A stretch of DNA of 64,000 nucleotides, from the NCBI GenBank assembly GCA_947457465.1, contig CANGWB010000001.1, positions 248,001-312,000 on the forward strand, written 5' to 3'. This document shows, in pieces, positions 1 to 64,000 of this stretch (positions are counted from its first letter, which is position 1; every line of letters begins with the position of its first letter). This stretch comes from Chitinophagaceae bacterium (GTDB lineage Bacteria; Bacteroidota; Bacteroidia; Chitinophagales; Chitinophagaceae). A program made the position numbers and the translations under genes. Below the pieces are notes generated by a model. It had not been told where the DNA came from and made no database searches. It worked only from the letters and a program-made list of their open reading frames with translations.

Positions 1-861
1 GCCCTGATCAATCCAAAAACCGGACGTGTACATACGACGTACGGACAAGCTGTGGCGGTAACAGGTCGACTGGCCAGCAACAACCCGAACCTGCAAAATA
101 TACCAGTGCGAACCGACAGAGGAAGAGAGATACGGAAAGCATTCATTCCTCGAAGTGAAGAATATGTGTTGGTATCGGCCGATTACTCCCAAATCGAACT
201 GCGCATCGTAGCGGCGATCAGCGGCGACCCGAACATGTGTGCCGCCTTCCGATCCGGAACGGATATTCATACGGCCACCGCCGCAAAAGTGTATAATATC
301 AAAGAAGAGGACGTTACCAAAGAAATGCGATACAAGGCGAAGAGTGTCAACTTCGGGATCATCTACGGACAGGGTGCGTTTGGGTTAGCGGACAATTTGG
401 GTATCTCTCGAACAGAAGCAAAGGAGATAATCGATAATTATAAAAAACAATTCTCCGGTATTCAACAATACATGGACGATACCATCGCCTTTGCCAAACA
501 ACACGGATATGTTCAAACATTGATGGGTAGAAAAAGATGGCTGAAGGATATCACCTCGTCGAATTTTACCGTTCGCGGATTTGCAGAGCGAAATGCCATT
601 AACTCTCCGATTCAAGGAACAGCAGCAGACATGATCAAACTGGCCATGCAAAAATTGCATGCAGAAATGAAAAAAGCCAACATGAAAAGTAGGATGATCC
701 TCCAAGTACACGACGAACTCGTGTTCGATGCACACCGAGAGGAGTTAGCTGAACTCAGACCATTGATCTTATCCTGCATGCAATCTGCCCTTCCATTACC
801 GAATGAAGTGCCGGTGATCGCAGAATGCGGAGAAGGGAAAAACTGGCTGGAAGCGCATTAA
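1..861 (+). CDS. polA: DNA polymerase I, C-terminal part (5' end outside window)
   Basis: Replicative and repair polymerase that removes and fills primers and repair gaps. The reading frame is open from base 1, and the first residues already match the family (INPKTGRVHT, then TGRLASNNPNLQNIPVR), so the gene begins upstream and about 286 residues are visible. The palm and fingers signatures are all present: motif A DYSQIELR, the O-helix motif RYKAKSVNFGIIYG, and motif C LQVHDELVFD with the metal-binding aspartate. The exonuclease domains lie outside the window. It ends 10 bases before a convergent gene. The GTG at 52 is internal and is not the start. Confidence 0.97.
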   Translation, partial: ALINPKTGRVHTTYGQAVAVTGRLASNNPNLQNIPVRTDRGREIRKAFIPRSEEYVLVSADYSQIELRIVAAISGDPNMCAAFRSGTDIHTATAAKVYNIKEEDVTKEMRYKAKSVNFGIIYGQGAFGLADNLGISRTEAKEIIDNYKKQFSGIQQYMDDTIAFAKQHGYVQTLMGRKRWLKDITSSNFTVRGFAERNAINSPIQGTAADMIKLAMQKLHAEMKKANMKSRMILQVHDELVFDAHREELAELRPLILSCMQSALPLPNEVPVIAECGEGKNWLEAH

Positions 862-871
862 CCGCCAATAT

Positions 872-1300
872 CTATTGGTTACTACGTTCCCGGAACTGCC
901 CACCACCACCAGGACCACCCATTCCGCGAGGACGCATAGAGGGCTGTATCTTTTCTTTCCAGATACCGAACTCCTCTTTAGAAAGCACCGATCCGATGAT
1001 CTCATCTTGCGCATCTGAGAACTTTTTCATTTCGGCCATCATCGTCTCCCGATCCGGTCGAGTGTCGCTACTCATAATCTCTTGTCTTTTTGCATCCTGT
1101 GCACGGTATAAAACCTTAAGAGCCGTATCGACCATGGAAAGTCTGGCGGCATCCAGCTTGAATGCACTGTCCAATTTCTCTGTGATTCGTTTAACACGCT
1201 CCTCAACGGTTGCGCGTTGAGCAAATCCGAAACCTTGTGCTTGGATCAAACCATGACAGGTAATGGTAAGTATGGTGATCAGGAGTAAAATCCGCTTCAT
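872..1300 (-). CDS. Small secreted helical protein, Spy/CpxP-like
   Basis: A 142-residue protein with an N-terminal signal peptide (hydrophobic residues about 4-20, ending near QAQ) and a charged, mostly helical mature part. The C-terminal tail is rich in Gly, Met and Arg (GGPGGGG). Length, signal peptide and helical, Met-containing character resemble Spy/CpxP-type periplasmic proteins, but I do not see the diagnostic LTxxQ repeats, so this is only a resemblance. It is convergent with polA and monocistronic as far as can be seen. No -7 TAnnTTTG element lies immediately upstream. Confidence 0.75.
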   Translation of the reverse strand: MKRILLLITILTITCHGLIQAQGFGFAQRATVEERVKRITEKLDSAFKLDAARLSMVDTALKVLYRAQDAKRQEIMSSDTRPDRETMMAEMKKFSDAQDEIIGSVLSKEEFGIWKEKIQPSMRPRGMGGPGGGGQFRERSNQ

Positions 1301-1409
1301 AGGGTTGTTTTTATATTAGACGAATTTCAGGATTTTTTCCATTCGGTCTCGTTAAAATTAGAGGCGCTCTCACAAATCGGGGGTATCTTGCCACGCTAAA
1401 TAACCTTAA

Positions 1410-1820
1410 ATGGAATATTATAAACTAGTGGCGGTATCCGGACTGCCCGGATTGTTTGAATTACTGACCACTAAATCTGATGGTGCCATTGTACGCGGAC
1501 TGGATGACGGACAAACCCGTTTTGCAGCAAACCGCAGTCACCAATTCTCACACCTGGAAAGCATCGAGGTGTTCACGCAAGCAGATAATGCTAACCTCAT
1601 TGAGGTGTTCAAGGCTATGAAAGAGGCGGGAACCCCCTTGCCGAATGAAAAAGACGCTAATGCTATCAAAAAGTATTTTGAAAAAGTTTATCCGGCGTTT
1701 GATTTCGATCGAGTCTATGGAAGCGACATGAAAAAGATGGTGAAATGGTTTGCGGTACTTCAGAAACACGAGGTTGAACTAAAACTCAGTGAGCCCGAAA
1801 ACACGGATACCAACGAATAA
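1410..1820 (+). CDS. DUF5606 family protein
   Basis: A 136-residue soluble protein. The N-terminus (EYYKLVAVSGLPGLFELLTTKSDGAI split over the first 30 residues) and the small beta-rich first domain followed by a helical second half match DUF5606, a family I know only from Bacteroidota and with no established function. The ATG is preceded by TATCTTGC at 1384-1391, a variant of the -7 element. The stop codon is 1 base before the start of the M3 peptidase gene, so the two are probably co-transcribed. The acidic tail (SEPENTDTNE) looks disordered. Confidence 0.85.
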   Translation: MEYYKLVAVSGLPGLFELLTTKSDGAIVRGLDDGQTRFAANRSHQFSHLESIEVFTQADNANLIEVFKAMKEAGTPLPNEKDANAIKKYFEKVYPAFDFDRVYGSDMKKMVKWFAVLQKHEVELKLSEPENTDTNE

Positions 1821-1821
1821 G

Positions 1822-3543
1822 ATGTCGACTTCATTCATCAAAAAAACGCCCAGGAACTATTTACCAGAGTCCTTCACCGTTGACTCTTGGGAAACCTTGG
1901 CGCCCTATTTTGAGGAACTTGAATCCCGACCACTTTCCACAGTGCTAGAACTGGAAAAGTGGCTGAAAGATGCCAGCGAGCTGGAAGCGGTGATCAGCGA
2001 GGAAGCCAGCTGGCGACAGATCAGAATGACTTGCGATACGGAAGATCCTGCACTGACATCATCCTTTGAATTCTTCATGAAGAAGATTCAACCTATGATA
2101 CAGCCGGTTGCCGATCGCCTCAACCGGAAACTGATCGATAGTCCAATCACACAGCAGCTCGACACAAACAAGTACTTCACTTATCTGCGTAACATCCGAA
2201 AAAACATCGAGCTCTTTCACGAATCGAATGTTCCCATACAGTCAGAGCTGAACGTGGCCCAACAGGAGTATGGAATAATCGCAGGAAAAATGAGCATCGA
2301 GGTCAACGGACAAGAATACACACTTCAACAAGCCTCAAAATTTTTAGAGGACCCGGATCAGTCACTGCGGGAGTCGGTATATCATAAGATCGCTGCACGT
2401 CGCGCTCAAGACCGCGACAAACTTGAAACACTTTTCGAGCTGTTACTCGACAAAAGACAACAACTAGCGATCAATGCCGGATTTACGGATTACCGTGCCT
2501 ATCGGTTCGCCGAACTCGGTCGGTTTGATTATACACCCAAGGACTGTGAACTTTTTCACGAGGCGGTACGCGAACAAGTAATGCCCCTCGTGAATGAGTT
2601 GCTCGAGGCCAAAAGAAAAGAGTTGGGTGTTGATCGCCTCAGACCCTGGGACCTGGAAGCTGAACCGATCGGTACTAAGCCGCTCCGACCCTTTGAAAAA
2701 GGAAACGAATTGATCGATAAAACGATTCGTTGCCTAGAGAAACTAGACCCATACTTCAGCAATTGCATATCCACCATGCTGGAGATGGGACGTTTAGATG
2801 TAGAAAGCCGAAAAGGCAAAGCACCCGGCGGATATAATTGTCCGCTCGCTGAAACCGGTGCACCATTCATATTCATGAATGCGGCCGGCACCTTAGATGA
2901 TATTACCACTATGGTGCATGAGAGTGGGCACGCGGTGCATTCATTTCTTAGCCACCCGCTCGAACTCAATGGATTCAAAGAATACCCGACGGAGATGGCT
3001 GAAGTTGCCAGTATGAGCATGGAGTTCTTTACAATGGATCACTGGGATAACTTTTTCTCCGATGCTGCAGAATTGAAAAGAGCAAAGCAACAACAACTCG
3101 AACGCGTCATCATTTTGTTTCCTTGGATCGCTACCATCGATGCCTTTCAGCATTGGCTTTACCTGAATCCCGGACACAGTCGGTCAGATCGGGAAACAGC
3201 CTGGGTACGAATCTTGCGCGACTACACATCCCCCGTTCTCGACATCAGCGGAACAGAAACATATCGATCTTTCCTCTGGCAGCGTCAGTTGCATTTGTTT
3301 GAAGTGCCATTTTATTACATTGAATACGGTATTGCACAACTCGGTGCGATCGGCATGTGGCAACAGTATCAAAAAAATCCGAAAGAAGCACTTGATCATT
3401 ATAGAACCGCGCTGCAAGCTGGAGGTACCCGAACCTTACCGGAATTGTTTAAGTTGGCTGGACTAAAATTCGATCTGTCACCCGATCACATCGGCAACTT
3501 GATGCGTTTTGTAAAAGCTGAACTCGAGAAGATCAGTCACTGA
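1822..3543 (+). CDS. M3 family oligoendopeptidase
   Basis: A cytosolic zinc metallopeptidase of the oligoendopeptidase F type, about 573 residues, which cleaves short peptides. The zinc motif HESGH is at about residues 366-370, and the third ligand lies in the downstream helix (EYPTEMAEVASMSMEF, about residue 394). The N-terminal helical domain and C-terminal helices are complete. I chose ATG 1822, directly after the DUF5606 stop, over the GTG at 1789 that would overlap that gene by 32 bases. The 3' end overlaps the convergent Fur gene by 7 bases. Confidence 0.95.
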   Translation: MSTSFIKKTPRNYLPESFTVDSWETLAPYFEELESRPLSTVLELEKWLKDASELEAVISEEASWRQIRMTCDTEDPALTSSFEFFMKKIQPMIQPVADRLNRKLIDSPITQQLDTNKYFTYLRNIRKNIELFHESNVPIQSELNVAQQEYGIIAGKMSIEVNGQEYTLQQASKFLEDPDQSLRESVYHKIAARRAQDRDKLETLFELLLDKRQQLAINAGFTDYRAYRFAELGRFDYTPKDCELFHEAVREQVMPLVNELLEAKRKELGVDRLRPWDLEAEPIGTKPLRPFEKGNELIDKTIRCLEKLDPYFSNCISTMLEMGRLDVESRKGKAPGGYNCPLAETGAPFIFMNAAGTLDDITTMVHESGHAVHSFLSHPLELNGFKEYPTEMAEVASMSMEFFTMDHWDNFFSDAAELKRAKQQQLERVIILFPWIATIDAFQHWLYLNPGHSRSDRETAWVRILRDYTSPVLDISGTETYRSFLWQRQLHLFEVPFYYIEYGIAQLGAIGMWQQYQKNPKEALDHYRTALQAGGTRTLPELFKLAGLKFDLSPDHIGNLMRFVKAELEKISH

Positions 3544-3965
3544 CAAGCCTGACAAACCCCCGACACCACCATCTCCACTTGATTGACGGTATAACCTTTC
3601 GGCAATTTGACCGATGGCGTCGCTACCTCATCTAAACAATAGGTGTTGTCACAAGTCTTGCAAACGAAATGAATATGATGATCGTGATGATGACCGGACG
3701 CACAATCATCTTTGCAGAGCGCATATCGAATGCTGTTATCCTTGCTGGGAATCGAATGGATCAATCCTTTATCAACAAAAGCTTGTAGGGTACGATAGAT
3801 GGTTACCCGATCGTATCGGTCTCCCAGCTTCTTCTCGATGTCGGAATGAGCTAATGCCCCCTTACGGCTGATAAATAATAGTAAGATATCCGTACGCCCA
3901 TCCGTCACACTGAGCGAATGTGCCTTGAGTAATGTAATGGCTTCCTGTTGCCGGGCAGATGACAT
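3537..3965 (-). CDS. Fur family metalloregulator
   Basis: A 142-residue winged-helix repressor of the Fur/Zur/PerR family. The recognition helix YDRVTIYRTL is at residues 51-60. The hinge and dimerisation domain has a His-rich segment (HHHDHHIHF, 92-100) and two CxxC pairs (C102/C105 and C138/C141), the usual structural zinc site. The start lies 4 bases after the SCO-family stop, so it is the second gene of that operon. The partner genes (copper-chaperone-like SCO and a MerC-like transporter) suggest a metal-homeostasis role. Sequence alone does not tell me whether the effector is iron, zinc or another metal. Confidence 0.93.
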   Translation of the reverse strand: MSSARQQEAITLLKAHSLSVTDGRTDILLLFISRKGALAHSDIEKKLGDRYDRVTIYRTLQAFVDKGLIHSIPSKDNSIRYALCKDDCASGHHHDHHIHFVCKTCDNTYCLDEVATPSVKLPKGYTVNQVEMVVSGVCQACQ

Positions 3966-3969
3966 CTTA

Positions 3970-4593
3970 TTATTTTTTCAACGGTGGTTCTTTCAAGAAA
4001 TTACGAGCAGCATCGATCAGTTCATTCACCTCGGATTGCTTCAATCCGTCTATCACTTTTCGAACATCTCCGTTCTGATCCACCAATGCCCAAAACTGCG
4101 TGTGGAGAAAATCATCATCTATATTGGCCGGATTATTCGCCGGATCGTCAATCGTATAACTCACCCGGGCAGCCGTATACAAGCTGTCTTTTCTGCCTGT
4201 CACAAATACCCATTTGCGTGTGTCTACTTTCATCGAATCGCTGTACTTCTTCAATTGTGGAACGGAATCGGTTTCCGGATCGCACGTATGCGAAATGATC
4301 TTGAAGTTCGGCTCGTCTTTGAATGCTTCATAGACTGTGCGCATATTGTTATTCATACGCGGACAAATACCCTTACAGGTGGTAAAGAAGAACTCTGACA
4401 CGTATACTTTTCCCAGAAAATCTTGCTCCGTGACCAAGCGACCATCCTGGTCGGTGAACCGGAAGGGACGAACATAACTGACCGGGGTCACCTTGGGGGT
4501 TGAATAGCCGGGAATCAATTGCGTCAGCAAAAAATAAAACAACCCGATGAGTACACTGAAAAAACCCAGGTATATCCAGCCTTTTTTTGTCAT
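3970..4593 (-). CDS. SCO1/SenC family protein
   Basis: A membrane-anchored thioredoxin-fold protein of 207 residues. SCO proteins bind copper and help assemble cytochrome oxidase CuA sites or act in thiol redox. One N-terminal membrane segment (residues about 5-27) is followed by the periplasmic domain with the CxxxC motif (C73 and C77, in TTCKGICPRM) and the distal ligand H164 (DFLHTQFW), so all three copper ligands are present. I chose ATG 4593 because a perfect -7 element (TACCTTTG) ends 7 bases upstream; the longer frame from 4638 would start upstream of that promoter. It leads the operon with the Fur gene. Confidence 0.93.
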   Translation of the reverse strand: MTKKGWIYLGFFSVLIGLFYFLLTQLIPGYSTPKVTPVSYVRPFRFTDQDGRLVTEQDFLGKVYVSEFFFTTCKGICPRMNNNMRTVYEAFKDEPNFKIISHTCDPETDSVPQLKKYSDSMKVDTRKWVFVTGRKDSLYTAARVSYTIDDPANNPANIDDDFLHTQFWALVDQNGDVRKVIDGLKQSEVNELIDAARNFLKEPPLKK

Positions 4594-4600
4594 GGTATTA

Positions 4601-4608
4601 CAAAGGTA
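4601..4608 (-). promoter_or_regulatory. -7 promoter element for SCO-Fur operon
   Basis: On the minus strand this reads TACCTTTG, a perfect match to the Bacteroidota -7 element TAnnTTTG. It ends 7 bases before the SCO start codon, so the transcript leader should be only a few bases. A TTG at 4632-4634 (minus strand) could serve as the -33 element. Confidence 0.7.
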
Positions 4609-4627
4609 CAAAAGCGCGCGACGATGT

Positions 4628-4658
4628 TTTGCAACCATGTTGCTTTTCTGTACTTTCG
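4628..4658 (+). promoter_or_regulatory. Promoter of MerC-like gene
   Basis: TTTG at 4628-4631 and TACTTTCG at 4651-4658 are separated by 19 bases, matching the Bacteroidota -33/-7 arrangement with one mismatch in the -7 element. The promoter covers the ATG at 4624, which argues against that ATG being the start and favours the GTG at 4663. It interleaves with the divergent SCO promoter, so one regulator site here could control both genes. Confidence 0.65.
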
Positions 4659-4662
4659 TAAG

Positions 4663-5055
4663 GTGTTCGGTAAAATCAATTGGGATGCCTGGGGAATCGG
4701 CGCTTCACTGGCCTGCGCCATCCATTGTGCCTTACTGCCAATTTTTTTCACCTCCCTGCCCCTTTTTGGCATCAACATCATCCACAACATCTGGTTTGAG
4801 GCTGGGATGATCGCCCTTTCTGTCGGAATCGGAACCTATTCGCTCTGGCATGGCTACCGAAAACATCACCACAGCCTTCAACCCTTGATCCTGTTTTACA
4901 TTGGGTCGGCTTTTTTGGTGACCAAACAGTTTTTCATCAGCTACGAGCCCTGGCTGCTAGCACCCGCCGTTCTCCTCATCGTAATCGCTCATGTGCGGAA
5001 CTATCGCTCCTGTCGGATACACGACCATGCGCATGCGGAAGATTGTGACCACTAG
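4663..5055 (+). CDS. MerC-like membrane protein
   Basis: About 130 residues with four predicted membrane segments. The N-terminal MerC signature is visible: KINWDAWGIGASLACAIHC, with the Cys pair C18/C22 in the first membrane helix. MerC proteins are mercury or heavy-metal uptake carriers. The C-terminal tail is rich in His and Cys (HDHAHAEDCDH), consistent with metal binding. The start is inferred: GTG 4663 lies 4 bases after a -7 element, while the in-frame ATG 4624 falls inside the promoter. It is divergent from the SCO-Fur operon, a likely metal-responsive unit. Confidence 0.85.
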   Translation: MFGKINWDAWGIGASLACAIHCALLPIFFTSLPLFGINIIHNIWFEAGMIALSVGIGTYSLWHGYRKHHHSLQPLILFYIGSAFLVTKQFFISYEPWLLAPAVLLIVIAHVRNYRSCRIHDHAHAEDCDH

Positions 5056-5080
5056 GGTTGAAGGTTTTAACCATATCAAT

Positions 5081-5500
5081 ATGAAATACCGTTTTGTGAT
5101 CATTTGTCTGTTGATGGCGATCTCTTTCCATGCCGAATCACAAGAGACCGAAATACGCGCACTATTACAAAAACAAACCGAATCCTGGAACCGAGGTGAT
5201 ATAGAAGGATTCATGGAAGGATACTGGAAAAACGATTCGCTGATGTTCATCGGAAAATCGGGGATCACATACGGCTGGCAGCAAACACTGAATAATTACA
5301 AAAAAGGTTATCCCGATAAAACAGCGATGGGAGAACTGAAATTCACGCTGATCGAGATCAAACGTTTATCATCAAAATATTATTCCATTGTAGGAAAATG
5401 GCACCTGAAAAGAACCATCGGCGATATCGGCGGACACTATACCTTGCTGATGAAAAAGATCAACGGAGAGTGGGTGATAATTTCAGACCACAGCAGCTAG
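5081..5500 (+). CDS. Secreted SnoaL/DUF4440-like protein
   Basis: A 139-residue protein with a signal peptide (about residues 1-20) and a cone-shaped NTF2-like domain of the DUF4440/SnoaL type: ALLQKQTESWNRGDIEGFMEGYW followed by beta strands and the terminal motif GEWVIISDHSS (segments shortened by position: residues about 26-48 and 129-139). Such domains bind small ligands or act as atypical enzymes; the substrate is unknown. I chose ATG 5081, which begins directly with the signal peptide, rather than upstream in-frame starts that overlap the MerC-like gene. Confidence 0.85.
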   Translation: MKYRFVIICLLMAISFHAESQETEIRALLQKQTESWNRGDIEGFMEGYWKNDSLMFIGKSGITYGWQQTLNNYKKGYPDKTAMGELKFTLIEIKRLSSKYYSIVGKWHLKRTIGDIGGHYTLLMKKINGEWVIISDHSS

Positions 5501-5506
5501 TCTAAA

Positions 5507-5734
5507 CTACCTCAACTGTCTCAACTTACTGAGATAGCGTATCAAAGCAGCTAACGCGATCGCCACAACGGCATAATAGATCAGACAAATCCACAAAGGA
5601 AATCGTTCCGGAAAAGCCAGTCCGAAATAGAATCCGAATGTCGCCGATGCGATCATCCAGATCAACGTCCACGCGATCGCATTGATGATGCGGACAAAAA
5701 AGCGACTTATTTCCGGATCCCAGCCTTGTTCCAT
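5507..5734 (-). CDS. Small two-helix membrane protein
   Basis: A 75-residue protein with two membrane segments (about residues 14-37 and 46-65) and a basic C-terminus (RYLSKLRQLR). I do not recognise a family. It lies 30 bases downstream of the GH25 gene on the same strand and is probably the last gene of the helicase-GH25 unit. It ends 6 bases from the convergent DUF4440-like gene. Confidence 0.65.
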   Translation of the reverse strand: MEQGWDPEISRFFVRIINAIAWTLIWMIASATFGFYFGLAFPERFPLWICLIYYAVVAIALAALIRYLSKLRQLR

Positions 5735-5764
5735 ACTGATGTGTTATTGGTCATAACAGCGTAC

Positions 5765-6550
5765 CTATGGAATTGTTCTTTTAATTCTAAGCGCGTCGAA
5801 CGACTCCCTTGAGCCATGGAACACATTGAAATCAACTGGGGCGGCAATTCCATTTATCCGGCCTCTGTCGTTGTGTTGCCAGAACTTCCATCCACTAAGG
5901 ACCCGTGGCTCACAAGGCTGATAGTAATGGGCGACCCACAGTGGGTATTTAGAGAAGTGAGCAAACAGGTATTTGTTATAAAAGTCAGCACCGGCATATA
6001 TGACGGGTTTCACTTTATAATGTTGCTCAACACGATCGATCCATTTTCTAACCCCTTCTACCAATTGGGCAGGTGATCCATTATCCAATTCTTCCACGTC
6101 TAGAACGGGAGGAAGGTCCCCAGGCCTCAGATCTACCTGACGAATGAAATGGTCCGCCTGTTTTTTTCCGTCTAGGCTTGGCTTAAAGTAATGATAGGCG
6201 CCCCTTACCATACGGGTGCGTTCCATACTCTGCCAATTACGCTTGAAAAGCGGATCTGTATAGGTGACACCCTCCGTTGCTTTTACAAAACCGAAATCCA
6301 TACGGACCGAGCGAATTTTCATTTCGGCAACAGCGTTCCAGTCTATATTTTTTTGATACCGAGACACATCTATACCATGGATTAAGTATCCAGTTGGTAA
6401 GGAGATACCAAATGCCGGGTATCGGACCTTCCGCTGACACCAACTGAATCGAGATTGATAATAGAGCCACCCGAGGCTTAACAACAAGATCAAAACGGCC
6501 ATTGTCCAAAGGAAAAACCGCCGTTTTCGTGTTTTTTTAGAGGCTGGCAT
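5765..6550 (-). CDS. GH25 family lysozyme, membrane-anchored
   Basis: A muramidase-type hydrolase of peptidoglycan, 261 residues. A basic cytoplasmic N-terminus (KKTRKRR) is followed by one membrane segment (about 12-30), so the enzyme is anchored and faces the periplasm. The GH25 barrel starts at HGIDVSRYQ (D61), and the catalytic pair D151/E153 is in PVLDVEELDNG. The C-terminal WQHND and DFNVF strands complete the fold. It begins 14 bases after the helicase stop, so the two are probably co-transcribed. Confidence 0.92.
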   Translation of the reverse strand: MPASKKTRKRRFFLWTMAVLILLLSLGWLYYQSRFSWCQRKVRYPAFGISLPTGYLIHGIDVSRYQKNIDWNAVAEMKIRSVRMDFGFVKATEGVTYTDPLFKRNWQSMERTRMVRGAYHYFKPSLDGKKQADHFIRQVDLRPGDLPPVLDVEELDNGSPAQLVEGVRKWIDRVEQHYKVKPVIYAGADFYNKYLFAHFSKYPLWVAHYYQPCEPRVLSGWKFWQHNDRGRINGIAAPVDFNVFHGSRESFDALRIKRTIP

Positions 6551-6564
6551 GAACGATTAGTTAT

Positions 6565-8925
6565 CTAGGTAACGATCCGCAGCTTGGCATATTGCAACAT
6601 GATCTTTTTTTCTCCATTATGCTCGAACTGAACCGTAGCAATGGGATTATGTGCAGAACCCTCCAACTTCATGACCTCCCCAAATCCGAACTTTTGGTGC
6701 TCGACGCGTTGGCCAACTTGCAAATCAGAGGTGTCGCTCGCTTGAAAATCAGCCGAAGGGGTATGTGTCACCACCTTTGGTGCTACCGGTTTTGTCGGTT
6801 TCCAGCTGGAAGTGTCGGGGCTTGATTTTTCTTGATAATAGGACCTTGCTTGTGTTTGCGCGGGACCAGATCCCCCATCGTCTGAAGATTTCCAACCACG
6901 CATGCGTTGATTCGCAGCAGCACCCCCCCAGCGAGTACCGGGCGCAGCTGAATGTCCGACCGAAGAACGTTCCACCCGATCCGTTGGCAACTCATCCAAA
7001 AAACGACTCGGTTCATTATGCACCAATTGTCCGAAGCGATAACGGGTGTTGGCATAACTGATCCACAAACGCTCTTTGGCACGAGTGATCACTACATAAA
7101 ACAATCTTCGCTCTTCCTCCAATTCCTCTCGCGTATTGATCGCCATGGCGTTCGGAAACAACAACTCCTCCAACCCAACGGCAAAAACACCGCGAAACTC
7201 CAACCCTTTCGCTGCGTGAATAGTCATCATCTTGATGGTATCAGCATTTTCATCCGCCGCATCAGCATCCGTCAGCAGAGTGATCTGTTGCAGGTAAGCA
7301 CCCAGGGTTTTGTCAACCAACTCGCCGTCCTCATTATCCGGACTCTCCGTCCACTCTTTGATCGAATTCAACAATTCCTGGATATTCTCATATCGCTGAA
7401 CGCCTTCCGTACTCTTGTCATTAAAAAGCTCCTTGACCAAGTTGGTCTGCTTACCCACATGAAAAGCCAGATCATATGCATTGTTGTTTGCCAACATACT
7501 CTGAAAACTTCGGATCATCGTCACAAAATCTTCCAGTGCTGTTAGCGTACCCGCGCGAAACCCATGATCACGTGCCTGTAACAAAACCTCCCAAACAGAC
7601 GTATTCGTACTGTTCGAAACCAGGATCAGCTTATCAAGCGTGGTCTTTCCAATTCCGCGTACCGGGTAATTAATAATCCGCTTCAGCGCCTCCTCATCCT
7701 TAGGGTTGACCGTCAACCTCAGATACGCGACCAAGTCTTTCACCTCTTTTCGCTGATAGAAGCTAATGCCTCCATAGATCGTATAAGGCAATCCCATTCG
7801 ACGAAGCGCTTCCTCAAAAGCCCGGCTTTGCGCATTGGTTCGATATAGAATCGCAAAATCCTTATTCTGAAAATGTTGACGGAGCTTGAATTCCTGTATC
7901 GTATCAGCTATGAATTTTCCTTCGTCATTATCAGTCATCGTACGCACCAAGCGGATCATGTCGCCAGGTGGATTATCCGTAAACAACGACTTCTCGATCT
8001 GCCCCTTATTCTGTCGGATCACTTCGTTGGCTACATCCAGAATGTTTCGAGCGCTTCGGTAATTCTGCTCCAGCTTCACCACCTTGACCTGATCATAATC
8101 CTTCTGAAACTGAAGAATATTCTGAATCGTTGCCCCACGGAAACTATAGATGCTCTGTGCATCATCACCAACGACGCAAACATTCTCGTGCATGGCGCCG
8201 AGCAGTTTGATGATCTCGTATTGAGCAGGGTTTGTATCCTGATACTCATCGATCAGGATATATTTGAATTTGTGTTGATAGCGCGATAAACATTCCGGAA
8301 CGGTTCTCAACAATTCATAGAACTTCAACAACAGATCATCGAAATCCATAGCCCCGTTCTTGAAGCAGCGCTTCGAATAGCGCTCGAAGATCTCGCCGAT
8401 CATGGGACGGTTGGCACGAAGATCTTCTTGCTGTAAGCCATAATCGTTTCGATATTCATCCGGACCGATCAACGCGTTCTTGGCGGAAGAAATACGATTA
8501 TAAACAGTTGAAGGTTTGTATTGCTTGTCGTCCAAATTCAATTCCTGCAACACTGTTTTGATGACACTCTTCGCATCATCCGTATCATAGATCGTGAAAT
8601 GTTTAGGATATCCGATTCGATCCGCTTCAAAACGTAGGATCCGGGCAAAAACGGAGTGAAACGTACCGATGTATAAATTTCTTGCCTCCCCACTGCCAAG
8701 AATGTGCTCGACACGCTCTTTCATTTCACGAGCCGCCTTATTGGTGAAGGTTAGGGCAAGAATATTGAAAGCATCCACTTGATGTTCTGCCATCAGGTGT
8801 ATGATGCGCGTAGTGAGAACACGCGTTTTTCCACTTCCGGCACCTGCCACGATCATGATAGGTCCGTCTTTGTGCAACACCGCTTCCCGCTGGCGCTCAT
8901 TCAATCCGTTCAAGTATGCAGACAT
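6565..8925 (-). CDS. pcrA: UvrD/PcrA-type ATP-dependent DNA helicase
   Basis: A superfamily 1A 3'-5' helicase for repair and replication-fork clearance, 786 residues. Walker A AGAGSGKT is at residues 27-34. The Walker B/DEYQDTNPAQ motif, VVGDDAQSIYSFRGA, the QNYRS motif and VITRAKERL all follow in order. The extreme C-terminus (LQVGQRVEHQKFGFGEV...) is the Tudor-like domain that in PcrA/UvrD contacts RNA polymerase; it follows a low-complexity linker. ATG 8925 is preferred to the TTG at 8934, because a -7-like element TAACTTGC occupies 8931-8938. Confidence 0.96.
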   Translation of the reverse strand: MSAYLNGLNERQREAVLHKDGPIMIVAGAGSGKTRVLTTRIIHLMAEHQVDAFNILALTFTNKAAREMKERVEHILGSGEARNLYIGTFHSVFARILRFEADRIGYPKHFTIYDTDDAKSVIKTVLQELNLDDKQYKPSTVYNRISSAKNALIGPDEYRNDYGLQQEDLRANRPMIGEIFERYSKRCFKNGAMDFDDLLLKFYELLRTVPECLSRYQHKFKYILIDEYQDTNPAQYEIIKLLGAMHENVCVVGDDAQSIYSFRGATIQNILQFQKDYDQVKVVKLEQNYRSARNILDVANEVIRQNKGQIEKSLFTDNPPGDMIRLVRTMTDNDEGKFIADTIQEFKLRQHFQNKDFAILYRTNAQSRAFEEALRRMGLPYTIYGGISFYQRKEVKDLVAYLRLTVNPKDEEALKRIINYPVRGIGKTTLDKLILVSNSTNTSVWEVLLQARDHGFRAGTLTALEDFVTMIRSFQSMLANNNAYDLAFHVGKQTNLVKELFNDKSTEGVQRYENIQELLNSIKEWTESPDNEDGELVDKTLGAYLQQITLLTDADAADENADTIKMMTIHAAKGLEFRGVFAVGLEELLFPNAMAINTREELEEERRLFYVVITRAKERLWISYANTRYRFGQLVHNEPSRFLDELPTDRVERSSVGHSAAPGTRWGGAAANQRMRGWKSSDDGGSGPAQTQARSYYQEKSSPDTSSWKPTKPVAPKVVTHTPSADFQASDTSDLQVGQRVEHQKFGFGEVMKLEGSAHNPIATVQFEHNGEKKIMLQYAKLRIVT

Positions 8926-8930
8926 AGCTC

Positions 8931-8938
8931 GCAAGTTA
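8931..8938 (-). promoter_or_regulatory. -7-like element of pcrA
   Basis: Minus-strand TAACTTGC ends 5 bases before the chosen ATG. The same TAnCTTGC variant stands before the DUF5606 gene (1384-1391) and cmoA (12472-12479), so it is likely a functional variant of TAnnTTTG rather than chance. Confidence 0.45.
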
Positions 8939-8990
8939 CTGTGAAAAGGGGCCGAGGGGTGAAATGTGGATTAATTTGATCGGGCAAAGA

Positions 8991-10544
8991 TCAGGCACGC
9001 TTGCTGGCCAGAAACTTATCATGAACAACGGCAGCCATCGGTCTGCCCTGCACCTTACTCTCCAACCACGAAATGATGTCCAGGTAGGCAAAGGCCCGCG
9101 TTTGAAAACGGTCGCGTTCGAGGTGTTTGATCTCCTCAAGGAACTTTTCCAATTCCGGTTTGAGTTGTCGCGGCGAAAGCGGAAGCGACTTGCGCAGAAA
9201 GCGAAACATAGCCTCTTCGATCGCCGTCAGATTTTTCATTTTAGCCAGGAAGCGATAGGTTGATTTTGTCAATGATTCCATCAATGAATCATTACCCAAT
9301 TCATAGTGGGCCAGCAAATGCAAAAGTCTTGCGTAACACTGCAGGTCATAACGCAGATTGGTTGGCGAGTCAATGATCTTTCTCAAATAGTCGATGCTGC
9401 GCGCAGGATCACCGCTGCCAAAACAAAGCATCGCAAACTTATAATCCAACACCAATGACCGATGTGAATCGATGAACAACTCGATCGAATTCAGCTCAGC
9501 CTCAATAGCCGGAATTTGTTTCACCCCTGCTGCAAAGCTGCCATCCATGAAATGTCCATTGATTCGTGCCGTGCAGAGATAAATAAAACACTGTACGCGA
9601 AAATTATCGTTCGCCTGAATCCGCTCTGTTTTCGATAAGTCCTCCAATTGTTGCAGTGTTTTTCGGAAGGCCCGATGATGGCGTAGGTCGAACTGGGCAT
9701 TCAATAACGTATGGAGTCCTTTTATATAATGTCCTGTTTCGATGCGAATGCGGGTGGGGTCCTGTTCAAACAGTTCCACCCATTTTTGAGCATACCGATA
9801 ATACTGTATAAAATCCTGCCGAATGAAGGCATACCAGCTAAGACTTTGATAGAGATATAGGCGTTCATAGAAGCCGTCGTACTTCCAGGCATCTGCGGGT
9901 AGATGCTCTTGCAAAAATACGCGCACGGCCGCTTCATCCGATTGATCACGGGCATGTCCGTGCTGAACGAACCAGCTGAATAATTTAAGTGCCAGATTGG
10001 ACAATTGAGAAACACGATGGATCTGCTCTGTTACTTCGGTAGACTCCCGTGCAATCTCATCCGCCCGAAACTCGACCTGGCGGGTGATGTGCAATCCCTC
10101 AATGCGCTTTTCCAAGGATAATAACTGCGGTAGCACATTTATCTTATCGTAGGTCCTGGCCAATTCTTTGGCCCGATCAATCATCCGAAGACTGGGTAGA
10201 AATAATCCCTTTTTATAGAGTATGTGTGCGTAATCGAAGAGCTCATTGATCTCCAGATCGATACTGTCGGTTCGCTTCAATAAACGCAGACTTGCCAGGA
10301 TCTCTCGATACAAATGCGTCTTGAGGTTGGTCAGTTGTGATTTTGTGACTCCGGGCATCCTCCTGAGCAACGATTCTTCATTGTATGACGGCAGTTTGTC
10401 GATCAGATCGAATAATCGAACCACCTTCAATTCGCCGGTACGAGCCGAGGAGCGGTTTATATAGAGCTTGAAATGCCGCTTCTCCGCTTTTTCCAGCGAT
10501 TTGATCAATAAGAACAAGGCTTCAACAGGGCGGTTGGACATCAT
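8991..10544 (-). CDS. Large helical-repeat protein of unknown function
   Basis: A 517-residue protein with no signal peptide or membrane segment. It is almost entirely alpha-helical with irregular TPR-like helix pairs (for example residues 110-135, 275-330 and 380-430), rich in Leu, Arg, Tyr and Phe. I do not recognise a catalytic motif. Proteins of this size and helical make-up are common hypothetical proteins in Chitinophagia genomes, and the role is unknown. It stands upstream of pcrA on the same strand (65-base gap), and a perfect 8-base inverted repeat lies just before its start. Confidence 0.75.
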   Translation of the reverse strand: MMSNRPVEALFLLIKSLEKAEKRHFKLYINRSSARTGELKVVRLFDLIDKLPSYNEESLLRRMPGVTKSQLTNLKTHLYREILASLRLLKRTDSIDLEINELFDYAHILYKKGLFLPSLRMIDRAKELARTYDKINVLPQLLSLEKRIEGLHITRQVEFRADEIARESTEVTEQIHRVSQLSNLALKLFSWFVQHGHARDQSDEAAVRVFLQEHLPADAWKYDGFYERLYLYQSLSWYAFIRQDFIQYYRYAQKWVELFEQDPTRIRIETGHYIKGLHTLLNAQFDLRHHRAFRKTLQQLEDLSKTERIQANDNFRVQCFIYLCTARINGHFMDGSFAAGVKQIPAIEAELNSIELFIDSHRSLVLDYKFAMLCFGSGDPARSIDYLRKIIDSPTNLRYDLQCYARLLHLLAHYELGNDSLMESLTKSTYRFLAKMKNLTAIEEAMFRFLRKSLPLSPRQLKPELEKFLEEIKHLERDRFQTRAFAYLDIISWLESKVQGRPMAAVVHDKFLASKRA

Positions 10545-10555
10545 TGATGGTTTTC

Positions 10556-10586
10556 GTTGAAACCCCTGATGGGTAGGCGTTTCAAC
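10556..10586. repeat. Inverted repeat, possible operator
   Basis: GTTGAAAC (10556-10563) and GTTTCAAC (10579-10586) form a perfect 8-base inverted repeat with a 15-base centre. It lies 12 bases upstream of the 517-residue gene, in its leader or promoter region. It could be a regulator-binding site or an RNA hairpin. Confidence 0.45.
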
Positions 10587-10631
10587 TATTTAAACAGCGG
10601 GTTGCCATCCTTGTTCGAAAAGAAACTTGGC

Positions 10632-10662
10632 TTGGGGCCGCGTTTTGGCATCGCTAGTTTTG
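10632..10662 (+). promoter_or_regulatory. Promoter of candidate small RNA
   Basis: TTG at 10632-10634 and a perfect TAGTTTTG -7 element at 10655-10662 are separated by 20 bases, the best complete promoter in this intergenic region. No gene starts within the next 200 bases, and a strong terminator lies about 75-105 bases downstream, so the promoter appears to serve a short independent transcript. Confidence 0.65.
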
Positions 10663-10667
10663 TTTCG

Positions 10668-10768
10668 TGATGCAAGGGTAGAGGAGTTAACAACTGAACG
10701 CATTTACCTCTTTTTCATATGGCAAGCAATCGTTAGAGCCTTTCCGTTTCTACGGAAAGGCCTTTTTG
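10668..10768 (+). ncRNA. Candidate small RNA of about 100 nt
   Basis: Defined by a promoter ending at 10662 and an intrinsic terminator at 10738-10767. The body contains AGTTAACAACT (a small hairpin) and complementary GAGG/CCTC segments around it. A possible five-codon reading frame (ATG at 10715-10725 region, Met-Ala-Ser-Asn-Arg-stop) ends just before the terminator stem, so a leader-peptide attenuator is an alternative. I do not recognise an RNA family. The downstream asparaginase gene has its own promoter at 10872. Confidence 0.45.
10738..10767 (+). terminator. Intrinsic terminator
   Basis: GCCTTTCCG (10738-10746) and CGGAAAGGC (10753-10761) form a perfect 9-base stem with a 6-base loop, followed by CTTTTTGTTTT. 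It ends the candidate small RNA. Confidence 0.85.
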
Positions 10769-10871
10769 TTTTACAAATGTACCCACCGAATGCGGCCTGA
10801 TGTCTCAAAGAAAAAAATTTAATACAACTTGTTAGACATCCCAACGAGTGTTCGTTCCCGCATGATTGATT

Positions 10872-10879
10872 TACCTTTG
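10872..10879 (+). promoter_or_regulatory. -7 element of asparaginase gene
   Basis: TACCTTTG is a perfect -7 element, ending 14 bases before the ATG at 10894. A weak TTCG at 10851-10854 could be the -33 element. The stretch between the small-RNA terminator and this promoter (10770-10870) otherwise holds only a 7-base inverted repeat (GATGTCT at 10799-10805 / AGACATC at 10834-10840). Confidence 0.6.
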
Positions 10880-10893
10880 ATCAAAGCTTGCAT

Positions 10894-11391
10894 ATGGGCA
10901 TTCGGATATTCATCACCGGAGGTACGTTCGATAAGGAATACAATGAGCTAACCGGACAGCTTTATTTCAAGGACACGCACCTTCACGACCTGCTGGAAAT
11001 GGGGCGTGCACGCTTAGATCTGGAAATACGGACACTGATGATGGTCGATAGCCTGGAAATGACCGATGGGGACCGTGAACTGATCGCACACCAATGTAAA
11101 ACCTGCGAAGAACAGCAGATCGTGATCACACACGGCACCGATACCATGGCTGATACGGCTGAATATTTAAAAAACCAGGTCGAAGGGAAAACGATCGTAC
11201 TCACCGGCGCCATGATCCCGATCAAATTCGGCAGTTCGGATGGGCTATTCAACCTGAGCTCAGCACTGGCCTTTGCCCAAACACTTCCTCCGGGCGTTTA
11301 TGTAGCGATGAATGGTCGTTACTTCCATGCAGGGAACGTGCGAAAAAACAAAGAGTCCGGGGCTTTTGAAGAAAAGAACCCCAGCACATAA
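10894..11391 (+). CDS. Single-domain asparaginase-like protein
   Basis: 165 residues matching only the N-terminal half of the asparaginase/glutaminase fold. The first catalytic threonine motif TGGTFDK and the second motif HGTDTM (active-site Thr-Asp) are both present, as is the VLTGAMIP strand. Ordinary asparaginases are about 330 residues with a second domain; this one ends after FHAGNVRKNK and a short tail. Stand-alone N-terminal-domain proteins of this length are a recurrent type, so it need not be a truncation. Activity on asparagine is unproven. ATG 10894 is favoured over the TTG two codons upstream. Confidence 0.85.
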   Translation: MGIRIFITGGTFDKEYNELTGQLYFKDTHLHDLLEMGRARLDLEIRTLMMVDSLEMTDGDRELIAHQCKTCEEQQIVITHGTDTMADTAEYLKNQVEGKTIVLTGAMIPIKFGSSDGLFNLSSALAFAQTLPPGVYVAMNGRYFHAGNVRKNKESGAFEEKNPST

Positions 11392-11397
11392 AAGCAA

Positions 11398-11447
11398 AAG
11401 GCCAGGCAACCACGGGGATGGAAAATTCCCGATGATCTCCTGGCCTT
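11398..11447. terminator. Hairpin between convergent genes
   Basis: AAGGCCAGG (11398-11406) pairs with CCTGGCCTT (11439-11447) around a long centre that itself holds GGGGA/TTCCC. It lies between the asparaginase and OmpA-like gene ends and may terminate both, though no T-tract follows on either strand. Confidence 0.45.
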
Positions 11448-11474
11448 CTCGTCTATTGGTCTCTTCTGCTCGAC

Positions 11475-12365
11475 TTATTTCGGTGTCTCCAACAACTTGA
11501 AGAATTGATCCAACTGAGGCAACACTACGATACGAGTGCGGCGATTGGCGGCTTTACCTTCTTTAGTGCCATTGTCTGCAACGGGACTGTACTCACCTCG
11601 TCCGGCAGCAACCATTTTGGCCGGATCCAAACCATATTGTTTTTGCAGCAGACGCACAACGGTTGTGGCGCGTTTCACACTTAAGTCCCAGTTATCGCTG
11701 ATCGGACCGCTTCCATTGAATGCAATATTATCGGTATGGCCTTCAACCATGAATTCCAGGTCGGGCTGATTCTTCAAAACAGTAGCCACTTTACCGAGCA
11801 CGCCTTTCGCTTTCTCGTTGATGTCATAACTACCGGTAGTGAACAACAATTTATCTGAGATATCGATGTATACGACACCCTTATCAATCTTGATATTGAT
11901 ATCCTGATCATCCAGATTTCCAATGGCCCCTTTCAAATTCATAACCAACGCCATGTTCATGGAGTCTTTTTTCGCCATTTGCTGCTGCAGGGTCTGGATA
12001 TAGGCATCTTTCGCGCCCATGTTATCCATGGATTTGCGAATGCTCTCCGCCTGTTGGCTGGAGATCACCGACATCGTCTCCAGTTGCTTGATCGCCTGGT
12101 TGTTGTTCTGCTTGAGGAATTCAACCTGGTCGCCCAGCTCTGTGATCTTAGTAGCCATTAATGCCTTCTCACGCTCACAAGCTTCTTTTTGACGGGCAAG
12201 GGTTGCCTTCTCCGTGGCGCACTCGTTCATGTCGCCCTCGAGGGTCTTGTACTTGCTTTCCAGTTGCTGAAAGTCGGCTTGAGCGGATTTGAATTTCTTG
12301 CTGCTGACACAGGAACCTAAAGAAAGGAGGGTCAGCGTCGAAAACAGAAACAATCGGGTCTGCAT
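11475..12365 (-). CDS. OmpA family peptidoglycan-binding lipoprotein
   Basis: A 296-residue outer-membrane lipoprotein. The signal peptide ends in the lipobox LGSC (Cys at about 19). Next comes a long coiled-coil (about residues 25-130, heptad-like and rich in Lys, Glu and Gln), then a C-terminal OmpA domain with EGHTDNIAF, DLSVKRATTVV and the terminal GRGEYSPV and NRRTRIVV strands that bind peptidoglycan. The architecture suggests a tether across the periplasm. ATG 12365 starts exactly at the signal peptide; the longer frame adds a non-conserved leader. Confidence 0.93.
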   Translation of the reverse strand: MQTRLFLFSTLTLLSLGSCVSSKKFKSAQADFQQLESKYKTLEGDMNECATEKATLARQKEACEREKALMATKITELGDQVEFLKQNNNQAIKQLETMSVISSQQAESIRKSMDNMGAKDAYIQTLQQQMAKKDSMNMALVMNLKGAIGNLDDQDINIKIDKGVVYIDISDKLLFTTGSYDINEKAKGVLGKVATVLKNQPDLEFMVEGHTDNIAFNGSGPISDNWDLSVKRATTVVRLLQKQYGLDPAKMVAAGRGEYSPVADNGTKEGKAANRRTRIVVLPQLDQFFKLLETPK

Positions 12366-12471
12366 AGTAAGTGGTTTTATTTTTAGATCGCCATTGGTGG
12401 AATTTTCACACCAAGGACCCAAAATCAGGGCAAATATAACCCCGACAAAACAGATAGGGCCTTTTTATCGC

Positions 12472-12479
12472 TACCTTGC
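12472..12479 (+). promoter_or_regulatory. -7-like element of cmoA
   Basis: TACCTTGC ends 2 bases before the ATG at 12482. It belongs to the TAnCTTGC variant also seen before pcrA and the DUF5606 gene. Confidence 0.45.
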
Positions 12480-12481
12480 AA

Positions 12482-13225
12482 ATGAATTTTAACACTATGG
12501 GCAAAGACCAGGTATTTCGCACAGAGATCGAGAAAGCCAGTGACTTCAAATTCGGAGCCAACGTGGCCAAAGTATTTGACGATATGGTCAGCCGATCCGT
12601 TCCCTTCTACGGAGAGATCCAGCGAATGGTGGCCGAGCTGGCCGCTGATCACACCCAGCCCGGAACCGACGTATATGACCTGGGTTGCTCCACCGGCACC
12701 ACGCTCATCGGTATGAATACGCTGGTAGATCCGAATATCCGCTTCATCGGCATCGACGACTCGCAGGAAATGCTGGATAAGTGCAAGTCAAAGCTCATGG
12801 AAATAGGCTTCTCCCGAAACTACGATCTCCGGTGTGCCGATCTGGGAAAGGGTGTAGAGGTGAGCAACGCTTCCGTAGTGGTGCTGTGCCTGACTCTTCA
12901 ATTCGTACGCCCCATTTACCGAGAAAAATTGCTGCGCGACATCTATCAGGGACTGGTTCCGGGTGGAGCATTGATCCTCGTAGAAAAGATACTGGCCGAA
13001 GACAGTAGATACAATCGGGATTTCATAGAATACTACTACGACTATAAGCGCCGAAATGATTATAGTGAAATGGAGATCTCGCAAAAAAGAGAAGCACTGG
13101 AGAATGTGCTCGTTCCTTATAAACTAAGCGAAAACATCGCTCTGCTACGCGATCATGGATTCGCCCATTGCGAAGTGTTTTTCAAGTGGTACAATTTTGC
13201 CGGACTGATCGCTGTAAAAAAATGA
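12482..13225 (+). CDS. cmoA: Carboxy-S-adenosyl-L-methionine synthase
   Basis: A class I methyltransferase-fold enzyme that makes carboxy-SAM from SAM and prephenate for wobble-uridine (cmo5U) modification. 247 residues, the same length as E. coli CmoA, with shared features along the whole protein: VFDDMVSRSVPFY, the SAM loop VYDLGCSTGTT, ASVVVLCLTLQF, YQGLVPGGALILVEK and the YSEMEISQKREALENVL segment. It overlaps the next gene by 4 bases (ATGA). The partner cmoB is not in the window. The start may instead be ATG 12497, because the -7-like element is only 2 bases from 12482. Confidence 0.9.
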   Translation: MNFNTMGKDQVFRTEIEKASDFKFGANVAKVFDDMVSRSVPFYGEIQRMVAELAADHTQPGTDVYDLGCSTGTTLIGMNTLVDPNIRFIGIDDSQEMLDKCKSKLMEIGFSRNYDLRCADLGKGVEVSNASVVVLCLTLQFVRPIYREKLLRDIYQGLVPGGALILVEKILAEDSRYNRDFIEYYYDYKRRNDYSEMEISQKREALENVLVPYKLSENIALLRDHGFAHCEVFFKWYNFAGLIAVKK

Positions 13226-13941
13226 TCCCCATGGTCGCAATCGGTAATTTCTTTTTCAGACACAGAAACTGGCTGTTCATCGTTTTTTATGCGGCCCTTT
13301 TTCTTCCCTCTCCGACTCTTTTTCCAGCTACGGTAGACCTGTGGTCAATCGGTATCGGACTGACCGTAACGATTGTCGGACAACTCGTACGCGGACTTAC
13401 CATCGGCCTCGCCTATATCGTACGCGGCGGTAAAGAAGGCAAACCCTATGCTGAAGGCTTGGTGACCGAAGGGATCTTTCGTCATTGCCGCAACCCCCTC
13501 TATGTTGGTAATATTTTGATGCTACTCGGCGTAGGCATTCTGGCCAACTCGCTTTACTACGTTGCGATCATGATCCCCCTGTTTCTTTTCATCTATCAGG
13601 CGATCGTACTGGCAGAGGAAGATTTTCTTCGCAATAAATTCGGTAGCGGATTCGATGCCTATTGTAAAGACGTAAATCGTTGGTGGCCAAAGATCAGCGG
13701 ACTTTCCTCCACACTGAGCAGCATGAGCTTCAACTGGAAACGATGGATCCTGAAAGAGCACACCACTCAATTCATCTGGCTCATCGGAATTGCCTTGCTG
13801 CTGCTGATCAATCACCCGAATCTCACCGGAAACAACCCAGAATGCAGAAATACCTGGCTGATCGGGTCATTGTCGGGACTCACGGCCGTTTATGTGTTGA
13901 TCCGCTTTCTTAAAAAAACCGGACGTTTTTCCGCTGAATAA
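13222..13941 (+). CDS. Isoprenylcysteine/phospholipid methyltransferase-like membrane protein
   Basis: 239 residues with five or six membrane segments. The motif GIFRHCRNPLYVGN, with its downstream hydrophobic helices and the EEDFLRNKFGSGFDAYCKDV segment, is the ICMT/PEMT catalytic core that binds SAM at the membrane. The C-terminal part adds two further membrane helices. The natural substrate in bacteria is generally unknown. The ATG overlaps the cmoA stop (ATGA), so the pair is translationally coupled. Confidence 0.88.
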   Translation: MIPMVAIGNFFFRHRNWLFIVFYAALFLPSPTLFPATVDLWSIGIGLTVTIVGQLVRGLTIGLAYIVRGGKEGKPYAEGLVTEGIFRHCRNPLYVGNILMLLGVGILANSLYYVAIMIPLFLFIYQAIVLAEEDFLRNKFGSGFDAYCKDVNRWWPKISGLSSTLSSMSFNWKRWILKEHTTQFIWLIGIALLLLINHPNLTGNNPECRNTWLIGSLSGLTAVYVLIRFLKKTGRFSAE

Positions 13942-13968
13942 CCCCTTTCCCTGCCCTTACCCATTAAA

Positions 13969-13989
13969 CCTTCTACCTTCTACTTTCTA
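13969..13989. repeat. Short tandem repeat
   Basis: Three near-identical 7-base units (CCTTCTA, CCTTCTA, CTTTCTA) lie in the gap before the Nfu-type gene. The strand is pyrimidine-only except for one A per unit. No function is apparent. Confidence 0.6.
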
Positions 13990-14035
13990 CCAATAGTATT
14001 CCTGTCCCCCTAAACTTCGGGCACAGTTTCTGCGT

Positions 14036-14043
14036 TATTTTTG
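14036..14043 (+). promoter_or_regulatory. -7 element of Nfu-type gene
   Basis: TATTTTTG is a perfect -7 element 17 bases before the ATG. The possible -33 element is weak (TTCG around 14016-14019). Confidence 0.5.
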
Positions 14044-14060
14044 CATCCAATAGAATTATT

Positions 14061-14660
14061 ATGATCAAGACCGGTAACCCCATCATCAGCATCTATACGG
14101 AAATGACCCCCAACCCGGAGACGATGAAGTTTGTCGCTAACAAACTCCTCTATCCCGGCAAGAGTGCTGATTTTCCTGATGTGGAATCTGCCACACCCTC
14201 CCCGCTAGCAACTGAACTGTTCGGATTCCCGTTCATCAAGGCTGTTTTCATCGCCAGTAATTTTGTGACGCTTACCAAAACTGCGGACGCCGACTGGAAT
14301 GATGTGATTCCTTCCATCCGTGAATTCCTGAAAGATTATCTGGAAGAAGGTAAAGCTGTCATCAACGAAGAGGAAATGGCGCAACGTCGGACGCAACAAA
14401 GCGGTAATGAGGTATCCGCTGATGACGATGATGTCGTAAAACGTATTAAAGAACTGCTCGATAATTACGTTCGTCCCGCTGTTGAAATGGACGGAGGCGC
14501 TATTCAGTTCAAAAGTTATTCTGAAGGAACGGTCAGCCTGGCCATGCAGGGAAGCTGCAGCGGTTGTCCTTCTTCCATGATCACTTTGAAAGCCGGCATT
14601 GAAGGCATGATGAAAAGAATGATCCCCGAAGTAAAGGAAGTAGTCGCCGAGTCTGAATAA
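14061..14660 (+). CDS. Nfu-type iron-sulfur scaffold protein
   Basis: 199 residues in two domains. The N-terminal Nfu domain (about 10-100; TEMTPNPETMKFVAN, ELFGFPFIKAVFIASNFVTLTK in two pieces) is followed by an acidic linker and the C-terminal NifU domain (about 120-199) with the cluster-binding CxxC C166/C169 in GSCSGCPSS. This is the arrangement of mitochondrial NFU1, used to deliver Fe-S clusters to client enzymes. No suf or isc genes adjoin it. A strong terminator follows. Confidence 0.93.
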   Translation: MIKTGNPIISIYTEMTPNPETMKFVANKLLYPGKSADFPDVESATPSPLATELFGFPFIKAVFIASNFVTLTKTADADWNDVIPSIREFLKDYLEEGKAVINEEEMAQRRTQQSGNEVSADDDDVVKRIKELLDNYVRPAVEMDGGAIQFKSYSEGTVSLAMQGSCSGCPSSMITLKAGIEGMMKRMIPEVKEVVAESE

Positions 14661-14678
14661 TAGAAAATTACCTGATAC

Positions 14679-14707
14679 AAAAAGCCCCGATCTTCTCGGG
14701 GCTTTTT
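14679..14707 (+). terminator. Intrinsic terminator after Nfu-type gene
   Basis: GCCCCGA (14684-14690) and TCGGGGC (14696-14702) with flanking A5/T5 make a 12-base stem, a 5-base loop and a T-tract. The flanking A-tract means it could work in both directions. Confidence 0.9.
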
Positions 14708-14768
14708 AATGTCGACTATCGATGGTTCAAAAAAATCAACTATTTGAGTCCAAATTTGTTATCGTGGC

Positions 14769-15533
14769 ATGGTCCAAGTATTAAAAGAGAAAATCGATCC
14801 GATCCGGCAGGAAATAGTACAACACCCTCTTTATGAGTCCCTTAGTTCTCTTTCCGACCTTCGGCGATTCGCCGAGGTGCACGTATTTGCCGTGTGGGAT
14901 TTCATGAGTTTATTAAAAAGCCTGCAGCGAAACCTGACCTGTATCGACAACCCCTGGGTTCCGGTGGGCTCAGCCAATAGCCGGTATTTGATCAACGAGA
15001 TCGTTACCGGTGAGGAAAGTGACATCGATCCGCGAGGAAACCGGATCAGTCATTTTGAATTGTACCTGCGTGCCATGAATGAATTGGGTGCGGATAGCGG
15101 TCCGATTCGGGCGCTGATCGGTCAGTGCCAAGCGGGCACATCGATAACAGATGCATTAAATAAAACCGACCTGCCTGATGGAGTTCGTGATTTCTGCTCT
15201 TTTACTTTTTCGTTGATCCAAAACGCGCCTGTTCACGTACAAGCCGCGGTATTCACATTCGGACGGGAGGACCTGATTCCGGACATGTTCCATGAACTGG
15301 TTACACGTTTATCCGAACGTTATCCTGAGGAAACAAACACTTTCCGATATTACTTGGAACGACATATTGAAGTTGACGGCGATCACCATAGCCAATTAGC
15401 GCTTGAAATGGTTCAGGAGCTTTGCGGAGATGATCCTAAAAAATGGGAGGAAGCGGCAATTGCCTGCGAGCAGGCACTTCGGTTGAGAAAGGGGCTTTGG
15501 GATGTTGTGGTTTCATCTCCGGAAGTTGCATAA
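14769..15533 (+). CDS. DUF3050 family protein, probable haem-oxygenase-like metal oxidase
   Basis: 254 residues, all helical. The features I associate with DUF3050 are visible in order: EVHVFAVWDFM (E36, H38), NEIVTGEESD (E77, E82, E83), SHFELYLRAMNELGAD (H95, E97), FTFGREDLIPDMF (E167) and YYLERHIEVDGDHH (H199, E201, D205, H206). The spacing of these acidic and His residues on helices is what is expected of a haem-oxygenase-fold di-metal oxidase. No substrate is known and the neighbours give no clear pathway. It is flanked by terminators on both sides, so it is transcribed alone. Confidence 0.85.
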   Translation: MVQVLKEKIDPIRQEIVQHPLYESLSSLSDLRRFAEVHVFAVWDFMSLLKSLQRNLTCIDNPWVPVGSANSRYLINEIVTGEESDIDPRGNRISHFELYLRAMNELGADSGPIRALIGQCQAGTSITDALNKTDLPDGVRDFCSFTFSLIQNAPVHVQAAVFTFGREDLIPDMFHELVTRLSERYPEETNTFRYYLERHIEVDGDHHSQLALEMVQELCGDDPKKWEEAAIACEQALRLRKGLWDVVVSSPEVA

Positions 15534-15562
15534 ATAAAAAATCTCCCGGTTTCCCGGGAGAT
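15534..15562 (-). terminator. Intrinsic terminator of beta-barrel gene
   Basis: ATCTCCCGG (15541-15549) and CCGGGAGAT (15554-15562) form a perfect 9-base stem with a 4-base loop. On the minus strand it is followed by TTTTTATTTA, so it ends the minus-strand beta-barrel gene. Confidence 0.88.
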
Positions 15563-15582
15563 CTCCGTACAAACAGGATGCG

Positions 15583-16260
15583 TTAGAGCCTGAAACCCAC
15601 ACCACCGGTCAGGTTCAAAACGGACATGCGCTGCTTGATCTTTTCTGTGAAGGAATTGTCATAGGATGTAACAGTAAAGTCAGGATACAAATAAGTAAAA
15701 TCCATGTTTGCAAAAATGAACAACCGAGAGTCATTCATTTTGACACGGATGTTCGCCCCACCCTGCATTACAGGGGTAGTGCTCCAATCTTCCTTCAATA
15801 AAGCAGTACCCTGGTATTTGATCCGAGGCGTGTTGGCTGTTGCAACTCCAGCCATCGCTCGCAGATCCAAACAAACCTGATCGTCCAGATCGATCGTAAG
15901 GGTCGGACCAACAGTCAGTCCATAAAACTGCCAATGATCCAAACTAACGTTGATCGTTCCACCATTGTCGGGTATGGCCACAGACTTAGCCGCATTGAAG
16001 AAATTGTAAAAGACGCCTGCCCCGAGACCCAGGTTTTTACCGAGCTTGTATCCATACTGTAACCCTACGTTCACACCGGTCTTAGCAAAGCCCGCCTCCT
16101 CATTGTCGAGGTTATTGCTTCCAAAATCTCCGGCCGGAAAGCCGGCACCCACATGCAATGCCAGATACTGATATTTTTCTGGGGTGGTTTCTTTGTTCTC
16201 TTGAGCTCCAACCAATAGCGGTAAAAAGATCAACAGCCATGCGTAAAATTGTTTTTTCAT
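15583..16260 (-). CDS. Outer-membrane beta-barrel protein (porin-like)
   Basis: 225 residues with a signal peptide (about 1-19, ending VGAQ) and alternating hydrophobic strands typical of an eight-stranded OmpW/OmpA-like barrel (for example LALHVGAGFPAGDF, VGLQYGYKL, GLGAGVFYNF). The C-terminal residues (LTGGVGFRL) end in an aromatic/hydrophobic strand as barrel proteins do. The ligand is unknown. It has its own terminator and is divergent from pnuC. Confidence 0.85.
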   Translation of the reverse strand: MKKQFYAWLLIFLPLLVGAQENKETTPEKYQYLALHVGAGFPAGDFGSNNLDNEEAGFAKTGVNVGLQYGYKLGKNLGLGAGVFYNFFNAAKSVAIPDNGGTINVSLDHWQFYGLTVGPTLTIDLDDQVCLDLRAMAGVATANTPRIKYQGTALLKEDWSTTPVMQGGANIRVKMNDSRLFIFANMDFTYLYPDFTVTSYDNSFTEKIKQRMSVLNLTGGVGFRL

Positions 16261-16365
16261 GAGTTTATGTTTTGATGATCAATGAACCGCAAACTACAGG
16301 CGGCCCCGATGGCTATCAATGATGGCATACATTCCGTCAGATGATGGGCATCAGCTACGGACAAT

Positions 16366-16373
16366 TACCTTTG
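16366..16373 (+). promoter_or_regulatory. -7 element of pnuC operon
   Basis: TACCTTTG, a perfect -7 element, ends 7 bases before the pnuC ATG. The mRNA should start within a few bases of the start codon. I see no riboswitch-sized leader upstream of this NAD-precursor transporter. Confidence 0.65.
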
Positions 16374-16380
16374 TTATCAC

Positions 16381-16998
16381 ATGTGGCAGCACATCTATAA
16401 TCAACTGATCGAAGGGTTTCAAGCAACGAAACCCATTGAGCTCATTGCTGCACTGGCCGGAATCATCAGCGTATGGTTCAGTAAGAAAGAATCGGTATGG
16501 GTGTATCCGGTGGGACTGATCAACACCTTATTCTATGTATGGATCAGCCTCGACGCACACCTGGCAGGAGAAGCTACCGTCAACTTATATTATACCGCTA
16601 TGAGTATTTACGGGTGGTATCAATGGACAAGACGGGATACACAAAAGCAATTTATTTTACAAGTAAGTCATAGCAGCAACACCGAACGCCGACAACAGAT
16701 CGCATTCTTCGCCGGATGCTTCGTGGCACTGTTCATTTCCATACAATTTCTGAAAAATTGGTTCTTTGAAGGTGCTATCCCCTGGGCCGATTCACTGGCT
16801 GCGGCAACTGCATTCACCGGCATGTGGCTAATGACCCGGAAAAAAGTAGAGAGCTGGTACTGGTGGATCGCCACGAACGCCTGCTCGATTCCGCTTTACT
16901 TTGTAAAAGGCCTCGTGGTGACTAGTTTATATTATCTGATCCTTTTCTTTCTAGCCATCGCCGGCTTGGCCGATTGGAAAAAACGCGCAACCTCATGA
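16381..16998 (+). CDS. pnuC: Nicotinamide riboside transporter PnuC
   Basis: 205 residues with about seven membrane helices. Family features include the N-terminal helix pair around ELIAALAGIISVWFSKKESVWVYPVG (given in part), the YTAMSIYGWYQW segment and the C-terminal WWIATNACSIPLYFVKGL motif that lines the substrate path. It imports nicotinamide riboside by facilitated diffusion and depends on intracellular phosphorylation for trapping. The next gene overlaps by 4 bases and encodes just such a kinase. Confidence 0.95.
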   Translation: MWQHIYNQLIEGFQATKPIELIAALAGIISVWFSKKESVWVYPVGLINTLFYVWISLDAHLAGEATVNLYYTAMSIYGWYQWTRRDTQKQFILQVSHSSNTERRQQIAFFAGCFVALFISIQFLKNWFFEGAIPWADSLAAATAFTGMWLMTRKKVESWYWWIATNACSIPLYFVKGLVVTSLYYLILFFLAIAGLADWKKRATS

Positions 16999-17567
16999 TC
17001 CGAAAGATTGTCATCATTGGTCCGGAGAGTACAGGCAAATCAACGCTCTGCGAACAACTCGCACAGCATTACGAAACCCGCTGGTGCCCGGAATATGCAC
17101 GGGCTTGGCTGCTCCAAAATGGAACGAACTATACCTACGAAGACCTGCTGACTATTGCAGAGGGTCAGCTGAACCTGGAAGACGAATACTGCGACAAGCT
17201 CGAAAACGAATCACTTCCCCTATTAGAAAATGGAGGCAACATCCCCCTTTTCATCGACACGGATATGTACGTCATGAAAGTTTGGTGCGAATTCGTATTT
17301 GGTAAATGTCACCGCTTCGTACTCGATAACATTCTCAAGAGAAAATACGACTTGTACTTATTGTGCAACGTCGACCTGCCATGGACAAAAGACGAACTCC
17401 GCGAATACCCTGACCTAGATACACGAAAGACCCTGTTCCGTATGTACAAAGATCTGCTGGTGAATCAATCCACCCCCTGGGCGTTGGTCAGCGGATCGGG
17501 AGAAGAAAGACTTCAATGCGCCATAAAAGCCATTGACAATATCATTTCCCATCCTACACCACATTGA
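16995..17567 (+). CDS. NadR-like ribosylnicotinamide kinase
   Basis: 190 residues with a P-loop GPESTGKST at residues 9-17, an EYARAWL segment and DTDMYVMKVW. This matches the kinase (C-terminal) domain of NadR alone: the adenylyltransferase and DNA-binding domains of full NadR are absent. It should phosphorylate nicotinamide riboside imported by PnuC to NMN. The start was chosen as the ATG overlapping the pnuC stop (ATGA), giving the P-loop its usual distance from the N-terminus. Confidence 0.93.
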   Translation: MIRKIVIIGPESTGKSTLCEQLAQHYETRWCPEYARAWLLQNGTNYTYEDLLTIAEGQLNLEDEYCDKLENESLPLLENGGNIPLFIDTDMYVMKVWCEFVFGKCHRFVLDNILKRKYDLYLLCNVDLPWTKDELREYPDLDTRKTLFRMYKDLLVNQSTPWALVSGSGEERLQCAIKAIDNIISHPTPH

Positions 17568-17572
17568 AGAAC

Positions 17573-19249
17573 ATGAATACACCTTCTGTCCGATCCTTTC
17601 AACCACTGTTCTACCTGCTGTGGCTACTCGTAGCATTGATACAAGCTGCCAATACTGAACTGCTCGATGATGAAGCCTATTACTGGGTATTCAGCCAACA
17701 CCTCGACTGGGGATACTTCGATCATCCACCGATGACCGCGCTACTCATTCGCGCAGGATACTGGATTTTTCCGAATGAATTAGGCGTACGACTGCTATGC
17801 GTTTTTTTATCAACCGGAACCATCTGGCTACTAGAGAAAATGACCCTTCGTCAACATCCCCGACTTTTTTATTCGATCGCATTATCAATGATCGCGTTAC
17901 AGGTCGGCGGATTCCTGGCCGTACCCGATATTCCACTGCTATTCTTCACCGCTTTTTTCTTTTTCCGTTACAACCGCTTTCTGAATAATGAAAACTGGAC
18001 TAATACACTTTGGCTGGGACTGAGTGCTGCCTTCTTACTATATAGCAAGTATCACGGGGTTTTGATATTGTTCTTCACATTGATCTCTAATATAAAGCTC
18101 TTCCGATCCGGATTTGTGTACGCAGCCGGCCTTTTAGCGTTCCTATTATTCACCCCGCACCTGTGGTGGCAATATCAACACGATTGGGTAAGCTTCCGAT
18201 ACCATTTGCAAGAAAGTAATGTCAATCCATATAAGGTGTCTTATACGATTGAGTATCTAGTAGGACAGCTTTTGTTACCCGGACCACTCATCGGACTCTT
18301 GCTGCTACCCGCCGCGTATTTCTATCGCATTCGGTCACCCTTCGAACGAGCCCTTCGATTCACTGCGATCGGCATCTACCTATTCTTTCTGCTTAGTTCA
18401 TTCAGAGGAAGAGTGGAGGGCAACTGGACCGCCCCAGCCCTGATCCCCCTGATCTTGATGGCACACGGATATATAAGCAAGCAACTGAAATGGGAAAACT
18501 GGATTTACAGATTACTAGTACCCGGACTGGTCCTGATATTAGTATTACGCATCGGACTAATCATAGACTTTCTCCCAGGAAAAGCCATCGCCTCCCGCGT
18601 ACACAGCTGGAGCAATTGGCCAGAAACACTCAATAAAAAAACCGGGGGAGTACCCATTGTGTGGCTCAACTCCTATCAGCGCGCCTCGAAATATGCTTTC
18701 TACTCCGGACAACCCACACACTCACTTAACTTTTATCGCGAAAGAAGAAACAACTACAACTTCTGGCAGATCGAAGATTCGATGCAGGGGAAGAAAGTGG
18801 CTATTGTCGATATCTATGACATGAACCGCTATACCGACTCGATAAAAACACCCTTGGGATGGGTTGGCTACCGAATAGATTCATCGTTCAAGGGTACATC
18901 TAAATATTGGTTTGAACCATATGAACATGAGATTAAAGCTCGGTCAGGTGATACAATCCGTATTTCCGGAGAATTTCGCACACCATCATCAATCAAGCCA
19001 TCAACTATGTCTGAAATAGGAAGCCAAATCGAATCCATACGTATTGGTGTATTTCAAAAAGGAAAGTGGCTGAAAGATTGGATGGTCGATGAAAACATAT
19101 TCTCACGGTCGAGCGAAGGAATAAATTTTAATGTGGCATTGGCCGACCCACTACCTGCCGGAGAATATGTTTTGATATTCGCCTTGAATGCTCCGAGACT
19201 ACCGCCTACACATAATAGCCGAAAGATCCGGTTGACCCTAACTCAATAA
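17573..19249 (+). CDS. GT39-like membrane glycosyltransferase
   Basis: 558 residues. The first periplasmic loop has the PMT/ArnT-type signature TELLDDEAYYW with paired acidic residues and LDWGYFDHPPM; about eleven membrane helices follow, then a soluble C-terminal beta-rich domain (about 390-558). Such enzymes transfer a sugar from a polyprenyl-phosphate donor to lipid or protein acceptors in the periplasm. It starts 5 bases after the NadR-like gene, so it is co-transcribed with NAD-salvage genes without an obvious functional link. The 3' end overlaps mtgA by 7 bases, convergent. Confidence 0.9.
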   Translation: MNTPSVRSFQPLFYLLWLLVALIQAANTELLDDEAYYWVFSQHLDWGYFDHPPMTALLIRAGYWIFPNELGVRLLCVFLSTGTIWLLEKMTLRQHPRLFYSIALSMIALQVGGFLAVPDIPLLFFTAFFFFRYNRFLNNENWTNTLWLGLSAAFLLYSKYHGVLILFFTLISNIKLFRSGFVYAAGLLAFLLFTPHLWWQYQHDWVSFRYHLQESNVNPYKVSYTIEYLVGQLLLPGPLIGLLLLPAAYFYRIRSPFERALRFTAIGIYLFFLLSSFRGRVEGNWTAPALIPLILMAHGYISKQLKWENWIYRLLVPGLVLILVLRIGLIIDFLPGKAIASRVHSWSNWPETLNKKTGGVPIVWLNSYQRASKYAFYSGQPTHSLNFYRERRNNYNFWQIEDSMQGKKVAIVDIYDMNRYTDSIKTPLGWVGYRIDSSFKGTSKYWFEPYEHEIKARSGDTIRISGEFRTPSSIKPSTMSEIGSQIESIRIGVFQKGKWLKDWMVDENIFSRSSEGINFNVALADPLPAGEYVLIFALNAPRLPPTHNSRKIRLTLTQ

Positions 19250-19974
19250 GTTCCTTTGGCACCGCTACGCAACAAGCGTTGGATCTCGGGCACAGGTGCG
19301 AGATAACTCATCTGTTGTTGAATGAAACGAGCCCGACCGGCTACATAATTGGAAAGCGGCTTGATCTTGTATCGCTTAGGACTGGGTAGAACAGCGGCGA
19401 TCATCGACGCTTCTTGGCGCGTCAACCGACTGGCCTGTTTGTTGAAATAATGACGAGCTGCTGCTTCAATACCAAATACGCCTCGCCCCATTTCGATCAC
19501 ATTCAAATAGACTTCTAAAATCCGCTCTTTGCCCCAGAATAATTCGATCAGAAAAGTGAAATAGAACTCAAGTGCTTTCCGAAAATAACTTCGGCCCTGC
19601 CATAAGAAAACATTCTTGGCAGTTTGCTGACTAATCGTACTGCCTCCACGGATCTTATTCGGCTTTCGCTCATTGTGCTTCATCGCCGACTCGATCTGCT
19701 CCCAATCGAAACCGGCGTGCTGATAAAAAAGTTGATCTTCCGAAGCCATCACCGCCAGCATCGCCTGTGCTGATATTTCAGATTGATCTACATAATCTCG
19801 TTTTAGCCCATTGCCTTGCACCCAATTCACCAACTGTGTAATGGTAATGGGTGGATCAACCCAACGCAAGACGACTACATAAGTGAGATGAAAAACAAAG
19901 AAAAATAACAACACCCGCTTGGTCGTCCACCAAACCCTTGGCCAGAACTCTTTTGGGGGTTGTTTTTTGGACAT
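19243..19974 (-). CDS. mtgA: Monofunctional peptidoglycan glycosyltransferase
   Basis: 243 residues of the GT51 family that polymerises lipid II glycan strands. It has an N-terminal membrane anchor (about 19-37). The catalytic glutamate is E79 in ASEDQLFYQH, followed by RGGSTISQQTAKN (about 109-121) and the second glutamate region KERILEVYLNVIEMG. No transpeptidase domain is present. It begins 1 base after the GH3-family gene stop, so it is the last gene of the GT2-GH3-mtgA operon. Confidence 0.96.
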   Translation of the reverse strand: MSKKQPPKEFWPRVWWTTKRVLLFFFVFHLTYVVVLRWVDPPITITQLVNWVQGNGLKRDYVDQSEISAQAMLAVMASEDQLFYQHAGFDWEQIESAMKHNERKPNKIRGGSTISQQTAKNVFLWQGRSYFRKALEFYFTFLIELFWGKERILEVYLNVIEMGRGVFGIEAAARHYFNKQASRLTRQEASMIAAVLPSPKRYKIKPLSNYVAGRARFIQQQMSYLAPVPEIQRLLRSGAKGTY

Positions 19975-19975
19975 A

Positions 19976-21541
19976 TTATTTGCGATGATTCAGAAATGCC
20001 TCCCAATCGGCGAGCATTTTTCCTTTCATCACACGGGGGAATTTGTGCTGGCTGCCGATCTTTCCCTTCGACTCCATGAATTGCATGAATGTCTCCTCCG
20101 GCAATACCTCCAGAAATACTTCCTTCAACGCACTGTCCCGTTCGATCGCATAGTCATCGTTCAGTTCGCGTAAAGTGGCATCGATCCTGTCACGCAAAGC
20201 GATCGGATCGACCGAATCATTCGTTGATACATACCAGCGATGCGCGAAAAAATTCTCGTAGGGGAAACCAACCACCGTATACTCTGGAATGCTCACGTTG
20301 AATTCATGACTCACCTGCTCAATGGCCTTATTCATGTTGTCAACACTCAGGTGTTCACCGGTCAGGCTCAAAAAATGTTTGGTTCGGCCGGTGATCACCA
20401 CTTCGTGATGTTCCAAGTCGACAAAACGTATGGTATCGCCAATCAAATACCGCCAGGTGCCGGCATTGGTGCTCATCAACAGCGCATAATCTTTTCCCAA
20501 CTCCACTTCGTGGATCATCTTGACTTCAGCATTGGGTTTGGGGTTTCCGTCCCCGTCAAAATTTTTCTCATCGAACGGAATGAATTCGAAAAAGATATTA
20601 TTGTTGAGAATGAGCTGCATGCCCCTTGCCTGCTCCCGGGTCTTGTAAGCGATAAAGCCTTCGCTGGACAAATAATTCTCTATGTATACGATCGGCTTAC
20701 CTAGCAGTTTTTCAAATCCCTTCTTGTACGGCTCAAAGGCAACACCTCCATGTACAAAGAAGCTGAAATTGGGCCAGATCTCGTGAATATTATTAAGCTT
20801 GTAATGCTCGATGATCATTTCCATACACATCTGACACCAAGCCGGAACACCCACGATATAGCCGATGTCCCACTCTTTGGCGTGCTCTACGATCTCATTG
20901 AGCTTATCATTCCAATTGGCTATGGCCGCAATTCGTCCACCGGGTTTATAAAATGTCTGAAACCAAAATGGTCTCTTTTTAGCAAGAATTCCACTCAGAT
21001 CACCCGCATACCAACCCGCCTTCCCCTTCTTGAGATCGGTGGCCCCACCAAGCATTAAAAAACCTTTGGTCATTGCCCGCTTGTTGGCCTCTTCATATCG
21101 AATGATGCTTAATAATTGACGAACCGAATTGATCATGTTGCTACGCACCAGCTCCTGGGTGACAGGAATATACTTACTGGCCGCCTCAGAAGTACCCGAA
21201 CTCAATGCGTAATATTTGATCTTACCGGGCCACGCAACATCCGGTACACCATCAAGTGTCTTTTTCCACCACTGCTCATAGATGGAATTATAGTCGTGTA
21301 TAGGTACCAGATCCTGGAACTTTTTGCCGGCGTGACGACTCAGCAAAATATCATCGAAGCGATAATGCTGGCCGAATTCAGTGAAACGCGCCTTTCGCAA
21401 AAGCTTACGCAACACCCGCAATTGTTGACGACGAGCGTCATTGGCCGGTATCCGCAATGCCGCTGCAATAGCCCGAGGAAGCTTGATGTCGATGATAGAC
21501 GCCATGTAGATCGATAAACGATCACGAAGATAATCAATCAC
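19976..21541 (-). CDS. GH3 (auxin-responsive) superfamily acyl-adenylating enzyme
   Basis: About 521 residues of the adenylate-forming GH3 superfamily, named after plant auxin-amido synthetases. Key segments are the ATP-binding loop YYALSSGTSEAASKYIP, YIENYLSSEGFIAY, GTWRYLIGDTIRF and the linker/lysine-containing C-terminal subdomain (KIGSQHKFPRV). Bacterial members are common in Bacteroidota but their acyl and amine substrates are unknown. The GTG at 21541 overlaps the GT2 stop by 4 bases, the same arrangement as four other gene pairs here; an ATG at 21505 (509 residues) is the alternative. Confidence 0.9.
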   Translation of the reverse strand: MIDYLRDRLSIYMASIIDIKLPRAIAAALRIPANDARRQQLRVLRKLLRKARFTEFGQHYRFDDILLSRHAGKKFQDLVPIHDYNSIYEQWWKKTLDGVPDVAWPGKIKYYALSSGTSEAASKYIPVTQELVRSNMINSVRQLLSIIRYEEANKRAMTKGFLMLGGATDLKKGKAGWYAGDLSGILAKKRPFWFQTFYKPGGRIAAIANWNDKLNEIVEHAKEWDIGYIVGVPAWCQMCMEMIIEHYKLNNIHEIWPNFSFFVHGGVAFEPYKKGFEKLLGKPIVYIENYLSSEGFIAYKTREQARGMQLILNNNIFFEFIPFDEKNFDGDGNPKPNAEVKMIHEVELGKDYALLMSTNAGTWRYLIGDTIRFVDLEHHEVVITGRTKHFLSLTGEHLSVDNMNKAIEQVSHEFNVSIPEYTVVGFPYENFFAHRWYVSTNDSVDPIALRDRIDATLRELNDDYAIERDSALKEVFLEVLPEETFMQFMESKGKIGSQHKFPRVMKGKMLADWEAFLNHRK

Positions 21542-23067
21542 CCCTTCCTAAGTGGCAGAATCGCTTCTGAATCAGATGTATGGAATCGGTAGGAAAACCG
21601 AGGGCCCCAGGACTTCATCAACATAAAGATCTGGTCAAAAGAAAGATCGTCGGTACAAAACATAACATCCGTGAACGGGATAAGCGAATAGTATCCATTC
21701 ATCTGTTCAGTTAGTTGCCGCACTGACCCCTCCGGTGGCAAATAGAATATTGCAGCAGAAGACGCTTCGGGATAGAGGCATTGAATCGCACGACGACTTG
21801 GATCGGCTCCAATCAATAAAACCGGAAACTGTAATCGCTCCTCGGTGAAATAGGAAAGAAGATGCGATTTCAATAAAAGCTTTCGCCAGACAGCAAGCAG
21901 CGCGATAGAAAAAAGAGACCCAAATAAAACTATTCCTCTGGAATATCGAAACGATTCCGGAAGCAATGAATAAACAGACAACAATACGGCTGCCGAAAGA
22001 GTGGTAGATCGAAAAAAATGACGCCATCGAAAGGGTTTTTTCTGTAATCCCAGTAGTAGCGCCACTAAAAAAAATAATAGTGCGATGAGTGCTGTTTGCA
22101 GCTTCAGATCGGCCGGATAGATGACTTCGGGGCGGATGGTGGTAGACCAGAAATAACGGACCCCAAAAAAAGTAAAAAGGATCAAAAGCCAATCCAATGC
22201 CAGTATACCGATCTGTTGGATCACGCGACGCAAAAACGAAAGCATCGCACGTAAGCCTATCGCCGCCTGTATACCGACGCTGAACAATCCGCCATGTAGT
22301 TTATGCTTACGCACAAAACGACTCATGGCGCCATAAAAAAGTTTAACGTAACGAAAACTTTGCTTTTGTGTACTCTCCCCCTTAAAGTGAAGGATAGTTG
22401 ATCCGGCGTAATAATAGTTGACAAACCCTGCTTGCTGAATCCGGTAGCTCAAATCAATATCCTCACCATACATAAAAAAATCTTCGTCAAATGATCCGAC
22501 CGCCTCTAATACAGAACGGCGCACCATCAGATAGGCGCCTGAAACGACATCGATCGGATGGTTCGAATCGGATGATAAATGTCCTAAATGATATCTTGCG
22601 AAACGAGGCGACTGCGGAAAAAGAGAAGATAGTCCGATGATCTTATAAAAAGCGGTTGCCGGATCTGGAAAGGCCCGCTTCGATTCGCGTAGGAACCGAC
22701 CAGTGCCATCGATCATTCGTATGCCCAGTGCGCCGGCAGTTGACTTGTCTTCTAAAAATTTGATCGATCCGTGAAGGCTATCCTCCGAAAGCAGCGTGTC
22801 CGGATTCAAAAAAAGAACATATTCCCCTTGACTTTGTCGATACCCCAAATTAGAGGCCTTGGCAAAGCCCAGGTTTTGGTCGGATTTGATAAAGCGGACT
22901 TCTGGAAACTGAGGCGTCAGCCACTCCACCGATCCATCGCCGGAGGCATTATCCACCACGATCACCTCCACCGACAGACCAACCGAAGCCTTCCGAACAG
23001 ACAATAAACACTGTTCAAGAAAGTGAGGCACCCGGTAATTAACCAATATGATAGAAAGAAGCGGCAT
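21538..23067 (-). CDS. GT2 glycosyltransferase fused to a membrane and Rossmann-like domain
   Basis: 509 residues. Residues about 1-235 are a GT2 rhamnosyltransferase-like domain with VDNASGDGS, FLNPDT (DxD-like) and FFMYGEDIDLSYR. Residues about 265-400 hold four or five membrane helices, and 405-509 form a Rossmann-like domain (FPVLLIGADPSRRAI). The last two parts look like the N-terminal half of polyprenyl-phosphate sugar transferases, but the catalytic phosphotransferase domain that would follow is missing. Polysaccharide assembly is the likely area. It leads the operon with the GH3 enzyme and mtgA. Confidence 0.88.
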   Translation of the reverse strand: MPLLSIILVNYRVPHFLEQCLLSVRKASVGLSVEVIVVDNASGDGSVEWLTPQFPEVRFIKSDQNLGFAKASNLGYRQSQGEYVLFLNPDTLLSEDSLHGSIKFLEDKSTAGALGIRMIDGTGRFLRESKRAFPDPATAFYKIIGLSSLFPQSPRFARYHLGHLSSDSNHPIDVVSGAYLMVRRSVLEAVGSFDEDFFMYGEDIDLSYRIQQAGFVNYYYAGSTILHFKGESTQKQSFRYVKLFYGAMSRFVRKHKLHGGLFSVGIQAAIGLRAMLSFLRRVIQQIGILALDWLLILFTFFGVRYFWSTTIRPEVIYPADLKLQTALIALLFFLVALLLGLQKKPFRWRHFFRSTTLSAAVLLSVYSLLPESFRYSRGIVLFGSLFSIALLAVWRKLLLKSHLLSYFTEERLQFPVLLIGADPSRRAIQCLYPEASSAAIFYLPPEGSVRQLTEQMNGYYSLIPFTDVMFCTDDLSFDQIFMLMKSWGPRFSYRFHTSDSEAILPLRKG

Positions 23068-23140
23068 GATCGAAAGACCGAAGTAAATTCATTTAGTCCC
23101 CTCCGCAAAATTCAAAGCACGAACAAGGTTGCTGAAGAGA

Positions 23141-23148
23141 TATCTTTG
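23141..23148 (+). promoter_or_regulatory. -7 element of IMPase operon
   Basis: TATCTTTG, a perfect -7 element, ends 3 bases before the ATG at 23152, predicting a leaderless mRNA. It also rules out longer upstream starts in the same frame. Confidence 0.65.
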
Positions 23149-23151
23149 CTC

Positions 23152-23931
23152 ATGCTCCAATCCACCCTGATCGAGGCCGCTCAAGCCGGGGCCGCAGAGA
23201 TCCTTCGGTATTTCCATGGTGAGTTCCGGATCGATAATAAAGAAGGTGTAAATAATTTAGTGACAGAGGCCGACCATGCCTCCGAAAAGGCTATTCTGGC
23301 GGTCATTCGATCTGCCTACCCCGATCACATGATCCTGGCAGAGGAGTCGGGTTCCACCGATCGGACCGATGAATTCAAGTGGATCGTCGATCCCATCGAT
23401 GGCACGGTGAATTTCGCACACGGCATTCCCCTGAACGCCGTCTCCATCGGAATAGAAAAGAATGGTGAATTGATCATGGGTGTAGTATACAATCCCCACC
23501 TCAAAGAATTATTCTTTGCCGAAAAAGGAAAAGGGGCCTTTCTGAACGACCGACGCATACAGGTAAGTTCAGAAACAAACGCTGCCAAGGCCTGTCTCGT
23601 AACCGGCTTTCCATATGTTTATATCGACCAGCCGAACGGTCCACTCGATGTATTCGCCCGCTTTGTGAAAAAAGGAGTTCCGGTACGACGCATCGGCTCC
23701 GCAGCGATCGATCTGTGCTGGGTGGCTGCGGGACGATTCGACGGATTTTATGAACATAAGCTCGAGCCCTGGGATAGTGCCGCCGGCGCACTCATGGTAA
23801 CAGAAGCGGGCGGAACCATCACCAACCACCAAGGAGAAGCATTCACTATTTACGAACATCCCGTACTGGCCAGCAACGGACATATACACGATCAACTAGT
23901 GGGCGTACTCAACAACACACATCAACTATGA
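23152..23931 (+). CDS. Inositol monophosphatase family protein (SuhB-like)
   Basis: 259 residues of the Mg2+-dependent IMPase superfamily. Metal-binding motifs are in order: EAD followed by EESGS (E about 65), the core WIVDPIDGTVNFAHG (D, D at about 81-84) and the C-terminal EPWDSAAGALMVTEAGG. Substrates of bacterial members include inositol-1-phosphate, and SuhB-like members can also act in rRNA transcription complexes; which applies is not visible. Its stop overlaps the thiL start (ATGA). Confidence 0.93.
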   Translation: MLQSTLIEAAQAGAAEILRYFHGEFRIDNKEGVNNLVTEADHASEKAILAVIRSAYPDHMILAEESGSTDRTDEFKWIVDPIDGTVNFAHGIPLNAVSIGIEKNGELIMGVVYNPHLKELFFAEKGKGAFLNDRRIQVSSETNAAKACLVTGFPYVYIDQPNGPLDVFARFVKKGVPVRRIGSAAIDLCWVAAGRFDGFYEHKLEPWDSAAGALMVTEAGGTITNHQGEAFTIYEHPVLASNGHIHDQLVGVLNNTHQL

Positions 23932-24959
23932 GTCAAGAAAGAACAGAGATCGGTCAGATTGGCGAATTCGGACTGATCGAACACCTCACAAAAAACATTG
24001 AGCTGAAGCAAGCATCCTCCGTTGTTGGTGTAGGCGATGATGCCGCCGTGATCGATCACTTCGGGAAACAAACTGTGATCTCAACCGATCTCCTTCTCGA
24101 GGGCGTACACTTCGACCTGATGTACACACCCCTCAAACACCTCGGATACAAGAGTGTGGTGGTGAACCTGTCAGACATCTATGCGATGAATGCCATACCC
24201 ACCCAGATATTGATGAGCGTGGGGTTGAGCAATCGATTCAGCGTAGAGGCTGTTACTGAATTTTACGAAGGAGTATATGCCGCCTGTGAGAAATACGGTG
24301 TCGACCTGATCGGCGGAGACACCACCGCCTCTCAAAAAGGATTCATGATCTCGGTCACCGCGATCGGAGAAGTGGCACCCGATAAATATGTGAAAAGAAA
24401 TACTGCGCAGAAAGGAGACCTGATCTGTGTGAGTGGTGATCTGGGTGGTGCTTATGTTGGATTGCTTTTTTTAGAACGAGAAAAGAAGATCTATCTGGAA
24501 TCCCCGGGCGTACAACCCGACCTGGAAGGAGAATCCTATGTGGTGGGAAGACTACTGAAACCTGAAGCTCGCAAAGACATCATTGAATTTCTGGATGACG
24601 CCGAGATCAGCCCAACATCCATGATGGACATCAGCGATGGACTCAGCTCCGAGATCCTTCATCTCTGCAAACAAAGTCAACTGGGCTGTGTCCTCTACGA
24701 AGAAAAAATTCCCATCGCAGAAGCCATGCGCAATGCAGCCTTCAAGTTCGAGATCGACCCAACAGCCTGCGCCCTCAGCGGAGGAGAAGACTACGAATTG
24801 CTTTTCACCGTGTCTCAGGCCGATTACGAAAAACTAATACTGAACGAACAGATCAGTGTTGTCGGCTATATGACAGAACCCGAACAAGGAACACATATCC
24901 ACACAAAAGGTGGCAACAAACATGTGATCACGGCTCAGGGGTGGAATCACTACAAATAA
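23928..24959 (+). CDS. thiL: Thiamine-monophosphate kinase
   Basis: 343 residues of the PurM/ThiL ATP-binding family, which converts thiamine monophosphate to the diphosphate cofactor. Features: GEFGLIEHLT, the metal loop VGVGDDAAV, STDLLLEGVHFDL, IGGDTTAS, and the C-terminal MDISDGLSSEI and SGGEDYELLF motifs. It is coupled to the upstream IMPase by a 4-base overlap and is followed by an S41-type gene 2 bases later. Other thiamine genes are not present here. Confidence 0.96.
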   Translation: MSQERTEIGQIGEFGLIEHLTKNIELKQASSVVGVGDDAAVIDHFGKQTVISTDLLLEGVHFDLMYTPLKHLGYKSVVVNLSDIYAMNAIPTQILMSVGLSNRFSVEAVTEFYEGVYAACEKYGVDLIGGDTTASQKGFMISVTAIGEVAPDKYVKRNTAQKGDLICVSGDLGGAYVGLLFLEREKKIYLESPGVQPDLEGESYVVGRLLKPEARKDIIEFLDDAEISPTSMMDISDGLSSEILHLCKQSQLGCVLYEEKIPIAEAMRNAAFKFEIDPTACALSGGEDYELLFTVSQADYEKLILNEQISVVGYMTEPEQGTHIHTKGGNKHVITAQGWNHYK

Positions 24960-24961
24960 GT

Positions 24962-26452
24962 ATGCAAACCCGAATTTGCGCTCTCTGGATTTGTTTGTGC
25001 GTGCTTGCTTCCTGCCGAACATCACGGATGCATTACTCGCCCGAAAAAAAATTTTCACCGTCCGCCCTTCAAGAGGATGTTAAGGTGCTGCAGGGCGTTT
25101 TGGAATCCCACCATCCCGGGTTGTATTGGTATCAGAGCCGGGACGAATGGAATCGAAACCTTCAAGGCGTTTATCGCGAACTGAACGATTCACTGACCGA
25201 GTTTGATCTTAGAAAAAAACTGCGAAAACTTACTTCATCGATCCGATGCGGACACACCACGATCCAATCCTCTCGATCGATACAGCAACAAAACGATACC
25301 GCTGTCATCCGAGCACTTTTTCCAATAAGTGTGAAATGCTGGAAAGACACGATGATGATCTTGGGAAACCTCGATACAAAAGACAGTGTATTGAATCGAG
25401 GCGTTCAGATTCTATCGATCAATGGCCGGTCTGCCAAAAAGATCATTGACACCTTATCCGAATATATTTCCGGGGACGGATTCAATCGAACCCATCCCGA
25501 TCAAATTCTCAGCGGATGGGGCAGTTTTGGAAATTACTACCGACTCTATATCGATACATCCTCGCAACTGACATTTAAGTACATAGATCGGCAGGGTCAG
25601 GAGCAAACGGTTATAAGGAGCTTATATCTGCCGAAGAAAGATACCACCGCTCGTCGTCCGCAACCCAGCCTATCAAGAAAAGAGAAAAAAGTTCAGGCAC
25701 TCGAGCGGATCCGTTCGCTGCAGATCGATACGGCCAATCGGCAGGCATTGATGCGCATTAATTCATTCGGAGAGAATGGGAAATTGCGTCGCTTTTTCAA
25801 AAAAGGATTTGAGTTGCTGGAACAAAATCAGATCACAGATCTGATCCTGGATGTTCGCAATAACGGCGGAGGAAGAGTTGGTAATTCAACGGCGCTGACA
25901 CGCTACATCGCCAAAAGTCCCTTCAAAGTGGCTGACTCCCTGTACGCGATACGCCGACATTCTAAATATGGAAAGTATATCCAACACAACTGGGCTATTC
26001 AAGCCATGATGCCCTTGCTGACAAAAAAGAGAAAAGACGGTCTGTATCATTTCGGCTACTTTGAACGCCACCGCTTTTCACCTAAAAAGAAAAATCATTT
26101 TGAGGGAAGAACGTATATCCTGACAAGCGGATATAGTTTTTCAGCTACCACGCTTTTCATCAATGTAATAAAAGGACAGTCGGGCACAACCGTGATTGGG
26201 GAGGAAACGGGTGGAGGCGCATATGGTAATTCGGCTTGGGAGATTCCGACCGTTGTATTACCGAACACCAGAATCCGTCTAAAAATTCCCTTGTTTCGGA
26301 TGGTGATGAATAAAAATCTGCCGAATAGTGGCCGGGGTATTTTTCCGGATGTAGAAGTGGGTGCCACAATGGAGTCCATTCGACAGAACTTCGACAATAA
26401 AATGCGCGTGACGCAATCGCTCATTCAGGCAGCTCGTCGGAAAGGATCATAA
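24962..26452 (+). CDS. S41-type peptidase-like lipoprotein
   Basis: 496 residues with a lipoprotein signal (CVLASC, Cys at about 18). The tail-specific protease core is visible: DLILDVRNNGGG, and the nucleophile region TSGYSFSATTLF, where the serine sits at the usual place of TSGxSASA. An N-terminal helical region and a reduced PDZ-like segment (VQILSINGRSA) precede it. It is anchored in an outer or inner membrane and faces the periplasm or outside. The 3' end overlaps the convergent nitrilase gene by 32 bases. Confidence 0.85.
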   Translation: MQTRICALWICLCVLASCRTSRMHYSPEKKFSPSALQEDVKVLQGVLESHHPGLYWYQSRDEWNRNLQGVYRELNDSLTEFDLRKKLRKLTSSIRCGHTTIQSSRSIQQQNDTAVIRALFPISVKCWKDTMMILGNLDTKDSVLNRGVQILSINGRSAKKIIDTLSEYISGDGFNRTHPDQILSGWGSFGNYYRLYIDTSSQLTFKYIDRQGQEQTVIRSLYLPKKDTTARRPQPSLSRKEKKVQALERIRSLQIDTANRQALMRINSFGENGKLRRFFKKGFELLEQNQITDLILDVRNNGGGRVGNSTALTRYIAKSPFKVADSLYAIRRHSKYGKYIQHNWAIQAMMPLLTKKRKDGLYHFGYFERHRFSPKKKNHFEGRTYILTSGYSFSATTLFINVIKGQSGTTVIGEETGGGAYGNSAWEIPTVVLPNTRIRLKIPLFRMVMNKNLPNSGRGIFPDVEVGATMESIRQNFDNKMRVTQSLIQAARRKGS

Positions 26453-27242
26453 ATCCGTCTGCATCCCGCAGAAAAGGGAATCGTTCCCGAGTTTCAAGCA
26501 GAAGAGTTGGGTCCAGTATAGTTGAAAACAATTCTTCTCTGCTTTCACAGGAATGAAGGATTTCGCCGGTGGGGCCGATGATACAACTATCACCACTGTG
26601 ATCGATCTCTTTACCATCTAAACCGATCCGATTCACACCGATCACATAGCACTGATTTTCGATGGCACGAGCGCGTAAAAGTGTTTTCCAGGCCTCCGCT
26701 CTTCGTGCTGGCCAGTTGGCCACATAAACAAGAACATCATATTCAGGCTGAAAGTTTCCATCCTCATCATAGGTGGATCGCTGACGGGCCCATACCGGAA
26801 AACGAAGATCATAACAGATCTGAAGATTGATGCGCCAGCCATTTACCGAAGCGATCAGTCTTTTTTGACCGGGTGAATATTTTTCATCCTCTCCCGCATA
26901 CGCGAATAGATGTCTCTTGTCATATTGTCCAATTTCTCCGTTCGGTAACACCCACAAAAGACGATTGAAATATTTATTGCCCTCTTTGATCATCAGGCTT
27001 CCCACTAGAATAGTCTTTTTATCGGCCGCCACCCGCTTCATCCAATGAACAGATTCCCCATCCATGGTTTCCGCATAGCTGATCGGGTCCATCGAAAATC
27101 CGGTCGAAAACATTTCCGGGAGAATAGTCAAATATGTTTTTGGGGGGAGATGTCTCAGAAGGCCCTCCATGTGCTCGAGATTCTGCTTCGGGTTTTCCCA
27201 AAACAATTTTGTTTGAAGAACAGCGATCGGAAGGGGTTGCAT
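26421..27242 (-). CDS. Carbon-nitrogen hydrolase (omega-amidase/YafV type)
   Basis: 273 residues with the nitrilase catalytic triad: E43 (ILPEMFSTGF), K109 (YDKRHLF) and C143 (LQICYDLRFP). The motif set and length match Nit2/YafV omega-amidases, which hydrolyse the amides formed by glutamine transaminases, such as alpha-ketoglutaramate. The start ATG 27242 is chosen because the nitrilase fold begins at once (PLPIAVLQ); the longer frame to 27290 runs over an unrelated kinase remnant on the other strand. Confidence 0.92.
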   Translation of the reverse strand: MQPLPIAVLQTKLFWENPKQNLEHMEGLLRHLPPKTYLTILPEMFSTGFSMDPISYAETMDGESVHWMKRVAADKKTILVGSLMIKEGNKYFNRLLWVLPNGEIGQYDKRHLFAYAGEDEKYSPGQKRLIASVNGWRINLQICYDLRFPVWARQRSTYDEDGNFQPEYDVLVYVANWPARRAEAWKTLLRARAIENQCYVIGVNRIGLDGKEIDHSGDSCIIGPTGEILHSCESREELFSTILDPTLLLETRERFPFLRDADGFMILSDELPE

Positions 27243-27248
27243 CTGCCC

Positions 27249-27488
27249 GTAAAAATAGGGAATGGCATGAAACAAGAAACGATCGATCACCTATTGAAAG
27301 AAGATGCGCTGGTGCACAACAAAACAAATGAAAGCAGAAGCGGGCACGGACTTGGCTACCTCATCATTAAAGATCTTGTTCGGTGGATCGGTGGACGAAT
27401 AGAGATTGAATCCGAAACCGGAAAAGGAACCCGGGTGTCCGTATTTATTCGCCCTCGGAAGCGATCGACTTCAACGCCGATCGGATAA
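27249..27488 (+). pseudogene. Histidine-kinase C-terminal remnant
   Basis: The plus-strand frame encodes the tail of a HATPase domain: a G1-like VKIGNGM, then the G2 box SGHGLGYLIIKDLV and the final GGRIEIESETGKGTRVSVFI strands. The N box, the HisKA dimerisation helix and all sensor domains are missing, because upstream DNA is the nitrilase gene on the other strand. The G1 Asp (usual DNGxGM) is Ile-Gly here. ATP binding should be impossible. The similarity begins within 10 bases of the nitrilase start codon, and the 3' end overlaps recX by 44 bases. An ATG at 27267 exists but a functional 73-residue product is unlikely. Confidence 0.7.
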
Positions 27489-27933
27489 GATCCGACTCAA
27501 ACCCCCTTCCCATTAAATAGCTGATCGTCTTATCGCGCCGGATCGCCTTGTGGCCCGACAGGCTTTTATACTTACTCTCGGTCAGGCGGGTCAACACCGC
27601 CACGTATTCCTCTTCGTCAATCTCCTTTAATCCCTTTTTGATGCAATATTCACTGACGCGCTTTTGTTTCAGCTCATAGCGGATCCGGTTTCGGCCCCAT
27701 TTGTTGACACGAAACTTCCCTCCGGCATAAATTCGGGCAAACCGCTCTTCGTTTAAATAGTCGCCCTCGATCAGCTTTGCAATGAGGGTGTCCTGATCGG
27801 CACCCCAAACCCCAACACTCCGGAGCTTTTCCTTTACCTCTTCATGACACCGCTCCCGGTAACCACAAAAATGCTTGAGGAGTTGAAAAGCCTGCTCTGG
27901 AGTAGCTTTTTTACCAGATCGAAAAGGAGCCAT
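27445..27933 (-). CDS. recX: RecX family regulator of RecA
   Basis: 162 residues of three-helix repeats that bind inside the RecA filament groove and limit its activity. RecX hallmarks: FCGYRERCHEEVKEKL near the N-terminus, YLNEERFARIYAGGKFRVNKWGRNRIRYEL (given as a region, about 63-92) and the C-terminal YLMGRGFESDLIRSAL. ATG 27933 is preferred to upstream starts because they lack conserved sequence and would reach into the dnaN promoter. recA itself is not in the window. It is divergent from dnaN. Confidence 0.92.
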   Translation of the reverse strand: MAPFRSGKKATPEQAFQLLKHFCGYRERCHEEVKEKLRSVGVWGADQDTLIAKLIEGDYLNEERFARIYAGGKFRVNKWGRNRIRYELKQKRVSEYCIKKGLKEIDEEEYVAVLTRLTESKYKSLSGHKAIRRDKTISYLMGRGFESDLIRSALKSIASEGE

Positions 27934-28008
27934 GTTTAGATTTTTCAACAGCCGGAACGGGTAATCCACCAGTAATCCCCCACACTCCCGGAAAGGGCCA
28001 AAAATATG

Positions 28009-28016
28009 TAGTTTCG
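28009..28016 (+). promoter_or_regulatory. -7 element of dnaN
   Basis: TAGTTTCG (one mismatch to TAnnTTTG) is 29 bases before the dnaN ATG at 28046. Confidence 0.4.
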
Positions 28017-28045
28017 TGGCCTTGGTTAATCCCCAAATCGTCCAC

Positions 28046-29161
28046 ATGAAATTTCTGGTAAACTCCGCTACACTCCTTCGTCAACTTCAACACATCTCCG
28101 GTGTGATCAATGCAAACACCGTATTGCCCATTCTGGAAGATTTTCTGTTTGAGATCAATAAAAATCAACTCACCGTCGTGGCAACAGACTTGGAAACGGT
28201 CATGCGCGTTCAAGTTGATATCGATGCGAAAGAATCGGGTCGTGTTTGTATTCCGGCCAAAATTCTGATCGACTCGCTCAAAAACCTCTCCGATCAGCCG
28301 CTCACATTCAACATCGACAAAAATTTCGGCATCGAGATCACGAGCGATAATGGGAAATACAAAGTCATGGGCGAAAACCCCGACAATTTCCCCAAGGAAC
28401 CTGTTGCAGATGATACCACCAGCTTCACTACCACGGCCAATGCACTGGTCACCGCGATAAACAAAACACTGTTCGCAACCAGCACCGACGACCTCCGCCC
28501 GGCAATGACCGGCGTTTTCTTTGAGCTGGACAAAAAAGGCATGCAATGTGTCGCCACTGATGCACATCGCTTAGTTCGATACAAGAGAACCGATGTGAAA
28601 TGCCCAAAGTCTGACTCCTTCATCGTTCCTCGAAAGCCACTCAGCCTGCTAAAAGCGGCGATCCCCGATACGAACGACGAGATCACCATCAGCTACAACA
28701 ACAATCACCTGTTTGTTAAACACGGCGGTACCCAGATGAGCTGCCGATTGATCGATGCGCGGTTCCCCGATTATAAGGTGGTGATTCCGGCCGAGAACCC
28801 CTACACGCTCACCGTTGATCGGAATGAATTCCAGTCAGCCCTCCGACGCGTGAATGTATTCAGTAACAAAAGCACCAACCAGGTCGCCCTCAATATCTCG
28901 GGAAGCGAACTTCAACTCGCTTCGCAAGACATTGACTTTAGCCAGGAAGGAAATGAGCGCATGAAATGTCAATACAACGGAGAGGACATCATGATCGCCT
29001 TCAATGCAAAATTCCTGATCGAGATGCTTGGAGCTCTCGAAGGAAAAGAGGTGGTCGTCTCCCTTTCCACACCCACCAAAGCCGGAATCCTCCGACCCAC
29101 AGCACAAGCAGACAATGAAGAAGTATTGATGCTGGTCATGCCCCTCATGCTGAATCAATAA
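28046..29161 (+). CDS. dnaN: DNA polymerase III sliding clamp (beta subunit)
   Basis: 371 residues forming the dimeric ring that tethers polymerase III to DNA. The N-terminus MKFLVNSATLLRQLQ and the DNA-facing and pocket-forming segments (FEINKNQLTVVATDLE, ATDAHRLVRY, and the C-terminal VLMLVMPLMLNQ) match the family along its full length with three clamp domains. The usual dnaA and recF neighbours are absent, so dnaN here is detached from a classical dnaA-dnaN origin operon. It is followed by a strong terminator. Confidence 0.97.
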   Translation: MKFLVNSATLLRQLQHISGVINANTVLPILEDFLFEINKNQLTVVATDLETVMRVQVDIDAKESGRVCIPAKILIDSLKNLSDQPLTFNIDKNFGIEITSDNGKYKVMGENPDNFPKEPVADDTTSFTTTANALVTAINKTLFATSTDDLRPAMTGVFFELDKKGMQCVATDAHRLVRYKRTDVKCPKSDSFIVPRKPLSLLKAAIPDTNDEITISYNNNHLFVKHGGTQMSCRLIDARFPDYKVVIPAENPYTLTVDRNEFQSALRRVNVFSNKSTNQVALNISGSELQLASQDIDFSQEGNERMKCQYNGEDIMIAFNAKFLIEMLGALEGKEVVVSLSTPTKAGILRPTAQADNEEVLMLVMPLMLNQ

Positions 29162-29177
29162 CCGATACAAATCATCA

Positions 29178-29207
29178 GAAATCCCCTCCAACTCGAGGGG
29201 ATTTTTT
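29178..29207 (+). terminator. Intrinsic terminator of dnaN
   Basis: ATCCCCTC (29181-29188) and GAGGGGAT (29195-29202) form an 8-base stem, extended by A-T pairs, with a 6-base loop. TTTTTATTTTT follows. Confidence 0.92.
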
Positions 29208-29217
29208 ATTTTTAAGA

Positions 29218-29448
29218 ATGGCCTTTATCTGCATCCGCCGATATGATACCTATGTGCCCGCCCACATCGCGCTGGGGAAGCTTCTCCACGCTGGCATAAA
29301 TGCACATCTACAAGATGAACACACTGTAACGATCGACCCACTATTGAATCTCGCAGTCGGCGGCATCAAATTATTCGTACTGAATGAGGAAGTAGAAATA
29401 GCCGAGAAAATTCTTAATGAAAATCCTGAAAGCGAAAACATCGCCTGA
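29218..29448 (+). CDS. DUF2007 domain protein
   Basis: A 76-residue protein of the DUF2007 (PII-like signal transducing) type: an N-terminal strand CIRRYDTYVPAHIALGKL, a helix, and the central DEHTVTIDPLLNLAVGGIKLFV segment, where the acidic-aliphatic strand pair is typical. It may bind a small ligand or partner protein. It lies 2 bases upstream of a membrane hydroxylase-family gene and is probably co-transcribed with it. Confidence 0.85.
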   Translation: MAFICIRRYDTYVPAHIALGKLLHAGINAHLQDEHTVTIDPLLNLAVGGIKLFVLNEEVEIAEKILNENPESENIA

Positions 29449-29450
29449 TC

Positions 29451-30275
29451 ATGAATAATTCCTTCATCGAATATTTTCAATCACTGGAACAGCGTCCGCT
29501 GGAGAGGCTGGGACTGCTCGTGGGCGGATTGGTTTTTTTCTGGATACTGGAAGGAGCGATCCCACTAGTGAAACTATCCTACAAGCGAACTAAATGGCAA
29601 CATGCCGCAGTGAATTTTTCATTTACCGTACTTCATCTCATCCTGCACACAGCTTTGGCTGTTCTGATCATTCAGCTATCCGATTGGTGTCGGTCGGCCT
29701 CATTCGGTATCGTTTACTGGAGCCAAGCCGGTATCGTGGCAACAATCTTGATCGGTGTGCTGGCACTTGACTTCAGCAGCTGGTTGGTACATTGGGTCAT
29801 GCACAATCAATCATTTCTTTGGCGCTTCCATGTCATCCATCACAGCGATACGAAAGTGGATGTAACCACAGGCCTTCGTCACCACCCGGGCGATAGCCTC
29901 CTGCGAGGCATATTTTTCCTGTTATTGATCTTTCTCTCCGGAGCGCCCATGTACACTGTTATGATCTATCAAACACTGGTGGTAGTGTCGACCGCCTTTA
30001 CGCATGCGAACATTTCACTTCCGAAAAAAGCAGACAAGGCACTATCCTGGCTGCTTGTATCACCAAATATGCACAAGGTTCACCATCATTGGAAACAGCC
30101 CTATACCGATAGTAATTACGGGGCAGTGTTCTCTATCTGGGACCGGCTGTTCTGCACCTGGACTCACCTGCCCCCCGAAGAGATACGATATGGTCTCGAC
30201 CGCTATTACGCTGCTGAAAAAGACGAATCGATCGGCGATCTGATGGCATTTCCATTCAGAAAGAATAAAGAGTGA
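29451..30275 (+). CDS. Fatty acid hydroxylase/sterol desaturase family protein
   Basis: 274 residues with four or five membrane helices and the di-iron histidine clusters HWVMH (about 110-114), HVIHHSD (about 124-130) and NMHKVHHHW (about 204-212), plus HHPGD between them. The family hydroxylates or desaturates lipid chains or sterol-like molecules using O2. In Bacteroidota the substrates are often fatty acids or carotenoids; which one applies is not visible. Confidence 0.92.
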   Translation: MNNSFIEYFQSLEQRPLERLGLLVGGLVFFWILEGAIPLVKLSYKRTKWQHAAVNFSFTVLHLILHTALAVLIIQLSDWCRSASFGIVYWSQAGIVATILIGVLALDFSSWLVHWVMHNQSFLWRFHVIHHSDTKVDVTTGLRHHPGDSLLRGIFFLLLIFLSGAPMYTVMIYQTLVVVSTAFTHANISLPKKADKALSWLLVSPNMHKVHHHWKQPYTDSNYGAVFSIWDRLFCTWTHLPPEEIRYGLDRYYAAEKDESIGDLMAFPFRKNKE

Positions 30276-30318
30276 TCGGAATCGTGCCCGTTTTTAAGAT
30301 CAGTTGCCCACTTACCAA

Positions 30319-30326
30319 TAGCTTTG
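30319..30326 (+). promoter_or_regulatory. -7 element of kdsB operon
   Basis: TAGCTTTG, a perfect -7 element, ends 4 bases before the kdsB ATG. Confidence 0.62.
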
Positions 30327-30330
30327 CAAC

Positions 30331-31047
30331 ATGATCGTCACCGCTCTGATACCCGCACGATATGGCGCCACCCGATTTCCGGGTAAACTTATGCAACCAC
30401 TTGGTGGTGTTTCCGTCATCCGGCGCACCTTCGAGGCCGTCAAATCAAGCAGCTTGTTTGAGGAGGTCGTAGTGGCAACAGACAGTGATGAGATCGAAGA
30501 AGAGATCCGATCTATCGGCGGATCCGTTTTCCGCAGCCAAAAATCACATGAAAGCGGCACCGACCGAATTGCCGAGGCGGCGATCGACCTGAACACCGAT
30601 ATTATCATCAACATCCAGGGTGATACGCCGTTCATAAAGAAAGACCCACTGGAGAAATTGATCCGCCTATTCAACGATTCTTCAGTTTCCGTCGCCTCCA
30701 TGATGCAGATACTCGAAAAACCCGAAGAGATCGACGACCCGAATTTTGTCAAAGTAGCCATCGACAAAAAGAACGATGCGCTTTTCTTCAGCAGAAGTCG
30801 CATTCCATTTCCTCGAGATACCAATACGGCGGTTGCTTATTACGAACACATCGGCGTATATGCCTTTCGAAAACAAGCGCTATTGGATTTTATCAGTTGG
30901 CCGATGGGAACACTCGAGGCGATTGAAAAAGTAGAATGTCTTCGCTTCCTTGAAAATGGAATGCCGATCCGTATGCTGACAGTTGATTATCTGGGCGTTG
31001 AGATCGATACACCGGAAGACCTCCATAAAGCCGCAAAACTTTTATAA
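30331..31047 (+). CDS. kdsB: 3-deoxy-manno-octulosonate cytidylyltransferase
   Basis: 238 residues. It activates Kdo (or 8-amino-Kdo) with CTP to CMP-Kdo for lipopolysaccharide core assembly. The nucleotide-binding N-terminus LIPARYGATRFPGKLM, the HESGTDRIAEAA motif, INIQGDTPFI (QGD/E-type metal motif) and FFSRSRIPFPRD are all present, and the C-terminal VEIDTPEDL is typical. It heads an operon with a KdnB-like dehydrogenase and corA. Confidence 0.96.
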   Translation: MIVTALIPARYGATRFPGKLMQPLGGVSVIRRTFEAVKSSSLFEEVVVATDSDEIEEEIRSIGGSVFRSQKSHESGTDRIAEAAIDLNTDIIINIQGDTPFIKKDPLEKLIRLFNDSSVSVASMMQILEKPEEIDDPNFVKVAIDKKNDALFFSRSRIPFPRDTNTAVAYYEHIGVYAFRKQALLDFISWPMGTLEAIEKVECLRFLENGMPIRMLTVDYLGVEIDTPEDLHKAAKLL

Positions 31048-31057
31048 CAGACAAAGA

Positions 31058-32131
31058 ATGAAATTCAGAAACTTCAAATTGGTCGGATACGTCGTGTATG
31101 GAAGAGGCTCGTTCGAACAACTCGATGAGATCCTCAACCCACACCGAAAAGCCGGTCAGCCCATGGTTTTTTTGGTCGATCATTATTTTGAAGGAAAATC
31201 TCTTCCCAACCGAATTCCCCTGAGAGACAACGACATCATTTTATATGTAGATGTGACCACCGAACCCAAAACGATCTATGTCGACGAGTTGGCATCTCGA
31301 TTGAAACAGGAATTCGGATCCATCAGCGGAGTGATCGGTATCGGAGGTGGCTCTACCATGGACCTGGCCAAGGCGGTTTCTCTGATGATGAACAATCCCG
31401 GTTCATCCGCAGACTATCAAGGATGGGATCTGGTAAAAGTTCCGGGCGTGTATAAAGTTGGTATTCCAACATTAAGTGGAACGGGGGCAGAAGTTTCAAG
31501 AACAACCGTATTGACCGGTCCTACGAAAAAACTCGGTATGAACTCCGACTTCACACCTTTCGATCAGATCGTTCTGGATCCCGAACTGACCAAAGACGCG
31601 CCGGCGAACCAGCGCTTCTACACCGGAATGGATTGTTACATTCACTGCATCGAAAGTCTGGAAGGAACCTTTTTGAACGAATTCAGTAAAAGCTACGGTG
31701 AGAAGGCGCTGGAGCTTTGTCGAAAAGTATTTGTAGAAAAAGCCATGTGGGATGAAGAGTCTGACGACCAACTCATGATGGCCTCCTACGCCGGAGGTAT
31801 GAGTATCGCCTATTCGCAAGTTGGAGTGGCGCATGCAGTGAGTTACGGACTGAGCTACCTACTCGGCACCAAGCATGGGATCGGAAACTGTATTGTAATG
31901 AATCACCTGGAAGAATTCTATCCAGCCGGCGTGAAAGAGTTCAAATACATGGTAGAAAAAAATAAGATCGATATTCCAGCCGGGATCTGCAGCGGATTGA
32001 ATGACGATCAATTCAATAAGATGATCGATGTTTCAATGGGTATGAAACCGCTTTGGGAAAACGCGCTGGGTAAAGACTGGGAAAAACAAATGACGCGGGA
32101 TCGTCTTCGTGCTCTTTACGAAAAACTATAA
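31058..32131 (+). CDS. Iron-containing alcohol dehydrogenase, probable Kdo 8-oxidase (KdnB-like)
   Basis: 357 residues of the group III metal-dependent alcohol dehydrogenase family. The NAD-binding motif GIGGGSTMDLAKA is at about 86-98. The metal ligands sit in GMDCYIHCIES (Asp, His), VAHAVSYG and GTKHGIGNC (His, His). Placement right after kdsB is the context of KdnB, which oxidises the C8 hydroxyl of Kdo before amination by KdnA to make 8-amino-Kdo. No aminotransferase is adjacent here. Function is inferred from family plus context; a general alcohol dehydrogenase is the alternative. Confidence 0.75.
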   Translation: MKFRNFKLVGYVVYGRGSFEQLDEILNPHRKAGQPMVFLVDHYFEGKSLPNRIPLRDNDIILYVDVTTEPKTIYVDELASRLKQEFGSISGVIGIGGGSTMDLAKAVSLMMNNPGSSADYQGWDLVKVPGVYKVGIPTLSGTGAEVSRTTVLTGPTKKLGMNSDFTPFDQIVLDPELTKDAPANQRFYTGMDCYIHCIESLEGTFLNEFSKSYGEKALELCRKVFVEKAMWDEESDDQLMMASYAGGMSIAYSQVGVAHAVSYGLSYLLGTKHGIGNCIVMNHLEEFYPAGVKEFKYMVEKNKIDIPAGICSGLNDDQFNKMIDVSMGMKPLWENALGKDWEKQMTRDRLRALYEKL

Positions 32132-32134
32132 CAC

Positions 32135-33241
32135 ATGATCAATAAGCGTTCGGCCAATTACCTGCGTCGCCTCTCCAGCAATCCATTTGCCGGGTCCGAA
32201 CGAACCGGGGAGATACTTGCTGTTAATCCGACGGTCGCACCCATCCGACAAGAAGCCGAACATATTCATATATCCGTACACGATTACACCGCCGACTCTC
32301 TGGAGGTGAGGGAATATACCAAGATCGATGAGGCGTTTCCGTATTTAGAAAAAGATACCGTGTCCTGGATCAATATTGACGGGATTCGAAAAGAGGATAT
32401 TGAGTCTATATGTGCGCATTACAGCGTACACGCACTGATTACGGAAGATATATTAAGCATCGGTCAGCGTCCGAAGATGGATGAGATGAATGAACAGGTT
32501 TTCTGTCTCCTCAATATGCTTTATTTCAATGAGGAAAAGAAAACCATCGAGTCTGAACAGATCAGCATCATTTTGGGTAAAGGGTTCGTTCTGTCCTTTC
32601 AGGAAGACGCCCATCGTGATGTGTTCAATCCCATTCGACATAAGCTTTCTCTACCGAAAAGCCAACTCCGTCAACGATCGGCCGACTATCTTCTCTATTC
32701 TATGTTGGACTTGATCGTCGATAATTATTACTTGGTCATGGAAAAAGTAGGTGATCAGGTCGAGAACCTGGAAGATGAAGTCAGTCGTAAAAGCAACAAG
32801 CGATCACTGGCGCGCATCAACCAGCTCCGAAAAGAGATGATCGTTATCAAAAGAAACGTATCGCCCGTTCGGGATCTGGTAGCCGGTATTCTGCGGAGTG
32901 AGTCGGATTGGCTGGAAGAAAGAACCACCAAGTATTTCAAAGACGTACATGATCACATTCTGTTGGCGGTCGACCTCAGCGACAACTACCGCGACGTAAT
33001 GATCAGTGTACAAGACCTCTATATCAGCAATGTCAATCTGAAATTAAATGAGGTGATGAAGGTGATGACGATTGTAACCTGCCTGTTGGCGCCCGCCACC
33101 GTAATCGGGGGTATTTTCGGAATGAATTTTGACGTGATTCCAACGGCGCATCATCCATACGGATTCTACATCGCGATCGGATTGATGTTCATTATACCGG
33201 GCATCATGCTGTTTGTAATGAAAAAGCGGGGATGGTTTTAA
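32135..33241 (+). CDS. corA: CorA family magnesium/cobalt transporter
   Basis: 368 residues. A large N-terminal cytoplasmic funnel domain is followed by two C-terminal membrane helices with the signature GMNFD (family G-M-N) between them and a basic C-terminus (KKRGWF). The protein assembles as a pentamer and imports Mg2+ down the membrane potential. It begins 3 bases after the KdnB-like gene; a shared transcript with Kdo genes could reflect a need for divalent cations to bridge lipopolysaccharide, but this is speculation. Confidence 0.95.
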   Translation: MINKRSANYLRRLSSNPFAGSERTGEILAVNPTVAPIRQEAEHIHISVHDYTADSLEVREYTKIDEAFPYLEKDTVSWINIDGIRKEDIESICAHYSVHALITEDILSIGQRPKMDEMNEQVFCLLNMLYFNEEKKTIESEQISIILGKGFVLSFQEDAHRDVFNPIRHKLSLPKSQLRQRSADYLLYSMLDLIVDNYYLVMEKVGDQVENLEDEVSRKSNKRSLARINQLRKEMIVIKRNVSPVRDLVAGILRSESDWLEERTTKYFKDVHDHILLAVDLSDNYRDVMISVQDLYISNVNLKLNEVMKVMTIVTCLLAPATVIGGIFGMNFDVIPTAHHPYGFYIAIGLMFIIPGIMLFVMKKRGWF

Positions 33242-33270
33242 CCACCCCCTCCTTCTTTCATAGCATTCTA

Positions 33271-36200
33271 TCAGGATCGTTCTGATAAAAACTCTGTTCT
33301 TGTCTTGATCTTCGGGTCGGCAACGGATCCCTTCTCTTCTACCTTCTTCGAGAAAGGCTTCCAATCCTTTTCCAGGATCGTTTCCAAGTCGGCGATAGCT
33401 TTCTTGGTTTCTGTAGCCAACTGATTGATGCTCTCGATCTCATTCTGACTGGGCGCGCCCTGATAGCCGGCAACCTCATTGTAAAGTGTCGCCAACTTTT
33501 CCTTCAATTGAGGAGGGGCAGAACCCACATAATTATCCCCTGTAGTTACAACGAGTATCTGTTTCAGCTTATCCAGCTTTCCTTTGATCGCAAGCGCAGA
33601 TTTGGAAAATTCCTTTTGCTTGGATAAAGAATCGCATTTTTCAAGCAACTGATCGACTCGGTATGTTGTATAGGCCACATCTTCGTTCAGATTATACAAC
33701 TCCATCGAATACCGGTAATTCGCTTGCTTATCGGCCAACGTAAAGCCAGATGCTGTGTTGTGTTCATAGGAAATGTTACCAGTATAGGTTTGATTTCCTT
33801 TTGTCAACACAACCTTGTAGCTGCCGGGTAATACACGCGGACCAAAGAATCCACCGCGAGCAAACGTCTTGGCCTTCGCCAGTTTCGGTGCCTGCATCCG
33901 ACCATCCCAATACATGATGTTGATCCCCTTCTTTTTTCCAGGAGCAAGGGATGCCAGTTTTTTTCCACTCGAATCCTGTATCTCCAACAGCATCTTTCCG
34001 AATGTATGCCGATTCTTTAGGTAATACACAACGCGCGCATCGCGATTCGGGTTTGCGCCAACGTATTGGCCCGCATCACCCGGTTTTCCAAATCCCGCCT
34101 CATCGTTGAATTGTGCGGTGGGGGTTGAAAACAGAGTTACTTCCTGCTGTAACACGGAAGGTGTGATCTCCCGAAGAGGGGAGATGTCGTCTAAAATAAT
34201 AACACCTCTTCCGTGTGTGGCGAGAACGATGTCATTGGTTTTTGAGTCCTGGGCAATGTGGTGCACGGGTACAGGAGGCATGTTGTTGGTGAAAGCAAGC
34301 CAGTCTTGTCCGCCATTCAAGGAAACATAAAGCCCCATCTCAGTACCGAGGAATAACAAATTGGGAGATTTTAGGTCTTCATGAATATGACGAACAAAAC
34401 CTTTAACCCCATTCATCGGGAGGCGGGTCCAGGTTTTTCCCCCATCCGTTGTTTTGATGGCATAGGGTGTAATATCGTTTTGTGTGTGACCATCGAGCGC
34501 CACATAAGCTGTTTGCTTATTAAAGTGGCTGGGTTCGATGTGGTACACCCAGGTGTTTTGGGGTACGATGGTGTTGCCAGGTGTACGGTTATTCCAGCTC
34601 ACGCCACCATCTTCGCTGACTTGAATATTTCCATCATCCGTTCCCACCCAAATGATTTTTTCATCGATGGGAGATTCAGAGATGGAGAAAATTGTACAAT
34701 GGTTCTCTGCACCACTGTTGTCGGCAGAAAGTCCGCCTGATTTATCCTGTTGTTGTTTCTTTGGATCGTTAGTAGTTAGATCAGGGGAAATTCGTTGCCA
34801 GGTTTCGCCGCGATCATTGGAACGATGAACAAACTGACTTCCCACATAGATGCGATCGCTCTGTTGCGGGCTCAACGAAATGGGTGTGTTCCAGTTAAAG
34901 CGAAGCTTTGGATCTCCTGACTGCGGATAGGGCTTGATGTTTTTCAACGACTTATTATCTATGTCGTATCTCCAGATCGACTCCGCGCCCTGCATTTCAC
35001 TGTACGTGATATTTTTTGTGGGGTGGGCGAGTACGCGAAATCCATCCCCCTCACCGATTCGTTTCCAATCGCCATTGGTAATACCTCCGACTGAAGAGGA
35101 GGGACCATACCACGACCCGTTATCCTGCAGACCACCATATACATTATAAGGTGTCTTGTTGTCGATACTCACATGATAGTATTGGCTTACGGGTAATCCC
35201 TTTACGTGCTCAAAGGTGTTTCCGGCGTCCCGACTGCGCCACACGCCTCCATCATCACCCAGAATCACCTCATCCGAATTAGTTATACCAAACCAGATAT
35301 CATGCACATCGGCATGGATACCTGAAAATGGGCGAAATGTTTTTCCGCCATCTCGGCTCATCGCACCGTTTAGGCCGGCCTTGGTGATGATGTCCGGATT
35401 TTTCGGGTCGATCACGATGCGTGAAAAATAAAAGGGGCGAACCGATAATTCAAAGTCCGCATTCAGGTGTTTCCAATTCGCACCACCATCTTCACTTCTG
35501 TACAAGCCTTTCTGCTCTGGTTTTTCACACTCAATTACCGCATATAGAATTTCAGGTTTTGAGGGTGCAGCAGCAACTGCGATCCGGCCCAATTTTCCTG
35601 CCGGAAAACCATTGTGGATTTTATTCCAAGTCTTTCCTCCATCAGTAGATTTATACAAAGCACTTCCATATCCACCGCTGTTGAATGAATAAGCTGTGCG
35701 ACGAAATTCCCAAAACGCAGCATAGAGGGTGTTGGGGTTAGCTGGGTCCATGATTAATTCAGAACAACCGGTACTGTCGTTCAAATAAAAAACCTTCTCC
35801 CAGGTCTTTCCGCCATCTGCTGTTTTGTATACGCCACGCTCTGTGCTATTGCCCCACAGATTTCCCAATACACCCACAAAAACCTCTTGACTGTTTTTGG
35901 GATTCACGCGGATTGCGCTGATGCGCTCGGACTTTTCTAACCCTGTTTTATTCCAGCTTTGTCCACCATCAGTTGATTTATAAATACCGTCTCCAACAGA
36001 TACGCTGTTTCTTGTCCACACCTCACCGGTACCCACCCAGATCACCTTATCGGGATTGGTTGGGTCGAGTGTGATGGCGCCGATCGATTGGTTGTGCTTG
36101 TCAAACATGGGTAGAAAGCTCACGCCCGTGTTTTCTGATTTCCATACACCCCCTCCGGCTGTTCCCACCCAAAGGGTGCGCGGATTGGTTGGATGACCCT

Positions 36201-36345
36201 CCAGGTCGGTGATGCGTCCGCTCATTACGGCCGGACCGATCTGTCTGGCGCGGATATCTCCAAAAACATCATCGCCGGTAAGGTTGTTTTGTGCAGAAGA
36301 AAAAAGGGCAGCCAAAAGAGTGGCTGCCAGAAAGGTGAATCGCAT
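33271..36345 (-). CDS. Secreted BNR/sortilin-type beta-propeller protein
   Basis: 1024 residues with a signal peptide (about 1-18). At least nine BNR/Asp-box motifs of the S/T-x-D-G-G-x-T/S-W type lie in the first two thirds (KSTDGGQSWNK, KTADGGKTWEK, KSTDGGKTWNK, RSEDGGANWKH, VSEDGGVSWNN, KTTDGGKTWTR and others), building one or two beta-propellers like sortilin/VPS10. The C-terminal third is a beta sandwich followed by helices. Such proteins are often annotated as glycosyl hydrolases, but I see no catalytic residues that prove this. It is the third gene of the DUF2480 operon. Confidence 0.88.
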   Translation of the reverse strand: MRFTFLAATLLAALFSSAQNNLTGDDVFGDIRARQIGPAVMSGRITDLEGHPTNPRTLWVGTAGGGVWKSENTGVSFLPMFDKHNQSIGAITLDPTNPDKVIWVGTGEVWTRNSVSVGDGIYKSTDGGQSWNKTGLEKSERISAIRVNPKNSQEVFVGVLGNLWGNSTERGVYKTADGGKTWEKVFYLNDSTGCSELIMDPANPNTLYAAFWEFRRTAYSFNSGGYGSALYKSTDGGKTWNKIHNGFPAGKLGRIAVAAAPSKPEILYAVIECEKPEQKGLYRSEDGGANWKHLNADFELSVRPFYFSRIVIDPKNPDIITKAGLNGAMSRDGGKTFRPFSGIHADVHDIWFGITNSDEVILGDDGGVWRSRDAGNTFEHVKGLPVSQYYHVSIDNKTPYNVYGGLQDNGSWYGPSSSVGGITNGDWKRIGEGDGFRVLAHPTKNITYSEMQGAESIWRYDIDNKSLKNIKPYPQSGDPKLRFNWNTPISLSPQQSDRIYVGSQFVHRSNDRGETWQRISPDLTTNDPKKQQQDKSGGLSADNSGAENHCTIFSISESPIDEKIIWVGTDDGNIQVSEDGGVSWNNRTPGNTIVPQNTWVYHIEPSHFNKQTAYVALDGHTQNDITPYAIKTTDGGKTWTRLPMNGVKGFVRHIHEDLKSPNLLFLGTEMGLYVSLNGGQDWLAFTNNMPPVPVHHIAQDSKTNDIVLATHGRGVIILDDISPLREITPSVLQQEVTLFSTPTAQFNDEAGFGKPGDAGQYVGANPNRDARVVYYLKNRHTFGKMLLEIQDSSGKKLASLAPGKKKGINIMYWDGRMQAPKLAKAKTFARGGFFGPRVLPGSYKVVLTKGNQTYTGNISYEHNTASGFTLADKQANYRYSMELYNLNEDVAYTTYRVDQLLEKCDSLSKQKEFSKSALAIKGKLDKLKQILVVTTGDNYVGSAPPQLKEKLATLYNEVAGYQGAPSQNEIESINQLATETKKAIADLETILEKDWKPFSKKVEEKGSVADPKIKTRTEFLSERS

Positions 36346-36357
36346 AAATAGTAGCTT

Positions 36358-37098
36358 TTATTTGGTTTCGTAAGCGAATTCTTTTTCGTCGATGGCTACG
36401 TTGGCCTCAGCTTTTTCAAACTTGATAACCTGGCCGGGTCCGCCCGCCACACGAATCGTCATGGAAAATGGAACAAAAATTCCGCCCGCTTCTTGGTAAT
36501 CACTGAAAAGCGTTTCGATCACCGCACCCTTTGCTGCTGGATCCTGAGAAACGGTGCGTGACATTACAAGGGCGCTAGTTGATTTATCGATAAAATAGGT
36601 AACGATATTATCAACCGGCTTTCCTTCAGCGATTTTTTGCTTTTTTGTCATTTTGATGGCGTGACAAGCTGCGCCGTCAATGGTTTCATCCGCAACCTTC
36701 TCCACTGTATATCCAAGCAACTTATAGGTGATCATTACGTCTGGCTCCTCCATAAGCTCTTGAGCAAGATTGGCCGTTTCTTCACTGGTTGATTTCTCCG
36801 CTTTCATGGTCATTTGGTTGGTCTTCCAAGCGGTAGCCCCATCAAAAGCCTGCTGAACAAAATTCATACCTTGAAACGTTGCATAAACCTTCATCTTGTT
36901 GGGGGCCTTTAGAAAATATACCGGCAGTTCCATTCCGCCCATATCAACCTTTGCGGTCATCTTCCAGGTGGTGTTTTTCCGAATAGCCTCCTCACCGCCG
37001 ATCGCTTTTACATAGCCGGCGATTACCTCTTCTGCTGTTTGCGAAAATGCTTGTGCAAAAACAAAGAGGGCGACAAAAAGAGTAGAGATCTTTTTCAT
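36358..37098 (-). CDS. Outer-membrane lipoprotein-sorting (LolA-fold) protein
   Basis: 246 residues with a signal peptide (about 1-20, ending AFSQ). The mature part, beginning TAEEVIAGYVKAIGGEEAI, has the strand-rich pattern of the LolA/LolB superfamily; the segment GMELPVYFLKAPNKMKV and the C-terminal VPFSMTIRV fit the half-barrel. Members bind lipids or lipoproteins in the periplasm. It is 12 bases upstream of the BNR protein gene and 6 bases downstream of the DUF2480 gene. Confidence 0.8.
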   Translation of the reverse strand: MKKISTLFVALFVFAQAFSQTAEEVIAGYVKAIGGEEAIRKNTTWKMTAKVDMGGMELPVYFLKAPNKMKVYATFQGMNFVQQAFDGATAWKTNQMTMKAEKSTSEETANLAQELMEEPDVMITYKLLGYTVEKVADETIDGAACHAIKMTKKQKIAEGKPVDNIVTYFIDKSTSALVMSRTVSQDPAAKGAVIETLFSDYQEAGGIFVPFSMTIRVAGGPGQVIKFEKAEANVAIDEKEFAYETK

Positions 37099-37104
37099 GT
37101 TGTT

Positions 37105-37614
37105 TTATTTGGGTTTTTTATAAATAGGAACAGTACTACAAGGCTCACCATACATGATGCTTTTCGCAACGGGTTGTAAAATGCGGGTGATCTCAAGATA
37201 GGCGTCGGCGCCAACAGGAAGGTCACCACAACCCTTCACCACAACGCGCTGGTCTTTATATATTGTTGGTTCGATCTGGCGAAGTTGTTCATGAAATAGG
37301 CTGCGTCGGTACTCCTGCTCATTTCCCTGGTATATACCCGCAGCAACCGGTGCCAGATAGGTGGCGATCAACATATACGCCCAGGCTGGAATAACCGCAT
37401 CGGCTGAACAGGTAACAGCCACCCGTTTGTTCTGGTAGATCGACCAATCTGTGTTCTTAAGCGCTTCCCGGAATTCTTTTTCTTTCAGGATCAACCCCAT
37501 AAATAGGTGGTCTTTCAGGTCGAAGACACAAATCTCTTCGCGCGGATACCAATCTTCCAGATTCAACGTAATGAGTCCGCTTTCCGCTACCTTGTTGATC
37601 AGAACGTCTGACAT
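37105..37614 (-). CDS. DUF2480 family protein
   Basis: 169 residues with no signal peptide. It contains the Bacteroidota-specific features I associate with DUF2480: LNLEDWYP near the N-terminus, the FDLKDHLFMGLILKEKEFR segment, and the C-terminal VVVKGCGDLPVGADAYLEITRILQPVAKSIMYGEPCSTVP region (about 123-162) with conserved Cys. Function is unknown. A perfect -7 element lies 7 bases upstream, so it is the first gene of the operon that continues with the LolA-fold and BNR genes. Confidence 0.85.
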   Translation of the reverse strand: MSDVLINKVAESGLITLNLEDWYPREEICVFDLKDHLFMGLILKEKEFREALKNTDWSIYQNKRVAVTCSADAVIPAWAYMLIATYLAPVAAGIYQGNEQEYRRSLFHEQLRQIEPTIYKDQRVVVKGCGDLPVGADAYLEITRILQPVAKSIMYGEPCSTVPIYKKPK

Positions 37615-37621
37615 GGTTTCG

Positions 37622-37629
37622 CAAAGTTA
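37622..37629 (-). promoter_or_regulatory. -7 element of DUF2480 operon
   Basis: Minus-strand TAACTTTG is a perfect -7 element ending 7 bases before the DUF2480 ATG. Confidence 0.6.
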
Positions 37630-37682
37630 GTCCCGGCAGATCGGTTGTGGTTCTTTGTTTTGTTAAAGAAATGTTGGCGGGG

Positions 37683-38063
37683 TTAGTTTCCGCCCCAGGA
37701 ATCAAGTATGCCCTTTTTGATTTCGGTATAGTTGGATAAAAGCCAAAACACCAAAACAACCTTTAAAATTAATTTCCAGTGGTTTTTAAAAAGCGCTTTT
37801 AGGTCGGTTAATAGTTTATCCATGTTTGTCAATTTAACGGTTATTATATCTGTTTTTTTGGGGGGTTCCGCTTCTAAAGCCTGTTCAAGCAGGTCTATTT
37901 GCAACGCCTCGCCGATTTTTTTCAAGGAGTGTAGGCTGGGGACAACCTCGTTGTTTTCAATTCGCTGAATGGTTCTAATGGTTATTCCCGTCAGTTCAGA
38001 AAGGGCTGATTGTGTAAGACCCTCCCTCAGCCTTTTCTCTTTAATCAATTCTCCTTTAGACAT
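37683..38063 (-). CDS. XRE-family regulator with membrane anchor
   Basis: 126 residues. Residues 1-65 are a Cro/C1-type helix-turn-helix (KEKRLREGLTQSALSELTGITIRTIQRIENNEVVPSL, given as a region). Residues about 96-115 form a hydrophobic helix (KLILKVVLVFWLLSNY) that should span the membrane, leaving a short tail. DNA-binding regulators with a C-terminal membrane helix are unusual. ATG 38063 was chosen; an in-frame ATG at 38114 would add 17 residues and repeats the sequence around the first start. It follows the PpiD-like gene after that gene's terminator. Confidence 0.82.
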   Translation of the reverse strand: MSKGELIKEKRLREGLTQSALSELTGITIRTIQRIENNEVVPSLHSLKKIGEALQIDLLEQALEAEPPKKTDIITVKLTNMDKLLTDLKALFKNHWKLILKVVLVFWLLSNYTEIKKGILDSWGGN

Positions 38064-38150
38064 CTGCAAATTTGTTCTTTGGGATTGGTTTTTTTCGCAT
38101 CTACCAGACGACATCTGTAAGTATTTTTTCCGACGAGAGGGTGTGGGCAT

Positions 38151-38178
38151 AAAAAACCCGCCCCTAAACAGGGGCGGG
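38151..38178 (-). terminator. Intrinsic terminator of ppiD-like gene
   Basis: CCCGCCCC (38157-38164) and GGGGCGGG (38171-38178) form an 8-base G-C stem with a 6-base loop. On the minus strand a T6 tract follows (38156-38151). Confidence 0.92.
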
Positions 38179-38199
38179 CTACAGTTAGTATTGGTGCGA

Positions 38200-40347
38200 T
38201 CAATAACGCTTAGACCGATAATCCTTTACTTCCGCTGCATTGCGCAGAATAGAAAGTGGATTATTTGGGCTATACTGGTTGCTAAGGGCTTGTTTGGCTT
38301 GTTCCGTCCGAGCCTTACGCTGCTCTTGTATGTCGCCGGCTAAAACAGGGGTGGTGGATTGTTGATCGACCCGAACCACAAAAACACCCGCCAGTCCTGG
38401 AATGGCTGTAGTCACCACCTTGCCTTGGTTTGCCGGGTTGAAGGCAACACCCAGTACGCGAGGTTCAAATCCGATCGCCACATTCTGAGTGCCGGTCATC
38501 CGCAGGCTGTCGCCCACTTCGATCGTTTTTCCACCCAACGCCGTTGCGGCCGCTTCAAGAGTGGTAATGGCTCCTATCTTGGCTTGAATCGCTGCTGCTT
38601 TTTTACGATTTCTGAGCATCGGCTCCACGGAAGGTCTGGCTTTTTCTGCCGACATGGTTCCCTCCTCCAACACCTCCGTAACCGCAGCAACCACATAGTT
38701 ATTTTCAATACGCTCAGGCTTCAGGACCTCACCCAGATCAGCCCCATAAATAGCGCGAACAAATCCTCTCGACAAGCCGAGTCCGGGGACCTCAGAAGAC
38801 CATGATGGAATGTTGGGTGCTTGGTTGCGTGTGAACCCCTTCGACTTCCACTTCTTCTCGTAGTTTGTTTCGAACGCCTTATGATCGCGGCTTTCCGCAG
38901 CAAACTCGTTGGCTTGGTTCAGCGCAGCGTTATCTGTTTCTTGACTAGCCACGATCTCTCTTGGGAGATAGGCTACTTTATAGTGAGTAGTTGGCTTAAT
39001 GAATGATTGGATCTCTATGTAGTGATATCCGAAAGATGTTTTTACCACCTTGCGCTCGCCCGGCTTTCCGTCGAATAAGATGAACTTGGCAAACTCAGGA
39101 GCAAAGCCTTCATCTTGGATCTGTGTAGAGCTGAATGTCATTTCTCCAGCAGCCTGACGACTTCCGTCTGACTGGGGGTTGTATTTATTTACCATCTCGC
39201 CCCAGTTCGCTCCACCCTCGATAGCCTTCTTAACACTATCGATTTTTGCTGCTGCTAGGCTGTCCGCAAATCCTCCGTTGGCGATATCATTAGATATTAA
39301 TACGTGTCTGCACTTTACAGAGTCCGGAAGGATCTTTGACCCCATCATGCGGGCAACCACATAGCTGTTTCCATCCAAATAAGGTCCGTATACACCACCA
39401 ACAGGCAGGCGAAAAATTGAATCTTTCACCGCTATCTGCACCGTGTTTGCATTGATATAGCCATCAAAGAAATTGGCGCCCTCGCTGGCTAAAAACATTC
39501 CAACACTGTCTGCTGTTGCTAACTTTTCTTTTAACTGTGAAATCTCTTGTAAAACGGCCGCACTGTCGGTGGGTGAAGGGGCTGCAGAAAATGAAACATA
39601 AGCGATCGACCGGGATTCCTGCTGTTTGAATTGCTTCGGATATTTCGAAACATACTCATTGATCTCAGCATCTGTGACCTTAATCGTACTATCGGGGATA
39701 GAAGTATAATTCTCTTTCACAAAAGAGATTTTCGCGAGGCGACTGTTGTCTGAATTTTGTTTTTCAACCAACCACTTCGGGGTGTTCAGGCTATTAGAGA
39801 AAACAGCATTAAACTTCTCATACTGCCGCTCCAACACCATATTGTTTAGAAGTTGATTAAGTTGTGTCTTCTGGTTCGCGTCGCCACTTTTTCTGATCTG
39901 GGCGATGGTTTGTTGTACCGCGGCCGGATTATACGGCTCTTGTGGGTTGCTTAAATACTGACGCGCTATAGAAGACGGGTTTGTACCATATAATAAGTCA
40001 TTCAACTCTTTCTTACCAACAGAAATACCCAGATCGGAAAAAGATTGACTTAATACGATCTGATTGATTTCCTGATTCCAAGCTTTATCCAGCGCCTGTT
40101 GAGAGAGTGCTGCTGTTTGTGGATACCCCTGTGATTTCAATCCCTCTTCTTCCTGAGTCACCTTATCATTAAACTCATCAAAAAGAACTTTCTTACCATT
40201 CACCACACCAATCGTGTTAGGAAGTGAACTCATTCCGCGGGATTGACTAGAGAAATAATCAGTCAGAATAAAACCCACAAGCGCCAGCGCGATCAGAACC
40301 ACGGTAACCTTTGCATACTTATCCCGGATATCCTGTATAACAGACAT
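38200..40347 (-). CDS. PpiD/SurA-type membrane-anchored peptidylprolyl isomerase
   Basis: 715 residues. One N-terminal membrane helix (about 15-32, TVVLIALALVGFIL) places the rest in the periplasm. A SurA-N-like chaperone domain (about 45-230), a central parvulin/rotamase domain (CRHVLISND onward, about 345-455) and a C-terminal domain follow. It acts in folding of exported and outer-membrane proteins. The promoter lies inside the AT-rich intergenic region that holds the DnaA-box-like cluster. Confidence 0.92.
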   Translation of the reverse strand: MSVIQDIRDKYAKVTVVLIALALVGFILTDYFSSQSRGMSSLPNTIGVVNGKKVLFDEFNDKVTQEEEGLKSQGYPQTAALSQQALDKAWNQEINQIVLSQSFSDLGISVGKKELNDLLYGTNPSSIARQYLSNPQEPYNPAAVQQTIAQIRKSGDANQKTQLNQLLNNMVLERQYEKFNAVFSNSLNTPKWLVEKQNSDNSRLAKISFVKENYTSIPDSTIKVTDAEINEYVSKYPKQFKQQESRSIAYVSFSAAPSPTDSAAVLQEISQLKEKLATADSVGMFLASEGANFFDGYINANTVQIAVKDSIFRLPVGGVYGPYLDGNSYVVARMMGSKILPDSVKCRHVLISNDIANGGFADSLAAAKIDSVKKAIEGGANWGEMVNKYNPQSDGSRQAAGEMTFSSTQIQDEGFAPEFAKFILFDGKPGERKVVKTSFGYHYIEIQSFIKPTTHYKVAYLPREIVASQETDNAALNQANEFAAESRDHKAFETNYEKKWKSKGFTRNQAPNIPSWSSEVPGLGLSRGFVRAIYGADLGEVLKPERIENNYVVAAVTEVLEEGTMSAEKARPSVEPMLRNRKKAAAIQAKIGAITTLEAAATALGGKTIEVGDSLRMTGTQNVAIGFEPRVLGVAFNPANQGKVVTTAIPGLAGVFVVRVDQQSTTPVLAGDIQEQRKARTEQAKQALSNQYSPNNPLSILRNAAEVKDYRSKRY

Positions 40348-40368
40348 AAATACAATTATTTAGGGTGG

Positions 40369-40376
40369 CAAAAATA
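40369..40376 (-). promoter_or_regulatory. -7 element of ppiD-like gene
   Basis: Minus-strand TATTTTTG is a perfect -7 element 21 bases before the ATG. Confidence 0.5.
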
Positions 40377-40874
40377 GGTTTTTATGGGTTAGTTTTTGTC
40401 TAAAATGAAGCGATCCTCTCCTGATATTTTATTATAAAACATTGATTTTCAATTAATTTTTTTAAAAACAGTAATCTTCCATAATCCCCACTTATTTGGG
40501 TAAAAGAGGAACAATTTCTCCCCAATTAGGGTGTGGATTTGTTGTGGATTGTGTGGATTTGGCTTTCATTTTATTTTTACTTCTGTCGATAATATGTCAG
40601 TTTATTTTTAAGTAGACCTAGATGTTTGGGATGGTGGTGAAAATTCAACTCTTATCAACAGTTGTATTTTTATTTTATTGGTATTATATAATCCTACGAA
40701 CTGTTTCTATTTCAGCTCTTTATTAATTTTTTATCTGTTGTTTGGTTAGGTTATCAACAAATCCACAGATATAATAGTAATAGAGTTTTTATAAAATATA
40801 TATTACTTATACTAGTATTTAGAGACCCGAGATGGATATTTTATTTTTCAAAATCATTAATCGAATATTGCCAA
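40377..40874. other. AT-rich intergenic region with DnaA-box-like cluster; candidate oriC
   Basis: About 500 bases without a gene. It holds six DnaA-box-like 9-mers: TGTGGATTT at 40532, TGTGGATTG at 40543, TGTGGATTT at 40552 (spaced 11 and 9 bases), TTATCAACA at 40652 and 40751, and AAATCCACA at 40759, overlapping the last by one base. AT-rich blocks that could unwind lie at 40423-40468 and 40780-40815. The TTATCAACA copies differ from TTATCCACA at one position and the AAATCCACA type at two. Two parS-like sites occur 7 kb away. An origin is therefore plausible but not shown; dnaA is not adjacent. Confidence 0.5.
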
Positions 40875-41897
40875 ATGAAAAAAGCAAACCATCGGTTTTT
40901 ATTTCTCCTGGCGAGTTTCTTTACAATCTCAACTTTTGCTCAGTCTTTATCTTTTCCCGGTACCAGAATGGGTAATTACACGGGAGTACAGTCGGTCTTT
41001 TTTAACCCTACTCAAGTAGCAGATTCACACTATTCGTTCGATCTTAATTTATTTGGAATCAACGCTGGTTTTGAAAATAACAAAGCCAGTTATTCTTTGA
41101 GTAATGTTTTTAGTTCGTTCAATTCCGATGATGTGTTGAACAGTTTATTCAGCAGAGATGGTCGAATTAGCGGACAATTAAATGTGGACGTATTAGGTCC
41201 CTCTCTTCAGATAAGCTTACCGAAAAATCCGGAATTACCTTTACTAGCAGACTTCGTGCATAATTTTCAATAACTGACCTTGATGGTAAATCTGCTAAAA
41301 CAATTTTGAATGATCTGAATAATCAGATTAACTTCCCATATACCATTTTCGCTGGTAATAATATGCGAATCAATACGAATGGTTGGGCAGAATTTGGATT
41401 AACATATGGTCGGGTTTTAATGGAGGATAAAAATCATTTAATAAAAGGAGGTGTTATCTAGTAGCCCATATTTTGCACCCTCTCCAAGCAACAACAACGC
41501 AACCCTTCCCGTTAGTTTACCAACATCCTTACAGGTTTTTGGAGACCTTCATCTTTTATCAAATCTTTATCTATCTGCTGGCACACAAATAGGGCTTTTT
41601 AATTGTAATAAAGCTGAATACCCTTTTATATATTCTACTCTTATACTTACTCCGCGATATGAGGGAAAGGCGATAGGGTTATACTTACCCGTGACCTATA
41701 ATAACCTTAAGCAATTAACAATGGGTGCTACACTACGCCTCGGACCCTTATTTGTCGGATCAGGAAGCATCCTGTCTGCCCTCTTATCGAACTCCAAACA
41801 AGCAGACATTAACCTTGGCCTTCATATCGGCGACTTGAAGAAAAAAAAGAATAAAGAAAAAAATGAGGATGCACCCATAATACAACCCAACCGCTAA
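40875..41897 (+). pseudogene. Decayed DUF5723-like outer-membrane protein gene
   Basis: Frame 1 from 40875 encodes a signal peptide (ending TFAQ) and the family-type start (LSFPGTRMGNYTGVQSVFFNP), and stops at 41273. The next frame continues the protein from about 41268 (ITDLDGKSAKTILND, GWAEFGLTYGRVLM) and stops at 41459. A third frame from 41451 continues to 41897 with the C-terminal barrel part. So there is one frameshift near 41268 and a second break near 41450, where the middle of the protein, which in relatives follows LTYGRV, is missing. Intact members are about 450-500 residues. The DNA is AT-rich relative to its neighbours. Confidence 0.75.
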
Positions 41898-43531
41898 TTA
41901 TTCACCAACTCCACTAATTTTAGCTTCGTACACAAGATTTGTCGTGTTTCTGGATTAAGGAACTTTATTCCAATGCGAGTAATTTCATAATCGGTTACAG
42001 ACCACTCTCGTTTCCAAACAATACCTTTTTTAATTAACTCAGCTTCTTGTTTCTGATCAAAAAGCAAAAAGGACCCATTATTCTCCACTGCTCCAATTTC
42101 TATTCCCGCTCGCAATTGTTTATAATAAAAATAAAAAGATGAGCTATAAAAACCTTCCAGTGATAGGACAGGTTTATTAAAATTTTCATTTTCCAACACA
42201 CTCGCCAATTCTTTACCCCCCTGGTATCGGAGCAGGGAGGGGTAAAAACCTACATTCAATATCCAGAAAATAACAAACACACCAGCAGCGATATTTTTTA
42301 TTTGATTTATAATATCTCCACCACTATTTTTTTTGTTGACATAAAACATGTTAATCAATAAGACTGTAAATCCAACCCAAAACATTACGGATTGTTGAGG
42401 AAACCACCATACTAAAACAAGAGAAGATATTACACCAATCAATAACCAAACGATCCACATAGTCCACTTTAATATGGGCTGAACCATCTCTTCTTTCCTA
42501 ATTGTTAATTCAGCTACACAAAGAGCGGCTAGTGGTAAAATCACATTTAAATAATGTGGGAGCTTAAAACTTGATAATCCTAACAACACAGCAAAAACAA
42601 TAAGAACCCCAATAACCGATTTTGCAATTACCCCTAACTGTTTACCCCCTTTTTTTATTATCAATGACGAAATTAGCAAAATACTCCAAGGGGCAAAGGC
42701 CCATAAAAATGTATGAAAGAAAAATAACTTATCACCCTTTCCATCTCCACCCATTTCACCTCCGTAGCGGCCAATTGACTGATCTAATAAGATAAAGCGG
42801 ATTCCATTAATATGATCCTTTCCACGCACCACCACTTCGGGGTGTAGATTAAACTGCTTGTAGTAACAGTATACTACCGGCAATATAAACAATAGAAATA
42901 GCGCAATGCCACCCAGGACGTTTAAATTGAATAGAGGCTTCCAATCCCCCCTAAAAAACATGTAGAATAGTGCAAACAATACAGGAATTACAATCGCTAT
43001 ATGTCCCTTAGTACAAAATCCGATTGCAAGTCCCGCAGCTAAGCCTAGCATATATCTTCTCGAACCAAATTTTAGATATCCGAGCAATTGCCAAATTGAT
43101 ATCGCTACACTGGACGTGAGGATTGCGTCCATGCGCACATCATTAAGCGACAATAAAAAGGAGGCAGAGCTGGCGTAAACAACCGCCGCAACAAGCCCCG
43201 TATTTTTATTGTTTATCAGTATGCCAGATCGATAAACCGACCATATGCCAATTAAGGAAAAAAGAAAAGAGGGGAACTTGTATGCAAATCCTGTTACGCC
43301 AAACAGATGATAGGATAATGCTGTTAGCCAAAAATGAAGGTGAGGCTTATCTAAATAAGGGCCGTCGTAATCAATCAGACTTACATAGTCACCTGTCAAA
43401 TACATTCGCAAAGCAATGTTTGCATGATGTGCCGAGTCATTATCCATTAACGGAACAAACAACCCAGCCACGACTACTACCAACCAGGCTAGAATGATCT
43501 GTATTTGTCCTCGGTGTCCCCCTGAAACCAT
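41894..43531 (-). CDS. GT39/ArnT-like membrane glycosyltransferase
   Basis: 545 residues. The first periplasmic loop has the ArnT/PMT-type acidic motif (PLMDNDSAHHANIALRMY) and DGPYLDKPHLHFW. About eleven hydrophobic helices follow, then a short C-terminal soluble domain. It should add a sugar from a polyprenyl carrier to lipid A or protein. Codon and base use is clearly more AT-rich than in the first GT39 gene (17573), which suggests acquisition. It overlaps the DUF5723 pseudogene by 4 bases at its 3' end. Confidence 0.88.
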   Translation of the reverse strand: MVSGGHRGQIQIILAWLVVVVAGLFVPLMDNDSAHHANIALRMYLTGDYVSLIDYDGPYLDKPHLHFWLTALSYHLFGVTGFAYKFPSFLFSLIGIWSVYRSGILINNKNTGLVAAVVYASSASFLLSLNDVRMDAILTSSVAISIWQLLGYLKFGSRRYMLGLAAGLAIGFCTKGHIAIVIPVLFALFYMFFRGDWKPLFNLNVLGGIALFLLFILPVVYCYYKQFNLHPEVVVRGKDHINGIRFILLDQSIGRYGGEMGGDGKGDKLFFFHTFLWAFAPWSILLISSLIIKKGGKQLGVIAKSVIGVLIVFAVLLGLSSFKLPHYLNVILPLAALCVAELTIRKEEMVQPILKWTMWIVWLLIGVISSLVLVWWFPQQSVMFWVGFTVLLINMFYVNKKNSGGDIINQIKNIAAGVFVIFWILNVGFYPSLLRYQGGKELASVLENENFNKPVLSLEGFYSSSFYFYYKQLRAGIEIGAVENNGSFLLFDQKQEAELIKKGIVWKREWSVTDYEITRIGIKFLNPETRQILCTKLKLVELVNN

Positions 43532-43677
43532 TTCTTACCCTTTTGTCTGTTAAAAGTAGGATGTACGTAAGCCCAACCCGCCACAAAATCAATGGATTAC
43601 ACAGTTTAACAAAAAAACAAATTCTTTATAAACATATTGTTTAAACACTAGTTAGTATATATTAAACAAAACACACC

Positions 43678-44363
43678 ATAATTAAGAACGCTCTTTTTGG
43701 AATTGCCCTTCTGGGTTTTTTGTCCCCTGCGATAAGGATGAGGCCCCTGTTGAAACCGCAAAGGTTAATGTGATCCACGTCTCTCCCGACGCTCCCGGTG
43801 TTGATCTTTTAGTAGATAATAACAAAGTGAATAACAGCGCATTAACATTTCCTAACGCAACAGGATACCTGACTGTAAATGCTGGCACAAGAAACTTCAA
43901 AGTAAATGCAGCCGGCACAACAACAACTGTAATAAATGCAGATCTGCCATTTGTAAAGGATAAAAGCTATTCTTTATATGCTTTTAAGCGTCTCGCATCC
44001 ATCGGCGCGTTCATGGTTGAGGACAACCTTGCCACACCAGCTGCCGGTCAGGCGCATATCCGCTTCTTCCACCTGAGACCAGATGCCCCTGCTGTAACAG
44101 TCGGAACACTTGCCGGCGGAACATTCAGCCCGGTTTTCTCAAATCGTGCCTTTGAGACACAAGCCACCGCTACCGCAAACCAGGGATTCACCCCCGTTCC
44201 TGCCGGAACCTACACGTTTGATGTGCGTGTTGCTGGCGCATCTGTATTAAATGTTCCTGGTGTTGCTTTAGCCGCTGGAAAAATCTATACTGTCTTTGCG
44301 AGAGGATTGGTTGCTGGAACCGGCGCACAAGCCCTCGGTGCACAGATCGTTACACACAACTAA
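43678..44363 (+). pseudogene. DUF4397 lipoprotein gene with broken N-terminus
   Basis: The DUF4397 domain (NVIHVSPDAPGVDLLVDN, then a repeat-like second half with IRFFHLRPDAPAV) is intact from 43728 to 44363. The signal peptide IKNALFGIALLGF is encoded in a different frame (43681-43719), and its first codon is ATT or ATA, not ATG. Adding one T to the T6 run at 43716-43721 would join it to FFVPCDKDEAP, a proper lipobox. So a one-base loss in a homopolymer plus loss of the start codon separate the secretion signal from the domain. A GTG at 43770 could start only a leaderless cytosolic form. Confidence 0.7.
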
Positions 44364-44388
44364 TTACGATATTTTACTAAGTTGAAGC

Positions 44389-44415
44389 GAGCCCGTCAAT
44401 GACGGGCTCTTTTTT
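44389..44415 (+). terminator. Intrinsic terminator of DUF4397 gene
   Basis: GAGCCCGTC (44389-44397) and GACGGGCTC (44401-44409) form a perfect 9-base stem with a 3-base loop, followed by T6. Confidence 0.92.
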
Positions 44416-44437
44416 ATATACAAACACACGGGTAGAT

Positions 44438-44596
44438 TTATAAACCACCACCTGCGCAACCACTCCTGGCAGATTTTGTCGACTCAGCTAACCACCCCTC
44501 AAAATAGGAATCCAACCCCCAAATGCTATCTGCAACAATCTGTGCATTTACCTGAACCGATAAAAGCACGAATAAGACAAACAACAGGCGCATCAT
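44438..44596 (-). CDS. Possible small secreted peptide
   Basis: A 52-residue minus-strand frame starting MMRLLFVLFVLLSVQVNAQ, a convincing signal peptide with cleavage near NAQ. About 33 residues follow (IVADSIWGLDSYFEGW, then SGCAGGGL). I recognise no family. It may be a genuine small exported peptide or the surviving 5' end of a longer decayed gene; the surrounding region contains two other decayed surface-protein genes. It starts 15 bases after the terminator of the upstream zinc-ribbon gene, and no promoter match is seen. Confidence 0.4.
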   Translation of the reverse strand: MMRLLFVLFVLLSVQVNAQIVADSIWGLDSYFEGWLAESTKSARSGCAGGGL

Positions 44597-44610
44597 CTTT
44601 CTTTTAAAAG

Positions 44611-44639
44611 CAATAAAAAACCCCCGCGGTGTGCGGGGG
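44611..44639 (-). terminator. Intrinsic terminator on minus strand
   Basis: CCCCCGC (44621-44627) and GCGGGGG (44633-44639) form a 7-base G-C stem with a 5-base loop; T6 follows on the minus strand. It probably ends the transcript of the zinc-ribbon gene at 44800-45186. The 160 bases between that gene and this terminator hold no supported gene. Confidence 0.85.
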
Positions 44640-44799
44640 TAGTTTTGTGGATCTGGTTCTTCTGGGTTTCCCCTTTAGAATAATGGATTGGATTGGTTTT
44701 TCAGGATTGAATTCTACTTCAAATTTACCCTCACACTCAGAGGCACTCCAAGCAAACGACCTTAAATCTTTTGATTTCAGGGGTTCAATTGGATTTCTA

Positions 44800-45186
44800 C
44801 TACTTAAAAATACCTAGCCCTTCGCCAGAAAGTCCGATTTCCACGCATCCACCCCCCCGGTTTTTATACCCAACATCAAGACAATATGTTTTTACCCGGC
44901 CGCCACTCCTGTTTATGTGGGAGTAAACCTCGAAATAAAAGCCCGCACGTATCAACGCCTCTCTTTTCACCAAACAACGCTTTCGTGTTCTCAATATCGT
45001 AAGAAGAATAGCCCGATTTTTAATCAACTGCCGCTGAATACTCCGGGCCTGATCGCTCATTTTCGGCGCGCGACGACTTTGATTGTGCCAGCGATTCCGA
45101 CAAACATCATCACAAAATCGCTTGTCCGTTCTTCCTCTTAGGCCATCTCCACAAAAAAGACAACACCTTCCCATTTTTGTTTCCAT
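44800..45186 (-). CDS. Zinc-ribbon hypothetical protein
   Basis: 128 residues. The N-terminus has a zinc-binding CxxC...CxxxC pattern: CCLFCGDGLRGRTDKRFCDDVCRNRWHNQ (given as a region, residues about 8-36). The rest is basic and helical (LIKNRAILLTILRTRKRC) and ends in beta strands (VKTYCLDVGY). This C-x-x-C-G...GRTDKRFC type recurs as a conserved hypothetical protein in Bacteroidota; a nucleic-acid-binding role is plausible but unproven. ATG 45186 is used rather than the TTG at 45189. Confidence 0.75.
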   Translation of the reverse strand: METKMGRCCLFCGDGLRGRTDKRFCDDVCRNRWHNQSRRAPKMSDQARSIQRQLIKNRAILLTILRTRKRCLVKREALIRAGFYFEVYSHINRSGGRVKTYCLDVGYKNRGGGCVEIGLSGEGLGIFK

Positions 45187-45189
45187 CAA

Positions 45190-45203
45190 CGTTTAATTAA
45201 ACG
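45190..45203. repeat. 14-base perfect palindrome
   Basis: CGTTTAATTAAACG lies 3 bases upstream of the zinc-ribbon start, in the gap before ssb. Two weaker palindromes follow in the same gap: CGATATGGGCCCGTATCG near 45269-45286, and a TCACC/GGTGA pair near 45304-45315. They could be operators for either divergent gene. Confidence 0.4.
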
Positions 45204-45350
45204 GGTAATTTCTATTTAAATGCTTCTTATACGAATACCACCTTTCGGTGTTTACATTTTTACAGCGTCGATATGGGCCCGTATCGATTGAAATAAATAA
45301 ATATTCACCGTGGTGATTCCCCGTAAGGCATCCCACACAAATCGAAACAC

Positions 45351-45695
45351 ATGTACGCATTAAAAAACAAAGTGCAACTCATTGGCAACTTAGGAAACAG
45401 TCCAGATGTTCGGACCCTTGAAGGTGGCCGAAAAATGGCCCGATTCAGTATGGCGACAAATGAGAATTACCGAAATGCTGAAGGCGAAAGGTTTACTGAA
45501 ACACATTGGCACAACTTGATTGCCTGGGGAAAGTTAGCCGACATCGCCGAGCGCTTTCTTGAAAAAGGAAAAGAGGTGGCGATCGAAGGCAAGCTGATCA
45601 ATCGCTCTTATCAAGACCGAGAGGGAAATAAGCGGTATGTCACCGAAATTCAGGTGAATGAGCTTTTACTCCTCGGTGGTAAGACAACGGATTAA
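45351..45695 (+). CDS. ssb: Single-stranded DNA-binding protein
   Basis: 114 residues forming one OB-fold that protects single-stranded DNA in replication and repair. Family features: NKVQLIGNLGNSPDVR at the N-terminus, RFSMATNENYR, ETHWHNLIAWGKLADIAERFLEKG (in parts) and the final NELLLLGG. The usual long acidic C-terminal tail ending in DDDIPF is absent (the protein ends GGKTTD), so partner recruitment through that tail is not expected; this may be a secondary paralogue. The gene has its own terminator and faces the zinc-ribbon gene. Confidence 0.95.
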   Translation: MYALKNKVQLIGNLGNSPDVRTLEGGRKMARFSMATNENYRNAEGERFTETHWHNLIAWGKLADIAERFLEKGKEVAIEGKLINRSYQDREGNKRYVTEIQVNELLLLGGKTTD

Positions 45696-45707
45696 TGCGA
45701 AGAGACC

Positions 45708-45740
45708 AAAGGGGGTCGGCATGCAGGCCCCCTTTATTTT
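45708..45740 (+). terminator. Intrinsic terminator of ssb
   Basis: AAAGGGGG (45708-45715) pairs with CCCCCTTT (45728-45735), followed by ATTTTAT. It touches the mnmG stop on the other strand. Confidence 0.8.
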
Positions 45741-47601
45741 ATCTACCCATGTACACCATCAATATTTGAACATCACTTGGGTTGATTCCCGAAATCCGAC
45801 TTGCTTGTCCAAGTGTTCTTGGTCGCACCTTCTCCAGCTTTTCCCTTGCCTCATTACCAAGCGACCCGATCCGCGCATAATCAAACCGCTCTGGAATCTC
45901 TAACTCCTCCATCTGTGCCATACGCGACACTAGCTCCCTCTCTTTATCTAAATAAACTTGGTATTTGATCTGAATACCCGCCTGCTCAAGCGATTCGACA
46001 TCATATTGTTGTAAGCCCCCCTTCAGTTTGGGACACGTTTCCATAAAAGCATTCAAATCCACATCAGGGCGAAGTACGATCCTTGACGCTTTTTGCTTTT
46101 CACCAATTGGCGCAGACCCCAACGACAACAACCAATTATTCACCTCATCCGGCTCAATAGAAGTCGTATTCAAAAAATCTTTAATACTTGAAATGGCTGA
46201 TGATTTTTTCTCTACTCTATCCATGCGATCCTGGCTCGCTAAACCAATTCGATAGCTCATCTCAGTTAATCGTAGATCGGCATTGTCTTGTCGCAACAGC
46301 GTTCGATATTCTGCCCTCGACGTAAACATTCGATAAGGCTCTTTGGTGCCCTTGCTGATCAAGTCGTCAATCAATACGCCGATATAGGCGTCGCTTCTTT
46401 TCAACACTAGCGGATTCTCCTCCTTTGATCTTCTGTGTGCATTGATCCCCGCCATCAAACCCTGACACGCCGCCTCCTCATATCCGGTTGTTCCATTGAT
46501 CTGTCCAGCAAAGAAAAGATTTCGTAAGTGCTTGGTTTCCAAGGAGTAATCTAGTTGTGTGGGCGGAAAGTAGTCGTATTCTATAGCATATCCGGGTCTG
46601 AACATGCGTACATTTTCAAAACCCGGAACCCGTCTTAATGCTTCATACTGAACATCCTCCGGAAGGGATGTAGAAAACCCATTCACATAAATCTCAACCG
46701 TATTCCAACCCTCCGGCTCAATGAAAAGCTGGTGTCTGTCCCGGTCAGAGAAACGGTTGATCTTATCCTCAATACTCGGACAATACCTGGGGCCTACCCC
46801 ATCAATACGACCCGCAAACATCGGACTCCTGTCAAAACCGGTCTTTAGTACATCATGAACCGAAGGGTCCGTATAGGCGATCCAACAACTTCTTTGTTCG
46901 GTCGGCTTTGGTACATCCTGAAATGAAAATCCAACCACCTGATCATCACCGGGCTGCTCCTCCATTTTAGAATAATCTAAGCTTCTACCATCAATCCGCG
47001 GCGGAGTACCGGTTTTTAACCTATCGCTCTCAAAACCAAACCCAACAAGCTGTTCGGTAATACCCGAAGCGGCTCTTTCAGCCATCCGACCACCACCAAA
47101 ATTCTTTTCTCCTATATGAACTACGCCATTTAAAAAGGTTCCGTTCGTCAAAACCACAGCATCGGACAAAATCTCGTGCCCCATACCAGTCACCACCCCC
47201 AAGCAGCGGCCCTCTTTTACCACCAACCCCTTCACCATATCCTGGTAAAAATCAAGATTAGGCGTCTGCTCCAGCATCTCTCGCCACTTCTGAGTAAATA
47301 ACATACGGTCGCTCTGCGCTCGCGGACTCCACATAGCAGGACCCTTGCTCCTGTTTAGCATGCGGAACTGTATCATGGATAGATCCGTCACAATCCCCGA
47401 ATACCCGCCCATCGCATCTATCTCTCTAACAATCTGGCCCTTTGCAATACCCCCCATAGCCGGATTACAGCTCATCTGAGCAATGGTCTGCATGTTCATG
47501 GTGATCAAAAGAGTCTTTGACCCCAAATTGGCAGCCGCCGCCGCCGCCTCACAGCCGGCATGACCAGCCCCAACCACAATTACATCATACTTGGGAAACA
47601 T
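45739..47601 (-). CDS. mnmG: tRNA U34 carboxymethylaminomethyl synthase subunit MnmG (GidA)
   Basis: 620 residues. With MnmE it installs the carboxymethylaminomethyl group on wobble uridine, using FAD and methylene-tetrahydrofolate. The FAD-binding motif VVGAGHAGCEAAAAAANLG is at residues 9-27, with family blocks CNPAMGGIAKGQIVREIDAMGG, TGTPPRIDGRSLDY, GPRYCPSIEDKI and the C-terminal helical YARIGSLGNEAREKLEKVRP (in pieces). MnmG (gidA) often lies near the replication origin. A perfect -7 element and two parS-like sites are upstream. Confidence 0.97.
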   Translation of the reverse strand: MFPKYDVIVVGAGHAGCEAAAAAANLGSKTLLITMNMQTIAQMSCNPAMGGIAKGQIVREIDAMGGYSGIVTDLSMIQFRMLNRSKGPAMWSPRAQSDRMLFTQKWREMLEQTPNLDFYQDMVKGLVVKEGRCLGVVTGMGHEILSDAVVLTNGTFLNGVVHIGEKNFGGGRMAERAASGITEQLVGFGFESDRLKTGTPPRIDGRSLDYSKMEEQPGDDQVVGFSFQDVPKPTEQRSCWIAYTDPSVHDVLKTGFDRSPMFAGRIDGVGPRYCPSIEDKINRFSDRDRHQLFIEPEGWNTVEIYVNGFSTSLPEDVQYEALRRVPGFENVRMFRPGYAIEYDYFPPTQLDYSLETKHLRNLFFAGQINGTTGYEEAACQGLMAGINAHRRSKEENPLVLKRSDAYIGVLIDDLISKGTKEPYRMFTSRAEYRTLLRQDNADLRLTEMSYRIGLASQDRMDRVEKKSSAISSIKDFLNTTSIEPDEVNNWLLSLGSAPIGEKQKASRIVLRPDVDLNAFMETCPKLKGGLQQYDVESLEQAGIQIKYQVYLDKERELVSRMAQMEELEIPERFDYARIGSLGNEAREKLEKVRPRTLGQASRISGINPSDVQILMVYMGR

Positions 47602-47605
47602 GGCG

Positions 47606-47613
47606 CAAAATTA
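47606..47613 (-). promoter_or_regulatory. -7 element of mnmG
   Basis: Minus-strand TAATTTTG, a perfect -7 element, ends 4 bases before the mnmG ATG, predicting a leaderless mRNA. Confidence 0.62.
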
Positions 47614-47614
47614 C

Positions 47615-47644
47615 GTTGAGGAGTTGAGGAGAGAAGGTGTTGAG
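47615..47644. repeat. GTTGAG short repeat (left copy)
   Basis: Three GTTGAG units lie within 30 bases just upstream of mnmG. The reverse complement of the same repeat occurs at 47935-47951, at the ybeY stop codon, so the parS-bearing gap is framed by inverted copies. Confidence 0.5.
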
Positions 47645-47756
47645 TAGTTTATAAAACACAAAAACAACCTTAATCGACTAGAAAACTGTGATTTATACCA
47701 CAAAACAAGAGTTTGGGCGCAGATTTGCCCTACCGTACCCACCTCGACCGGATTGA

Positions 47757-47772
47757 TGTTCCACGTGGAACG
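47757..47772. promoter_or_regulatory. parS-like centromere site 1
   Basis: TGTTCCACGTGGAACG contains a perfect 14-base palindrome (GTTCCACGTGGAAC). It matches the ParB-binding consensus TGTTNCACGTGAAACA at all but two positions. It lies in the 343-base gap upstream of mnmG, with a second site 101 bases away. Confidence 0.8.
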
Positions 47773-47857
47773 CCGATCAAAATAATCTAACTAATTGGGG
47801 AGACCACATCCACCTCGTGTCGGGTAGCCGAACACCCCAAGGGACCTCGATACTTTA

Positions 47858-47873
47858 CGTTCCACGTGAAACA
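47858..47873. promoter_or_regulatory. parS-like centromere site 2
   Basis: CGTTCCACGTGAAACA matches the parS consensus TGTTNCACGTGAAACA at every position except the first. ParB binds such sites to load and spread for chromosome segregation, and they cluster near the replication origin. The rest of the 47602-47944 gap carries only the short GTTGAG repeats and pyrimidine-rich sequence; no gene is supported there. Confidence 0.88.
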
Positions 47874-47934
47874 CCCCGGCCCCAACCTTCCGAACTCTCT
47901 CAACCCACCAACGTCTCATCTGCTCACCCCTCAT

Positions 47935-47951
47935 CCCTCAACCCTCAACTC
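47935..47951. repeat. GTTGAG short repeat (right, inverted copy)
   Basis: CCCTCAACCCTCAACTC is the reverse complement of the GTTGAGG repeat at 47615-47644 and overlaps the ybeY stop codon. The preceding 60 bases are pyrimidine-rich and related in character. Confidence 0.45.
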
Positions 47952-48379
47952 TTCACCCACTTGTCCAGATAATAGTCCTCTCTTTCTCTCATGGCTTTTA
48001 TTTCCGCCTTTGTTTTGTCTCCATATCCACACAAATGAAGAGCGCCATGGAAAATAACCCGATGAAGCTCGGATCGAAGGGTGTTCTTCTGTTTTTGGGC
48101 ATTATCCCGAACCCGGTCGAGGCTTATGTAGATCTCGGCAGTTACCAGGCTGGATTCTGAGAGGTCAAAGGTGATGATGTCGGTATAATAGTCGTGTTTC
48201 AGGAATTGTCTGTTGATTTCCAGCAATCGCTTGTCTGTGCAGAAGATATAGTTGATCGATTCAATTCGCTTTCCTTCCTTTTTAAAAAGGGAATGAATGA
48301 ATGCTTTAAGAAGGGTGCGGTTTTGTAGGCTAACCGATTTATTCTCAAAGAAGAACTGGATTTTGGCGGGCGTCGACAT
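47945..48379 (-). CDS. ybeY: rRNA maturation endoribonuclease YbeY
   Basis: 144 residues of the UPF0054 metalloprotein family, needed for 16S rRNA 3'-end maturation and ribosome quality control. The metal site motif is HGALHLCGYGDKT (about 108-120): the first two His ligands are present, while the third position of the proteobacterial HxxxHxxGYxH motif is Asp, as I know from other Bacteroidota members. The N-terminal part with YIFCTDKRLLEINRQFLKHDYYTDIITFDL (region about 44-73) is typical. Confidence 0.93.
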   Translation of the reverse strand: MSTPAKIQFFFENKSVSLQNRTLLKAFIHSLFKKEGKRIESINYIFCTDKRLLEINRQFLKHDYYTDIITFDLSESSLVTAEIYISLDRVRDNAQKQKNTLRSELHRVIFHGALHLCGYGDKTKAEIKAMREREDYYLDKWVKS

Positions 48380-48417
48380 TATTTCAAAAATCGTAAAGAA
48401 AACCGGACCATCAAGGG

Positions 48418-48425
48418 TAGATTTG
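48418..48425 (+). promoter_or_regulatory. -7 element of feoA-nadD
   Basis: TAGATTTG, a perfect -7 element, ends 4 bases before the feoA GTG. The position supports GTG 48430 as a real leaderless start. I did not identify a Fur-box palindrome here. Confidence 0.6.
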
Positions 48426-48429
48426 CAGA

Positions 48430-48654
48430 GTGAAACTGTCTGAATTAAAGCCCGGTCAGGAAGCCACCATACTGGCCTTTGCTGGCGAGGATGTTTCCAT
48501 CAAGTTGATGGAAATGGGGCTGGTGCCGGGTGAAACGATCTTATTGGAGCAGGTAGCACCCCTGGGGGATCCAATCTCTGTACTGGTGTCGGGATATCAT
48601 CTAAGCCTTCGCCTGAACGAGGCAGAAAACATCATTGTTGATATAATACATTGA
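48430..48654 (+). CDS. feoA: Ferrous iron transport protein A
   Basis: A 74-residue SH3-like protein that assists FeoB in Fe2+ uptake. Family features: LSELKPGQEATILAF, LMEMGLVPGETILL and the final LSLRLNEAENIIV. It starts with GTG. Unusually it is not next to feoB, which lies 4 kb away on the other strand; instead it is co-oriented with nadD 17 bases downstream. Confidence 0.92.
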   Translation: MKLSELKPGQEATILAFAGEDVSIKLMEMGLVPGETILLEQVAPLGDPISVLVSGYHLSLRLNEAENIIVDIIH

Positions 48655-48671
48655 TAATCATCATATTGTAG

Positions 48672-49244
48672 ATGAAAATCGGTCTGTTTTTCGGCTCATT
48701 CAATCCGATCCATATCGGGCATCTGATCATTGCCAACCACATTTTAAATGAAACAGATCTACAGCGGATCTGGATGGTGGTAAGTCCGCATAATCCACTC
48801 AAAGCTGAGCGGACTTTATTGAACGAATATCATCGACTACACCTGGTACAGCTGGCTACCGAAAACGACGATCGAATAAAGGCCTCTGACATCGAATTTT
48901 CATTACCACGCCCATCCTATACCTGCGACACGTTGATTCACTTGCAAGAAAAATATCCCGAGCATGAATTCGTGGTGATCATGGGCAGTGACAGTTTTCA
49001 GAACATTCATCGGTGGAAGAACTTCACTTTTATTACCAAGCACTATCCCATCTATGTGTACAATCGACCCGGCCATCCGATCGACGAAACACATAATGCA
49101 AAAATCACATATTTAGACGCGCCCCTTTTGCCCATCTCGGCCACTCAAATAAGATCATTGGCAATCGAAGGAAAATCGCTTCGATATTTGGTGCCCGATA
49201 AAGTATTGGAAGAGATCGAGCGTGGCGGTTACTATAAAAAATAG
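48672..49244 (+). CDS. nadD: Nicotinate-nucleotide adenylyltransferase
   Basis: 190 residues. It joins nicotinate mononucleotide and ATP in NAD synthesis. The nucleotidyltransferase motif [11 protein letters not shown] is at residues 8-18, the central [17 protein letters not shown] segment and the second motif ISATQIRS (about 158-165) are complete. It overlaps the convergent chrA gene by 13 bases. With pnuC and the NadR-like kinase it forms the NAD-related gene content of this window. Confidence 0.96.
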
Positions 49245-50461
49245 CCGAGAAGGATACAGGCACCCACGATCAGAGGCGCCGGAATTTTTGTGTATTGCAA
49301 CAGCCCTACTGTTGCTATGAAGACCAACAGCGGCGCCGGGCTGATGGCGTTCACCGGACCAACTACATCTACTAATATATAAAGCACCGAAGCAAGCAAC
49401 ACCCCCATCACCACCGCATTGATTCCTTCGATCGATCGGTAGATGACAGCATATTTTTTAAGATTGTGCCAAATGGGATAAAAGAAAAGCACCAAGAGTG
49501 CACTCGGCAGAAAAATGGCGACCATGCCGATCACACATCCCAACAGTTGCCACCACGGACCCTCTGATTTCATTGCCATTCCGCCCGTGAATGCGGCAAT
49601 CGAAAAAACGGGTCCAGGAACAGCCCGAACCACACCCATACCCACGTACATATCTTTTTGATCTACTCGGATCGCACCCGGGTTGTTTTCCTTCACCTTG
49701 GATGGGCGAACACTCCACTGCTCATACATCAGCGGTAACAAAACCTGACCACCACCAAAAACCAGACTTCCCATTCGGTAGGTATTCTCAAATAGGTTGA
49801 TCGGCTTTCGGTCGGGCCAATCTTGTTTGCGCGCCATTTCACTGAAAAAACCCGCCAATAAAAAAATGATCCCGAACAGCCAGAAATTCCACCATCGGAT
49901 GGTTTTGGGCTTATCGAGTTGTTGCGGAATACGTTTGTTGCTGAAGTTGGTAGCGATGCCACCGGCTACCATCAGGACCGGTATCATCCACGGACTGCCG
50001 AAAAATAAATAGGTGATGATACAGGCGATTACAAAAATGATCCAGGTGATCGTGTTTTTTACGGCCAATGGAAAAAGTTGCACCGCCGCATATCCCAAAA
50101 ACCCCGCCGCCATGGGGGCAATGAATTCAAAGGCAGATCGCTCAACGCCTATACCTAGGCCGATCAGAAAAGTAAGTCCGCCCATCAAAAAACAGGCGGG
50201 CAAGATCCAGATCAACAAGGTTAGCACCGCCAATGGAACACCCCCACGCTTGTAGCCGATCAGGGTAAGCGTTTGTGTGGAAGAGGCGCCGGGAAGTAGC
50301 TGACAAAAAGAGTTGTATTCCATCAACTCCTCCTCGCTCACATAGGGCCGGTTGCGAACGAACCGACGAAGCATCAATCCTAAATGCGCTTGCGGTCCGC
50401 CAAAAGCCGTCAAGCTATGCCAGGCCACCGCGCGTAAAAAGGGAATGTGCCGAAGGAACAT
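49232..50461 (-). CDS. chrA: ChrA family chromate transporter
   Basis: 409 residues, a long-chain CHR protein with two homologous halves. Half one begins with [23 protein letters not shown] and contains [19 protein letters not shown]; half two repeats the pattern from about residue 225 ([16 protein letters not shown], then [17 protein letters not shown]). About ten to twelve membrane helices. The family exports chromate, but the physiological substrate may be another anion. It is divergent from the M20 gene. Confidence 0.92.
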
Positions 50462-50508
50462 GCTTAAAAATAGCGGAAAAACAACCTATTTTGAGCCAAA
50501 ACCGATTT

Positions 50509-51813
50509 ATGCGCGCGTCATTTCTATTGCTAGTGTGTATCATCACCGGATCACTATCCCAGGCACAGGATAAAAAAGAACAACTCCGCCAGCGATTGTT
50601 CCAAAAAGTAGAAACGATGACTGCGAAGACAAATGCTTGGCGAGAGGATTTACACCTCAACCCCGAACTCGGAAATCGTGAGTTCCGAACCTCCAAACTG
50701 ATTGCAGCACATTTGCGTTCACTAGGAATCGAAGTACAGGAAGGTATTGCGCACACAGGTGTGGTCGGTTTATTGAAAGGTGCTAAACCCGGACCTTGTA
50801 TCGCCCTTCGGGCGGATATGGACGGACTACCCGTGACGGAGCGCGTCAATATTCCATTCGCATCTAAAGCGCGTACTACATACAACGGACAAGAAGTAGG
50901 CGTGATGCACGCATGCGGACACGATACACACGTAGCCATGCTCATGGCCACCGCAGAAGTATTATCTGCTTTCAAAAATGAATTGCAGGGCTCGGTAAAA
51001 TTCATTTTCCAACCCGCTGAAGAAGGAGCGCCGGACGGAGAAGAAGGCGGTGCGGCACTGATGGTCAAGCAGGGTGTAATGGAAAATCCAAAGGTGGATA
51101 TGGTATTAGGCTTTCACATCGAATCAGATATTGAAGCGGGACAGATCCACTACAAACCCGGCGCTTTCATGGCCGCGGCTGATTGGTTTTCCATTTTAGT
51201 TAAAGGAAAAGGGAGTCATGGTTCTCAACCCTGGAAGGGCGTCGACCCGATTCAAGTGTCTGCACAGATCATCGACGGATTGCAAGCGATCGTCAGCCGA
51301 CAATCCGAACTCACCAAAGCGCCCGTTGTGATTACCGTCGGAAAAATAAATGGAGGCGTTCGCCAAAATATCATTCCGGAAAGCTGCACCATGGCAGGCA
51401 CCATTCGAACACTGGATTCTGATATGCAAAAAGAAGTCCACGAAAAAATAAAGCACACAGCTAAATATATAGCCGAAGCATCCGGCGCCACCGCCGAGGT
51501 GACCATTGAGACAAAAACATTGGTTACCTACAACGATCCTGAACTGCTAAAGAAAGTTATGCCCTCACTCGAAAAAGCAGCCGGCACCGCCAATGTGAAA
51601 CCGAGAGAGTGGGTCACCGGCGCAGAAGATTTTTCTTACTACGGAACCAAAGCCCCGGCTGTATTTCTCTACCTGGGCGGTATGCCAAAGGGCAACGATC
51701 CCGCTAAAGCACCACCACATCACACGGCCGATTTTTATGTAGACAACAGCGGCATGCCCACCGGTATCCGCGCCTTTTGCAGCATGGTCCTGGATATGAT
51801 GCAGGTAAAATAA
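50509..51813 (+). CDS. Secreted M20 family amidohydrolase
   Basis: 434 residues with a signal peptide (about 1-20, ending SQAQ). This is the IAA-amino-acid/hippurate hydrolase branch of M20: metal ligands in HACGHDTHVAM, the base/ligand pair in FQPAEEGAPDGEEGG, the dimerisation (lid) domain SHGSQPWKGVDP, and the final HHTADFYVD. It probably removes acyl groups from N-acylated amino acids in the periplasm. ATG 50509 gives the signal peptide; the long upstream frame crosses chrA. It precedes the beta-lactamase-like gene by one base. Confidence 0.93.
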   Translation: MRASFLLLVCIITGSLSQAQDKKEQLRQRLFQKVETMTAKTNAWREDLHLNPELGNREFRTSKLIAAHLRSLGIEVQEGIAHTGVVGLLKGAKPGPCIALRADMDGLPVTERVNIPFASKARTTYNGQEVGVMHACGHDTHVAMLMATAEVLSAFKNELQGSVKFIFQPAEEGAPDGEEGGAALMVKQGVMENPKVDMVLGFHIESDIEAGQIHYKPGAFMAAADWFSILVKGKGSHGSQPWKGVDPIQVSAQIIDGLQAIVSRQSELTKAPVVITVGKINGGVRQNIIPESCTMAGTIRTLDSDMQKEVHEKIKHTAKYIAEASGATAEVTIETKTLVTYNDPELLKKVMPSLEKAAGTANVKPREWVTGAEDFSYYGTKAPAVFLYLGGMPKGNDPAKAPPHHTADFYVDNSGMPTGIRAFCSMVLDMMQVK

Positions 51814-51814
51814 T

Positions 51815-52714
51815 ATGCGAAATCACCTCTTCTATATTTCCTTTCTGTTCGTTGCGTTCGCAAATGCGCAACCCGTAGATAAAAAGCTTAATCGGAAACT
51901 CGAGAATCAATTAGCCGGATTCAAGGGTGTAGTGGGCGTGTATGTGAAAGATCTTCGATCGGGTAAGACGGCCACTTTTCAGGCGGATACAATTTTTCCG
52001 ACCGCCAGTATTGTAAAAGTCCCGATTCTGCTGGGTGTAATGGATCGACTGCATAAAAATGAAATCACCTACGACTCCAACTTTATTTATAAAGACTCGC
52101 TACTCTATGCCGGATCTGATATTCTTGGATCCTTCAAGTCGAACGAAAGCATCGCGCTGAAAAAAATCATCATGCTGATGATGACCACCAGCGACAACAC
52201 CGCAAGCCTTTGGCTCCAATCGATCGCGGGCGGTGGAACACGGATCAATCGAATTCTTGACAGCATCGGACTGAAACAAACACGCGTGAATTCACGAACA
52301 CCCGGCCGTGAAACGAACCGGACACAGTACGGGTGGGGACAAACCACGCCACGCGAAATGGGTGAACTGCTGGAGCGTGTTTATCAAAATAAACTTTTTG
52401 CAGGATCGACAGATGAGCGGATTCTTCGAACCATGGGACGAAATTTCTGGGATGAAGATGAAGCCATCTCTCGCTTTCCACCCTATATCGAAGTGTTCAG
52501 TAAAAACGGATGTGTGAATGCGTCAAGAAGTGAGGCCATGATCGTGAATGCGCCGAACCACCCGTTTGTGTTTTGCATTTTTACCAAGAACAACGTCGAT
52601 CAGCGCTGGTCGCACGAAAACGAAGCGTGGACTCTTGCTCGAAATCTCGCGGATCTTTTGTGGGATTATTTTGAACCCAAAGACAAGTGGGGAGACGACT
52701 CAGCGCAACAGTAA
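51815..52714 (+). CDS. Class A beta-lactamase-like serine hydrolase
   Basis: 299 residues with a signal peptide (about 1-18). Penicillin-recognising motifs: S65-x-x-K68 (TASIVKVP), S126-D-N128 (TTSDNTAS) and an omega-loop-like glutamate E166 (TPGRETN). The third motif is K230-N-G232 where true class A enzymes have KTG or KSG, so beta-lactam hydrolysis is uncertain. Alternative roles are peptidoglycan or other ester/amide hydrolysis. It is co-transcribed with the M20 amidohydrolase (1-base gap) and its 3' end overlaps feoB by 15 bases. Confidence 0.88.
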   Translation: MRNHLFYISFLFVAFANAQPVDKKLNRKLENQLAGFKGVVGVYVKDLRSGKTATFQADTIFPTASIVKVPILLGVMDRLHKNEITYDSNFIYKDSLLYAGSDILGSFKSNESIALKKIIMLMMTTSDNTASLWLQSIAGGGTRINRILDSIGLKQTRVNSRTPGRETNRTQYGWGQTTPREMGELLERVYQNKLFAGSTDERILRTMGRNFWDEDEAISRFPPYIEVFSKNGCVNASRSEAMIVNAPNHPFVFCIFTKNNVDQRWSHENEAWTLARNLADLLWDYFEPKDKWGDDSAQQ

Positions 52715-54811
52715 ATACGCACACCAGCTCATGATCCAGGCCAGACCGGTCATATAGATCAGCTGTATCGTGGGCCATTTCCAACTACGGGTTTCTCTCT
52801 TTACAACTGCCAGTGTACTCATACACTGCATGGCCAGCGCATAGAAGATGAGTAATGATACTCCGGTTGCCAATGTGAACACAATGGACCCATCGGGTCG
52901 CGTCGCACCACGCATTTTATCCTTCAACACGCGACTGCTGGCATCCTCTTCGCCCACACTGTAAAGAGTTGCCATCGTACCCACAAACACTTCGCGTGCG
53001 GCGAATGACGTGATCAGCGCAATGCCGATTTTCCAATCGAAACCCAGCGGTGCGATCACCGGTTCAATGGCATGGCCCAGCATACCCGCGTATGAATTTT
53101 CCAAACGTGCACTTTGGTGATCCCGTTCGATCTGTTCTGCCGGAAGTACTGAAGCAACCTTGGCGGCCTCGTAACGATCATCAATGATTTTCATTTTATC
53201 GGCCGGACCAAAACTTGAAAGCCCCCAAAGCACAAGACTGATGATCATGATGACCTTACCGGCATCAAACAGAAAGATCTTCGCCTTATTGAACATCACC
53301 GTTACCATATTCCCCCAACGAGGCGCTCGGTAGTCGGGCAACTCCAAAATGAAAAAACTCTTTTCCTGTATCCGGATAAACCACTTTGCAATATTGGATA
53401 CCAGCAGCGCGATCACCACGCCAAAAACATAGAGCCCCATCATCACCAATCCCTGCAAACTCAGGAGTCCGAATAAATATTTCTCTGGTATCACCAGTCC
53501 GGTTAAAATGGAATAAACAGGCAGCCGCGCCGAACAACTCATCAGCGGCGTCACTAATATAGTCAGCAATCTTTCTTTTCGGTTCTCGATGTTACGCGCA
53601 CTCATGATCGCCGGAACCGCACAAGCGAAACCACTGATCATGGGCATCACACTTTTTCCATTCAACCCAACTCCACGCATCAGTCGATCGGTCAAAAAAC
53701 TGATCCTCGCCATGTATCCCGTATCCTCCAACAGTGTGATGATCCCAAATAAGATCATGATCTGCGGCACAAAAACCAGAATGCCCCCCAATCCGGCCAC
53801 CACCCCGTTGATCAGCAGATCGCTCCAGGCATTTGTTGGCAACGCTTCTCCCAACCAACCCGAAAAAAGGCCGAATCCACTTTCGATCCAATCCATCGGG
53901 TACTTGGCCAACCAAAAAACAGCTTGAAACAGTAGGAACAAGACGGACAACAAGATCAGGTTTCCCCAACGCCGATGAAGCAGAATCCCATCGAGGCGCT
54001 CTGTCACCATTTTCTTTTTCAACGGATCGGGCTCTGATACCGCTACCTGCATGATCTCCCGGATACGGGCATATCGCTGAAGGATCTCGGCCGCCTGTGT
54101 TTTAGTGGGATTAAAACTGTTTTTTTCTTCGATCGATTCGAGTGCGTCCTGTTGCGGAAGTGAGAGGGACTCGTGATGGATCAGATAATGAATGGATGTA
54201 TACTCACCGATTCCAGGAAACAATGCTTGTGTGGCTTCAACCGCGGCTGGCGCCAGGGCTTTTGAGTCAATGAAGGGGCGGGCGGACTGCTTGATCGAAC
54301 GAACCGACCAAGACTGTATCGTTTTTTTCAACTCAGCAACCCCCTTTCCTTTACGGGGATTCACGGCCACCACCGGCACGCCGAGTTCACGCTCCAAAGC
54401 GGGAATGTCGATCTGTATTCCCTTTTTTCGGGCCAGGTCCATCATCGTAAGCACGATCACAACCGGAACCTTCAGGTCGATCAATTGAGAACAAAGCAAC
54501 AGATTCCGCTTCAGGTTGCTGGCATCTGCCACCGCAATCACCAGATCGGGACGAAACCCCTTATCTTCTCCGATCACCACTTTATAGCTGACCCACTCAT
54601 CCAATCGTTTCGGATAAAGTGAATAGGTGCCGGGAAGATCGATTAGTTCGATGGCCTGATCACCTGCTGAAAATCGCCCCGTGGTTTTGTCAACCGTCAC
54701 CCCGGGAAAATTCCCGACTTGCTGGTTCATTCCGGTCAAACAATTGAACAGTGAACTTTTACCACTGTTTGGATTCCCGACCAGGGCAATATGAAGGGGG
54801 GTTGATTTCAA
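52700..54811 (-). CDS. feoB: Ferrous iron transporter FeoB
   Basis: 703 residues. N-terminal G domain: G1 GNPNSGKSS, G3 DLPGTYSLYP, and a G4 position reading TMMD rather than the common NxxD. Two Gate domains with about eight membrane helices follow, with the CAVPAIMSARNIENRKERLLTILVTPLMSCSARLPVY region (about 395-431) and its second copy. It imports Fe2+. The start is TTG at 54811: a perfect -7 element ends 5 bases before it and no ATG upstream fits. feoA is elsewhere and no feoC is seen. Confidence 0.95.
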   Translation of the reverse strand: MKSTPLHIALVGNPNSGKSSLFNCLTGMNQQVGNFPGVTVDKTTGRFSAGDQAIELIDLPGTYSLYPKRLDEWVSYKVVIGEDKGFRPDLVIAVADASNLKRNLLLCSQLIDLKVPVVIVLTMMDLARKKGIQIDIPALERELGVPVVAVNPRKGKGVAELKKTIQSWSVRSIKQSARPFIDSKALAPAAVEATQALFPGIGEYTSIHYLIHHESLSLPQQDALESIEEKNSFNPTKTQAAEILQRYARIREIMQVAVSEPDPLKKKMVTERLDGILLHRRWGNLILLSVLFLLFQAVFWLAKYPMDWIESGFGLFSGWLGEALPTNAWSDLLINGVVAGLGGILVFVPQIMILFGIITLLEDTGYMARISFLTDRLMRGVGLNGKSVMPMISGFACAVPAIMSARNIENRKERLLTILVTPLMSCSARLPVYSILTGLVIPEKYLFGLLSLQGLVMMGLYVFGVVIALLVSNIAKWFIRIQEKSFFILELPDYRAPRWGNMVTVMFNKAKIFLFDAGKVIMIISLVLWGLSSFGPADKMKIIDDRYEAAKVASVLPAEQIERDHQSARLENSYAGMLGHAIEPVIAPLGFDWKIGIALITSFAAREVFVGTMATLYSVGEEDASSRVLKDKMRGATRPDGSIVFTLATGVSLLIFYALAMQCMSTLAVVKRETRSWKWPTIQLIYMTGLAWIMSWCAYLLLR

Positions 54812-54816
54812 CCTCG

Positions 54817-54824
54817 CAAAAGTA
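54817..54824 (-). promoter_or_regulatory. -7 element of feoB
   Basis: Minus-strand TACTTTTG, a perfect -7 element, ends 5 bases before the TTG start codon of feoB and supports that start. Confidence 0.62.
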
Positions 54825-54878
54825 GAACGGATTCGCGAACACTCATTATTAAATCCGGTTTTTCAACTCGAACCAAGG

Positions 54879-54886
54879 TAATTTTG
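54879..54886 (+). promoter_or_regulatory. -7 element of M28 peptidase operon
   Basis: TAATTTTG, a perfect -7 element, ends 17 bases before the ATG at 54904. Confidence 0.55.
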
Positions 54887-54903
54887 TCTCCAATCCTTTT
54901 TTC

Positions 54904-56550
54904 ATGTCGAATCGAACCGCCCCCGTACTTTTTCTTCTCTTATTTGCTTCTTGTGTGCCCGCCAGCAAAAAAATAATGCGCGCAGATAAGAAATATCAAA
55001 GCAGCTTTCAGCAACACGTTTCCTTTTTGGCATCCGACTCACTGGAAGGCAGAAGAACCGGCACCCGTGGGGAGGCGATCGCTCGCAGCTATATAGCGGA
55101 GCAATTTCGCTCGATCGGCCTTCAACCAAAAGGCACAAACGTATTTGAACAACTATTCGAGGTGCAAGAAGGAAAAAAACCTTCGTCCGCATCCTATCTG
55201 TGGATACAGGGCGATACACTAGTAGCCGAGAAAGAGTATTTCTATTTCCCTTGGAGTGGATCACAACCAATACAGGGCGAACCGATCCCGGGCCTTCGGG
55301 AGGTTGCAGCGCCTTGGATCATCGATCTCGGTGAGGGTATTCAGGACAATGCGAACAATCCGCACTTTGATCTCCCCCTCTATGTTTATGAGCAGTCAAA
55401 AAAAGCGGCTGACGCCGGTGCAACTGGACTGATCCTTTATAGTACACATACTTCCGGCGATAAACTTTCATTCAATGCAAAAGACCGGTCCGATGCGCTA
55501 AAGATCTCGGTCGTTTATTTAAAAAAGGATGCCGCCACACGATATGTGCAGGCAGATAAAGGTGGTATGCGAATTCAGGGGAAAGTTGAATTCGTTGAAA
55601 ACATGCGACGCGGATACAATGTGGCCGGCTTCATTGATAACAAGGCTGAAAAAACGGTTGTCCTCGGTGCACACTATGATCACCTCGGTTATGGCGAGGA
55701 CAATAATTCCCGACACACCGGCACGCCTGAAATTCACAATGGAGCAGATGACAATGCCAGCGGCACCTCCATGCTCATTGAATTGGCCCGCTTATTTAAA
55801 TCAAAAAAAGAACAGAAGAATAATTATCTCTTTCTTGCTTTTTCCGGAGAAGAATTGGGACTGTACGGATCAAAATATTTTACCGAAAAGCCCACGATCG
55901 ATCTGAGGGCTGTTAATTATATGATCAATATGGATATGGTGGGACGATTGCCCGACAGCAGCAAATCCATTACACTGGGCGGATACGGTACTTCACCCGC
56001 CTGGTCGAAGGTGATCGATCCGAAGGCGAGCAACACGATATCGATCCGCATCGACTCCAGCGGTACTGGTCCAAGCGACCACTCCTCTTTTTATCGAAAA
56101 GACATTCCGGTGCTTTTCTACTTTACCGGACTGCATACTGATTATCACAAACCTTCTGATGATGCGGACCGCATCAATTACGAAGGGATGGTGCGGATCC
56201 TTCGCCACATCGAGCGTACGGTTGACGGATTGAACCAAGAGCCCAAACTGGCTTTTTTGAAAACAAGAGAAACACAAACAACGACCACCGCTCGCTTCAG
56301 TGTAACGATGGGCATCATGCCCGACTATACCTATTCCGGAAAAGGTGTTCGAGCCGATGGTGTGGGTGAAGGAAAGCCTGCCCAGAAAGCCGGCATCCGC
56401 GCAGGCGACATTGTTTTACAGATTGGTGATTATTCGATCTCTTCTATGGAGAGCTACATGCAAACGTTGGGCAAGTTCAAAAAAGGAGAAACGATAAAAG
56501 TGATCTATCAGCGTGGTGAGGAAACCAAAGAAGTAAACGTAACTTTCTAG
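54904..56550 (+). CDS. M28 family peptidase lipoprotein with PA and PDZ domains
   Basis: 548 residues. Lipoprotein signal with FASC (Cys about 17). A PA-like insert (about 110-215) precedes the aminopeptidase core: HYDHLGYGED (His, Asp), NGADDNASGT (Asp), SGEELGLYGS (Glu-Glu), MDMVGR (Asp) and HTDYHKPSDD (His) provide all zinc ligands. A C-terminal PDZ domain (about 465-548, GKPAQKAGIRAGDIVLQIGD) is added. It is surface or periplasm anchored. It leads an operon with the IPExxxVDY and pterin dehydratase genes. Confidence 0.94.
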   Translation: MSNRTAPVLFLLLFASCVPASKKIMRADKKYQSSFQQHVSFLASDSLEGRRTGTRGEAIARSYIAEQFRSIGLQPKGTNVFEQLFEVQEGKKPSSASYLWIQGDTLVAEKEYFYFPWSGSQPIQGEPIPGLREVAAPWIIDLGEGIQDNANNPHFDLPLYVYEQSKKAADAGATGLILYSTHTSGDKLSFNAKDRSDALKISVVYLKKDAATRYVQADKGGMRIQGKVEFVENMRRGYNVAGFIDNKAEKTVVLGAHYDHLGYGEDNNSRHTGTPEIHNGADDNASGTSMLIELARLFKSKKEQKNNYLFLAFSGEELGLYGSKYFTEKPTIDLRAVNYMINMDMVGRLPDSSKSITLGGYGTSPAWSKVIDPKASNTISIRIDSSGTGPSDHSSFYRKDIPVLFYFTGLHTDYHKPSDDADRINYEGMVRILRHIERTVDGLNQEPKLAFLKTRETQTTTTARFSVTMGIMPDYTYSGKGVRADGVGEGKPAQKAGIRAGDIVLQIGDYSISSMESYMQTLGKFKKGETIKVIYQRGEETKEVNVTF

Positions 56551-56561
56551 AAAGTAAATAA

Positions 56562-57008
56562 ATGGCAGAGCGGCCACAGAAACTGGTTCTCGATACGGAT
56601 GCACTCAACGACATGTTCTTCGACGAGGCATGTTTGCTCGGCATCATGGCCCCCATTCGCGACTATCAATTTGTTTGGCACCTGAATGCTCATTTGCAAT
56701 TGGATTTTAGGATCAATGATCTCGAGATCGGACTGGTCCGAAAAAAAAGAGAATATTTTTTCAAGGTCTATGAATACCGTCGACCCGAGTCGATGCTGGA
56801 GCATTATCTGTATGTAAATCAGTTTGACGGCGAATACCTGCTGCCGGAATTGAAGCACATGGATTATTTATGGTTGATGAAAGGCGATGAGATCGACCCC
56901 GCCTGGCTCGAAGAAACCATGCAGGCCATTCGCGGAACACAGTTTGTACAAATGGCCGTTAAACTAACAATCGACCAAGTGAAAAACAGAGAGAATCTTT
57001 TATTCTGA
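56562..57008 (+). CDS. IPExxxVDY family protein
   Basis: 148 residues with no signal peptide. The eponymous motif appears as [15 protein letters not shown] (about 96-110), with Leu and Met for Ile and Val. The N-terminal part with [18 protein letters not shown] (about 34-51) is typical of this Bacteroidota family, whose function is unknown. It lies 11 bases after the M28 peptidase gene and 4 bases before the pterin dehydratase gene. Confidence 0.85.
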
Positions 57009-57012
57009 AACT

Positions 57013-57243
57013 ATGTGGACAGAAACAGCCAATACGCTTTATAGAAAATTCGAATTCCGAGATTTTTCGGAGGCCTTTGCATTCATGACAAGAGTAGCGA
57101 TGTTGGCCGAGCAGCAACAGCATCATCCTCGGTGGTCCAATGTCTGGAACACAGTAGAGGTTTGGCTGAACACGCACGATGCCGGAAATGTGATCACGGA
57201 AAAAGATTACAAACTAGCAAAGGCCATCGACGCGTTGATCTAG
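57013..57243 (+). CDS. phhB: Pterin-4a-carbinolamine dehydratase
   Basis: 76 residues, slightly shorter than typical (about 95) because the N-terminus is abbreviated. The active-site pattern is [41 protein letters not shown] (region about 33-73), with the paired His-His and the later [12 protein letters not shown] signature. It recycles tetrahydrobiopterin-type cofactors or acts in molybdopterin-related metabolism. It is the third gene of the M28 operon and overlaps selD by 4 bases, convergent. Confidence 0.92.
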
Positions 57244-58313
57244 AGTTGTTCAGATGGACGAATAACGATCCGCTTCGCTCCGATCTCGGTCAGCCGCCCA
57301 ATCGGCAAAAGATGATCATTCAATTCAAATTCGACCATCTTCTCCTTCAAGAGCTCTGCGGAATCTTCCGCCACAGCGATCAATAATCCCCCGTTGGTCT
57401 GCGGATCGGGCAGCAACGTGAATGCTTCTGCTACAGGAACGCCTTTCTCAAATTGAACATCTGACTGATAACGACTCCAATTGCGCGTGGTGGAATCCGG
57501 AAAGATCCGTTGCTGAATATATTCAGATACGCCAGGAAGCAATTTCAATCGATCATAATAGATCTCCGCCCCACATTCACTGCCGTAGGTCATTTCACCT
57601 AAATGGCCAAGCAACCCAAATCCGGTCACATCGGTAAGGGCGTGTATGCCTTTCATTGTTCCCAACACTTCTCCAATTCGATTCAAGGAACACATGGTTT
57701 GTAACAATGCGTCATTGTGTTCTGCTTTTAATAAACCGCGTTTTCTGGCCGTTGAACCGATACCGCTGCCGATCGGTTTGGTGAGAAATAAAAGATCGCC
57801 AGGTTTGCCGCCTTTATTTTTTTTGATTCCCTCGATCGGTATCATTCCATTGACCGTCAACCCGAAAATCGGATCTGTAGTATCTATACTATGTCCGCCT
57901 GCAAGCGGAATGCCGGCTTCTCTGCAGGCTGCGCGCGCCCCTTCGATCACTTCAGCTGCGAGTTCGGCAGGAAGCGTATCTACCGGCCAACCCAAGATCG
58001 CAAGGGCGAGGATCGGCTTACCCCCCATTGCATATACATCACTGATCGCATTGGCGGCAGCGATCTTTCCATATTCAAAGGGCTCATCAACGATCGGGGT
58101 AAAAAAATCAGTAGTCGCGATCAGGCCCGATCCGTTACCCAGGTCCATTACTGCGGCATCGTCGAGCGATTCATTTCCAACGAGTAGCTGTGGAAATATA
58201 TCCATTCCCGAGCCGGGCTTGATGATCTGTTCCAATACTTGCGGCGCGATCTTGCAACTGCAACCTGTATTGCGGGTAAATGAGGTTAGTGGTGTTTCCG
58301 TGACTTGACTCAT
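57240..58313 (-). CDS. selD: Selenide, water dikinase
   Basis: 357 residues of the PurM-like family. It makes selenophosphate from selenide and ATP. The active-site segment is GCSCK (C18, C20, K21), with cysteine, not selenocysteine, at the catalytic position. The aspartates of [11 protein letters not shown] and [12 protein letters not shown], and [16 protein letters not shown], are present. The start overlaps the selU stop (ATGA), so the two are translationally coupled. Selenophosphate here probably serves tRNA selenation. Confidence 0.96.
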
Positions 58314-59353
58314 GGTGTAATTGTCTTCAATAGAAGATCGGCGTTTTCTTCGTGAACAGCAGTGGCTTCAATGTTTCGGATCAGCAACTCGGCCTGCTCT
58401 CGGTTGAACAATGATTTTTTGTACATCTTATCGTAGTACCTCAGCAGAATATCAAAAGCTTCCGTGATCTGTCCGTTTTGTAAGAATGTTATTGCTTCCG
58501 TTGCATTCTTATCTCCCAGCTTTTTTCGAACACGATCGGTGGCATCGCAGAGTCGTTGAACATCAAGTGATCCATATCCCTGAACAATATAGGCGAGTCT
58601 TTTTTCGAATGGGATATCAAGAAAGTAAACAGATGACCGACGCATGTGTTCCCAGAACGCTCCCGGAATGTTTACGCGACCGATCCTTTGTGATTCGTCT
58701 TCGACCCAAATTCGCGGGGTTTGCTCTGCTGCTGCTTTTTGAAGTGCCAGCGCGAGTTTATTTTCAAAATGTTCTTGAGAGGGTTGTTCGGGTAGGCCGA
58801 TATTTCCAAATGCCGACCCTTTGTGATGAGCTAAGCCCTCGAGATCAAGTATCGTTTCCTTCTTATTTTTTAATGCTTTCAGCAAGTCCGTTTTTCCGGA
58901 ACCGGTGTAGCCACCGATCAATTGTAGCGGATATTCTTTTTCAAACTGTGCTAAAGACCAGCGCCGAAAACTTTTGTATCCCCCGATGAGTGTATGAACT
59001 TGAAATCCGTAAATATCCAATAGCCAAGCCAAGGCGCCGCTTCGCATGCCACCGCGCCAGCAATGAACGAGCAGCGTTCGAGAACCGGACTGCGCAGAGA
59101 TGGATTCCGCTTGTTCCACCAATGCGCGCATTTTCGGACCGAAATAATCAAGTCCGATCTTGATCGCCAGTTCCCGGCTTTCTTGTTTGTATGCGGTGCC
59201 TACTTGTTTTCTTTCCTCATCATCAAAAAGCGGAAAAGAATGAGCGCCGGGAATGTGTGCGTGTTGGTATTCACCCGGACTGCGCACATCCAACACGGGA
59301 TGTGATTCTCGGAGGTTTAAAAAGGTATCAATATCTATCGGACGAACAGCCAT
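58310..59353 (-). CDS. mnmH: tRNA 2-selenouridine synthase
   Basis: 347 residues, also called SelU or YbbB. The N-terminal rhodanese domain has LLVHCWRGGMRSGALAWLL with the catalytic cysteine (about 94). The C-terminal P-loop domain has GGYTGSGKTDLL (about 147-158). It converts 2-thiouridine at the wobble position of tRNAs to 2-selenouridine using selenophosphate from SelD. Operon order is mnmH then selD. No selA, selB or selC is in the window. Confidence 0.95.
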   Translation of the reverse strand: MAVRPIDIDTFLNLRESHPVLDVRSPGEYQHAHIPGAHSFPLFDDEERKQVGTAYKQESRELAIKIGLDYFGPKMRALVEQAESISAQSGSRTLLVHCWRGGMRSGALAWLLDIYGFQVHTLIGGYKSFRRWSLAQFEKEYPLQLIGGYTGSGKTDLLKALKNKKETILDLEGLAHHKGSAFGNIGLPEQPSQEHFENKLALALQKAAAEQTPRIWVEDESQRIGRVNIPGAFWEHMRRSSVYFLDIPFEKRLAYIVQGYGSLDVQRLCDATDRVRKKLGDKNATEAITFLQNGQITEAFDILLRYYDKMYKKSLFNREQAELLIRNIEATAVHEENADLLLKTITP

Positions 59354-59384
59354 CGGCCGTGAAGGTAGTTTGATTCGTGGGCAA

Positions 59385-59420
59385 GAAAAAACCCAGACGA
59401 TTGCTTTCGCACCGTCTGGG
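59385..59420 (-). terminator. Intrinsic terminator of rho
   Basis: CCCAGACG (59392-59399) and CGTCTGGG (59413-59420), extended by one A-T pair, form the stem with a 13-base loop; T6 follows on the minus strand. It ends the rho transcript. Confidence 0.88.
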
Positions 59421-59444
59421 TCTAATTATTATTTCCGATCCGAA

Positions 59445-60857
59445 TTATCGATTCATAGAAGCTAAAAACTCTTCGTTGCTCTTGGTTCCTTTCATTCGGT
59501 TCTGCAATTCACGCATGGCTTCTTCCGTATTCATGTCGGTCAGGTAAACGCGGAGCAGATTCATGCGCTGCAACGCATCCTTGTCGAGCAATAGATCGTC
59601 GCGACGAGTGGAAGAAGACGTAAGGTCGATGGCCGGATAGATACGCTTATTAGCCAGCTTGCGGTCGAGCTGCAATTCCATGTTACCGGTTCCCTTGAAT
59701 TCCTCGAAGATCACCTCATCCATTTTACTTCCGGTATCAACGAGTGCGGTAGCGATGATGGTGAGCGATCCGCCGTTTTCGATCTTACGAGCGGCACCGA
59801 AGAATTGTTTTGGTTTTTGCATCGCATTCGCTTCCACACCACCTGACAATACTTTACCGGAGGCGGGCGCGACGGTGTTGTGTGCACGCGCGAGACGGGT
59901 GATGGAATCAAGCAGAATCACCACATCATGTCCGCATTCTACCAGGCGTTTTGCTTTTTGCAAGGCCATGGTGGACACTTTCACGTGTTTTTCTGCCGGC
60001 TCATCGAAGGTAGAGGCGATCACTTCGGCACGCACACTGCGCTCCATGTCGGTAACTTCTTCAGGGCGCTCATCGACCAACACGACCATCAGATAACACT
60101 CCGGATGGTTTGCGGCAATGGCATTGGCCACTGCTTTCAGCAACATGGTCTTACCGGTTTTGGGTTGAGCCACGATGAGTCCGCGTTGACCCTTACCGAT
60201 CGGCGTGAACAGGTCCATGATTCGCGTAGAATAATCACTCGGCGTCGTGAATAAATTCAATTTCTCATACGGGAAGAGTGGCGTCAGGTAATCGAAGGGA
60301 ACACGGTCGCGCACTTCTTCCGGCCGCTTACCATTGATCGTTTCGGTTTTTACCAGCGCAAAATATTTTTCTCCTTCCCGCGGAGGGCGAACCATACCGA
60401 CCAGTGTGTCACCGGTTTTGATGGCGAGTTGTTTGATCTGTTGCGGAGCAACATATACATCATCGGGCGAGGAGAGATAATTATAGTCGGAGGAACGAAG
60501 GAATCCATAACCGTCGGGCATCATTTCCAATACTCCTTCTGCTTGTATCAACCCATCGAACTCCACATTGAAATTCGGGTTCTCACGACGCGGTTGGAAT
60601 TGAGGACGGTATCCGCTCTGTTGAGGAGCTGGTTCCTGTTGCTGTGACTGCTGCTGTTCATCGGATTCTTGCAGAATGGCTGAAGCCAGTCGCATTTGAG
60701 CTTCCGCATCTGCCGGAGCAGGTGCTGCTGAAGCTGGAGGGGCACTATTTTCTGCTGAAATTTCATCGGGCGCAGCTTCTGCTTTACGCGGGCGACCACG
60801 TTTTACGGGCGCTTTTTCATCTTTTTTAGCTGGCATTTTCTCTTTTTTGGGATTCAT
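59445..60857 (-). CDS. rho: Transcription termination factor Rho
   Basis: 470 residues. An N-terminal disordered stretch (about 1-95) is rich in Lys, Ala, Pro, Glu and Gln, and includes a basic KRGRPRK AT-hook-like patch. The RNA-binding domain (about 100-165, [19 protein letters not shown]) and the RecA-like motor (Walker [37 protein letters not shown]) are complete. A long N-terminal extension of this kind is common in Bacteroidota Rho. It has a long leader (about 190 bases) that could allow autoregulation. Confidence 0.97.
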
Positions 60858-61046
60858 ATCGTCGCTTTCTGATATTATTTAAGGCTGATTGGATGATCGG
60901 ATCGATCAATTCCGGGGTATTTCCGCCGTTACTGGTGAGAGATCATAATGAATAAAGGGAGGGGGTTCAACAAAATTTCCGAGACCCGACTTAAGAATTG
61001 AAAAAGATTGGTGAGTGGAGGAAAGCGAGAAGATTGATTGCTTTCC
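60858..61046 (-). other. Predicted 5' leader of rho
   Basis: A gene-free stretch between the rho start and its predicted promoter at 61052-61059. It contains C-poor, mixed sequence with no strong hairpin that I could see. Rho genes of several bacteria are autoregulated through their leaders, which could explain the length. The remainder of the gap up to 61110 holds nothing identifiable. Confidence 0.4.
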
Positions 61047-61051
61047 GATAG

Positions 61052-61059
61052 CAAATATA
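61052..61059 (-). promoter_or_regulatory. -7 element, probably of rho
   Basis: Minus-strand TATATTTG, a perfect -7 element, is 194 bases before the rho ATG; no perfect -7 match was noticed closer to the gene. Confidence 0.45.
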
Positions 61060-61110
61060 GGGCAAGGCCCATAATATTCACCTGCTACCGGTGGGTATCA
61101 GGTAAACGCC

Positions 61111-61135
61111 AAAAAAAGTCCCGCCGAAGCGGGAC
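61111..61135 (-). terminator. Intrinsic terminator of choice-of-anchor I gene
   Basis: GTCCCGC (61118-61124) and GCGGGAC (61129-61135) form a 7-base stem with a CGAA tetraloop; T7 follows on the minus strand (61117-61111). Confidence 0.93.
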
Positions 61136-61176
61136 TGAACAAAATGCGTATCTATTTGAAATTCAAATCAAAAACA

Positions 61177-62676
61177 TCATTTAGTGCTGAAAACCTTGAT
61201 CACCCCATCATTTTCGCTGCTTACTACGAGTAAGCTACGACCCATTTTATTATCCTCGGGTTTGATGAAGAGTAGTCCCTCTGGTGCATCACCGCTGGCC
61301 AACAGTTTGATATAGCTGGGTTTGGTGGGGTCGGTCACGTCATAAACCGCTACGGCGTCAGCTCGTTCCAGTCCAACAAAGAGGATTTTTTTCTTGCCGA
61401 CGGTACCCAGCACTACAGCTTCGGGCTCTGATCCTTTGTCGTCGCTGCGGGCATCGTCGTAGGTGAACCAGAGATTACATTTTTGATCGAGTTCGTTTTT
61501 ACTGTCGAAAATCTGGTTTCCGGTGGTGCCGCTCCATACACTGAAGGAGCGGGAGTTCAGTGAATACAGGGCGTCGAAGTCACCATCGAAATCCGTATCG
61601 CCCAATGTTGTTGTTACATTGAGGCGTCCGATTTGTGCATCTGTTTTTAATGTGCTGGCGTTCGGAAAGGCAACCGGGTCTAATGGAAGCGCATTAACAC
61701 GTCTTACTTCTGAGTAGGCGGAGTATTCACGGGCATCACCTTCATTCGCGGTAAACAGATAGGTTTCACCTTCATATTGCATAGAGGCGATGGCGTCTGG
61801 AAGATAGAGTCCGCGTACCGGCCAGCTATTGAAGGCAATCTGATTGTCTCGATCGCTGAAGTCCGCTTCGAAGCCGGGTTTGCTGTAGTCCATGTAACCC
61901 AGTGGCAGGATCGACTCGATGGTCTTTGTAGCGATATTCAGTTTGGCGATCGCATTGTTTTCTTGAAGGGTGATGTAAGCTGTTTTAGAGTCATCGGATA
62001 CAGTGATGTATTCGGGCTCGATATCTTTTTCAAAATCACCATTTGGTCCGAACACCCGCATCCCTTTCGCTACTAAGGCTGCCCGCTGCGTGATGAAGGA
62101 TTTGAAACCTAGCGTGGTAACCTGAAATCCATTTCGAACATCAATCATAGAGATGGTACCGGGCGGGTCGATCTGGTAGTCGTTAGAGGGCTCACCTTCG
62201 TCAGCCGTCAGGATCCAATTTCCGTCAGGCGAAAAACAAACATGATCAGGAAGCGCACCCACGGTTACTGTTTTGATCTCAACCAATTTGCGGGTATCGA
62301 AGATTGCGACTTTACCAGGGTTTTGTTTGACGGCAGCTTCGATGGCGATCGCGAGGCGACCATTGGAAACAGCTACACTATTTGCAAATCCGCCGAATCC
62401 TGAAATAGGAATAGAGCTGATCAGTGTGGGATTAGCCGGATTGGAAAGATCGATCACGTCGATCTTATTCACTGTTCCATTATTAACAGCAAACAAGCGC
62501 TGTGAGATCGGGTCATAGGCAGAGATCTCTGCGGCACCCACATCACCTATGTCGATGGTTCCAATCTCCACAAAGCTGGAGGCTTGTTCGGTGCTGGCGG
62601 GCGACAAATCGGTTTTCTGACAACCAATCAGTACCACACCGCAAGCCAAAAGGACCAAAAGAAACTGGTTTTTCAT
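61177..62676 (-). CDS. Choice-of-anchor I family lipoprotein
   Basis: 499 residues with a lipoprotein signal (LIGC, Cys about 19). The mature part is a WD40/YVTN-like beta-propeller: ISAYDPISQRLFAVN, GALPDHVCFSPDGNWILTADEGEPSNDY (region), EYITVSDDSKTAYITLQENNAIA, YLFTANEGDAREY, and the final GDAPEGLLFI. These match the choice-of-anchor I domain related to mesenchyme-specific surface glycoproteins. Members can be phosphatase-like or purely structural; no function is proven. It is divergent from asnS. Confidence 0.88.
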   Translation of the reverse strand: MKNQFLLVLLACGVVLIGCQKTDLSPASTEQASSFVEIGTIDIGDVGAAEISAYDPISQRLFAVNNGTVNKIDVIDLSNPANPTLISSIPISGFGGFANSVAVSNGRLAIAIEAAVKQNPGKVAIFDTRKLVEIKTVTVGALPDHVCFSPDGNWILTADEGEPSNDYQIDPPGTISMIDVRNGFQVTTLGFKSFITQRAALVAKGMRVFGPNGDFEKDIEPEYITVSDDSKTAYITLQENNAIAKLNIATKTIESILPLGYMDYSKPGFEADFSDRDNQIAFNSWPVRGLYLPDAIASMQYEGETYLFTANEGDAREYSAYSEVRRVNALPLDPVAFPNASTLKTDAQIGRLNVTTTLGDTDFDGDFDALYSLNSRSFSVWSGTTGNQIFDSKNELDQKCNLWFTYDDARSDDKGSEPEAVVLGTVGKKKILFVGLERADAVAVYDVTDPTKPSYIKLLASGDAPEGLLFIKPEDNKMGRSLLVVSSENDGVIKVFSTK

Positions 62677-62803
62677 CCTAAAAAATTTTGGGCAAGATTA
62701 TCGATCGCACCTTACCGTAATATGAACGGATGGTTACCAAAATGTTACCCGATTGCGAACCGGATTTCACAACCCGCCCACCTTCAGTATCTTTACCACC
62801 GTT

Positions 62804-64000
62804 ATGTTCAACCAACGCATTAAAGTCAGCGACCTGCTGAAACTCGAGCCGAACGGACAGTCCGTCACCGTGATGGGCTGGGTACGAACCTTCCGAAACA
62901 ACCAGTTCATTGCCCTCAATGACGGAAGCACCAATACCAATATTCAGGTGGTGGTGGAGCTCGGCAAATTCGACGACGCATTATTAAAGCGCATCACCAC
63001 ATCTGCGTCTCTTAAAGTGACGGGTGTGATCGAACCTTCGTTGGGTAAGGGACAGAAAATGGATCTCAAGGCAACTGCTATCGAAATACTTGGCGACAGC
63101 GATGCTGAAAAATATCCGCTGCAACCCAAAAAACACAGCCTGGAATTTTTACGCGAAAAAGCACACCTGCGTTTTCGCACCAACACCTTCGGGGCCGTTT
63201 TCCGTGTTCGTCATGCACTCGCCTTCGCGGTGCATAAATTTTTCAACGAGAAAGGCTTCGTGTATATGCATACACCGATCATCACAGCCAGTGATGCGGA
63301 AGGAGCCGGTGAAATGTTTCGGGTAACGACGTTACCGATGGACGGAACCGCGCCGAAAAACGAAGACGGATCCATCAACTACAAAGAAGATTTCTTCGGT
63401 CGCTCTACGAACTTAACCGTAAGCGGACAACTCGAAGGAGAACTGGGTGCTACTGCTTTCGGAGAGATTTATACGTTCGGTCCCACCTTCCGCGCCGAGA
63501 ACAGCAACACCGCTCGTCACCTCGCGGAATTCTGGATGATCGAACCGGAGATGGCTTTCTGTGATCTGGAAGACAACATGAATCTCGCGGAAGAGTTCAT
63601 CCAATACATCATTCGCTACGCGATGGAAAACAATCGCGAGGACCTGGAGTTTCTGGCAACCCGACTGGCGGATGAAGAAAAACAATTGCCGCAGGATAAA
63701 CGAAGCGAACTCGGACTCATCGAGAAGTTGGAATTCGTGTTGAACAATCAATTCGAACGGATCACATACACCGAGGCTATTGATATTTTGCGCGAGAGCA
63801 ATCACAACAAGAAAAAGAAATTTCAATACGAGATCACGGGTTGGGGCATGGATCTGCAAAGTGAACACGAACGCTATCTGGTCGAAAAGCATTTTAAGAA
63901 ACCCGTTATTCTTTCTAATTATCCCGCTGCAATCAAAGCGTTTTACATGCGGCAGAACGAGGACGGAAAGACTGTGGCTGCCATGGACATACTGGCACCG
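62804..64000 (+). CDS. asnS: Asparaginyl-tRNA synthetase (3' end outside window)
   Basis: 399 codons are visible and the frame is open at the window end. Class IIb synthetase: the N-terminal OB-fold ([27 protein letters not shown]) is followed by class II motif 1 with [27 protein letters not shown] (region) and motif 2 ([26 protein letters not shown], in pieces). The internal insertion typical of bacterial AsnRS is present. ATG 62804 is 8 bases after a TATCTTTA -7-like element. Charging tRNA-Asn directly implies the transamidation route is not required for Asn. Confidence 0.95.

Follow-up and report, generated by a model that had tools for sequence, protein, structure and literature searches.

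What are the two short palindromes that stand upstream of mnmG in this 64,000-nucleotide stretch of DNA (the window), and what do they reveal about where the chromosome is partitioned and replicated? Sequence comparison indicates that they are very probably chromosomal parS sites, that is, the DNA part of a ParABS system in a Chitinophagaceae-type bacterium. The partition system is of a known kind; an address at mnmG that is met again in much of the phylum, the remoteness of dnaA and parAB, and the imperfect sites of related genomes put it slightly above routine annotation.

Two palindromes in the mnmG-ybeY gap

Both palindromes lie in a single gene-free gap of 343 bases (47602..47944), flanked on one side by mnmG (gidA; 45739..47601, minus strand; TIGR00136, 835 bits with a cut-off of 525), the conserved neighbor of the sites, and on the opposite side by ybeY (47945..48379, minus strand; TIGR00043, 90 bits with a cut-off of 45). 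The first candidate parS site, TGTTCCACGTGGAACG (47757..47772), contains the perfect 14-base palindrome GTTCCACGTGGAAC and has two mismatches to the 16-mer ParB-site consensus TGTTNCACGTGAAACA; the second, CGTTCCACGTGAAACA (47858..47873), fits the same consensus at 15 of 16 positions, and neither is assigned a strand. In both sites the deviations fall on outer bases, and each holds an exact copy of the 14-bp core GTTYCACGTGRAAC (47758-47771 and 47859-47872). The spacing is 101 bases from start to start. An earlier note on this DNA had described the letters, the mismatches, the shared gap, and the spacing in just these terms.

As the same note proposed, the whole draft genome (2,063,312 bases in 46 contigs) was scanned for parS sites; the two best are these two, with no equal score elsewhere. 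The exact core occurs in two places, both in the mnmG-ybeY gap, where 0.036 occurrences are expected in a sequence of this size under a Markov model of order 2 fitted to the contig of the window, and the reversed pattern occurs in none. Inexact cores are found at 18 other places on 14 contigs (1 with one mismatch and 17 with two), and these we regard as background, because the reversed control with two mismatches gives 9 places and an estimate from base counts gives ∼22. A scan of the window alone with the 16-mer (up to three mismatches) returned six matches, a number reached in 5 of 100 shuffles and hence only weakly above chance; the significance of the pair rests instead on the exact core, the pairing, and the conservation described below. 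The paired exact cores in this genome are not a chance occurrence. Searches of the window for Rfam families at the gathering threshold, ribosomal RNA, and tRNA found none.

The mnmG address

The exact core is present in 204 of 294 Chitinophagaceae genomes, the present one included, as compared with 3 of 294 for the reversed pattern; among the 249 genomes of good quality it is present in 181 and absent from 68. A genome of the same genus (G155) has both cores exact. In the first 30 family loci with a core that were fetched, each from a different genome, mnmG is beside or around the motif in all 30 (five of these were dropped from the positional count below since their longest mnmG segment is shorter than 300 residues, although mnmG is visible in every one).

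We also examined 80 named mnmG loci with record titles of Chitinophagaceae, Cytophagales-, Sphingobacteriales-, Flavobacteriales-, and Saprospirales-type, a grouping that is our own. Here the exact core is found in 50 loci, and two or more copies in 46, while the reversed control is found in none of the 80. No paper stating a link between parS and mnmG in the Bacteroidota was found in a search that lay mostly outside subscription journals. The earlier note had called such sites little described in this lineage, which is true to the extent that no papers on parS sites with Chitinophaga were found; on the other hand, one study (PMC10197239) reports that parS clusters served to map the origins of two Bacteroidetes species. 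Two of the loci, L121 and L178, are titled Azovibrio restrictus and Limnohabitans, respectively, and these bins look mislabeled, because their mnmG is of the Bacteroidota type (71% and 64% identity).

Could the palindromes instead be operators, recognized by a protein that controls transcription of mnmG or ybeY, with no part in partition? Their position upstream of mnmG, in the present genome and within 1.25 kb of the gene in 47 of the 80 named loci, would fit such an operator. The distance from core to mnmG start, however, varies between 21 and 944 bases across the named loci, exact cores are also seen inside mnmG (5/80) or just behind it (22/80), and the letters of the core are those of the parS core. 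A scan for sigma-70-like promoters, a class that does not include those of the Bacteroidota, gave no match in the mnmG-ybeY gap. A search for palindromes upstream of mnmG in 22 loci brought up no further site in common. In the five loci with a core within the gene (L121, L122, L123, L134, and L160), it occupies the identical place, 381 bases in.

The exceptions to the mnmG address bear on the same point. Sixteen of the 80 named loci have no site at up to one mismatch, and nine of these carry Saprospirales, Saprospiraceae, or Lewinella-type names. When eight of the 16 genomes were scanned in full, seven had exact cores elsewhere, and threonine synthase (thrC) holds or adjoins the core in five of the seven loci read, that is, in five of the eight exception genomes searched. 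The motif therefore goes with the genome rather than with one gene, and its usual location is at mnmG. The variable placement with respect to mnmG, with sites inside the gene, behind it, or at thrC, leads us to reject the operator as very improbable and to retain the parS reading. The thrC-located cores (L199, L200, L201, L203, and L204) come from five Saprospirales- or Lewinella-type genomes.

ParB and the genomes without an exact core

If the palindromes are parS sites, which protein reads them? On another contig of the genome (C39), parA and parB stand side by side with open frames, parB at 141-1058 of locus L016. The ParB protein scores 181 bits with the general ParB domain model TIGR00180, passing its cut-off of 58, and among solved protein chains its matches are to ParB, Noc, and Spo0J, with a weak one to KorB. 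With the Noc model it scores 243 bits, which is higher, and it has the permissive lysine K184; both points would suit a site that serves a nucleoid-occlusion protein rather than partition, and Noc-binding sites have the same 14-16 bp layout as parS and are read by proteins of a related family. The 243 bits, though, fall below the Noc cut-off of 315, and the protein beside ParA is the only ParB_N protein found in the genome. The specificity positions also differ: according to PMC7383237, readers of parS and of Noc sites are told apart by R173/G201 versus Q173/R201, with K184 permissive, and Noc sites have A at position 1 and C at position 6. The present ParB has R173, F179, K184, and G201, the parS type plus the permissive lysine, and each palindrome carries G at position 1 and A at position 6. 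Given parS-type bases in the sites and parS-type residues in the protein, a Noc-binding site is extremely unlikely, and we keep to parS.

The site core, the ParA-ParB pair, and R173/G201 all resemble the chromosomal ParABS centromere of the Bacillus subtilis/Caulobacter type (PMC7333895). Unlike that type, residue 172 of ParB, which adjoins the base-reading R173, is acidic: it is D in the present protein and D or E in 30 of 30 relatives (L080-L109), as against serine in the comparison of ParB and Noc proteins published in PMC7383237. These 30 relatives comprise 27 genomes without an exact core and three with one. R173 is kept in all 30, G201 in 29 (one has A), and position 184 is K or R in all 30; among the contact residues, G170 differs in four and K171 in two, in every case in genomes without an exact core. 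More generally, a ParB relative was found in all 38 family genomes searched, 30 of which lack the exact core. ScpB of the SMC complex is encoded in the present genome with an open frame, and was found in four of the five genomes searched, this one included; for the two Bacteroidetes species of PMC10197239, that study reports that no condensin is known.

By analogy with other bacteria, ParB would most likely load at the two parS sites through its helix-turn-helix, and the loaded protein would then most likely close into CTP-dependent clamps and spread by sliding. ParA would, again most likely, move the ParB complex and thereby the freshly replicated origin, which would lie ∼7 kb from the sites, and SMC-ScpAB would probably be loaded at the parS sites too. 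All of this, from ParB binding and the loading of clamps to transport, recruitment of condensin, and the firing of the origin, is carried over from other bacteria, in which ParB loading and sliding, ParA transport, and SMC-ScpAB loading are known (in part from the review PMC7333895, and in part as general background).

The exact core is absent from 90 of the 294 family genomes, including two of the same genus (G254 and G289) that keep only sites with one or two mismatches. Such losses, together with the draft state of the present assembly, could mean that the sites are inherited relics or weak parS sites, with the working centromere elsewhere or loss of the system tolerated in the lineage. Yet both cores are exact in the present genome and in its relative G155, nothing comparable occurs elsewhere in the present genome, and the frames of parA, parB, and scpB are open; we give a relic next to no probability and continue with working parS sites.

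Thirty of the 90 exact-negative genomes, picked mainly for high completeness, were examined at mnmG, and 28 have a full gene. At 17 of these 28 loci a site with a single mismatch lies no more than 1.25 kb upstream of mnmG, at five there are two-mismatch matches at best, and at six there is no match at up to two mismatches; the reversed control at up to one mismatch finds none in 28. The altered bases are mostly the outer position 1, position 6 of one half, or the center (CATGTG), and the change at position 6 gives CACGGG or CCCGTG, the base of the Noc site. With R173 and G201 retained, the pattern looks more like drift of sites that a tolerant ParB still accepts than like a complete change of specificity.

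From this comparison we put forward a broader picture, to which we would give somewhat less than an even chance: an old, largely fixed, mnmG-linked Bacteroidota centromere would have kept its place by the origin as dnaA and parAB were relocated, and about one third of the family would have drifted, partly Noc-like sites (with CACGGG, CCCGTG, and CATGTG centers) that are still read by a ParB in which R173/G201 are essentially unchanged, K184 is permissive, and position 172 holds an unusual acidic residue. If it is true, the drifted sites are a natural case of relaxed parS specificity. The joint change of parS and ParB can in any case be studied in sister genera, whose imperfect sites are natural material for it.

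Two further features were seen in individual genomes. In one (G034, locus L109), ParB has alanine at position 201, which is glycine throughout the published comparison (PMC7383237), and the sole parS-like match at mnmG has two mismatches. Upstream of mnmG in L054, L055, L110, and L113, two-mismatch parS-like matches take the form AGTGTCCCGTGAAACA, and in the first three a second copy of this form faces the first at a distance of ∼31 bases, like the arms of a hairpin.

A candidate replication origin beyond mnmG

The earlier note had suggested that the paired sites are an origin-proximal centromere. Proximity to the origin is probably correct, as first proposed, and an origin within the gap of the sites themselves is not supported: over the 9 kb around the sites, DnaA-box-like 9-mers are most crowded, and A+T content is highest, at ∼40.6-40.8 kb, so that the likely origin is instead beyond mnmG, on its far side. 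Three single-contig relatives (G018, G235, and G141), sampled in pieces of 20 kb and for G018 and G235 also over 80 kb at the parS locus, show a negative-to-positive change of GC skew close to the sites, with noisy samples elsewhere. The minimum of the cumulative skew is 14 kb past the sites in G018 and 23 kb past them in G235, and in the present contig it is 11 kb past them, with just 20 kb of contig left. The relative of the same genus, G155, by contrast has no clean skew switch, and its minimum is 83 kb off within the 207 kb fetched.

The candidate origin is a divergent, A+T-rich gap (40348..40874, no strand assigned) with four copies of AATCCACA, on either strand, and two of TTATCAACA. It was reached by a relaxed scan for DnaA boxes and comparison with the relatives; at ∼4 kb from the sites there are 12 DnaA-box-like 9-mers per 500 bases in G018 and four in G235, and in the present genome ten exact DnaA-box forms yielded one match within 20 kb of the sites, 18 kb off. 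A looser box pattern also peaks in 40348-40874 and was not counted, because most of its matches in the gap are plain A/T runs.

When the box clusters of G018 and G235 were set against the gaps richest in A+T near the sites of the window (40348-40874) and of G155, a shared element, TYCACANNNNTAATARTAATAG, emerged, which would read as a DnaA box, a short spacer, and DnaA-trios, an architecture described in PMC8287927. In the window the element is TCCACAGATATAATAGTAATAG (40762..40783, plus strand), with a box-like TCCACA, a 4-base spacer, the trio-like TAATAGTAATAG, and A+T-rich surroundings, in line with the basal unwinding system of bacterial origins; unlike what PMC8287927 describes, the letters of the box deviate from TTATCCACA, the textbook form, and dnaA is not adjacent. 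It is the sole match in the genome at up to one mismatch, the reversed control finds none there, and 6,996 bases separate the element from the closer of the two parS cores.

At up to one mismatch, the shared element occurs in 173 of the 294 family genomes, in 165 of them as a single copy, as compared with 33 of 294 for the reversed pattern. Its position relative to parS was followed in 37 genomes with listed parS places (24 compared by script and 13 without the element added by hand): the two are on the same contig in 19 and on different contigs in three, and the element is absent from 15, including G106, G190, and G121. The distance in the 19 same-contig genomes ranges from 407 to 19,412 bases, with a median of 3,877 (for G116, which has two matches, the nearer one, which is exact, was used); 15 of the 19 are independent, because the pattern was built from the other four (the present genome, G155, G018, and G235). 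In 11 exact-negative genomes in which a listed element shares a contig with mnmG, the two are 1.1 to 47.5 kb apart, and in G100 they are on separate contigs. G141, one of the relatives examined for skew, lacks the element at up to one mismatch. From these sequence features we infer that the trio-like element and its gap may be the replication origin.

With several sites close together near the likely origin, the locus resembles the Bacillus subtilis/Caulobacter-type parS arrangement (PMC7333895); it is unlike that type in that the sites are at mnmG and remote from dnaA and parAB. We rejected dnaA as a marker of the origin: in seven of seven single-contig relatives 0.78 Mb or more separates it from the sites, and in the present genome it is on another contig than the sites. 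The same caution about dnaA as an origin guide is voiced for gut bacteria in PMC10197239. In Bacteroidota genomes, drafts included, where dnaA can mislead, the mnmG-linked sites are a simple and testable marker of centromere and origin. The parAB genes are likewise at least 0.66 Mb from the sites in the seven single-contig relatives, in two of which (G004 and G141) the sites have one mismatch. Next to the candidate origin, window positions 40001-44000 have a G+C content of 36-38%, compared with ∼47% in the rest of the window.
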